A DNA stretch of 36,781 nucleotides from positions 1-36,781 of the forward strand of contig CALXXO010000007.1 in the NCBI GenBank assembly GCA_944392705.1. Direction: 5' to 3'. Under the pieces are notes generated by a model, which did not search any database, was not told where the DNA came from, and saw only the letters and a program-made list of their open reading frames with translations. A program made the translations under genes and the position numbers. Numbering within the stretch: position 1 is the stretch's first letter; each line of letters opens with the position of its first letter. Shown here piece after piece: positions 1 to 36,781 of this stretch. The DNA comes from an uncultured Spirochaetaceae bacterium (GTDB lineage Bacteria; Spirochaetota; Spirochaetia; Sphaerochaetales; Sphaerochaetaceae).

Positions 1-2
1 AG

Positions 3-75
<73 letters not shown>

Positions 76-139
76 ATGCTTTATTTTCAGTGCTCTTTAC
101 AAGCACGAGAGTATTTATAAACTTTTCACTTGATTATGT

Positions 140-1273
140 CTAGTGGTTTTCATTCATATTTGCAGTTTTTCTGTCAGAAATTTCCTTCAGCAGTGTAAAT
201 GCGATTGAGAATATTGGGACAGCTATCAGCATTCCCCAGATTCCGAATAGAGCACCGCCAAGTGTTACTGCCATGAAAACATATACAGAAGGCACACCTG
301 TTGTTGTACCGACTACCCTTGGGTATATGAGATTACCTTCAAGCTGTTGCAGGACAATTATGAATACCAGGAAAAAGAGTCCCTTCCATGGAGATATCAT
401 CGCAATCATGAAGGCTCCTATGAGCGCTCCGATTACAGCTCCATATATAGGGATGAGTGCCATAACACCTGTCAGAACGCTTATGGTAGGTGCATAGGGG
501 AAGCCCAGGACCAGCATTCCTGCGAAACACAATCCTCCTATGATCAAGGCTTCTGTCACCTGTGCTGTTATGAATCTGGAAAATGCTATGAAGCTTATCG
601 AGGCCGCGTGTTTTATATAATCAATTCTCTCTTTCCTGAAGATGAGCGCCAAGAGCTTTAGAATATGTCTCTGCAGTCTTTCCTTGTTTGATATGAAATA
701 AACGGCGAATACAAAGGAAACGAAGAAGAGAATCAATGTAGAGAGCATTATCTGTATCGTTGATAGCGTATAGGAGATTATAGAAGGGGTGAACTCGCTT
801 ATTTTCTGCTCTATCGCTTCTGCAATCGTAAGGATTCCTGAATCGGCACCATCGAAGAATGTATTCAGCACCGGTATGCTTGATACATCTGTATTGTTCC
901 AGAAGTCGCTGTCTTCTGCGAACTCCCTCAGCGATGATACGAATAATGATATCGCGTTTATCAGCTCAGGAATAACCAAGGTGAATACCAAGGCCAAGAT
1001 AATCACAAGAATCATGATTGAAATCAGTATTGCAATTCCCCTGCTATGGCTTGCAAGTTTTTCATTCCCGAATCTCTTTATTCCTTTCTCGAGAAAAGAA
1101 GCCGGAAGATTCATTATGAAACCAATGCAGATTCCACCAATAATGGGCATTAAAGCTGAAGAAGCTCTGTCCTTGATCCATGGCAGTGTCGTCTTGTAGT
1201 TCCAGATGAATGCTGTGGCAGCTGCCAGAAGCACTCCAAGCAGAAGATAAGAGATGAAATCCTTCCGTTTCAT
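140..1273 (-). CDS. AI-2E family transporter (putative permease)
   Basis: This 377-residue polytopic membrane protein has the layout of the AI-2E/YdgG/PerM family (PF01594). A hydrophobic N-terminal pair of helices is followed by a soluble linker of roughly residues 115-165 and then a C-terminal block of five to six helices. The late segment with the motif QQLEGNLIYPRVVG is a family hallmark (usual form: Q..E.....P...G). Characterised relatives export autoinducer-2, Na+/H+ or other small solutes, so substrate cannot be assigned. It lies 35 bases downstream of the DUF2804 gene on the same strand and upstream of tRNA-Asn. There is no clear Shine-Dalgarno before the ATG, but a TACTAT box lies 6 bases upstream, so a very short leader is possible. 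Confidence 0.88.
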   Translation of the reverse strand: MKRKDFISYLLLGVLLAAATAFIWNYKTTLPWIKDRASSALMPIIGGICIGFIMNLPASFLEKGIKRFGNEKLASHSRGIAILISIMILVIILALVFTLVIPELINAISLFVSSLREFAEDSDFWNNTDVSSIPVLNTFFDGADSGILTIAEAIEQKISEFTPSIISYTLSTIQIMLSTLILFFVSFVFAVYFISNKERLQRHILKLLALIFRKERIDYIKHAASISFIAFSRFITAQVTEALIIGGLCFAGMLVLGFPYAPTISVLTGVMALIPIYGAVIGALIGAFMIAMISPWKGLFFLVFIIVLQQLEGNLIYPRVVGTTTGVPSVYVFMAVTLGGALFGIWGMLIAVPIFSIAFTLLKEISDRKTANMNENH

Positions 1274-1308
1274 ACGACGATAGTAGGGGATAGGGCGTTC
1301 ATTTGCAA

Positions 1309-2289
1309 TCAGCTTCGGAGCGCTGCCATCTTAACAGATCCATATGATTTCTCGATTCTCAGCTCTGTTCCATCGATTTTGAAGGTGCCGGTAATTGTCC
1401 CATATATCTCGATGCCTTCGCCCTTGGATGATAGTATCTTCTCCCTCTGCGATATGAATGCAACAGGATTCAGATCTATGCTTATAATTTCATCGCTGTC
1501 CTCTATATGCCATGATGATGACATATAGTCATGTGGAAAGAAGAAGTTGCAGCCGCTGATTTTTATTACCCTGCCATCGATCAGAATGGCATTCTGCAGA
1601 CTGCTTGTCCCCGATACGGCAATTCCGAAGTTCCTCCCGCCTGCAGATCCGAAAGCTGTGAGTTCTGAGAACTTGCTGGAAACAGTCCCTCTGCTTCTGG
1701 ACCATGTTACAGCCCCAAGGCTCCTTGCGCTGATGGTTTCGATGCTGTCCCCGCGGAATATCGTTCCCTCTGTTTTCAGCGGTACATAGCGCGTTTTGTA
1801 CATGAAGCCCTTTCCATTGCTTGCAAGGCTTGAGAGGCTCTCATCTTCCGCTCTGTGAGTCAGGGTGATATCGGCCTTGAAGCCTTCTTCTCCTGAGGGG
1901 AGGGCAAGGTATGGTGCTGTGATGAGAAGTCGTCTCCTTTCTCCTCTTTTCATCATTGCGACCATCAGAGAACTGTCGAAGTATGTAATGTTGCTGTCTT
2001 CCTCTGAGGATCTTGGAAGCTGGCTGATCTTCCTTGTCAGAGAGTTTACGGATACAGCCTGTTTTCTTTCATAATCCATATACGATATGGAATGGATACC
2101 GGCAATACCGATATCTGCAGAGACTGTGCTTACCAGTATTCCCTTGTCGAAGTCGGCGAATGTCCATGTGTCATACCCCCTTCTGACAATAGCCTTGCCC
2201 TGGTCTTTCTTCTGGTATTGCCAAACAGGATGCCGGCTCCATCCTTCCGGAGTGTTTTCCTTTATTTCCGTTCTCTCTGTAATCTCCAT
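1309..2289 (-). CDS. DUF2804 family protein
   Basis: This 326-residue soluble protein matches the DUF2804 family by overall length and pattern: an N-terminal WSRHPVWQY segment, repeated beta-rich stretches, and a C-terminal half ending in short strands without a signal peptide or membrane helix. The biochemical role of the family is unknown. I start it at the ATG at 2289 and not at the in-frame TTG at 2310. The TTG lies in the T-tract of the upstream gene's terminator and has no ribosome-binding site. The ATG follows an extended -10-like TGCTATACT box by only 6 bases, which would give a leaderless mRNA. Followed closely by the AI-2E transporter gene. Confidence 0.75.
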   Translation of the reverse strand: MEITERTEIKENTPEGWSRHPVWQYQKKDQGKAIVRRGYDTWTFADFDKGILVSTVSADIGIAGIHSISYMDYERKQAVSVNSLTRKISQLPRSSEEDSNITYFDSSLMVAMMKRGERRRLLITAPYLALPSGEEGFKADITLTHRAEDESLSSLASNGKGFMYKTRYVPLKTEGTIFRGDSIETISARSLGAVTWSRSRGTVSSKFSELTAFGSAGGRNFGIAVSGTSSLQNAILIDGRVIKISGCNFFFPHDYMSSSWHIEDSDEIISIDLNPVAFISQREKILSSKGEGIEIYGTITGTFKIDGTELRIEKSYGSVKMAALRS

Positions 2290-2295
2290 GGCTTG

Positions 2296-2304
2296 AGTAT
2301 AGCA
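2296..2304 (-). promoter_or_regulatory. candidate extended -10 for DUF2804 gene
   Basis: On the minus strand TGCTATACT lies 6 bases before the ATG at 2289. It sits directly after the terminator of the upstream gene, which is where a new promoter would be needed. No convincing -35 box is seen. If used, transcription would begin at or next to the start codon. Confidence 0.35.
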
Positions 2305-2305
2305 G

Positions 2306-2338
2306 GGCAAAAAGAAAAGCGGCAGTCCCCCGCCGCTT
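2306..2338 (-). terminator. rho-independent terminator of the PPIase-like gene
   Basis: On the minus strand a 7-bp stem AAGCGGC/GCCGCTT with an 8-base G-rich loop is followed by TTCTTTTTG. It starts about 20 bases after the stop codon at 2359, an ideal position for the chaperone-like gene upstream. Confidence 0.85.
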
Positions 2339-2358
2339 CTGCTTTGCCTGTAGCTTCT

Positions 2359-3876
2359 TCACTGAGCCATCATCACTTCCGAAAGGTAGGTATTGATGAA
2401 ATTATCTTCGAAACCATCGGATGAGAGGATGCTTGACTGGATATCCTGTGCCGCAAGCGAAGCGGAGCTTGCTGTATATGCAAGATTGAGGTAGGAAACC
2501 CAGGACTCATCTGCTGTACCGCCGCTTACAGGGCGTACGATGATATATCCAGAGCCGCTTGCAACAGGTCCATGGACGGAGTTATCTGGAGCGGAGAAGA
2601 TTTCCTTCTGGAATGCTGTGTCGGATACAGCTGCATTGTAGAGAAGTCCCTCTGCATCATTTCCGGCAAGACCGTTGATGAATGTAGAAGAAGCAGGGTT
2701 GTATGAGGAAGCATTGACATCTGTTATTTCAAGGCCATTATCTGCGGCAGCTTTCTCGAAATCCTCTGAAGCCGCTGCGAATACTTCGTCAGCCTTTGCG
2801 GCAACGAATGCATCCATTGTCTCGCTATCGTTGAGGGAGATATATCTCTTTATATCGGAGAGCACAGCTGGGTCTGTTGTATCTGCAGGTGTTGCCTCCC
2901 CATCTGCACGGAAAATCATCCAGCCTGTATAGCCCTGTACTGGTGCTGTCAGCTCGCCTACGGCTGTATCAAATACAGTAGCTGCATCCTCTTCGTTTGA
3001 AAGCATATTTGTCAGATCATTGTAGACTACATTGCCCATGCTTCCATTATCATCGCTATAGCTGTCTGTGGAGCTGGAAGCTGCTGCATCCTCGAATGTG
3101 GTCTCACCGCTCTGGATTGATGCAAGAAGCTCATTTGCTGCATCTTCATTTGCAACTGTTATCACAGAGAGCGCCTTTGTCATGAATGGGGCAGGATTTG
3201 ACTCTGCATAAGCTATAGCGTCGGCATCCGGGTATGAGTTGTAATCAACAGCGATGTACTGGAATGCGCGAGGAGAAGCATTGAGGGCTGCAACGAATTC
3301 ATTCTCTGCAGTCGAAGTCTTTACAGACGTCATATCCTGATAGACAACCTGTGAAGGAATCATGCTTCTGAGCTGGTTCTTCAGAGCATCTTTCTCGACC
3401 TGGGAAGCAGCGTTGTATGCATCCATGTCGAATGCTCCGTTCTCATCGCGGTAAAGGCCGCTGTTTACAATACCAGAGCTGAGCATCCTGTCAGATACTG
3501 TGATTCCAGCTGTATCAGCAAGCTGTGAAAGCGCTGTATGGAATACAGTCTGATAGAAAGCCTGTGCATAGAGCTGCATCATATTCTGAGTGCTCATCGG
3601 ATACATCTGTGAGAGCGAATTGAGCTGATTGAAGAAGTAGTTGTCGTATGCCATCTCAAGGGAGATCTTCTCTCCGTTATAGCTTCCGAAATCAATGCTT
3701 CTTGAATTGCCTACGCTGAATACTGTCGTAGGAAGAATGAATGTTACGGAGATGAGGATGAGAACCACTACACCGATAATCCAGCCGATGGATTTTCCAT
3801 GCTTTTTCTTATCCTTGCCGATCTTCTTTCCCTTCTCTGGAAGGGTAGCACCATTTGCGTTATTGTCAGAAGGCAT
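2359..3876 (-). CDS. membrane-anchored SurA/PpiD-like peptidyl-prolyl isomerase (chaperone)
   Basis: This 505-residue protein has a lysine-rich cytoplasmic N-terminus, one membrane helix at about residues 29-50, and a large extracytoplasmic region. The region after the helix (about 60-200, helical, Met/Gln-rich) resembles the SurA N-terminal chaperone domain (SurA_N_3). Residues about 215-335 contain a degenerate parvulin-like segment with the VITVANEDAA...LL..I..G..F strand-helix pattern. This topology is that of PpiD, which helps fold secreted and outer-membrane proteins at the membrane. Isomerase activity is uncertain because the parvulin core is weak. The start is supported by AGAGG about 8 bases before the ATG. 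A strong terminator follows. Confidence 0.72.
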   Translation of the reverse strand: MPSDNNANGATLPEKGKKIGKDKKKHGKSIGWIIGVVVLILISVTFILPTTVFSVGNSRSIDFGSYNGEKISLEMAYDNYFFNQLNSLSQMYPMSTQNMMQLYAQAFYQTVFHTALSQLADTAGITVSDRMLSSGIVNSGLYRDENGAFDMDAYNAASQVEKDALKNQLRSMIPSQVVYQDMTSVKTSTAENEFVAALNASPRAFQYIAVDYNSYPDADAIAYAESNPAPFMTKALSVITVANEDAANELLASIQSGETTFEDAAASSSTDSYSDDNGSMGNVVYNDLTNMLSNEEDAATVFDTAVGELTAPVQGYTGWMIFRADGEATPADTTDPAVLSDIKRYISLNDSETMDAFVAAKADEVFAAASEDFEKAAADNGLEITDVNASSYNPASSTFINGLAGNDAEGLLYNAAVSDTAFQKEIFSAPDNSVHGPVASGSGYIIVRPVSGGTADESWVSYLNLAYTASSASLAAQDIQSSILSSDGFEDNFINTYLSEVMMAQ

Positions 3877-3904
3877 CCTGAAACCTCTTTTCCGTGTAAT
3901 ATGA

Positions 3905-3926
3905 AGCTGCTTACAAAGAAGCAGCT
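3905..3926. other. perfect 8-bp inverted repeat between two genes
   Basis: AGCTGCTT and AAGCAGCT flank a 6-base loop in the 99-base gap between the radical SAM gene (stop at 3976) and the PPIase-like gene (start at 3876). Neither strand has a T-tract after it, so it is not a classical terminator. It could be an RNA hairpin in the leader of the PPIase-like gene or an operator. The same gap also contains the palindrome CCATCGATGG. Confidence 0.5.
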
Positions 3927-3975
3927 AGATGAAAAATTACCATCGATGGAGTGTATCTGTCAATTCAAAGGACAG

Positions 3976-4665
3976 TTAACCGACGCCAAGGTCGGTATTA
4001 TCTATGAGTATTTCTGCCTTGCTGCTTTTCTCTATTTCAGGAACTATTTCATTTATGAATACCCTGGCAAGCTCATCGTTCCTTCTTTCGATTGATGAGT
4101 TTGGGCAGAACAGGTTCACAGAGTAGTAATCGAAAAGCTTTTCAGCAATCTCTACGGATGAGATTATATCCTCCTTTGTCTGTCCTTCCATTCCTGCAAG
4201 AAGGCATACACCATCGAAGTACTTGCGTATCATTTCAGGGGTGACATCTCTGCCGATTCCCTTCTTCCATCTGATTCGCAGCTCGGGGTTGAATGATTCG
4301 ACCCCTACGCGGTAATGGACACGGCATGGGAAGTTCTCTGAGAAGGCTGCAAGCTCATTCCTGTATATCCAATGTGCTTCGAACCATAGATCCGTTATGT
4401 CCTTCTCTGCTACCACTTCCCTTATAAGTGCGATTGTACGTTCATCGAACTCCATTGCAGAGCCTGAGTTTATTATGTCCAGAACGCCATATTTACCGGT
4501 CACTCTGGACAGTACAGCTTTGTTTATTTCGTAAGGATCTGCGGAAACATCTGTGTAATAGTCGCAGAATGTGCACTTCTTCCAGCGGCATCCCGTGCCC
4601 TGCAGCAGCAGAAATTCTCTTTTCATCCCTTTATCTATTACGCTGTATCTTTCGAGGTCGCTCAT
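3976..4665 (-). CDS. small radical SAM protein, possible queuine lyase (QueL-like)
   Basis: This 229-residue protein carries an N-terminal cysteine cluster, C26-x4-C31-x2-C34 in GCRWKKCTFCDYY. It is expected to hold the 4Fe-4S cluster of a radical SAM enzyme, although the usual spacing is Cx3Cx2C. Further radical-SAM-like elements are a GSAMEFD strand near residue 68, a VGVESF motif (usual role: SAM-contacting strand) and a GMEGQT segment. The ATG overlaps the stop codon of the upstream YhhQ-type transporter by four bases, so the two are probably translationally coupled. A radical SAM lyase that converts salvaged queuine to preQ1 is known to be associated with such transporters in Clostridioides difficile. 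That role is inferred here from context; other cobalamin-free radical SAM functions remain possible. Confidence 0.7.
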   Translation of the reverse strand: MSDLERYSVIDKGMKREFLLLQGTGCRWKKCTFCDYYTDVSADPYEINKAVLSRVTGKYGVLDIINSGSAMEFDERTIALIREVVAEKDITDLWFEAHWIYRNELAAFSENFPCRVHYRVGVESFNPELRIRWKKGIGRDVTPEMIRKYFDGVCLLAGMEGQTKEDIISSVEIAEKLFDYYSVNLFCPNSSIERRNDELARVFINEIVPEIEKSSKAEILIDNTDLGVG

Positions 4666-5333
4666 AAATACCTCCTTCTGAGATAGCCTATCGCTGCATA
4701 TGCAAGCGGGGTTCCCGCAATAGCTTCTATCAGGAGCTTTGCGATGTACTGGACTGCTATCATCGATATAAGGTCTTCAACCGGTGCGGTTCCTGTGAAG
4801 GCAATCAGCACAAAGAATACTGTATCAAAGAGATAGCCGACTGCCGATGAACCTATTGTTCTAAGCCATAGCCTTTTCCCATCTTTCTGGCGTTCCTTCA
4901 TGATTACGAGGACTTTTGCATTTGCAAGTTCGCCGAGAAGGAACGAGATAAGAGAGGAGAGCACGATGCGCGGCACATAGGTATAAATCATCGTATAGGC
5001 GTCTTGTATATCGGACATATAGTCCGGATAGGGCAGTACTATTCCTATAGATGTGAATACAACAAGAAGCACATTGCAGATGAATGTAAGCACAATGATT
5101 TTCTTCGCAGTCCTGTATCCCCAGACTTCAGCGAGCACATCCCCGAGCATATATGCGAATGGGAATGTGATTGTCCCTGCATCGAAAAGGGACATTGATC
5201 CGACTGTGATTATCTTGACTGCCATGAGATTGGCTATCAGATAAAATGTCACCAGGAGGGCAGAGACGACCACTAGGGGCGTGAAGTCGCCTTCCCGGTT
5301 TTTTGAAGGGTTCTCCGGTACCTTGTTTTCCAT
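4662..5333 (-). CDS. YhhQ/VUT family queuosine-precursor transporter
   Basis: This protein of about 223 residues has six predicted membrane helices and matches the DUF165/YhhQ (PF02592) family. It contains the conserved GTITFPFAYMLGDVLAEVWGY segment of helix 2, the FLLGELANAKVLVIMK motif and the SSAVGYLFDTVFFVLIAFTG stretch. Family members import preQ0, preQ1 or queuine for tRNA modification. I start it at the ATG at 5333. In-frame upstream GTG (5351) and TTG (5372) codons exist; the GTG has a GGGGG stretch just before it, so a slightly longer form is possible. It is divergent from the barrel-protein gene that starts at 5387 or 5414. Its 3' end overlaps the radical SAM start. Confidence 0.87.
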   Translation of the reverse strand: MENKVPENPSKNREGDFTPLVVVSALLVTFYLIANLMAVKIITVGSMSLFDAGTITFPFAYMLGDVLAEVWGYRTAKKIIVLTFICNVLLVVFTSIGIVLPYPDYMSDIQDAYTMIYTYVPRIVLSSLISFLLGELANAKVLVIMKERQKDGKRLWLRTIGSSAVGYLFDTVFFVLIAFTGTAPVEDLISMIAVQYIAKLLIEAIAGTPLAYAAIGYLRRRYL

Positions 5334-5342
5334 AATGGCCGG

Positions 5343-5372
5343 AATATACACTAAACCCCCTGTTTGCAGCAA
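5343..5372 (-). promoter_or_regulatory. candidate sigma70 promoter, transporter/radical SAM operon
   Basis: On the minus strand TTGCTG (5372-5367), an 18-base spacer and TATATT (5348-5343) precede the ATG at 5333 by 9 bases. Transcription would start within a few bases of the ATG. The same -35 hexamer and spacer length recur upstream of the LicD gene. Confidence 0.45.
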
Positions 5373-5386
5373 GAGATGGATGCGGA

Positions 5387-6577
5387 ATGGAAAAGGATGC
5401 TACTATCGAATGGATGCGGAAGATAATAGCTGTCATTGTTATTTTGATTTCGATGCTCCCGGGTTATGCGGAGGTATTTTACTCGAATATCATCAATGCG
5501 TCCTATCTTTCGGATTTTGCAATGAGCACGTTCCCTGTCAGCTTCTGGGGCGAGTTCGGCATAGACGACCTGGGCCTTGTCGAGGATCTGAACACAAAAG
5601 CGCTTGTCCGCGTTGAAGCTGGTATGGCACAGCGAACGATAAGGCAGAGACCCACCGATGGTTCGATAATTACCGATCCCTCCGAGCAGGAGAAGTACTC
5701 AGCGGTCTTCTCAGAAGGTCTTGTCGGTTTCGAGCAGGGGGTCATCGACAATCCAGCGGAAGGTAAGGGGGACTTTCTGACTTTCTCATTCCTTGTCGGC
5801 GTGAGATGGGAGCAGGCCTTTGCTTCGCTTCATGATGTACAGAGCGGGAAGTATGGCGGGGTTTTCGATAATCCAGATTATTTCCCCGATGGCGAAGAGA
5901 TTATCGGAATACCGGAATTGAATGGAAACAAATACTCTCTTTCGAATTCAATAACGCTTGGCCTTGATTTCAATAATCTCGACAGACATTACCTTATCCC
6001 TGAAGGATATAATTTCTCCTTTGATTTCATAATCGGTCCATGGTGGCTGCTGAATACTCCCACGATATTCAACACCAGTTCTACGATAGATTACTGGAAG
6101 ATCATGTATACGGCCTCCTATGCACATACATTCTTCCAGCGGGATCAGGAAGATGCCGATATGAATCTGTACTCGCTGTATATGAACTTCGATTTAGGCT
6201 GTCAGATTATATTCGGCGATGCAATCCCTCAGAATGAGCTTTCCGTGGGATTCAGGGGAATGGTCATCCCACCGCGTCCATTCATAACCGATGTAAAGGC
6301 ATCGCTTTCGCTTGTCGGGCCTGAGTTCATTTCCGTCGGTACCTATCCCATGGTGACTATAATCATGGAAAATGCCGTAGCAGCTGGCCGTCTTCTCAAC
6401 AGCAAGTATGAAAACATCGGCATTGGATTTTATGGCACAATAGGGGCACGCTTCGATCTTTATATAATGAGAATGTTCAGAGCGTATGCCGGAGTCTACT
6501 ACGATTATCTCGCACCTGAAGGATACGACAGTGGTTTCGACTACGAATTCGGTGCATACTTCACTGCTGCTTTCTGA
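5387..6577 (+). CDS. secreted outer-membrane beta-barrel-like protein, unknown function
   Basis: This protein of up to 396 residues has a signal peptide (hydrophobic core IIAVIVILISMLPGYA) and is then rich in alternating polar/aromatic strands. It ends in AYFTAAF, whose terminal phenylalanine is typical of outer-membrane barrels. I do not recognise a characterised family. The ATG at 5387 is listed, but the ATG at 5414 would give a more ordinary signal peptide beginning MRKIIAV. Neither has a convincing Shine-Dalgarno. It is the only plus-strand gene in this part of the window and its last 17 bases overlap the end of the convergent glycosyltransferase gene. Confidence 0.75.
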   Translation: MEKDATIEWMRKIIAVIVILISMLPGYAEVFYSNIINASYLSDFAMSTFPVSFWGEFGIDDLGLVEDLNTKALVRVEAGMAQRTIRQRPTDGSIITDPSEQEKYSAVFSEGLVGFEQGVIDNPAEGKGDFLTFSFLVGVRWEQAFASLHDVQSGKYGGVFDNPDYFPDGEEIIGIPELNGNKYSLSNSITLGLDFNNLDRHYLIPEGYNFSFDFIIGPWWLLNTPTIFNTSSTIDYWKIMYTASYAHTFFQRDQEDADMNLYSLYMNFDLGCQIIFGDAIPQNELSVGFRGMVIPPRPFITDVKASLSLVGPEFISVGTYPMVTIIMENAVAAGRLLNSKYENIGIGFYGTIGARFDLYIMRMFRAYAGVYYDYLAPEGYDSGFDYEFGAYFTAAF

Positions 6578-7691
6578 TTCTCTCCGTCTCTTCGATAAGC
6601 TGGTCGCAGAATGCATCGGCTCCGAAATGAATCGGTATATTCCTGAATGTTTCTTCTATGTCAGTTCTGAGTTTTTCATCAATCATTACCTGCCTTATGA
6701 TTTCCTCCTGGATATCTACATCGTTCTCACACCATCCAACAGGGTAGTCTTTCAGAAAATCTTCCGATGCCCCGAAAGGATATAGCACCTCTGTGACAAT
6801 GAAAGGCCTGTGCATATAGATTGATTCCATAACACTGTTTGCGCCTGCTTTTCCAATCTGGATATCGCAGGCTGCGAGGTATGCTGGTACATTATCGACA
6901 AAACCTCTGGTTTCAAGATGGAAATCTGGGTAATCCTTTCTCAGGCGTTCTATATTCCTCTCAGTGCTCTCGCTTTTCCCTCCTATTGTCACGACCTGCA
7001 GATCCAGGCCCGATGCTGCAAGCTTGTATAGGAGCGAAATGCTTCCAATACCTTCTCCTCCCATGGAGAGTAGTACAGTGAATCTGTTATCAAGTCCAAG
7101 CTCCTTTCGCGCTTCTTCCTTGCTCCTTGTGCCATACGCTTCGAATTTATGCTGTATTGGAAATGAGCAGAGCGATAAAAGACTTGCATCCTGTCCTTTA
7201 GCTATTGCGTTCCTTATTCCGATTTCCGAAGCTGTATACATCCGGCTCAGGCTGTTGTTCACTCCGATTCTGGGTGTGTCGAATACATCTGCAAGATACT
7301 GATAGACCGGAATATCTATCCCAAGCTTTTCAACAGCCACAGGAAGGACTGCGCCCCCTATGAAATTTGTCGAGAGGATGAAATCTGGCTTTTCCTTTTC
7401 ATACCACTCCCCGAATGCATCGAGATTTCTCTCGAGTTCTGCAAGTTTCTTCATCAGAAATGCATTGATGCGCGTATCCGCACTTTCCGTGAGAAGTGGT
7501 TCAAGGCGAGGGATGTGGAGCATGAATCTCCATGTATCTTTTGTGATTGAGTTCCAGACTTCTGAACCGACCATCAGAAAGAGATTTTCCAGTATTGCTT
7601 CTTCTCCTTTTCTGATGAAGCTATCAGCCACGGCTTTTGCCGGGGTATAGTGGCCTTTCCCTGCATCGACGTAAATCATGGCACCTTTCAT
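6561..7691 (-). CDS. MGDG-synthase-type glycosyltransferase (GT28-like), copy 1
   Basis: This 376-residue GT-B protein begins GAMIYVDAGKGHYTPAKA, the nucleotide-sugar glycosyltransferase fold start shared by MGDG synthases and processive diacylglycerol glucosyltransferases (PF06925). The C-terminal half carries LLSMGGEGIGS and a GKAGANSVMESIYMHRPFI motif that binds the UDP-sugar in the GT28 family. It probably transfers a hexose to a lipid acceptor on the cytoplasmic face of the inner membrane, giving the glycolipids typical of spirochete membranes. It is the second of a tandem pair, 13 bases after its paralogue, and is probably co-transcribed. Acceptor and sugar are not determined by sequence. 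Confidence 0.82.
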   Translation of the reverse strand: MKGAMIYVDAGKGHYTPAKAVADSFIRKGEEAILENLFLMVGSEVWNSITKDTWRFMLHIPRLEPLLTESADTRINAFLMKKLAELERNLDAFGEWYEKEKPDFILSTNFIGGAVLPVAVEKLGIDIPVYQYLADVFDTPRIGVNNSLSRMYTASEIGIRNAIAKGQDASLLSLCSFPIQHKFEAYGTRSKEEARKELGLDNRFTVLLSMGGEGIGSISLLYKLAASGLDLQVVTIGGKSESTERNIERLRKDYPDFHLETRGFVDNVPAYLAACDIQIGKAGANSVMESIYMHRPFIVTEVLYPFGASEDFLKDYPVGWCENDVDIQEEIIRQVMIDEKLRTDIEETFRNIPIHFGADAFCDQLIEETERIRKQQ

Positions 7692-7704
7692 GATTATGAT
7701 GATA

Positions 7705-8829
7705 TCAGATTGAGAAGCTTTCTGTATCTTTTATAAGCATATCCCTGAAAAGGTCGGAGCCGAAGGAGATAGGAAGATTGTCAAAGGCTTTTTCAACCCT
7801 CATTCTGAGGTCTGCGCTTTCGATGTATTCCTTAATAATCTCAACCTGCTTCTGCACATCGTTTTCACACCATCCGATTTCATGGCGTTTCAGGAATTCC
7901 TTGGAAGCTCTGAATGCATAAAGTACTTCAGTTACAATGAAAGGCCTACGCATATAGATTGCTTCCATAACAGCATTTGCGCCGGCTTTTCCTACCTGCA
8001 TATCACAGGCAGCAAGATACTCCTGTACATTGTCGACGAAACCTCTGCGGAAGACAGGGAAATCAGGGTATTCTGCAGAGAATCGCTCAAAACTGTTGGA
8101 TGTTGTCTTGCTCTGCCCTCCGATAACCACAACCTGGCAGTTTATTCCAGCTCTGGCAAGCGCATAGAGAAGGTGAGTGCTTCCTATTCCTTCGCCGCCT
8201 AAAGAGCAGAGGATTGTGAATCTATCGGGCAGTCCAAGTTTTGCCCTGACCTCTGATTTCGATGTGTATCTATATGTTTCGAACTGCTCTCTGAGCGGAA
8301 ATGGGCAGATAGCAATCGTATTCTTATCCTGTCCTTTTCCTATTGCCTTCTCCACACCGAGTTCAGTAGGGAAATACATTTTATTGAGCTTGTTGTTTAT
8401 ACCTGCTATCGGAGTATCAAATACATCCGCACAATACTGGTAAACAGGGATATTTATACCAAGTTTTCTCGCGGCATCCGGAATGATTATCCCACCGATG
8501 AAATTTGTTGAGATAATGAAATCGGGTCTGTTTTTATCATACCAGGCTTCAAAAGCCCTCATGTGCTTCTTCTGAAACCCCTGTCCTCTGATCAGATAGA
8601 AGTTCAGCCTGTTGTCTGTGAGGGAATGAACGAATGGTTCAAGGCGTGGATGGTGCAACAGAAAACGCCAGTCATACTTGCAGAAAAACTCCCAGAATGG
8701 AGTATCAAAGGTGACAAACAGATCCTCCAGAACTGCTTCATGTCCCCCTCGTATGAAACTATCTGCTAAAGCTTTTGCCGGAACATAGTGTCCCTTACCG
8801 GCATTGACATAAAGCATCGCGCCTTTCAT
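7705..8829 (-). CDS. MGDG-synthase-type glycosyltransferase (GT28-like), copy 2
   Basis: This 374-residue paralogue of the downstream gene is alignable end to end with it, with no large gap. It shares the GKGHY-x-PAKA start, the STNFIGG strand, QY-x-ADVFDTP, GGEGIGS and the GKAGAN-VME-IYM-RPFIVTEVLY block. Divergence is strongest at residues 35-90 of the N-terminal acceptor-side domain, which suggests different lipid acceptors or sequential sugar additions. Start at 8829 is supported by GGGGAG 6 bases upstream. That GGGGA can pair with a TCCCC ten bases further upstream, so the ribosome-binding site might be partly masked. First gene of the pair and divergent from the Panacea gene. Confidence 0.82.
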   Translation of the reverse strand: MKGAMLYVNAGKGHYVPAKALADSFIRGGHEAVLEDLFVTFDTPFWEFFCKYDWRFLLHHPRLEPFVHSLTDNRLNFYLIRGQGFQKKHMRAFEAWYDKNRPDFIISTNFIGGIIIPDAARKLGINIPVYQYCADVFDTPIAGINNKLNKMYFPTELGVEKAIGKGQDKNTIAICPFPLREQFETYRYTSKSEVRAKLGLPDRFTILCSLGGEGIGSTHLLYALARAGINCQVVVIGGQSKTTSNSFERFSAEYPDFPVFRRGFVDNVQEYLAACDMQVGKAGANAVMEAIYMRRPFIVTEVLYAFRASKEFLKRHEIGWCENDVQKQVEIIKEYIESADLRMRVEKAFDNLPISFGSDLFRDMLIKDTESFSI

Positions 8830-8892
8830 TTTTCAACTCCCCGTAAATGATAGGGGAGAGCGGGGGATAAATCAACAGTGTGTGGAGAGAAT

Positions 8893-8922
8893 TTGTTCTT
8901 TTCAGTTTTCCTCATGTATTAT
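8893..8922 (+). promoter_or_regulatory. candidate promoter of the Panacea-domain gene
   Basis: TTGTTC (8893-8898), an 18-base spacer and TATTAT (8917-8922) lie 55 bases before the ATG at 8978 on the plus strand. Confidence 0.4.
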
Positions 8923-8977
8923 TAAGCATAGCTAGTTGAATGAAGATAAAAGAACAATCAACAAGAAAGGATAAAAA

Positions 8978-9526
8978 ATGAAGACAAACCAGCAGAATCA
9001 AATACAAAGAGAGAGTGCTAAAAGAATAGCAAAAGACACATACAAAGCATCTCTAGTTTCTAGCAATATAGATAGTAAAGGAAAATATTCCATCTTTGAT
9101 ATTGCATCATGGTTTCTCTCCAAAGAGAGCATGACGCATAACAAGCTCCAGAAACTTTGCTACTACGCACAGGCATGGTGTTATGCCTTGTATGGTTATA
9201 AGTTGGCTGACACAATATTCGAAGCATGGGCATATGGCCCTACATCTCCAGAGCTTTATGACAAATATAAAGACTCTGGATTTGATCTGTTAGACAAGAA
9301 TAAAGAATGTACTGCGGTATTTGATTCCAAGGATTTCAGATTGCTTGAAAGGGTTTGGGTAACTTACGGAGATCAGACAGGAAATGCATTGGAAACGCTA
9401 TGCTATAATGAACTTCCTTGGAGAATTGCACGGTATGGACGCGCCCCTGGCGAAAGCTGCACAACTCCTATATCCCCTGAAATAATGCAATCATTCTACA
9501 AATCAATCTATTCAGGGGAGGATTAA
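8978..9526 (+). CDS. Panacea/DUF4065 (SocA-like) antitoxin-domain protein
   Basis: This 182-residue protein contains a Panacea domain (PF13274) from about residue 50 to 160. It shows the HNKLQKLCYYAQAWCYALYG helix, the FEAWAYGPTSPELYDKY motif and a C-terminal NELPWRIAR segment. Panacea proteins are antitoxin or adaptor domains found with many unrelated toxins; SocA is an adaptor that delivers a toxin for proteolysis. No toxin-sized reading frame fits in the 148-base gaps on either side, so it is an orphan here. AAGGA about 6 bases before the ATG supports the start. It is AT-rich (20 of 60 G+C in 9001-9060) and stands alone between minus-strand genes, consistent with acquisition by transfer. 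Confidence 0.85.
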   Translation: MKTNQQNQIQRESAKRIAKDTYKASLVSSNIDSKGKYSIFDIASWFLSKESMTHNKLQKLCYYAQAWCYALYGYKLADTIFEAWAYGPTSPELYDKYKDSGFDLLDKNKECTAVFDSKDFRLLERVWVTYGDQTGNALETLCYNELPWRIARYGRAPGESCTTPISPEIMQSFYKSIYSGED

Positions 9527-9624
9527 TAAACAGAACATCAGTACCATTAATTCATGCATAAATTCGAATATGGATATAAATCGATTCTAAGGAATACTTC
9601 ATTATTTAAGCTTATATTTTGATT

Positions 9625-9656
9625 AAAAATGCAGACCCCATAATGAGATCTGCATT
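9625..9656 (-). terminator. rho-independent terminator of the sialyltransferase-like gene
   Basis: On the minus strand an 8-bp stem AATGCAGA/TCTGCATT with a 13-base loop is followed by TTT (TTTTT counting the end of the stem) about 20 bases after the stop codon at 9675. On the plus strand the hairpin is followed by GAGCTTTT, so it may also stop transcription of the Panacea gene. Confidence 0.75.
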
Positions 9657-9674
9657 GAGCTTTTAAAGTTAAGA

Positions 9675-11339
9675 CTATTCAAGCCAAGGGAATACATCTG
9701 GCTTTGCCGGATCCCAGATAAATGTTCCAGGATGATCCTTGATATTAGTTACAGTGAATGTTCCATCTTCATTTGCAAGGATAGTCAGATCAGCTCTTCC
9801 GTTGTATGTCTCTGTATTTGTGTTGACTATACAAGAGATTGCAACCCCCGCTGCATTTTCAAATGTACTCGACTGGTAGCCACACATTACCACGTCATTG
9901 CGGAAGAAGTAGAACAGCTCAGCCGGAATGGAAGCATCAAGGCTTATGATTCCAAGCCTATCAAGGAGAGCTGCTTTGTTGGAATCGAAGTCCGCAGCAT
10001 ATCCAGGATGAGCTTTGTAATAGAATACATAATCATCACCATAGTACGTTGTCATGAATGTCAGATAATCTTCGAAATAGACTTCGCCAGCTGTTGATGT
10101 TCCGAGGAATATCATGATGCCCTTACCATTTTCATCAGCTTCTTCAAAGACAGATGAATCAAATTTATACATCTTCTGGAAAGCTGTTATTTCATCGGGA
10201 GATAAGGCTCCGAGGATACTATTCATATTAATCTGTGGTGCTCTATCATTTCCCTGTACCTTTTCGGTATATGCCTGTGAAGTTCCGAAAGCATCGGGAT
10301 TGTTTCTGTTCATAATCCATTCAATTTTCAGCTCTGGATCATTTATAAGAACAGGCATGAAATCTATCATCTGACGGTTTAAGGCCGGGAACAAACCTGT
10401 AAACTTGACAAATTCATCACTGTAGCCTTGTCCATTTAACGCTTTGACCTTTACAGAGTTCCATGCTTCCTCGACCTCTGAATAGAACGCCATTGAATTG
10501 TCAGGAGAAACACCTGTTCCGTATTTCTCTCTGAATATAGCTGGAGTTCCTGTGCCATCGGAGATTGCATAGACATCGAACTGATCAAATCCTATGCCAT
10601 TCTCAAGCATAAGATATGGAATCAGGAATGACTCGAAATCATTTATAAAAAGATGAAACACTGAATCTGAATTAAGCCCATGGAGATATCCAACATATTG
10701 ATGGAAAGCTTCAGTGAGCTCAAATAGTGCAATAGTATCGAGATTTGAACCATATTTACCACTGTCAGCAAATGGGTTCTTGATAATATTTGGAAGACAT
10801 TCATCCCAGTTGTATGCAGCAGATCTCTCTAGTGCCATGATTGTCGGTATTTGAGAATTAATTCCCAGTCCAAGTTCTTCTGCATATGCATTATCCTCAT
10901 CTGCCATGAAAAGGCTGAAGTAGGTGACAGGGACGGTAGCAGTAAGAAGTGCAATATTGTATTCATCTGCAGTGAGAATGTATTCGAAGTTCTCAAAGTC
11001 CGTTATGGTTCCGTCCGCTGTGTACTTAAGTGTTACCTGATGCTTTCCAAAGCTTCCGAGATCATAGTTGATATAATAACCATCTGCATCTTCAAGTATT
11101 TCGCATTCATCGGTTTTAATGCTGACAGGAAGCTCCATGCCGTTGATAAGTGCCGACTGAACTACAACGCTATCAGCATTATTGGTTTCAACGCTATCAG
11201 AAGAAAGGTTTATTCTGACTGTTGTGCTCGATGCCGTTGTGCTTACTTCCTCGGCTCTGTCCCAGTTGACGAAGAAGTCACAGCTACTGACAAGAAGGAG
11301 AATGAGCAGGATTGATATTATGCTAGAGATTCTTTTCAT
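9675..11339 (-). CDS. lipoprotein with GT80-like sialyltransferase domain
   Basis: This 554-residue protein starts with a lipoprotein signal ending LLVSSC, lipidated Cys20. A beta-rich Ig-like region at about 40-125 is followed by a region that I can align by eye with the GT80 sialyltransferases of Pasteurella (PM0188) and Photobacterium. The candidate catalytic residues are all present: D261 in SDGTG, H444 in YYKAHPG, E474 in SIPAELF and S490-S491 in YQSSTF. The order and spacing, the preceding FLGTSTAG loop and the terminal FIWDP also match. The Photobacterium enzymes share the lipoprotein-plus-Ig layout. A tryptophan present in the Pasteurella loop (GTTTWEG) is Ala here, so acceptor use may differ. 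Expected reaction is transfer of a CMP-activated nonulosonate to a glycan, but how the donor reaches a periplasmic enzyme is unclear. SD AAGGAGG is ideal. Probably co-transcribed with the barrel gene 11 bases upstream. Confidence 0.75.
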   Translation of the reverse strand: MKRISSIISILLILLLVSSCDFFVNWDRAEEVSTTASSTTVRINLSSDSVETNNADSVVVQSALINGMELPVSIKTDECEILEDADGYYINYDLGSFGKHQVTLKYTADGTITDFENFEYILTADEYNIALLTATVPVTYFSLFMADEDNAYAEELGLGINSQIPTIMALERSAAYNWDECLPNIIKNPFADSGKYGSNLDTIALFELTEAFHQYVGYLHGLNSDSVFHLFINDFESFLIPYLMLENGIGFDQFDVYAISDGTGTPAIFREKYGTGVSPDNSMAFYSEVEEAWNSVKVKALNGQGYSDEFVKFTGLFPALNRQMIDFMPVLINDPELKIEWIMNRNNPDAFGTSQAYTEKVQGNDRAPQINMNSILGALSPDEITAFQKMYKFDSSVFEEADENGKGIMIFLGTSTAGEVYFEDYLTFMTTYYGDDYVFYYKAHPGYAADFDSNKAALLDRLGIISLDASIPAELFYFFRNDVVMCGYQSSTFENAAGVAISCIVNTNTETYNGRADLTILANEDGTFTVTNIKDHPGTFIWDPAKPDVFPWLE

Positions 11340-11350
11340 GTTCTTCCTCC

Positions 11351-11893
11351 TTAATAGAGATAGCTTACAGCCACACCACAGGACAGCAGGTGCTTGTCAA
11401 AGGCGACAGTGCTGCTTGATTTACCATATCCGGATACAAGTGGAAGTGAATAATCTAGCAGCAGACTGACTCCAAGATGCTCAATCGGCTTGAATTCAAA
11501 TCCGCATCCGAGTGACATTCCGAACTCTGTTGATGCGATATCATTGAAAATGTAGATGATATCAAATACTCCGACTCGTGGCTCGATTGCGAACCATGAT
11601 GTTATGTCGAAGCTGAAAATAGCAGCCACATCGAGGTGCAATGGATTGAAATCCGTCAATCCATCGAATGTAAATCCATATCCGATGGAGTATCCAATTC
11701 CAAACATTCTATTTTCATCAAAGAAGTTAGAACCAGATACGGAGAGAATCAGTTCCTGAGCATTTACAGGATTGCTATCGGATTCTAAGTATCCTGAATA
11801 ATCGAACTGTACTCCGATTCTGCCTGCATCTGGAGCTGCAAACAGCGTAGACATTGCCAGTAGTAGTGCTGTTACAACAATTAAGCGTTTCAT
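11351..11893 (-). CDS. small secreted beta-barrel-like protein
   Basis: This 180-residue protein has a cleavable signal peptide (hydrophobic core VVTALLLAMSTLFA, cut near AAPDA). The remaining sequence has eight or so amphipathic strands with frequent aromatic residues and a C-terminal AVSYLY, consistent with a small eight-stranded outer-membrane barrel. The family is unrecognised. AGGAGT lies about 5 bases before the ATG. It is the first gene of a probable two-gene unit with the sialyltransferase-like lipoprotein; its stop codon overlaps that gene's ribosome-binding site. Confidence 0.7.
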   Translation of the reverse strand: MKRLIVVTALLLAMSTLFAAPDAGRIGVQFDYSGYLESDSNPVNAQELILSVSGSNFFDENRMFGIGYSIGYGFTFDGLTDFNPLHLDVAAIFSFDITSWFAIEPRVGVFDIIYIFNDIASTEFGMSLGCGFEFKPIEHLGVSLLLDYSLPLVSGYGKSSSTVAFDKHLLSCGVAVSYLY

Positions 11894-11921
11894 GTTGACT
11901 CCTGTTATGGAGAATTAGGCC

Positions 11922-11943
11922 TTATGCAATAAGTTCTGCATAA
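11922..11943. promoter_or_regulatory. perfect 7-bp inverted repeat, possible operator
   Basis: TTATGCA and TGCATAA are separated by 8 bases (22 bases in all). The repeat lies in the 189-base divergent intergenic region between the barrel/sialyltransferase unit and the UDP-galactopyranose mutase gene, 29 bases upstream of the barrel gene ATG. The two-fold symmetry and half-site spacing suit a dimeric regulator. No regulator gene lies next to it. Confidence 0.4.
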
Positions 11944-12041
11944 AATCCTCAGACTCCTCCCTACAAAGAGATTCTAATGCATGGAATCCAGAAAAGCCAT
12001 GTAATTTGCACTTTGTGGAGATTTTCTGCAAGCTAATGTCA

Positions 12042-12047
12042 TATAAT
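12042..12047 (+). promoter_or_regulatory. candidate -10 box of the glf gene
   Basis: A perfect TATAAT lies 35 bases before the ATG at 12083 on the plus strand. I see no good -35 at 16-18 bases, so this is a partial match only. Confidence 0.35.
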
Positions 12048-12082
12048 TTAGAACACCTTGTTTTTGGTAAAAAGAGGTTCAG

Positions 12083-13186
12083 ATGAAGAAGCATTATGAT
12101 TACCTTATCGTAGGAACAGGATTATATGGAGCCGTATTCGCTCATGAAGCAATCAAGAAAGGGAAAAGTGTGCTGATGCTTGAGCGAAGGGCTCATGCTG
12201 GTGGGAATATATATACAGAGGTGAAAGATGGGATAACCATCCATAAATATGGTGCCCATATCTTCCATACTTCTATCAAGGAGGTGTGGAACTATGTGAA
12301 TGATTTGGTTCCTTTCAGACCATTCATAAATTCTCCAATTGCTGATTACCATGGCCACATCTACAATATGCCTTTCAACATGAATACATTTGCCAGAATG
12401 TGGGATATCTCAAAGCCTGAAGAAGCAAAAAGAATCATCGAGGAGCAGCGAAAGGAAATTAATGGAGTTCCTCAGAATCTTGAGGAGCAGGCAATTTCTC
12501 TGGTTGGAAGGGACGTTTATGAAAAGCTTATAAAAGGCTACACGGAGAAGCAATGGGGAAGGGATTGCAAGGAGCTTCCTCCTGAGATAATAAAGCGGGT
12601 ACCAATCAGATTCACCTATGATAACAATTACTTTACAGACCCGTATCAGGGAATTCCTGAAACGGGATATACATCTTTGATTAACAAATTGATTGATGGT
12701 GCTGATATTCTTCTCAACACAGATTATCTTCTTGAAAAAGAACGATGGGATGAAATGGCTGATTTCATCCTTTATACAGGCTGCCTGGATGCATTCTTTG
12801 GTTTCTCCGAGGGAAAGCTGCAGTACAGGTCCGAGGTATTCGAAGAAGAAAGAATAGAAAAAGAAGATTTTCAGGGCAATGCAGTTGTCAACTATACGGA
12901 CAGAGAAACTCCATGGACGAGAATAATCGAGCATAAGCATTTTTCAAAAGAACAGTCACCTGTTACATGGATTAGCCGGGAATATCCTGTTGATTACGAG
13001 AAAACAGGGGAGCCTTTCTATCCGATAAACGATGAAAGAAATAAGAAGCTTTACTCAATCTACAAGCGCATGGCAGATAATGAACCAAAGCTCATTATAG
13101 GTGGTAGGCTTGCAGATTATGCTTACTACGATATGGATAAAACGGTTGCGGCAGCTTTAGCAAAAGCGCGGACTGTCATTTGTTAG
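12083..13186 (+). CDS. glf: UDP-galactopyranose mutase
   Basis: This 367-residue flavoenzyme interconverts UDP-galactopyranose and UDP-galactofuranose in the cytoplasm. It has the FAD-binding G11-T-G-L-Y-G16 motif followed by the acidic residue pair in LMLERRAHAGGN, the family motif HKYGAHIFHTS, the RPFINSP and YNMPFNMNTF segments, the GYTEKQWGRDCKELP stretch and a final KLIIGGRLADYAYYDMD block. Length is normal for bacterial Glf. AGAGG lies 5 bases before the ATG. It supplies the galactofuranose donor for the surface glycan made by the neighbouring transferases. Its last 11 bases overlap the end of the convergent LicD gene. Confidence 0.97.
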   Translation: MKKHYDYLIVGTGLYGAVFAHEAIKKGKSVLMLERRAHAGGNIYTEVKDGITIHKYGAHIFHTSIKEVWNYVNDLVPFRPFINSPIADYHGHIYNMPFNMNTFARMWDISKPEEAKRIIEEQRKEINGVPQNLEEQAISLVGRDVYEKLIKGYTEKQWGRDCKELPPEIIKRVPIRFTYDNNYFTDPYQGIPETGYTSLINKLIDGADILLNTDYLLEKERWDEMADFILYTGCLDAFFGFSEGKLQYRSEVFEEERIEKEDFQGNAVVNYTDRETPWTRIIEHKHFSKEQSPVTWISREYPVDYEKTGEPFYPINDERNKKLYSIYKRMADNEPKLIIGGRLADYAYYDMDKTVAAALAKARTVIC

Positions 13187-14000
13187 GATCTTTCCATCTG
13201 ATCATCATGCAATGTGTCGCAAGCTTCCTTTTCCATTTTGGAGGAAGCTGCATATAGTCGCCATATATCTGTGTAAGCAATTCTTTATATCTCGCAGGAG
13301 CGGGGTATTCTTTTCCCTCGAATGGAAGCATGACCGTTTCCTTGAAATACTCAGTTTTATAGAAAAGCTTTGAGATACTCTTTGCTGATGTTGGACTCTT
13401 GACTAGTTCGCTTGGAGTATTGCAGCGATGGAGGGCCATCAGTTTCAGTGAGAATGTATTTGGCTTTTCCTTGAAATCCTTGAATGATGTTTCATTCTGG
13501 ATAAGGTTGAATCCTATCAGCTTTATTTTTCCTATGATTGTTGACTGATGGTAGAGTGCACACCATTGCTGGTGAAGTGTTTTTACCTCTTCCGGGATAT
13601 TCTTTATATTTTCATCATTGACATAATCCAGAACAAAAACATCTAGCCATATACCGAAATCTGGGATCTGTTTAAGGAACCTCTCTCTGACTTCAGTTTT
13701 CAGGGAAACGATTTTTGTCATGAAATATGGATAATCGTCGCGGTTCTCGTATGACCACAGACGGAATTCTGGTTTGCAGTGATTATTGAATTCCTTTTTG
13801 AGGATTTCATAATCATCTCTGAAAATCCAGATATCTATATCATCATCCCAGGGAATGAAACCTTGGTGTCTGACTGCACCAAGAAGGGTGCCATATGCAA
13901 GATAGTACTTGATTCCAAGTATCTTGCAGACTCTCGTCACCTCATCGAGTATTTCAATTCCGATCTGTTTCCTTTCTTCCAGTGTCAATGATATAGCCAT
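13176..14000 (-). CDS. LicD family phosphotransferase
   Basis: This 274-residue protein contains the LicD signature YYLAYGTLLGAVRHQGFIPWDDDID near its N-terminus, with the nucleotidyltransferase-type acidic cluster DDDID. LicD proteins transfer phosphocholine, or in the FKRP/FKTN branch phosphoribitol, from a CDP-activated donor to a glycan. Here no choline kinase or LicC is seen, but a TarI-like cytidylyltransferase lies 11 kb away in the same locus. I start at the ATG at 14000, close to the usual LTLEERKQIGIEIL beginning, in place of an in-frame GTG at 14054. No Shine-Dalgarno is present at either, but a good promoter places the transcription start next to the ATG. It ends tail-to-tail inside glf. 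Confidence 0.88.
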   Translation of the reverse strand: MAISLTLEERKQIGIEILDEVTRVCKILGIKYYLAYGTLLGAVRHQGFIPWDDDIDIWIFRDDYEILKKEFNNHCKPEFRLWSYENRDDYPYFMTKIVSLKTEVRERFLKQIPDFGIWLDVFVLDYVNDENIKNIPEEVKTLHQQWCALYHQSTIIGKIKLIGFNLIQNETSFKDFKEKPNTFSLKLMALHRCNTPSELVKSPTSAKSISKLFYKTEYFKETVMLPFEGKEYPAPARYKELLTQIYGDYMQLPPKWKRKLATHCMMIRWKDPNK

Positions 14001-14010
14001 AGTCTTGACT

Positions 14011-14040
14011 ATATTAAAGGATTTAGGTTTTTTACAGCAA
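14011..14040 (-). promoter_or_regulatory. candidate sigma70 promoter of licD-like gene
   Basis: On the minus strand TTGCTG (14040-14035), an 18-base spacer and TAATAT (14016-14011) lie 10 bases before the ATG at 14000. This predicts a leader of only a few bases. The -35 and spacing are identical to the candidate promoter of the YhhQ-type transporter. Confidence 0.45.
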
Positions 14041-14076
14041 CTGTAATGATTCACATTATCGTGTATGATGATGCCG

Positions 14077-14082
14077 TATAAT
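14077..14082 (+). promoter_or_regulatory. candidate -10 box of the DUF4422 gene
   Basis: TATAAT lies 19 bases before the TTG start at 14102 on the plus strand. A TTCACA hexamer is 21 bases further upstream, too far for a standard spacer, so the assignment is weak. Confidence 0.3.
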
Positions 14083-14101
14083 CTTTTTACGAGGTCCTCG
14101 A

Positions 14102-14881
14102 TTGACAGTATTTGTAGTTACACATAAGGAGATTCCGGATGATTTCCCTGCTGGATACGAAATCATTCAGGTAGGAGCTGAAGGAAAAAAGCACTTTTCT
14201 TCATTTTCAGATGATTCCGGAGATAATATTTCTTTCAAAAATCCGAATTACTGTGAACTTACAGCCCAGTACTGGATATGGAAGAATTATCAGGATGATA
14301 TCGTAGGACTTTGTCATTATCGGAGATTCTTTTTTTCATGGCCTAAATATCTTCTTAGAACACTATTGGGGATAAGGACTTCGATGATTCCGGAGAAATA
14401 TATTCTGGATATTCTAAGGAACCATGATGCGATAGTCACCTTGCCGAGTTTCCTAAGCAAAACTGTCCGTGAACGATATGCAATCTCACATTATATTGAA
14501 GATCTGGAAAAAGCAGAGAAGGCTATTCAGGAGAAATATCCAGACTATATTGAATCGTTCAATACTGTCATGAACGGACGTAAATATCATTATGGCAACA
14601 TGATTATCTGTAAGAAGGAACTTTTCGATTCGTATTCAGAATGGCTTTTTGATATCCTCTTTGAAGTTGAGAAAGATACTGATTTAAGCAACAGAGTTCC
14701 GTATCAGCAGAGAGCATATGGCTTTCTGTCTGAAAGACTGATGGATGTATTTCTCCTTGCCAATAATGTGAAATGCAAAGAGCTTCCTGTAATTGTTACA
14801 GATGAACCTCTTCTGATTGTTCAGACCATTAGGTTCCTGAAGCGTAAAATCAAGAGGATATTTGTACCTCCTGCAAAATAA
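14102..14881 (+). CDS. DUF4422 glycosyltransferase-like protein
   Basis: This 259-residue protein matches DUF4422 (PF14393), a family common in capsule and exopolysaccharide loci and thought to be glycosyltransferases. It has the N-terminal FVVTHKEIP strand, the NPNYCELTAQYWIWKN motif, GLCHYRRFFFSWPKY and RAYGFLSERLMDVFLL. The start is a TTG, supported by GAGGT about 7 bases upstream and by the family's usual start a few residues before VVTHK. A T7 run at 14330-14336 encodes the FFF of the RRFFF motif. Its stop codon is directly followed by the stop codon of the convergent GT4 gene, with no base between. Confidence 0.85.
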   Translation: MTVFVVTHKEIPDDFPAGYEIIQVGAEGKKHFSSFSDDSGDNISFKNPNYCELTAQYWIWKNYQDDIVGLCHYRRFFFSWPKYLLRTLLGIRTSMIPEKYILDILRNHDAIVTLPSFLSKTVRERYAISHYIEDLEKAEKAIQEKYPDYIESFNTVMNGRKYHYGNMIICKKELFDSYSEWLFDILFEVEKDTDLSNRVPYQQRAYGFLSERLMDVFLLANNVKCKELPVIVTDEPLLIVQTIRFLKRKIKRIFVPPAK

Positions 14882-16024
14882 TCATTTCACTTTGTCGAAG
14901 ATAGCAAGAAGGCTATCTGCAAAATGTGATAGGGAATACTTCTCAACGCTCTTCTTTGCATTTGAAGCTATTTGCAATCTGTAATCCTTTTTATCAACAA
15001 GAGGAAGTGCTTTCTCAAGGAATTCTTTATCGGAAGAGAATGCGAAGCCATTGAAACCTTCAATTAGTGATTCTGCCAAAGCTTCATCTTTTCTGCACAC
15101 TATTGGATGCCCGCTTGCAAGGGCTTCGATATATGTTAGTCCCTGTATTTCACTTGTTGAACTTGAGATGAATATGTCACCGGCATCATAATACTTCCAG
15201 ATGATTTCCATCGGGATGTTTCCAGCAAACTTAATATAATCATTCATATCAAGCGCATTTACCATATCTTCAAGCTTCTGCCTTTCTGTTCCATCCCCGA
15301 CAATGAGCATTCTGGTATTATTCCGATTCTTGTGCATCGATACGAAGTGGGTTATTGATTCTTCGACGTTTTTCTCTTCGCTTAACCGGCATATTGATAC
15401 AAATACAATATCTGAATCAGTGAAACCAAAAGATGCCCTTAATGCCTTTCTTTCATTTTCTGGACATTTCTGGCCAAGCATATCTATATCAAGGCCAACA
15501 GGAATGATTGACATTTCATTCTCTGTCCCATATCTCTTCAGCAGATTATATATCTTTGAAGTAGGGCAGATTATATAATCCACATCCTTGAGCAATTTGG
15601 GGATGAAAGTATTTGTAGCCCATTCCCATAGGTGTTCATTCTTTGTGAAGTGGATTCCATAAGCATCAAAATCAGTATGGCACGTGTGTACCAAAGGAAT
15701 TTCCAGCTTCTTTGCAATCCTCTTTGCAAAAATCATTGTGAAGAACTCGCACTGGGAATGCACGATATCAGGTTTCCATTCTAGTATGTCTTTCAACAGG
15801 TGATCATGGATTGCAATGGAAGCATATGAATCCTTATAAAGCTGAGGGAAATTGCTTTTGATGTAATAAACATCATCCTTGAAGAAGGATTCCTTTTCCG
15901 AAGAGATTGTAAGAATACGAACTTCATGTCCCTTGGCTTCAAGTGCTTTCTTTTCATTTATGACAGCCAAAGTCACGCCGCATCTAAGCGGGAGATAAAA
16001 TTCTGTTGTTATAAGGATCTTCAC
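14882..16024 (-). CDS. GT4 glycosyltransferase, diacylglycerol-glucosyltransferase-like
   Basis: This 380-residue GT-B enzyme has an N-terminal acceptor domain (ITTEFYLPLRCGVTLAVINE; PDIVHSQCEFF; HTCHTDFDAY) and a C-terminal donor domain with SICRLSEEKNVEESI, IVGDGTERQKLE and the E-x7-E motif in SEIQGLTYIEALASGHP. The closest characterised relatives I can recall are 1,2-diacylglycerol 3-glucosyltransferases and other GT4 retaining transferases. It could therefore act on a lipid or on the growing glycan. The gene is on the minus strand, tail-to-tail with DUF4422, and divergent from the next GT4 gene with a 116-base gap between them. Confidence 0.85.
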   Translation of the reverse strand: MKILITTEFYLPLRCGVTLAVINEKKALEAKGHEVRILTISSEKESFFKDDVYYIKSNFPQLYKDSYASIAIHDHLLKDILEWKPDIVHSQCEFFTMIFAKRIAKKLEIPLVHTCHTDFDAYGIHFTKNEHLWEWATNTFIPKLLKDVDYIICPTSKIYNLLKRYGTENEMSIIPVGLDIDMLGQKCPENERKALRASFGFTDSDIVFVSICRLSEEKNVEESITHFVSMHKNRNNTRMLIVGDGTERQKLEDMVNALDMNDYIKFAGNIPMEIIWKYYDAGDIFISSSTSEIQGLTYIEALASGHPIVCRKDEALAESLIEGFNGFAFSSDKEFLEKALPLVDKKDYRLQIASNAKKSVEKYSLSHFADSLLAIFDKVK

Positions 16025-16140
16025 GTTTGCTTCCTATTTCCTCTTGAGGAGTTTATCATTGTATAAATAAGCTGTAAATGCGAGAATCAGATACAGTAAT
16101 CTGAAGTTCTGATTATTTCCATTGAGTATATGGGGGCACA

Positions 16141-17268
16141 ATGTACAAGATGCGAATCTTGCATATTATAGATATTTTAGGGAGCGGTGGAATCGAGACA
16201 TTGCTAAGCTCTTTAAATAAGAATATTGACCAAGAAGAGTGTGAATTCAACCTTGTTTATCATAATTCACCATATGATTTGATGAAGGGGGATAGAATTC
16301 CAGCGTTATGTTCTTTTCAATATAAAGCTCCGGCTTTTTGGATGGTGAATTTATATCAATATAGGAAATGGTGGAAAGACTTTCTCAAATCCCATGGAAA
16401 ATTTGATATAGTACATATACATGATTACTTTGATTCATTTCCTTTTATAAAAAGCATACTAATCAAGAATAACCCGAGAACAAAATTTGTTTTTCATGCA
16501 CACAGTTTAAAAGGGCATACAATTTCGGTTTACAATTTATGGCGATCCCTTTTGGCGTACCCTGTAAGATTCTTTGGCGATTATTATCTTGGATGTTCAA
16601 ATCAGGTTATCCTCAATAGATTTGGGAAGAATGTATATGAGGGTACAAAAAAAGCTATCCTAAATTGTGGTATTAACACAGAACGATTTAGATTTAATCA
16701 AAATGTTAGGGATGAAATACGAAAACAATATGAAGCCAATGATAAAATCGTCATTGGCCATATCGGAAGATTTACAGAAGTAAAGAATCATTCATTCTTA
16801 ATTGATTTCTTCAATGTATTTCATTCGATGTATGGGAATTCGCAACTGTGGTTAGTTGGGGAGGGAGAGCTTCTTCCGGAAATAAAGCATAAAGTTCGGA
16901 GTTTGAATCTTATTGATGATGTAAAATTCATGGGTTTTTCATCATGTCCAGAAAAATTCATGATGGGAATGGATTTCTTTGTATTTCCTTCAAAGAGTGA
17001 AGGGTTGGGGTTGGTTTTAGTAGAAGCACAAACAACAGGTTTGGCTTGTATTGTTTCTGATGCAATTCAGCCTGAAGCTGATATGCATTGTGGATTACTT
17101 AAAATAATCAAATTAAATGATCCGATGGATATCTGGATAAAGGCAGTTGAGTCTTTTATGGGATACACAAGATCAGATCATTCATATAATGTTGTTAAAA
17201 ATGGGTATGATATAAAAGGTGTGGCATCTGACTTAGTGCTTCTTTACTCCAATCTTCTTAAAGAATAA
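16141..17268 (+). CDS. GT4 glycosyltransferase (EpsF/CapM-like)
   Basis: This 375-residue GT-B transferase has the N-terminal LHIIDILGSGGIETLL loop that holds the donor phosphate in GT4 enzymes, FDIVHIHDYFDS, and a C-terminal domain with GHIGRFTEVKNHSFLI, LVGEGELLPEI and the E-x7-E motif in SEGLGLVLVEAQTTG. It probably adds a hexose during assembly of the surface glycan repeat. GGGGG lies 4 bases before the ATG at 16141; an ATG at 16150 is less well placed. Base composition is much lower in G+C than flanking housekeeping genes (15 of 60 in 16381-16440, 19 of 60 in 16741-16800), consistent with transfer. The last 36 bases overlap the convergent GT2 gene. Confidence 0.87.
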   Translation: MYKMRILHIIDILGSGGIETLLSSLNKNIDQEECEFNLVYHNSPYDLMKGDRIPALCSFQYKAPAFWMVNLYQYRKWWKDFLKSHGKFDIVHIHDYFDSFPFIKSILIKNNPRTKFVFHAHSLKGHTISVYNLWRSLLAYPVRFFGDYYLGCSNQVILNRFGKNVYEGTKKAILNCGINTERFRFNQNVRDEIRKQYEANDKIVIGHIGRFTEVKNHSFLIDFFNVFHSMYGNSQLWLVGEGELLPEIKHKVRSLNLIDDVKFMGFSSCPEKFMMGMDFFVFPSKSEGLGLVLVEAQTTGLACIVSDAIQPEADMHCGLLKIIKLNDPMDIWIKAVESFMGYTRSDHSYNVVKNGYDIKGVASDLVLLYSNLLKE

Positions 17269-18225
17269 GAGAAGCCTATATGGGATGCTTAGACAGTAAG
17301 GCGAAATATATTTGCCTATGTAATAGCTCAGTTTCAGATACATAGGGATTTTATATTTGAGAATATTTGCGCAATTATCAGATATCGCCTTGATAATCGA
17401 CAATTTTTCCTCTTTTTCAGTATTCCCTCCTTTATACAGGCAAAAAAAGAAAGAAGCTGATCTGACAATATAGAAGACACTTTTATCAGTGAACATTGGA
17501 AAGTCATTTTTCAAATCGTTGTATCTATTCATGCTTACAACAAATGCATCGAAGCACTTCGTTGTATTGAAATTATGAGTAAGGCTTGAATAGTTATTTA
17601 TTCGATAATGGTATAATACTGAATTAGTTAGAAGAATCCTTTTGGCATTCAAGAAAAGTTTATGGGTTGTAGCAACGTCCTCGCAGTATCTTATTTCTTC
17701 AGGATACAGAGTCCCATTAAAAAGCTCTCTTTTATAAATCTTATTCCAGGCATAGCTGCCATAGGTTTCATATATTATACCAGATAGCGCTGTTTCTTTG
17801 GATACAATCTGAGAGCAACCAGGTAAATCATGGGGGGGGGTCTCCTCCCCTGTATTGTTATCATATTTAAAGAACCAAAATATAGAAATATCCGCATCGG
17901 TCTTTTTCATTTCAGGAATTAAATCAGAAAGAAGATTGGTATTAACCCAGTCATCACTATCAATTAAGCAGATATAATCTCCTTTGCTGTTTTTGATTCC
18001 TATATTTCTTGCAGCTGACAATCCTCTGTTCTCTGTTTTTATGCATCTGAAACGATTGTCGTTATTTAAAAATTCAGTGTAGATTGAAAAAGATGAATCC
18101 GTAGAACCATCATCAACAATTATTACTTCAAAGTCTGTATAGCTTTGCTTCTGTATGGACTCTAAACATTGAGATAAATATTTTTCTGTGTTGTAAACAG
18201 GTATAATTACACTTACTTCTGGCAT
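17233..18225 (-). CDS. GT2 family glycosyltransferase with a C9 homopolymer
   Basis: This 330-residue GT-A protein begins VSVIIPVYNTEKYLSQCLESI and carries VDDGSTD and the DxD-like LIDSDDW (about 88-93), all standard in family GT2 enzymes of the EpsJ/CpsI type. The C-terminal third is helix-rich with a basic FFKKIGVKKH tail that may sit at the membrane. A run of nine C on the coding strand (17832-17840) encodes part of TPPH at residues 129-132. A change of one base would shift the frame in the middle of the protein. GGAGAG lies about 9 bases before the ATG. AT-rich like its neighbour and convergent with it. Confidence 0.88.
   Translation of the reverse strand: MPEVSVIIPVYNTEKYLSQCLESIQKQSYTDFEVIIVDDGSTDSSFSIYTEFLNNDNRFRCIKTENRGLSAARNIGIKNSKGDYICLIDSDDWVNTNLLSDLIPEMKKTDADISIFWFFKYDNNTGEETPPHDLPGCSQIVSKETALSGIIYETYGSYAWNKIYKRELFNGTLYPEEIRYCEDVATTHKLFLNAKRILLTNSVLYHYRINNYSSLTHNFNTTKCFDAFVVSMNRYNDLKNDFPMFTDKSVFYIVRSASFFFCLYKGGNTEKEEKLSIIKAISDNCANILKYKIPMYLKLSYYIGKYISPYCLSIPYRLLLFFKKIGVKKH
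17832..17840. repeat. G9/C9 homopolymer tract inside GT2 gene
   Basis: Nine consecutive G on the plus strand (C on the coding strand) in an otherwise AT-rich gene. It is next to a purine stretch that reads GGGGAGGAGA on the coding strand. Such runs are known hot spots for slipped-strand mispairing. Confidence 0.85.
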
Positions 18226-18347
18226 TCTTTAACTCTCTCCGCTGTTGTAAAGCATGGTATAGACATAATTGAGTATACCTTTATTAATTGCAACTTATTG
18301 TTTCTTTGTGAATATTATGATTACCAGAAGTCAATTGCTGCCAACGG

Positions 18348-18380
18348 TTGTTTGCTATTGGTAATCAATATATATATAAT
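18348..18380 (+). promoter_or_regulatory. candidate promoter of the flippase/export operon
   Basis: Two overlapping arrangements are possible on the plus strand: TTGTTT (18348-18353) with a 17-base spacer to TATATA (18371-18376), or TTGCTA (18352-18357) with 17 bases to TATAAT (18375-18380). The first leaves the AAGGA ribosome-binding site (18385-18389) intact in the mRNA. It stands in the divergent gap before the six-gene run 18395-27011. Confidence 0.45.
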
Positions 18381-18394
18381 CTGTAAGGATTCTC

Positions 18395-19951
18395 ATGAGA
18401 AAAGAAAGCAATGATAGGGAGAAAAAAAGACTGAAAAGCGTAAAACGCAATGTTCAGGCCTTTTCGTTTATTGGCATTTTCTCCGCTATTCTTATGTATC
18501 TGGAAAGAGTTGTGTTTGTTGCCCATATGCCGATTGAGTATGTCGGGCTTTATGGCCTTTTTCAGAACATCATGAATTATCTATCAATTGCTGATTTTGG
18601 AATTGAGACAGCTCTTACATATTGCCTTTATGAACCACTTGCACACCAGAAATACAATGTTGTTGCTGCAATAATGCGATATATCAAAAAGTTTTATGTG
18701 CTTCTTGGTTCAATAATAATGCTAGGTGGATTTATCTGCTGCTGGAAAATAAACTGGTTTGTCAGACCTGAAGATATGACGGAAGGAATCAGAATCTACT
18801 TTTTTCTCTTCCTTTTCTCTCAGGCATCTGGCTATTTTATTACTTCCAGAGCTGTTCTCCTTAATGCTGATCAGAAACAATATATAAACATCATCGCATC
18901 ACAGGGTGGTACGTGTATTCAGATGATTGTGCAGATGCTTATTATTGTTTTAACAAAGAATTATTTCCTTTATATACTTGCAGTAGTAATAGTTAATCTG
19001 ACAAAGAATCTGGCAGTTTATGGTATATCGACAAGAAATTATAACGAGGTTTTTTCGAAGAAATATAAACAGGAAGTTGTTCCTAAAGAAATCTCAAATA
19101 GGCTAAAGTTCAATATAGGTCCGATGTTCCTTCATAAGATAGGAAGGGTAATCATATCTTCGACGGATACTATTATCCTTAGTATCCTTTTCGGAACGGC
19201 AGTTGTTGGTAGGTACAATAATTACATTCTTCTCTCGAATGCATTCATGACAGTGTTCTGGCTTCTGGCACGATCAATCACACCGAGTATAGGTGATGTT
19301 CGTGTTGATGCTGCTGATGATTCGATGCTTGAACTATATGATAAAATCCTCTATGGCAATTTCCTGCTTTCGATGATTTCAGGTATCGTATTCACTGTAA
19401 TTGCTCAGTCATTTATAAGAATATCATTCGGGGCAGTGAACGAGCTTTCACTTGCTATTGTTTTTTCTTTAGGAGCAAGTCTTTTTCTCAACAGCCTGCG
19501 GATTACGAATTCAACATTCCGCGATGCTCTTGGTCTTTTTTCACCAGATTGGTATAAGCCAATTATAGAAGCTATATTCAATATTGTTGTTTCCTATTAT
19601 CTGGCCATTAAAATGGGGCCTGTTGGTGTTATTATCGGAACTGTTCTTACTTATTTCTGTATATCGCTATGGATTGAAACATATGTAATTGTTTCCGTCG
19701 GATTCAAGAATAAGCTTTTCAGATTTATCGTTAAGAACCTTGTATATGTAATTGTTTACTGCGTTTTTGTCTTTATTGCTTACTATCTAACAACTTTGTA
19801 TACAATTTGTAGCAATCTGGTAACACTGATAGTCAATGCTATTGTTGGTCTTGTTGTATCTGTGATTGGCAGTTTGCTGCTTGCAATACACAATAAGTCA
19901 GCCAAGCTTGCTCTTGCTCAGTTTGTAAAGATTATAAGGCAGAAGGTATGA
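18395..19951 (+). CDS. Wzx-like polysaccharide/lipid-linked oligosaccharide flippase
   Basis: This 518-residue integral membrane protein has about 12-14 predicted helices and the polysaccharide-transporter (MOP superfamily) pattern. The N-terminal segment carries the helix 1 ERVVFVAHMPIEYVGLYGLF and the YLSIADFGIETALTYCLYEPLA motif; a second half has SSTDTIILSILFGTAVVGRYNNY. It would flip an undecaprenyl-linked (or other lipid-linked) glycan across the inner membrane. AAGGA is 5-6 bases before the ATG. First of six tightly spaced plus-strand genes; its stop overlaps the next start by four bases (ATGA). An A7 run lies just after the start (18422-18428). Confidence 0.87.
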   Translation: MRKESNDREKKRLKSVKRNVQAFSFIGIFSAILMYLERVVFVAHMPIEYVGLYGLFQNIMNYLSIADFGIETALTYCLYEPLAHQKYNVVAAIMRYIKKFYVLLGSIIMLGGFICCWKINWFVRPEDMTEGIRIYFFLFLFSQASGYFITSRAVLLNADQKQYINIIASQGGTCIQMIVQMLIIVLTKNYFLYILAVVIVNLTKNLAVYGISTRNYNEVFSKKYKQEVVPKEISNRLKFNIGPMFLHKIGRVIISSTDTIILSILFGTAVVGRYNNYILLSNAFMTVFWLLARSITPSIGDVRVDAADDSMLELYDKILYGNFLLSMISGIVFTVIAQSFIRISFGAVNELSLAIVFSLGASLFLNSLRITNSTFRDALGLFSPDWYKPIIEAIFNIVVSYYLAIKMGPVGVIIGTVLTYFCISLWIETYVIVSVGFKNKLFRFIVKNLVYVIVYCVFVFIAYYLTTLYTICSNLVTLIVNAIVGLVVSVIGSLLLAIHNKSAKLALAQFVKIIRQKV

Positions 19952-20922
19952 AACTTTCAGAGAGAATAAAAGAGTACCCGCGACATCTCATTGTTCCAGC
20001 AGTATGGTGCGGAATAACTGATGTACTTTCTCTTAATTCTGATAAGAATATTGTACATAAAAGACTGCGAGTTCCTGCATACAGGCGCTATTGCCAAATG
20101 CTTTCAGACTGGGTTTATGAGCAGCATCGCAACCTCTTTGATAAAGCAGATACACTGTCTCTTGGTTCTCCCGATGAAAATCCTCCAATCTGGATTATGT
20201 GGCTACAGGGAATGGATAAGGCCCCAGAATTGGTAAGAATGTGCTATGAATCTGTTAAAAGGCACGCCAATGGGCATCCCATAAGGATTATTACAGAGGA
20301 GAATATAAGTTCATATGTAGAGCTTCCATCATGGATTTGGGATAAATACAGCAATGGAATTCTTTCAAGAACAAATTTTTCGGATATAACACGGCTTGCG
20401 CTTCTTGCAGAATATGGTGGGTTGTGGATTGATTCTACTGTGTTCGTCAATAAAAATATTGATGAGGAAGTTTTTAGCTTTCCTTTTTTTTCTACAAGAA
20501 GGCTTCCAGAAGATGATGTTTTTTACAGATATCCGAAACCGGAGTGGGCTGTCTTTATTTTTGGTGTCTGGAAGGATTCATTCATAATGAAGACTTGTCG
20601 GGATGCCCTTTATGAACACTTTAGGGAGCACAACAGTTTCCCAACATATTTCATGATTGATTATGTTTTTGCAGCATTGCGTGACCATTCCAGGAAGTTC
20701 AGAGAATGCATTGAGATGGTGCCTGTGAATAATCTCAGGGTTACACATCTTATGCGTATAATAAACGATGAATATAACCCGGATGTATTTGATGATTATC
20801 TGAACGACAAGGATTATTTTGCCAAGCTTTCGAACAGAAAGAAGGTCCAGAAGACTACGGCCTCCGGTAATTTGACATATTATGGAGAGTTATGCAGAAG
20901 AATGCTCTCCACTGATGAATAA
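19948..20922 (+). CDS. Caps_synth/GT32-like glycosyltransferase
   Basis: This 324-residue protein matches capsular polysaccharide synthesis proteins (PF05704) of the GT32-like fold. It has PPIWIMWLQGMDKAPELVRMC, HPIRIITEENISSYVELP, the FSDITRLALLAEYGGLWIDSTVF motif with a DxT in the usual DxD place, and PTYFMIDYVFAALRD. It is probably a cytoplasmic sugar transferase acting on the lipid-linked glycan. Translationally coupled to the flippase by an ATGA overlap. A T8 run at 20484-20491 encodes PFFS directly after the metal-binding motif region. Confidence 0.82.
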   Translation: MKLSERIKEYPRHLIVPAVWCGITDVLSLNSDKNIVHKRLRVPAYRRYCQMLSDWVYEQHRNLFDKADTLSLGSPDENPPIWIMWLQGMDKAPELVRMCYESVKRHANGHPIRIITEENISSYVELPSWIWDKYSNGILSRTNFSDITRLALLAEYGGLWIDSTVFVNKNIDEEVFSFPFFSTRRLPEDDVFYRYPKPEWAVFIFGVWKDSFIMKTCRDALYEHFREHNSFPTYFMIDYVFAALRDHSRKFRECIEMVPVNNLRVTHLMRIINDEYNPDVFDDYLNDKDYFAKLSNRKKVQKTTASGNLTYYGELCRRMLSTDE

Positions 20923-20951
20923 TAATATGATTCTTGTGTATACTGGAAAAC

Positions 20952-23390
20952 ATGAATTGGTTCTTCCGCTTTTTAGAGAAACATCCTAAGGGTGTAATTG
21001 CTGTAATCCTTTTGATTACAGTATTCATGCTTTATTTTGCCTTTGGGATTGGTATGAATGCCAGTTATGGAGCATTCATGCCTGTTGGAGAAGATACAGA
21101 TACTTTTCAGGGGGGCGTATCTGGACAGACTCCAGTGACAGGTGTAGAGCGTAGGGTGAAAACAACTCCCGTTGCTCCTATAGATTCTTATGATACACCT
21201 TCTGATGGAACAGAAGATGCAGAACCTGCTCCCGCTGTAGAAGATACAGTCGTGGTAGATGAGAATGCTGATCTGCCGTATACCGCTACATATCTTCTTC
21301 TTGTCGGTGGGGATGATATCTTCTCCGTTGATAACCTGAATCTCTTGGAAGAAACACTCAATGGTTTTTCTGCATTCAGGGATGTAGGGGAGCCCTATTC
21401 TGTTTTCGATTATTTCACATTCGAGTCATCTGGACCAAGATTGAGGGTAACTCCTATCTCGCCAGAAAATGGTGATATGGAATGGATTGAAGCAGAAGCC
21501 AAGCTTCTAGAGAAGCGTATAACTTCAGATCCGATTATAAAGTATTTCCTTGTCAGCGGAGATGCACATCACTTCCTTTTTTCGATTCCTATCGCATCTG
21601 TTTCTTCCGCACGGCTCGATGAATTCTATGATTATTTCGATCCTCTTCGAGAAGCAGGCCTTGATGTATATATCAATGGCGGTCCTGTTATTACGGCAAA
21701 GATTATGGAGTATCTTGTAAAGGACCTTTCCAGTCTTCTTGTCCTCTGTTTCCTTGCGATTATCGTAGTTTATTATTTCAATTTCCGCTCTAAAAGAAGT
21801 GTCCTTATTCCTGCATCTTTGTCGCTCATAGGTCTTATATGGACACTTGGTACAATGTCTCTTCTCGGGATTGATATATCGATACTCAATGTCGTTACAC
21901 CGTGTATGGTGCTGACTCTTGGGTCTGCATATTCGATATATATCCTTGGTGATTATTACGCCAGCTATGCAGCTGGAACGACTTCAACAGCAGTTCAGGT
22001 CGTCAGAAAGACTTTAGGGACCATTTTCTTTGCTTGCTTTACGACTGTCATTGGATTCTTGTGCCTTCTTATTTCAAGAACTTCTGGGTTGAGAGAGTTC
22101 GGCGTATCTGTTGCATTCGGTCTTTCATATTGTGCAATTCTTTCATTTACATATCTTCCGGCTATTCTGATGATTGTGAGAAAACCTTCAGAGAAACAGC
22201 TTGCAAGCTATGAGAACGGTCTTCTCTCCAGGTTTGTCAGAAAGCTTGCCGGCCTGATTACAAAGTATTGGTATGTTCTTTGTGTTATATTTGGTCTGCT
22301 TTGCTGTGCCTATTTCTTCGTAAATGATAGAATTCCTCTTGATTCGAACTATATGTCCTATTTCCCTGAGTCTGATCAGTTTGGTCAGGATTCCAGGGCT
22401 TTTGCTGAAGAGATTGGCGGAACTAATCCATTTACAATAAAGATAATCGCACCTGAAGGTAGTAAGAATTATTTCCAGGATAGGGATAACCTTGTCAGCG
22501 TGCGGGAGTACGAGAAAGCAATTCTTGAATGCCCTGATATTCTACAGAGCATTTCCTACACGAACTATATGTCCTTTGCAAATGCGACTGTCAGCGGTGA
22601 TTATGGCATTCCTTCAAATCGAGGACTTATATCGATGCTCTCAAGGCTCGTTTTGATGCTTGGAAATTACAATCCGCAGGTATCGCAGATAGTCAGCGAT
22701 GATTTCAATACCCTTAGCCTGATCATACAGCACTGGGATTCTGAAGAAAGGGATTTGATGACTGTCTCAAGCATAGGAAGGGCTTATAAGGCTATGGTCG
22801 ATAATCTTGACCTGCTACCAGAGGGAACTACCGTCCAGATCCAAGGATATCCAATAACCAACTACAAATTCTCTAATAGGCTTCTTGATGACCAGAACTA
22901 TAGTACTATACTCTCTGTGTTCCTTGTCTTTCTGACAACGGCGCTTCTTTTCCGTTCAGCTAAAAGAGGGCTCCTGACAATCATACCGGTTCTCGCTGGT
23001 ATCATGATTAACTATGTATTCATGTTTATTGCAGGTATCCCATTCGATATGGTGACAGTAAGCTTTTCTTCCATAGCAATTGGCTGTGGGGTAGATGATG
23101 CTATTCACTTCATGTTCAGAATCAGGTCTAAGGCACATGGAAAGGTTGCAACACCTGAAGCTATTTATTCTGCGCTTGCAGAGACTGGAAGATCCATAAT
23201 CATGACGACTGTCTCGATTGTTGTGGGAATGATGATGCTTTCATTTGCTTCTTATACACCAATCAGGTACTTCGGGCTTCTTATGAGTGTGACACTCTTT
23301 GGGTGTATGGTATCGACATTGCTTTTCCTCCCTTCGTTTGCTCTGCTCTTTGCAAAGATTGGTGGAAAGCTTAAGAAACTCAGGAAATAA
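20952..23390 (+). CDS. RND/MMPL superfamily exporter (HAE-3/HpnN-like)
   Basis: This 812-residue protein has the duplicated RND plan: one helix (about 13-35), a large periplasmic loop, five helices, then a second copy. The second half keeps the helix motif GCGVDDAIHFMFRIR with paired Asp residues. The matching site in the first half reads TLGSAYSIYILGDYY and lacks them, so only one half may carry the proton relay. An acidic, Pro/Thr-rich insertion (about 45-110) precedes the first porter domain. Relatives move lipids, hopanoids or glycolipids to the outer membrane. I start at the ATG at 20952; an upstream TTG (20934) has no ribosome-binding site. Lies between transferase and Wzi-like genes, which suggests export of the locus product. 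Confidence 0.85.
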   Translation: MNWFFRFLEKHPKGVIAVILLITVFMLYFAFGIGMNASYGAFMPVGEDTDTFQGGVSGQTPVTGVERRVKTTPVAPIDSYDTPSDGTEDAEPAPAVEDTVVVDENADLPYTATYLLLVGGDDIFSVDNLNLLEETLNGFSAFRDVGEPYSVFDYFTFESSGPRLRVTPISPENGDMEWIEAEAKLLEKRITSDPIIKYFLVSGDAHHFLFSIPIASVSSARLDEFYDYFDPLREAGLDVYINGGPVITAKIMEYLVKDLSSLLVLCFLAIIVVYYFNFRSKRSVLIPASLSLIGLIWTLGTMSLLGIDISILNVVTPCMVLTLGSAYSIYILGDYYASYAAGTTSTAVQVVRKTLGTIFFACFTTVIGFLCLLISRTSGLREFGVSVAFGLSYCAILSFTYLPAILMIVRKPSEKQLASYENGLLSRFVRKLAGLITKYWYVLCVIFGLLCCAYFFVNDRIPLDSNYMSYFPESDQFGQDSRAFAEEIGGTNPFTIKIIAPEGSKNYFQDRDNLVSVREYEKAILECPDILQSISYTNYMSFANATVSGDYGIPSNRGLISMLSRLVLMLGNYNPQVSQIVSDDFNTLSLIIQHWDSEERDLMTVSSIGRAYKAMVDNLDLLPEGTTVQIQGYPITNYKFSNRLLDDQNYSTILSVFLVFLTTALLFRSAKRGLLTIIPVLAGIMINYVFMFIAGIPFDMVTVSFSSIAIGCGVDDAIHFMFRIRSKAHGKVATPEAIYSALAETGRSIIMTTVSIVVGMMMLSFASYTPIRYFGLLMSVTLFGCMVSTLLFLPSFALLFAKIGGKLKKLRK

Positions 23391-23418
23391 TGTATAAGTG
23401 CACTATGTGGAGGGAACC

Positions 23419-25227
23419 GTGAATTTTAAGAATATTCGTTCAATGATTATTATCCTTGTCATTATGATGGCGTCTCCGCTTTTCGGAAACAATCTTCAGA
23501 AGACTTACACTGTTAATGATGAGATATACAGAAGAGTTGATATCCTTTGCCGTGAAGCCGGGGTTATCGGGCCATCTTCATTCTCGCCTGTAACAGGAAG
23601 GGTCCTGCAGATTGCGCTCGATAGGATTGATAGAGCGGAGCTTTCTCCTGAGTTGGCTGCAGAATATGATGAGCTTTATCAGGTGATTACGGATAAGGAA
23701 ATTCTCTTGGATTTTGAGTCGGATTTCTTTGCGGCCGATCTGAATATAAATGCTAATCTTCAATTCAATATCGCTGATTATGACAAGTTCATCTATGCGA
23801 ATGGAAAGAATATTGAACCGGAATATGGTCATCAGAATGAGGTTTTGATTCCTTATAGATACGAAAGCCCAGCATTGTCATTGGATCCTGAACTTTATTT
23901 TGGTGATATCCTTTTCCTCGAAGCGGATTTCTCAATAAGAAACAATCCTTATAGATTGTATGAGAGCAGCTTTGGCTGGTTGCTTACAGGTGTAACAGGC
24001 AGTCCTGTTTTCTTTGGGGAAGGGACTAATTCTTCCCTTGCGCCAGAGCTTCCTTATAAAGCTGGTCTGTCGCTTGGAAATGAATATATAAGCTTCATTC
24101 TTGGCAGGTATCCACATAGCCTTGGAAGCGGTATTACCGGGAATATGCTCGTTGGTGACAATTTCACTTTCCAGGAGGTGATGAATCTTTCCTTCATCAG
24201 CAATTACTTCACTTATAATATCTCGCTGACAAGATTCGACCAGCAGATAGTTCCGGATCCATCAAATCCATATCTGACCAATTTCTCCAGAAGCGAGTTC
24301 GGCGGTGATCAGCAGTTCCGTGTCGTTCATCGTTTTGATTTGAATATAATCAATAGAATAAGATTCGTGCTTAACCTTGGAACGCTTTACAATTCCACGA
24401 ACAGCTTTGATTTCCGCTTCTTCTATCCATTCGTGATTAACCATAATTACTTCAATTACACAAATGTCATTGAAGAGTCGTACTTCGATGAAGCGAATAA
24501 CATAATAAGCTTCGAGCTTGAGTTCGTACCATGGAAGGGCATAACAGTTGGCGGGCAGTTTGTTCTTGATCAGGCTCAGATGTACTTTGAGGATTCAGAT
24601 GGTATACCAGCAGCTTATGGTGGTCTCGGAAACATCAAGTATTCGACAAGGCTTGGAGGTGGAAGTCTCAATACATGGTTTGAAGGTGTGTATACCAGCC
24701 CATATCTATACCTCAACGGCAAGAGAACTGGTGAACAGGTGAATTTCAATCTGGATTATGTTGTTGGTTATCATATTCAGCATCTTGATTCCTATGGCTT
24801 CTCCGGTTATATCCATGGACCAGATACCGTCGCATTCGCCCTCGGTGGTGAATATACCTCTGCGGATAATTCCTGGAATGTCGGATTTAATCTCATGTAC
24901 AAGGCAACAGGTGAGAAGGGCCTTAAGCATAGTTTCGAGACCAATCAGATTACGAATATCGATATGAGCAACGCTTATATTGAAGAAGAAAGCAGTGATT
25001 TCATGAACAAGTCCACGCCATCGGGTGGCTGGGCCAATGCAGAGCATCTCGTGAAGCTGGCCGCATTCGGAGGGTATCGCTTTGACGAATATAATCTGGA
25101 GCTTTTCGGTGCTTTCGGAATCAATTCATATTTCAACTACAACAGAGAGAAAGGTGTTAATGTTACACTACCTCAGTTCTCGTTCGGTGTAAAATGGACT
25201 GGACTGAAAGCTGAATGGTTCAGATAA
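23419..25227 (+). CDS. Wzi-like outer-membrane capsule-assembly barrel
   Basis: This 602-residue protein has a signal peptide (core MIIILVIMMASPLFG), a short helical N-terminal domain (VNDEIYRRVDILCREAG...) and a long beta-strand region. It resembles the capsule assembly protein Wzi family (PF14052), with the typical central FILGRYPHSLGSGITGNMLV and downstream NLSFISNYFTYNISLTRFD segments. Wzi proteins are 18-stranded barrels that hold surface polysaccharide at the outer membrane. The start is GTG at 23419 with GGAGG 5 bases upstream; an earlier in-frame GTG at 23398 lacks one. It sits 28 bases after the RND gene and 10 bases before the cytidylyltransferase. Confidence 0.75.
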   Translation: MNFKNIRSMIIILVIMMASPLFGNNLQKTYTVNDEIYRRVDILCREAGVIGPSSFSPVTGRVLQIALDRIDRAELSPELAAEYDELYQVITDKEILLDFESDFFAADLNINANLQFNIADYDKFIYANGKNIEPEYGHQNEVLIPYRYESPALSLDPELYFGDILFLEADFSIRNNPYRLYESSFGWLLTGVTGSPVFFGEGTNSSLAPELPYKAGLSLGNEYISFILGRYPHSLGSGITGNMLVGDNFTFQEVMNLSFISNYFTYNISLTRFDQQIVPDPSNPYLTNFSRSEFGGDQQFRVVHRFDLNIINRIRFVLNLGTLYNSTNSFDFRFFYPFVINHNYFNYTNVIEESYFDEANNIISFELEFVPWKGITVGGQFVLDQAQMYFEDSDGIPAAYGGLGNIKYSTRLGGGSLNTWFEGVYTSPYLYLNGKRTGEQVNFNLDYVVGYHIQHLDSYGFSGYIHGPDTVAFALGGEYTSADNSWNVGFNLMYKATGEKGLKHSFETNQITNIDMSNAYIEEESSDFMNKSTPSGGWANAEHLVKLAAFGGYRFDEYNLELFGAFGINSYFNYNREKGVNVTLPQFSFGVKWTGLKAEWFR

Positions 25228-25237
25228 TACCTTAGAT

Positions 25238-25957
25238 ATGAATATCGCGGTAATCTTTGCAGGTGGAGTCGGCAAGAGAATGCATTCCGGTTCCACACCT
25301 AAACAGTTTCTGGAACTTCAGGGTAAGCCGATACTGGTTTATACTCTGGAGCATTTCCAGAAATCTAGGGATATTGATGGGATTGTGCTGGTCTCGATTT
25401 CCGAGTGGATTGGTTATTGTTCAGAGCTTGTTAAGAGATACAATCTCACCAAAGTCGATGCTATTGTTCCCGGTGGAAAGACTGGTTTCCTCTCAATTGA
25501 CAATGGACTGAGGAAGGCTCATGAGCTTTATCCAGGGGATTCGGTTGTTCTCATACACGATGGAGTAAGACCTCTTATTGATGCATCTCTTATTTCCTCC
25601 TGCATTTCCGCAGTACGAGAGTTTGGTTCTGCGATAACAACAGCCCCGGCAATTGAGACGATAATCGTGGATGATGCCAATGGCGATGTAAACGAGATAA
25701 TCGACAGATCCAGCTGTCAGATTGCCAAGGCTCCTCAGGGGTTTATTCTCGATGATATCTTCTCTGTGCATCAGAAGGCATTATCTGAGGGCTACGATGA
25801 TTTCATAGATTCAGCCTGTCTCATGCATAAATATGAAGTTAAGCTTCATTCTGTTCCTGGTCCTTCCGATAACATAAAGATCACGACCCCCTCTGATTTC
25901 TATGTGTTCAAAGCCTTTGTGGAAGCCAGGATAAACTCAGAAATCTTTGGGGTGTGA
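25238..25957 (+). CDS. TarI/IspD-like cytidylyltransferase
   Basis: This 239-residue nucleotidyltransferase has the CTP-binding loop FAGGVGKRM (7-15) and PKQFLELQGKPILVYTLEHF, then VLIHDGVRPLID and the TTAPAIETIIVDDANG segment. The loop wording AGG-x-G-x-RM is closer to TarI and Bcs1 (ribitol-5-phosphate cytidylyltransferases) than to IspD, which usually reads AAG. Together with the locus setting this points to CDP-ribitol or a similar CDP-alditol, not isoprenoid synthesis, but IspD activity is not excluded. Ten bases after the Wzi-like gene; its stop codon is separated by one base from the start of the next gene. Confidence 0.82.
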   Translation: MNIAVIFAGGVGKRMHSGSTPKQFLELQGKPILVYTLEHFQKSRDIDGIVLVSISEWIGYCSELVKRYNLTKVDAIVPGGKTGFLSIDNGLRKAHELYPGDSVVLIHDGVRPLIDASLISSCISAVREFGSAITTAPAIETIIVDDANGDVNEIIDRSSCQIAKAPQGFILDDIFSVHQKALSEGYDDFIDSACLMHKYEVKLHSVPGPSDNIKITTPSDFYVFKAFVEARINSEIFGV

Positions 25958-25958
25958 T

Positions 25959-27011
25959 ATGTGGCTTGATAACGATATTGTCCGCAAGGATCTTGAATAT
26001 GCTGTATCGGTCCCTTTCATAGACTGGCCATCATTTGCTGGTAAGCATTTTTTCATAACAGGTGGAACTGGGCTTATTGGATCTACAATTGTCAATGTCC
26101 TTGCTTATGCGAATCGTGCTTATAATCTTGGATTGTCATTGATGCTGCTTGTACGCGATGAAAAAAGAGCCAGAACTATATTCTCAGAGCAGATGAAATA
26201 TTGTTCTCTTGATTTCATCGAAGGGAATATCGAATCGTTTCCTTCAATTGCTCCTGATTTCGATTATATCATCCATGGAGCCAGCCAGACTGCTAGCAAG
26301 GCCTTTGCAGAACAGCCAGTGGAGACGATTAATACCGCAGTTCTTGGTACTCTTGGTATCTTTGAGTTTGCACGGAAGAATCCGCTGGAAGGTTTTATCT
26401 ACCTTTCTTCGATGGAGGTTTATGGAACTCCTCAGGATGATAGAAAGATAATGGAGGATAATCCAGCAGTCCTCAGCCTTTCATCCGCACGTTCTTCTTA
26501 TCCAGCCAGCAAGTGCCTTGCAGAATCAATTGCTGTTTCATATTTTGCTGAGTATAAAGTACCAGCTAAAGTTATCAGGCTTACCCAGACCTTTGGACCA
26601 GGAGTGAGATATTCCGATCAGAGAGTATTCGCGGAATTCGCAAGGTGTGCTATCGAAGGCCGTAATATCGTCCTTGCCACAAAAGGTGAGACTTGTCGCA
26701 GTTATCTTTACACAATAGATGCTGCAACAGCGATATTATCGATTCTTCAGGGAGGAAAGTCCGGAGAAGCCTATAATGCCGCAAATGAATCGACATACTG
26801 TTCTGTCAAAGCAATGGCGGAGCTTGTTGCAGGACTGGGGGATGATAGAATCAATGTTGTTGTGGATGAATCCAAAGCAGCAGGGCGGGGTTTCGCCCCA
26901 GTGCTGCATATGAATCTTGATACTTCGAAACTTAAGGCGCTTGGATGGTATCCATCATATGACCTTGAAACTATGTTCAGAAATCTCATGGCAACGATGA
27001 GTGATTCATAG
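25959..27011 (+). CDS. extended SDR (NAD-dependent epimerase/dehydratase)
   Basis: This 350-residue enzyme has the extended-SDR Rossmann motif GGTGLIG (35-41), a YLSSMEVYG strand and the catalytic Y181-x3-K185 (SSYPASKCLAES), followed by RLTQTFGPG and a C-terminal substrate domain. It probably reduces, epimerises or dehydrates a nucleotide-linked sugar for the same glycan. Adjacent to a TarI-like enzyme, it could form the sugar whose phosphate is cytidylylated, or modify the CDP product, but the known ribulose-5-phosphate reductase TarJ is from another family. I start at ATG 25959 (GGGGTG 6 bases upstream) in place of the TTG at 25947. Last gene of the six-gene run. Confidence 0.85.
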   Translation: MWLDNDIVRKDLEYAVSVPFIDWPSFAGKHFFITGGTGLIGSTIVNVLAYANRAYNLGLSLMLLVRDEKRARTIFSEQMKYCSLDFIEGNIESFPSIAPDFDYIIHGASQTASKAFAEQPVETINTAVLGTLGIFEFARKNPLEGFIYLSSMEVYGTPQDDRKIMEDNPAVLSLSSARSSYPASKCLAESIAVSYFAEYKVPAKVIRLTQTFGPGVRYSDQRVFAEFARCAIEGRNIVLATKGETCRSYLYTIDAATAILSILQGGKSGEAYNAANESTYCSVKAMAELVAGLGDDRINVVVDESKAAGRGFAPVLHMNLDTSKLKALGWYPSYDLETMFRNLMATMSDS

Positions 27012-27100
27012 TTGTACATTAGAAATGAACCAAGAATCAAAAGATAAACCTATAGATGGAGTTTGAATCATGCCTTGAGAATATAAGAAGGAGGCATGAG

Positions 27101-28417
27101 ATGAAAAGAATCCTTTGTTTATTATTGATTGCTTTGTTGGTCATTTCATCTGTTTTTGCAGGAGGAAGCAAGGAGACTTCTGATAATTCGGAAGCAGGTC
27201 AGTCCAAACCTCTGAGATTCGCAATAAAAGCTTCAGAAGCTGGTAGAGCAGAGAATCTGCGACTTGTAGAACTTGCAAAGGAGAATGGGATAGATGTCGA
27301 ACTTGTTACATACCCTGATCCTGGTGCAGGTGAAGCAGATAAGCTCCTGATTTCCCTAATGGCAGGTGATGAGTTTGACCTTGTTCTCAGCGCACATTCG
27401 AATATGAATCCATTCTATGATGCTGGTGTTATGACTTGTCTGGATGATCTTGCAGCAGATGCAGGTTATGACATTGCGGCTGTTTTTGGTGATTATCCAG
27501 CACAATTCGATGGCAAGTATTATGGTCTCCCTGCTTTTGTTGACATAGCTATCACCATATACAATAAAGATCTTTTTGACCGAGCAGGTATACCGTATCC
27601 AGAGAGTGAGAATTGGACTTGGGAGAAGTTTATTGAAGTTGGTCAGAAGATATCAGCACTTGGTGATGATATATATGGGGCGTTTAATCCTCTCTGGGCT
27701 CATTACAATTATATGCTTGCAATGCAGAAAGGTGCTTCGCATTACAAAGAGGATGGAACTTCAAATTATGATGACCCACTCTTTAAGGAAGCGCTTGAAT
27801 TTTACTATGATCTTGGAAATAAATATCATGTGAATCCTGAATACCTTGTTCAGGAGAGTAGGCAGATGCCGCTTGAGTATTTTACATCAGGTAACGTCGG
27901 CATGAGCGTCGCTGGTGGATGGACATCTGTATGGCTTACTGATATGGAGAAGTATCCAAGAACATGGAAGGCGGGTGTGCTTCCAATGCCTTATCCTGAA
28001 GGATATCCGAAGTCCACAAGTGTTGTTGTCTCTAGCTTCTGGGTCCCTGAAACATCAACTCAGAAAGAGCTTGCATTCAAGTGTGCAGCATTGTTTGCAG
28101 AGAATATGTACAAGATGGGATCAGGTAGAATTCCTGCTCGTGTCGATTTGACACAGGAAGAAATTGATAGCTATATCGAGAACGATCTTCTGAATGCATT
28201 TGCCTTTGATGGCATTACGGTGGATGAAATCAGAGCAATGTGGTTCGATCCTGAAGTAAAGATCTTCGATGAGAAGGTAACGGGACCTGCAGCTGCGGAA
28301 ATCAATAAGATCTTCATGACTGAAGGTGGTCTCTACGGAATTGGTGAACAGGATCTTGATACTACGATGATGAATATAAAGGAGAAGGCAGATAAAGCAA
28401 TAGCAAATGCAACCTGA
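27101..28417 (+). CDS. sugar ABC transporter solute-binding protein
   Basis: This 438-residue periplasmic protein has a signal peptide (MKRILCLLLIALLVISSVFA, cut before GGSKE) without a lipobox cysteine. It is a family 1 extracellular binding protein: RFAIKASEAGRAENLR, LISLMAGDEFDLVLSAHSN, the hinge FVDIAITIYNKDLFDRAGIPYPE-type segment and NWTWEKFIEVGQKI. It captures an oligosaccharide for the two permeases that follow. AAGGAGG lies 8 bases before the ATG; an earlier in-frame ATG at 27056 has no ribosome-binding site. It is separated from the upstream SDR gene by 89 bases and probably starts a new transcription unit, although I find no convincing promoter there. Confidence 0.93.
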   Translation: MKRILCLLLIALLVISSVFAGGSKETSDNSEAGQSKPLRFAIKASEAGRAENLRLVELAKENGIDVELVTYPDPGAGEADKLLISLMAGDEFDLVLSAHSNMNPFYDAGVMTCLDDLAADAGYDIAAVFGDYPAQFDGKYYGLPAFVDIAITIYNKDLFDRAGIPYPESENWTWEKFIEVGQKISALGDDIYGAFNPLWAHYNYMLAMQKGASHYKEDGTSNYDDPLFKEALEFYYDLGNKYHVNPEYLVQESRQMPLEYFTSGNVGMSVAGGWTSVWLTDMEKYPRTWKAGVLPMPYPEGYPKSTSVVVSSFWVPETSTQKELAFKCAALFAENMYKMGSGRIPARVDLTQEEIDSYIENDLLNAFAFDGITVDEIRAMWFDPEVKIFDEKVTGPAAAEINKIFMTEGGLYGIGEQDLDTTMMNIKEKADKAIANAT

Positions 28418-28421
28418 AGCC

Positions 28422-28441
28422 GTGCCCCCTTTGAGGGGCAC
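28422..28441 (+). promoter_or_regulatory. intercistronic hairpin after the binding-protein gene
   Basis: GTGCCCC and GGGGCAC pair over a 6-base loop four bases after the binding-protein stop codon, with no T-tract following. Stable hairpins here are known in other sugar ABC operons to protect the upstream mRNA, giving excess binding protein over permease. Confidence 0.65.
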
Positions 28442-28466
28442 ATATTATAAAATCCCGGAGGATTAT

Positions 28467-29351
28467 ATGTTGAGTAGAAAGCAGCGTGAGATGTATACAG
28501 CTTTTGCTTTTATCGCTCCTTATCTTATTGGATATCTTTTATTCCATTTTTTCCCGATTTTCCTTTCATTCATTATATCTGTTACAGATGTTAGATATAT
28601 CAGCAGGATAGGGGATGCTTCTTTTGTGGGATTGCGGAATTATCTTGAATTATTCAGTGATACTGAATTTACTAATTCTGTAAAGAATAGTCTCCTTTTT
28701 TCTATTATGTATGTGCCAGGCGTTATGCTTGTTGGTCTTGTACTGGCGGTTCTAATCAACAAAAAGCTTTATGCCAGAAATCTTCTGAGAGGAATGCTGT
28801 TTATGCCATATGTTTCTAATATGGTTGCAGTTTCTGTTGTCTGGAGTCTTCTGATGGATCCGACTGGCGGTGTCATAAACAATGTACTTAGAAGTATTGG
28901 TATTGATAATCCTCCTATGTGGCTAATGAGTACAAAAACTAGCTTGGTAAGTGTTGTGATAATTGCTGTCTGGCAAGGAGTAGGGCTTCAGTTTGTTACT
29001 TTCCTTGCTGCTTTCCAGAATGTTCCAACAGAGTTGAAAGAAGCTGCTTACATAGATGGAACTAATGGATTCCAGAATTTTATTCATGTGACATTGCCTT
29101 GCATAAGAAGCCAGACTTTCCTTCTTATGATTACATCAGTCATTACATCGCTTAAGAATTATACAATTGTACAAGTCCTCACGGAAGGTGGACCAGGAAC
29201 TTCAACTACTATCCTTCCTTTGAATATCGTCAATACTGCTTTTACTTCATTTCGGATGGGATATGCCTGTGCCCAGACAGTTGTGATGTTCGTGATAGTT
29301 ATGGCCATTACCGTACTTCAATGGAGTGGCAGAAAACGTTTTGAGGATTAG
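28467..29351 (+). CDS. sugar ABC transporter permease, MalF/UgpA type
   Basis: This 294-residue inner-membrane protein has six predicted helices and the ABC permease coupling motif ELKEAAYIDGTNGFQNFIHVTLP (form: EAA...G.........LP). The N-terminal helix reads AFAFIAPYLIGYLLFHFFPIF, as in MalF/UgpA permeases. GGAGG lies 5 bases before the ATG at 28467; an earlier in-frame ATG at 28407 overlaps the binding-protein gene and has no ribosome-binding site. It forms a heterodimer with the next permease. No ATPase gene is present, so a shared MsmX/UgpC-like ATPase elsewhere is expected. Confidence 0.93.
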   Translation: MLSRKQREMYTAFAFIAPYLIGYLLFHFFPIFLSFIISVTDVRYISRIGDASFVGLRNYLELFSDTEFTNSVKNSLLFSIMYVPGVMLVGLVLAVLINKKLYARNLLRGMLFMPYVSNMVAVSVVWSLLMDPTGGVINNVLRSIGIDNPPMWLMSTKTSLVSVVIIAVWQGVGLQFVTFLAAFQNVPTELKEAAYIDGTNGFQNFIHVTLPCIRSQTFLLMITSVITSLKNYTIVQVLTEGGPGTSTTILPLNIVNTAFTSFRMGYACAQTVVMFVIVMAITVLQWSGRKRFED

Positions 29352-29361
29352 GAGGTGTAAG

Positions 29362-30195
29362 ATGATAGAAAGATATGCAAAACCAAAGAAAATTATCCTG
29401 ACAGTCATTATGCTTTTCCTTGGAATAGCAAATATATTTCCATTTATATTCATGTTATCATCATCTTTCAAACCACTTAATCAGATATTTATATATCCGA
29501 TTAAACTAATTCCGGAGACATTTATCACGGAGAATTACAAAGCTCTGTTTGATGATCAATATATGTTTATTAGATGGTATGCGAATACCATAGTAATGGT
29601 TGTTACCATTATCCTTCTGAAGCTTTTCATCGTATCTATTACAGCGTATGCATTTTCAAAGCTTCATTTTCCTGGTCGAGAAGTCCTTTTTCTATTCCTT
29701 CTTTCATCTATGATGATACCGCCAGATGCGATTATTGTCCCTAAATATATAATATTCAAATGGTTAGGAATAACTGATACCATGTGGGCGGTTGTACTTC
29801 CTTCAATATTCGATGTTTTCTTTGTATTCCTTCTTCGGCAGTTTTTCATGAGTATACCAGATTCTCTTTCGGAAGCGGCTTTGATTGATGGTGCAAACCA
29901 TTTCATGATTTACCGAAAAGTTGTTCTTCCTCTTAGTGGACCTGCAATAACAACAATGATTATGTTTACTTTCATATGGGCATGGAATGACTACATGAAT
30001 CCATATATTTTCATAACTAGTCCTGAAAAGCAGATGATAAGCGTCGGAATGAAGATGTTCCAGATTAACAATAGCGTTGATTACGGACTTTTGATGGCTG
30101 CTGCAACGCTTGTTCTTGTTCCCGTCATGATAGTTTTCATGTTCGCTCAGCGATATTTTGTGGAAGGTATTGCAACTACAGGAATTAAAAGTTAG
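29362..30195 (+). CDS. sugar ABC transporter permease, MalG/UgpE type
   Basis: This 277-residue protein is the MalG-type partner: six helices and the coupling motif SLSEAALIDGANHFMIYRKVVLP, plus FIWAWNDYMNPYIF in the C-terminal half that is typical of CUT1 carbohydrate transporters. AGGAGGTG lies about 5 bases before the ATG at 29362, which supports this start over the upstream ATG at 29326. It follows the first permease by 10 bases and precedes the unknown hydrolase by 14 bases. Confidence 0.93.
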   Translation: MIERYAKPKKIILTVIMLFLGIANIFPFIFMLSSSFKPLNQIFIYPIKLIPETFITENYKALFDDQYMFIRWYANTIVMVVTIILLKLFIVSITAYAFSKLHFPGREVLFLFLLSSMMIPPDAIIVPKYIIFKWLGITDTMWAVVLPSIFDVFFVFLLRQFFMSIPDSLSEAALIDGANHFMIYRKVVLPLSGPAITTMIMFTFIWAWNDYMNPYIFITSPEKQMISVGMKMFQINNSVDYGLLMAAATLVLVPVMIVFMFAQRYFVEGIATTGIKS

Positions 30196-30209
30196 GAGGG
30201 ACAGAATCT

Positions 30210-32123
30210 ATGAGATACATTCTAAGATGTGTTATTCATGCAGGATGCTGGGAAAGACAGCTTGCTGACATTATTTCAGTCTGCCATAAGGCCAGAATCG
30301 AAGAAGTTATGCTTATGGAACAGAGCCATCAGATTCTTATGTCTCCATATCCTTTGCATATACATCATAAGATGGCAGATATATATAGTATTATTGCAGA
30401 TAAGCTCCGTAAGGAAGGAATAGAGTACAGTGTAAATATTGCAACTATTGCAGGGCACTGCGATGCAATAATTCCTCCTGAATATGTACTTCCATATACT
30501 AAATTTGTTTCCGTTTCTGGAATTCCGAACCATAGTACATATTGCATTCTTGATGAAGACTGGGTTGAATATGCTGCAGAAGTCGCTGGAATATATGCAG
30601 CAACTCATCCTCATATATTAATGATTGATGATGACTTCAGAAGTGTGAATCACACGGAATACCTTGGATGTTTCTGTCCCATACATCTTGATCGTACAAA
30701 CAAGAAGCTTGGACTATCTATGAGCCGGGAAGAACTTATCAATATGGTTCTTGATACATCGACAGATTGCGGTCTTGTAAGAAATGCTTGGATGGAAGTG
30801 AATTTTGAGGGACAGCTTCATGCTGCAGAAGAAATAGGGAAAGCCGCACGGAAAGCTAGTCCAGAGGTCCTTGTAGGGTTGATGAACAGTGGTGAGCCAG
30901 AACACTCTGTCCAGGGCAGGGATATGGAAAGACTACTCAAAGCTTTTGCTGGAGGAGGACCGTGTGTTTCGAGACCTCTTGGGGGAGCTTATGACGATGC
31001 GCTGCATGATATGTTGGTCCAGTCTTATACTGGTATGTCTTTGTCAGAATCTGTTATAGATGATGCTTATATCATTAGCGAGGTAGAGAACTGGCCCCAT
31101 ACACTGTATACAAAGAGCGTTCATACAACGGAAAGCCAGATGATATTACATACTATAGCTGGTTCCGATGCTCTCAGTCTTAATGTATATGATTATCTTG
31201 CAACTCCTTATGATCATGAGCCGGAATTTGCAGTAATGCTGTGCCGTATGAAAGAAAAACTGGGTGCATTGGAAAATAAAGTAAAGGGCTTAGAGGATTA
31301 TGGTGTTTCAATGCTATGGAATGGAAATGAAGCTAAGGCAACGAGACATGGGGTTATCCCATCTCGTCTGATGGATAGTCTAATTGGACAAATAGGTATT
31401 TCTATTGCATTTAAAGAAGGAAAGATAAATTATCTGTATGGTGAAACGGCTGCAGCTTTGACTAATTCAGATATCCTACGATTGCTTTCTGGAAACCTTA
31501 TAGTTTCTGCAGAAGCAATTGATATACTGTATGAAAGAGGTTTTGGAGACCTTCTAGGAATAACGCCAAAAGGCAGAATAGGTTCTGTTTGTGTTGAGAT
31601 GTATATACCGAGTCGATTCACTCTGGGCTATGAGAATAATATGGTCTGTACGAACGAAATGCGTTTTGCCTTAGAGGGAAAAACAATTATACAGTTCAAG
31701 GCCCAGAAGGACGAAGAGGTAATCTCAGTTTATAAGAATCTGGATGATGTGATAATTGGAGACGCTATGGTTCTTCACGTTAACCAGCGGGGTGGAAATA
31801 TTCTTCTTTTGCCAACACCAATCTCTAAATGGACTTATGCATTCAGGAGTCGTGCAGATATTATTAAACGAATCATTCATAGCTTGGATGATAGTGTTAT
31901 ATGTCTTTCTTCTAATAATGTTTTCCCAATTCTTAAACTAAATAGTTTGGGACAAGGTATCCTTGCTTTAGTTAATACAGGGCTTGATTCAGAAGAAGTG
32001 AAAATCCCTAAAGAGTATAAGGCTTTTGATTCGGAAGGCGGGGAACCGATAATGAACTCATTCAATCTCAACCCTCTTGAGATAAAGGTGTTAGATATTG
32101 AAAGGCGTCAGAATGAAAAATAG
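30210..32123 (+). CDS. putative TIM-barrel glycoside hydrolase, unrecognised family
   Basis: This 637-residue cytoplasmic protein has no signal peptide. The first 340 residues alternate strands and helices like a TIM barrel, with MIDDDFR at 139-143, CFCPIH at 154-159, WMEVNFEGQ at 194-201 and an SEVENWP motif at 290-296, whose glutamates are candidate catalytic residues. A Rossmann-like segment (about 370-460) and a C-terminal beta region follow, a layout reminiscent of GH42 beta-galactosidases. I cannot place it in a known family by eye. Its position between a sugar importer and a sulfatase argues that it degrades the imported glycan. AGGAGGG lies 9 bases before the ATG; its end overlaps the sulfatase start. 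Confidence 0.65.
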   Translation: MRYILRCVIHAGCWERQLADIISVCHKARIEEVMLMEQSHQILMSPYPLHIHHKMADIYSIIADKLRKEGIEYSVNIATIAGHCDAIIPPEYVLPYTKFVSVSGIPNHSTYCILDEDWVEYAAEVAGIYAATHPHILMIDDDFRSVNHTEYLGCFCPIHLDRTNKKLGLSMSREELINMVLDTSTDCGLVRNAWMEVNFEGQLHAAEEIGKAARKASPEVLVGLMNSGEPEHSVQGRDMERLLKAFAGGGPCVSRPLGGAYDDALHDMLVQSYTGMSLSESVIDDAYIISEVENWPHTLYTKSVHTTESQMILHTIAGSDALSLNVYDYLATPYDHEPEFAVMLCRMKEKLGALENKVKGLEDYGVSMLWNGNEAKATRHGVIPSRLMDSLIGQIGISIAFKEGKINYLYGETAAALTNSDILRLLSGNLIVSAEAIDILYERGFGDLLGITPKGRIGSVCVEMYIPSRFTLGYENNMVCTNEMRFALEGKTIIQFKAQKDEEVISVYKNLDDVIIGDAMVLHVNQRGGNILLLPTPISKWTYAFRSRADIIKRIIHSLDDSVICLSSNNVFPILKLNSLGQGILALVNTGLDSEEVKIPKEYKAFDSEGGEPIMNSFNLNPLEIKVLDIERRQNEK

Positions 32124-33525
32124 AAAAATGAATATTCTTTATGTCTTTGCCGATCAATGGCGGGCAGTTAGTACTGGATTTGAGTGCAATGACTTGATTA
32201 CTCCATCGATAGATGCTTTTGCAGCATCATCGATAGTATTTGAGGATGCTGTTTCCACCTGTCCATTATGTTCACCTTATAGAGCTTGTCTTTTTACAGG
32301 GAAATATCCTGTTGATACTGGTGTCTATGGTAATTGCATGACAGGGTATCCTATAGCATTGAGCCATAATGAAACTACATTGTTTGAGCTTCTTTCTGCA
32401 GAAGGATATAACCTTGGTTATATCGGCAAATGGCATCTGGATGAACCTGAACTAAATCATGATTCAGATCCAGTTTCTGGTGCTTCTGGATGGGATGCAT
32501 ATACTCCAGCAGCAGGTAGACATGGAATAAGATATTGGCACGCATATAATGCGGACAATAATCATCTGCATCCACATTACTGGGAAGATTCTGCAAAGAG
32601 AATTGATATTGATTGCTGGTCTCCAGAACATGAAACAGATAAGGCTATCCAATTCCTAGAAGAGCAGGACAAAGATAAACCATTTGCATTATTCATTTCA
32701 TGGAATCCTCCGCATCCTCCATATGAATCGGCGCCAGATGCGTTGGTATCAATGTATTCTTCTAAAAATATAGATTTCCGTACAAATGTTATAGGTGATG
32801 TTTTCGACAATCATACAGGAGAGCCTGGTATAAAGGGGAAGAAAAAACTGCTGAAAACCACGGTAGATTACTATGCAGCTATAAGTGGTCTTGACCAGCA
32901 GTTTTCACGGCTTCTTAATACGCTTAATGATATTGGTCTTGAGGATAATACTATAGTAATTCTGACATCAGATCATGGTGATATGCTTGGATCTCATGGT
33001 CTTATTGGAAAACACGTATGGTATGAAGAATCTGTGCGTGTTCCATTTATAATCAGAATTCCCGGAGTTTCACACGCAGCAATCAATGGTCCTTTCTCTA
33101 CTGTTGATATCTTGCCAACACTTCTTTCGCTGTTGCATATCAACTGTGGGAAAATGGATGGCAGGGATGTCTCAGATTATATTCTGAAAGGTGAAAGCTT
33201 CTTAGGGGAAGCCTTCTTGTCGTGTTATGTCAGCCGTGATGTTTTCATTGAGAATCTGAAAGAACATGGAATAGCCCCACTAGATTCTGGGTGGAGGGCA
33301 ATTCGGACGAATGATAAAAAACTTGTAATAAGCAGGGGATATACAGCCGATGAAGCTCCTCAGATATTCCTTTATGATCTTGAAAAAGATCCTTATGAAC
33401 TTAGTCCTATGATCTTGTCGAGTCCTTTTGATGCGGGGAATCTTGGAGAAAAGCTTATTCGGCATCTTAAGGAAAAGAACCCTGGTTTTGCTGACTGGAT
33501 TGCGGAAGTTTTTCACAATTTGTGA
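32113..33525 (+). CDS. type I sulfatase (formylglycine-dependent)
   Basis: This 470-residue enzyme has the sulfatase signature CSPYR with C53 as the residue that becomes formylglycine, in LCSPYRACLFTGKYP. Metal-site elements are FADQWR near the N-terminus and LTSDHGDMLGSHGLIGKH, and GYIGKWHLDEPE matches the K/H strand of the family. It lacks a signal peptide, so it would act in the cytoplasm on sulfated sugars taken up by the ABC transporter. A cysteine-type sulfatase in an anaerobe needs an anSME maturase, which is not in the window. The ATG at 32113 overlaps the previous gene by 11 bases; an AAAGG lies upstream. Its last 59 bases overlap the convergent histidine kinase gene. Confidence 0.92.
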   Translation: MKNRKMNILYVFADQWRAVSTGFECNDLITPSIDAFAASSIVFEDAVSTCPLCSPYRACLFTGKYPVDTGVYGNCMTGYPIALSHNETTLFELLSAEGYNLGYIGKWHLDEPELNHDSDPVSGASGWDAYTPAAGRHGIRYWHAYNADNNHLHPHYWEDSAKRIDIDCWSPEHETDKAIQFLEEQDKDKPFALFISWNPPHPPYESAPDALVSMYSSKNIDFRTNVIGDVFDNHTGEPGIKGKKKLLKTTVDYYAAISGLDQQFSRLLNTLNDIGLEDNTIVILTSDHGDMLGSHGLIGKHVWYEESVRVPFIIRIPGVSHAAINGPFSTVDILPTLLSLLHINCGKMDGRDVSDYILKGESFLGEAFLSCYVSRDVFIENLKEHGIAPLDSGWRAIRTNDKKLVISRGYTADEAPQIFLYDLEKDPYELSPMILSSPFDAGNLGEKLIRHLKEKNPGFADWIAEVFHNL

Positions 33526-35230
33526 GCGGCAGCATTATTGTGACTGTTGTACCAGCATTGATTTTGCTTTCTATTGTTAGTCCATATTTTATTCCATAGT
33601 AAAGCTGTATTCGCTGGTGCACATTCACAAGCCCAACACCCCCTGTTTCTTTTCGTAATCCTTTCTGTGCATCAGAGTGTGAGTATGTTATGAAAGGCGC
33701 TGTAAGTCTTTCCTGGAGTGATTTTAGTGTATCGTCATCAATACCTGTTCCTGTATCTTCTATATAGATATATACAATACCGTTCGTTTGTTCTGCATGG
33801 ATGTAAATATCCATAGTTTCTAGAGTAGATGGAAGTGCATGGAGAATGGAATTCTCAAGTACAGGTTGCAGTATTAGTTTCAGCACTTGTGCATCAAGGA
33901 TTTTGTCATCATCCACACTGATATGTGTTATAAGTCTATTATTATATCTGCGGTTCTGGAGCTTTATATAGGCTTCAGCATTTTCAAGCTCTTCTCTCAA
34001 AGGTAGCATCGTCAATCCTTTATTTACAGCTGTCCTAAATAAACTTCCTAGAAGATGTGCCATTTCTGCAATATCATCATCGCCTGCAGCCTTTGCTTTC
34101 CATATGATTGATTCAAGCGTATTGTACAAAAAGTGTGGGTTGATTTGTGCTACAAGGGCATCCAGCTCAGCTTGTTTTTTCTTTTTCTCCAGATCAAATT
34201 TGTTGTAGATAAGATCATTGATTGTGAGAATCAATGAATCGTAATCAAGAAATAACTGTCTTATGTCGCTACAGGCTTTCTCTGTTAGCGGGAGCAATTT
34301 GAAGCTTTGTGTCTGGCTTGCTATACGCATTTGTGCCATAAGCTCATACAGCGGTTTTGTAGCTTTTCTTGATACAAGTATTGCTGATATAGCGGCGATT
34401 GCAGACACTAGGCAGATAATCAGTGAATACATTATGAAATCAATTATAGTCTGTTCATTCATACTATCCAGAGAAATTGTTGCTTGCCAGTTCAGCGGAA
34501 GCTGTGACGATTCTATCGTTACTGTAATTGTCCCTGTTCCATTATTTATGCTATATCCCGGAGTTCCTTTCGAGAATTTCAGAGTTCCATTACTGATAAG
34601 ACTGTTATTGTTTATCAGAGACATAATGAATTCTTCAGATAGGGTGAAAATAGCTTTGCCGGAATAGTGAAACGATGAGTTATAGAGATTTCTTATATGG
34701 CAGAAGATAAGGCCGGTTTTATTGCTCTCATCAAAAATGTCATTATTTAGTATGACCCAGCCAGAGTAGGAGAGACTTTCTCCGCTGAGTTCATCTACCA
34801 TCTGCGAGAAATCCTCTAAATCTTCTCCGCTATATATCATAGGAGTACGAATATTGAAAATCGTACCATTCTCATCAATGAGCAATGAAAGATTATCATT
34901 GAAGCTATAGTATGGAGCCTTTTGTTTTAGATAAGTACTCAGAAGATATGTACTGATTAGTATTTCATTTTCCGTATCATAAGAATCCTGCCTGTTTAGT
35001 ATCGAAGAAAATTCCATGTCGGAATTCAGGTACGTTTCATGTGAAAATATAGCGGACTGAATATATGCCGATAATGTTTCATCTGCGGCAGAAAGAGAAT
35101 CTGCGATATTTGTTGCATAACCATCAATTAGGACTTTTCTGTGGCTTATTAAAAGCATTGAAGCAATCACCGCAGAGCAAAGAACTACGGATGCCACTAT
35201 GATGATTATATTCATAGTCCTGAGTTTCAT
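33467..35230 (-). CDS. YesM-type sensor histidine kinase
   Basis: This 587-residue kinase has two membrane helices (about 7-28 and 263-286) around an extracytoplasmic sensor region of roughly 230 residues, then a HAMP-like linker, and the His_kinase (PF06580) box AQINPHFLYNTLESI with H366. An HATPase domain follows with EDTGTGIDDDTL and GVGLVNVHQRI. This is the LytS/YesM group that senses carbohydrate-related signals with binding proteins. Its ATG overlaps the stop of the response regulator gene by four bases (ATGA). The C-terminal tail NCEKLPQSSQQNQ lies beyond the HATPase domain and is encoded inside the convergent sulfatase gene. Confidence 0.93.
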   Translation of the reverse strand: MKLRTMNIIIIVASVVLCSAVIASMLLISHRKVLIDGYATNIADSLSAADETLSAYIQSAIFSHETYLNSDMEFSSILNRQDSYDTENEILISTYLLSTYLKQKAPYYSFNDNLSLLIDENGTIFNIRTPMIYSGEDLEDFSQMVDELSGESLSYSGWVILNNDIFDESNKTGLIFCHIRNLYNSSFHYSGKAIFTLSEEFIMSLINNNSLISNGTLKFSKGTPGYSINNGTGTITVTIESSQLPLNWQATISLDSMNEQTIIDFIMYSLIICLVSAIAAISAILVSRKATKPLYELMAQMRIASQTQSFKLLPLTEKACSDIRQLFLDYDSLILTINDLIYNKFDLEKKKKQAELDALVAQINPHFLYNTLESIIWKAKAAGDDDIAEMAHLLGSLFRTAVNKGLTMLPLREELENAEAYIKLQNRRYNNRLITHISVDDDKILDAQVLKLILQPVLENSILHALPSTLETMDIYIHAEQTNGIVYIYIEDTGTGIDDDTLKSLQERLTAPFITYSHSDAQKGLRKETGGVGLVNVHQRIQLYYGIKYGLTIESKINAGTTVTIMLPLTNCEKLPQSSQQNQGSFP

Positions 35231-36729
35231 GCTTTATTCCTGTATTCCACAGGAGAGTACCCTGTGATTCTTCTGAAAAGCTTGCTGAAATAAGAACAGT
35301 CCGTGTATCCGATTTCAATTGCGATTCTATATGTTTTTAGATTAGTCTCTTTCAACAATTTCTTTGCTTTCTCGATTCTTTGCTGTGTTATCTGTGAAAG
35401 GATTGTGCTTCCAGTTTCAGCTTTATATATACTTGATAGATAAGCTTCACTTTTACCTATTTTCGTACTGATGTATGTCAGTGACATCTGTGGATTTGCA
35501 TATTCTTCTGTGATTATATTATCTATGTCTTTTATCGTTTTACTACTATTGATTAATGAGTATTCCTTTGTACTTGTTGCAACAAGGAAAAGAAGATTCC
35601 TCAGATAATTCTTCATTTCATTTATATCTGAGATTTTCCCAAGAAATTCATGAAGCTCAGATACTGGTGTTATGTAAGTTCCTTGTCTGACAGCTTTTTC
35701 AAGGCATCTGTAGTATATCCCTGAGCATAGATAGTCCAGACTGTCATAATTTGCCGCATTTTCCTTGACGACAGAAAAGACTTTTTCGATATTTCTTTCT
35801 ATTTCTTCATGGTTGTTTTCCATGACACTTGATACTGTGTCGTTTATCAAATTGTCATATTCCCCATATTTCCAGAATCCGGGAGATGATAGATTTTCAT
35901 AAAAAAGAAATGATATTTCTGGTGCAAGCATATGTTCTTTTTCGGTAAGTAGTACCTGATTGTATGCTTTCCCGATTTCCTCAAGCGAAGAAAAGCTTTT
36001 GCTTATAGAAGCTTTGGGAGGATCTCCATGACAGGATTGAGTGATTATTTCTGATAATATCTTCTTGATTTCTTCAGTTTCCGTATCATGAATCAATATG
36101 AAAGCATTCTGGTTCATTCCCTTAAAAGCAAGAGCCACCGAAGAAGAGTAAATATGAAATTCTTCAGATTTAATCTGTGTGATTACGAGCCTTAGAGGAG
36201 GTGCTGGGACATAAAGACCAAGCCTTTCCGATTCTTCTTCTATGTATTCCTCTGTATATTCTGATGTGAGCATTCTGTTCAGAAACAATTCACAGGCGAG
36301 AACATTGCTTATTCTGTTTGATTCATCTTTTCCTATAGTTTTTTGTAGGCGCTTGAACACATCGATTATTTCTGTTGTGCTGCTTGGCTTTAAGATGTAG
36401 TCGAATACGCTATTTTGTAAGGCTTCCTTGTAATAAGCTATATCGCTGTACCCGCTTAATAGAACAACTTTTATTTCTGGAAAACTATGATGAAGTATAC
36501 GTATAAGTTCTATACCATCTATATCCGGCATCTTTATATCAGAAATGACAACAGCCGGATGCTTTTGTTCGATTATATCCAAGGCTTCTCTTCCATTGGC
36601 GGCTTCCCCTATGATTGAGAATCCTATATCTTCCCAGTTGATAAGATTTGCTAGTCCTTCTCTGATATCTTTTTCATCATCAATAATGAGAACAGGAATA
36701 AATGAACAATCCGCAGATAAATTACTCAT
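35227..36729 (-). CDS. YesN-type AraC-family response regulator
   Basis: This 500-residue regulator starts with a receiver domain (10-125): acidic pocket D17-D18, phosphoacceptor D64 in VVISDIKMPD, and the conserved Lys in FDYILKPSS. A long helical linker follows and then two helix-turn-helix motifs of the AraC type in the last 90 residues (TYISTKIGKSEAYLSSIYK; RIAIEIGYTDCSYFSKLFRRITGYSP). With the downstream kinase it forms a YesN/YesM pair, commonly controlling a nearby sugar ABC operon, here probably the convergent genes 27101-33525. No Shine-Dalgarno precedes the ATG; TATGAT and TAGAAT boxes lie 9-14 bases upstream, suggesting a very short leader. Confidence 0.93.
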   Translation of the reverse strand: MSNLSADCSFIPVLIIDDEKDIREGLANLINWEDIGFSIIGEAANGREALDIIEQKHPAVVISDIKMPDIDGIELIRILHHSFPEIKVVLLSGYSDIAYYKEALQNSVFDYILKPSSTTEIIDVFKRLQKTIGKDESNRISNVLACELFLNRMLTSEYTEEYIEEESERLGLYVPAPPLRLVITQIKSEEFHIYSSSVALAFKGMNQNAFILIHDTETEEIKKILSEIITQSCHGDPPKASISKSFSSLEEIGKAYNQVLLTEKEHMLAPEISFLFYENLSSPGFWKYGEYDNLINDTVSSVMENNHEEIERNIEKVFSVVKENAANYDSLDYLCSGIYYRCLEKAVRQGTYITPVSELHEFLGKISDINEMKNYLRNLLFLVATSTKEYSLINSSKTIKDIDNIITEEYANPQMSLTYISTKIGKSEAYLSSIYKAETGSTILSQITQQRIEKAKKLLKETNLKTYRIAIEIGYTDCSYFSKLFRRITGYSPVEYRNKA

Positions 36730-36781
36730 AGCAGAATTATTCTATCATACCGATTGTTGGATTTGTGGACTCTGATAGTGT

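Follow-up and report, generated by a model that had tools for sequence, protein, structure and literature searches.

A predicted spirochete lipoprotein with a GT80 sialyltransferase-like fold, repeatedly encoded beside a predicted outer-membrane beta barrel

INTRODUCTION

The closest described systems to the protein considered here are the GT80 sialyltransferases of Photobacterium (2z4t, 4r83, and 2zwi), which have a two-Rossmann GT-B fold, a DDG motif, and, in 2z4t and 4r83, an N-terminal beta domain, and PmST1 of Pasteurella multocida (PM0188; 2ex1 and 2ihz), whose structures are missing that domain. In PmST1, residues D141, H311, E338, S355, and S356 are named as important for catalysis, and GT80 enzymes can also act as a CMP-sialate hydrolase, trans-sialidase, or sialidase (PMC4202792). 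The acceptor pocket of PmST1 is shaped by W270 (PMC12797295). A precedent for donor scavenging comes from a different family, neisserial Lst (GT52): the gonococcus, unable to make CMP-NANA, takes it from the host to sialylate its LOS (PMC11078009). Polysialyltransferases (GT38; PF07388) also have an HP motif and a GT-B fold.

Here we follow up the original prediction, made from sequence, of a lipid-anchored GT80-like sialyltransferase encoded in a 36,781-nucleotide stretch of contig CALXXO010000007.1 (the window) from an uncultured Spirochaetaceae bacterium (GCA_944392705.1), whose genome comprises 2.12 Mb and is 75% complete. Searches of the literature on GT80 lipoproteins, on GT80 or CMP-sialic acid in spirochetes, and on Alistipes sialyltransferases found nothing relevant.

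RESULTS

The gene is carried on the minus strand (Table 1), and the plus-strand frame at the same place is full of stops. Its product, P0001, contains all of the motifs named previously, which are LVSSC with Cys20, SDGTG with D261, YKAHPG with H444, IPAELF with E474, YQSSTF with S490-S491, and a late FIWDP. The lipobox is present by inspection of the sequence, and relatives that keep its cysteine include G377, G248, and G391. Residues 30 to 123 are mostly beta strands in the AlphaFold model, in a region that aligns inside full-length 2z4t and 4r83, and full-length 2z4t can be aligned to P0001 from residue 29 onward. This is where the Photobacterium enzymes carry their Ig-like domain, and the beta region may be Ig-like as proposed earlier.

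Table 1. Positions in the window of the GT80-related gene, its functional regions and residues, and the partner gene
Feature	Coordinates	Strand	Basis
GT80-related lipoprotein, 554 aa (P0001)	9675..11339	-	ORF; homologs within and beyond the genus; GT80 fold
Lipoprotein signal peptide, lipobox LVSSC, end at Cys20	11280..11339	-	Sequence; Cys kept in 11/12 aligned relatives
N-terminal beta-sandwich (putatively Ig-like) region, residues 21-123	10971..11279	-	Mostly beta strands in model; 2z4t alignment
GT-B double-Rossmann domain, residues 124-545	9705..10970	-	Z 17.8-21.2 vs GT80 structures over 124-545
D261, equivalent of the PmST1 catalytic base D141	10557..10559	-	Profile alignment; conserved in 11/12
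A417, equivalent of PmST1 W270 (acceptor pocket)	10089..10091	-	Profile alignment; variable across family
H444 of KAHP, equivalent of PmST1 H311	10008..10010	-	Profile alignment and conservation
E474, equivalent of PmST1 E338	9918..9920	-	Profile alignment and conservation
S490-S491, equivalents of PmST1 S355-S356	9867..9872	-	Profile alignment and conservation
Partner gene, 180-aa predicted 8-stranded outer-membrane beta barrel	11351..11893	-	Model; Foldseek; adjacency in 8 genomes

The original prediction had named the predicted structure as a test of the GT80 fold. The AlphaFold model of P0001 (mean pLDDT, 84.9; pTM, 0.84) is of the two-Rossmann type, and GT80 entries are closest to it by two methods. 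GT80 enzymes rank first in Foldseek (E values of 1.4e-13 to 5e-9), and rows 1 to 20 from a second structural aligner are all GT80 sialyltransferases (Z, 17.8 to 21.2), with 338 to 346 residues aligned in most of them. The next folds are plant-type UGTs (Z, 11.1) and polysialyltransferase (Z, 9.6 to 9.7), and the PF07388 scores of two orthologs are below the cutoff (20.2 and 19.9 versus 23.3).

Kinship is harder to detect in the sequence itself. P0001 is only 12 to 13% identical to the Photobacterium enzymes, and when searched alone against Pfam, NCBIfam, and the PDB (phmmer) it gave no useful match and was missed by PF11477. The G001 ortholog, which is 43% identical, scores above the PF11477 gathering score (27.1 versus 25 bits) and is the only protein to pass that cutoff in 395 genomes of the class. 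A profile of P0001 and its orthologs (seven) finds the Pasteurella dagmatis GT80 sialyltransferase 4v39 in the PDB (E value, 0.006), and profile-profile alignment against PmST1, the sequence of which was verified against PDB chains, is collinear over 345 columns (E value, 1.9e-6). All five catalytic positions are paired in this alignment, in the predicted order, and R63 of PmST1 is paired with R172. The GT80 label stands for the fold and the catalytic core, whereas a formal family match fails for P0001 and is reached via the G001 ortholog alone.

The five catalytic equivalents have a mean conservation of 0.87 across 12 relatives, compared with 0.47 for D/H/E/S columns drawn at random from that domain (P of about 6e-5), and by this sequence comparison the motif set is not a product of chance. 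The KxHP histidine and E474 are each kept in all 11 sequences that cover them, and one serine of the S490-S491 pair is replaced by Thr in 3 of 11 relatives; D261, K442, H444, P445, E474, and S491 are nearly invariant in P0001 and its close relatives. The expected DDG aspartate is only partly borne out, since the catalytic Asp is present but the first acidic residue of the D/E-D/E-G motif of GT80 is replaced by Ser or Thr, giving [ST]DG. The substitution of Ala for the Pasteurella loop Trp was read correctly, and the position of that residue, A417, varies in the family, as does E236, the equivalent of H112; neither Trp270 nor His112 of PmST1 is matched by a like residue in P0001. Because of the PF11477 miss, the [ST]DG motif, and the varying H112 and W270 equivalents, we refer to a divergent GT80-related clade rather than to formal members of GT80; judging from sequence and model, this clade, with P0001 in it, probably works like GT80.

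Within a set of 100 relatives, six further species of the genus have full or near-full matches to P0001, at 61 to 32% identity; there is also a split copy in G053 and a match in G069, which belongs to another family. The distribution is patchy, and of the 48 genomes of the genus in this set, 7 carry the gene. Extending a profile search to 395 genomes of the class brought in G248, G377, G363, G391, and G090 as carriers, and plasmid and viral collections contained no relatives. The 61%-identical relative is from an uncultured Spirochaetales bacterium of the same genus as the window, which supports the predicted spirochete setting outside the usual range of GT80.

Export signals differ among the more distant copies. 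By eye, a lipobox, a membrane anchor, or a plain signal peptide can be recognized in a remote G065 pair and in the G090 copy. The G065 pair consists of two adjacent GT80-like paralogs of ~455 aa (L067:7255-10106), of which one carries a lipobox and the other a membrane anchor. No lipobox or other export signal is present in the G069 copy, which from its sequence may be cytoplasmic; this copy (L066:6936-9269) has as neighbors genes for an IspD-like protein and for LicD, together with an unmatched, open-ended 338-aa ORF that by eye resembles a capsule-type transferase. Domain architecture varies as well. A remote relative in G391 (L096:5164-6897) has a Cadherin-like beta-sandwich domain (PF12733) fused to a GT80-like domain; there, the catalytic Asp is substituted and the HP, E, and S residues are kept. 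In the related genome G011 (contig 17, L098:5168-16412), two tandem giant lipobox proteins of 1,774 and 1,972 aa both include a GT80-like module, scoring 46 and 54 bits, respectively, with the A4 profile; the catalytic D, HP, and SS are lost, and these are likely noncatalytic surface modules, going by their sequence.

The gene directly upstream in the window, ending 11 bases before the GT80-related start, encodes the predicted barrel. Its model (pLDDT, 83.5) consists of a signal helix and eight long strands, and the best structural matches in Foldseek are OmpA, Ail/OmpX, NspA, and OmpW. A homolog is found directly upstream of the GT80-related gene in eight spirochete genomes (G000, which is the window genome, G028, G009, G001, G024, G017, G248, and G377, the last with a weak match of 30 bits), with a gap of about 5 to 30 bases. 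Comparison of the neighboring genes places the pair in about five genomic contexts: G000/G028/G009, G024/G017, G001, G248, and G377. When a barrel profile was run against the 100 relatives, all matches of at least 170 bits were the six copies beside a GT80-related gene, and the next, at 47 bits, scored as other barrels do. Since most of those copies had gone into the profile, their own high scores are expected; the informative result is that no other genome scored strongly. In G010 the transferase gene is present and the barrel is absent, and the G053 locus is cut by contig ends. This repeated pairing of a GT80-related gene with a predicted outer-membrane barrel is new here. The two genes are inherited together and probably coexpressed.

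The absence of CMP-sialate synthesis, previously noted for the window only, extends genome-wide in a search of carriers for neuB/neuA-type genes. NeuB and PF02348 (NeuA/KdsB-type) searches found no true enzyme in the same-family carriers (among them G001 and G053, 97% complete; G028 and G017, 95%; and G009, 94%) or in G069 (99% complete), and a search for CMP-sugar synthetases in G248 and G377 found none. PF02348 enzymes are present in remote carriers of families f7 and f42, and the G065 genome contains both NeuB and a gene resembling CMP-sugar synthetases. LpxC is absent from all 18 genomes tested, including every tested carrier. Synthesis of CMP-sialate, CMP-Kdo, and LPS appears to be missing from the same-family carriers; absence from a draft genome is no proof, and here it agrees across several genomes that are >93% complete.

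Candidate links to sialic acid were rejected. The only NeuB-like match in the window genome (contig 72, L057:129-2126) is not a sialate synthase but a DAHP synthase-prephenate dehydratase fusion. It exceeds the NeuB profile cutoff and is therefore a trap when sialate synthesis is scored; NeuB matches in nearly all relatives resembled sialate synthase at first sight, and the same 53-239 segment, in proteins of about 640 aa, is recurrent across the genus. The sole PF02348 match in the window genome is a MobA-like protein rather than a CMP-sugar synthetase. NanE was found in only one of the tested carriers (G009), and the GT80-related gene is therefore not linked to sialic acid catabolism.

Elsewhere in the window, a surface glycan cluster (12083-23390) encodes a UDP-galactopyranose mutase, LicD, DUF4422, several GT4/GT2 enzymes, a weakly flippase-like protein, and an MMPL-family transporter. 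At 25238-27011 (plus strand), in a surface glycan locus, an IspD/TarI-like cytidylyltransferase gene overlaps an epimerase/dehydratase gene; the two may belong to a CDP-polyol or CDP-sugar route that supplies the LicD protein at 13176-14054. A lone SocA/Panacea antitoxin-domain gene (8978-9526, plus strand) adjoins the transferase gene, and no toxin partner was identified.

DISCUSSION

The barrel partner and the absent CMP-sugar and LPS pathways, neither of which was part of the original prediction, bear on mechanism, and the barrel and the lack of CMP-sialate genes set P0001 apart from the Photobacterium enzymes. With the fold, catalytic residues, lipobox, barrel pairing, and missing synthesis genes computed, we tentatively favor P0001 as an exported GT80-type, CMP-dependent transferase at the outer membrane that uses a donor from outside. 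The lipoprotein would consist of a beta-sandwich stalk bearing a GT-B domain with GT80-like action, in which the KxHP histidine, the PAE glutamate, and the serine pair would hold a CMP-activated sugar, with D261 serving as the base as the sugar is passed on to an acceptor glycan. The sugar may go to the surface glycan of the cell itself, which is LPS-free, or to a neighboring glycan. Given its inheritance and probable expression with a dedicated barrel, the outer membrane is the most likely site of P0001 action, where the two proteins would work together; activity, donor, acceptor, an outward orientation with surface exposure, and host association are inferred. No route to CMP-nonulosonates or CMP-Kdo is recognizable in the carriers, so the donor would have to be external, for example, CMP-sialic acid out of lysed host cells. 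In this respect they would resemble the gonococcus, although Lst acts upon LOS, which the carrier spirochetes appear to lack. Against an exported transferase stand the scarcity and lability of external CMP-sialate, the nonconserved Trp270 and His112 equivalents, the presence of NanE in only one tested carrier, the decayed GT80-like modules in the genus, and the G069 copy without a lipobox. It is a rather doubtful extension that LPS-free spirochetes have a mobile two-gene device for surface glycosylation, made up of a lipoprotein transferase and its own barrel and working outside the cell on a host-scavenged nucleotide-sugar donor, and that related modules became noncatalytic parts of giant surface lipoproteins.

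The donor need not be a nonulosonate. A CMP-releasing transferase of the same fold could use a CDP-polyol or other cytidylyl donor made by the IspD/TarI-like enzyme that is encoded near some copies; LicD enzymes belong to the same locus. The conserved residues are those that hold CMP, an IspD-like gene lies directly downstream in G001 (172.2 versus the D-ribitol-5-phosphate cytidylyltransferase cutoff of 166) and another adjoins the G069 copy, the window has its own IspD-like and epimerase-type genes, and multiple IspD copies (two or three) occur in several carriers. However, such a donor would arise within the cell, away from the exported enzyme, and six carriers (G017, G024, G053, G248, G377, and G069) have a single IspD that presumably serves housekeeping, which led us to reject a general association of the GT80-related gene with IspD/TarI. 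We consider this reading unlikely.

There is also a low probability that P0001 is a surface glycan-binding lipoprotein (an adhesin or lectin) that has kept the GT80 fold and lost transfer in vivo. An extracytoplasmic location with no obvious nucleotide-sugar supply and the variation of acceptor-site residues would fit binding, and the G011 modules, decayed in the same genus, make binding without catalysis possible. The close relatives, however, keep the six nearly invariant residues as an active site needs, which favors activity over binding only. A trans-sialidase or sialidase acting upon existing host sialosides, activities of which GT80 enzymes are capable and for which no new donor synthesis is needed, is very unlikely, as the corresponding activities of PmST1 depend on CMP and the carriers mostly have no NanE with which to use the released sugar.

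If the exported transferase that we favor is active, it would be a GT80-type transferase in bacteria without recognizable LPS or CMP-sugar synthesis, and bacterial surface sialylation from outside the cytoplasm would become testable. The divergent acceptor pocket may offer new specificity for glycan synthesis, and the repeated pairing with a small barrel is a pointer to a specific surface machine.
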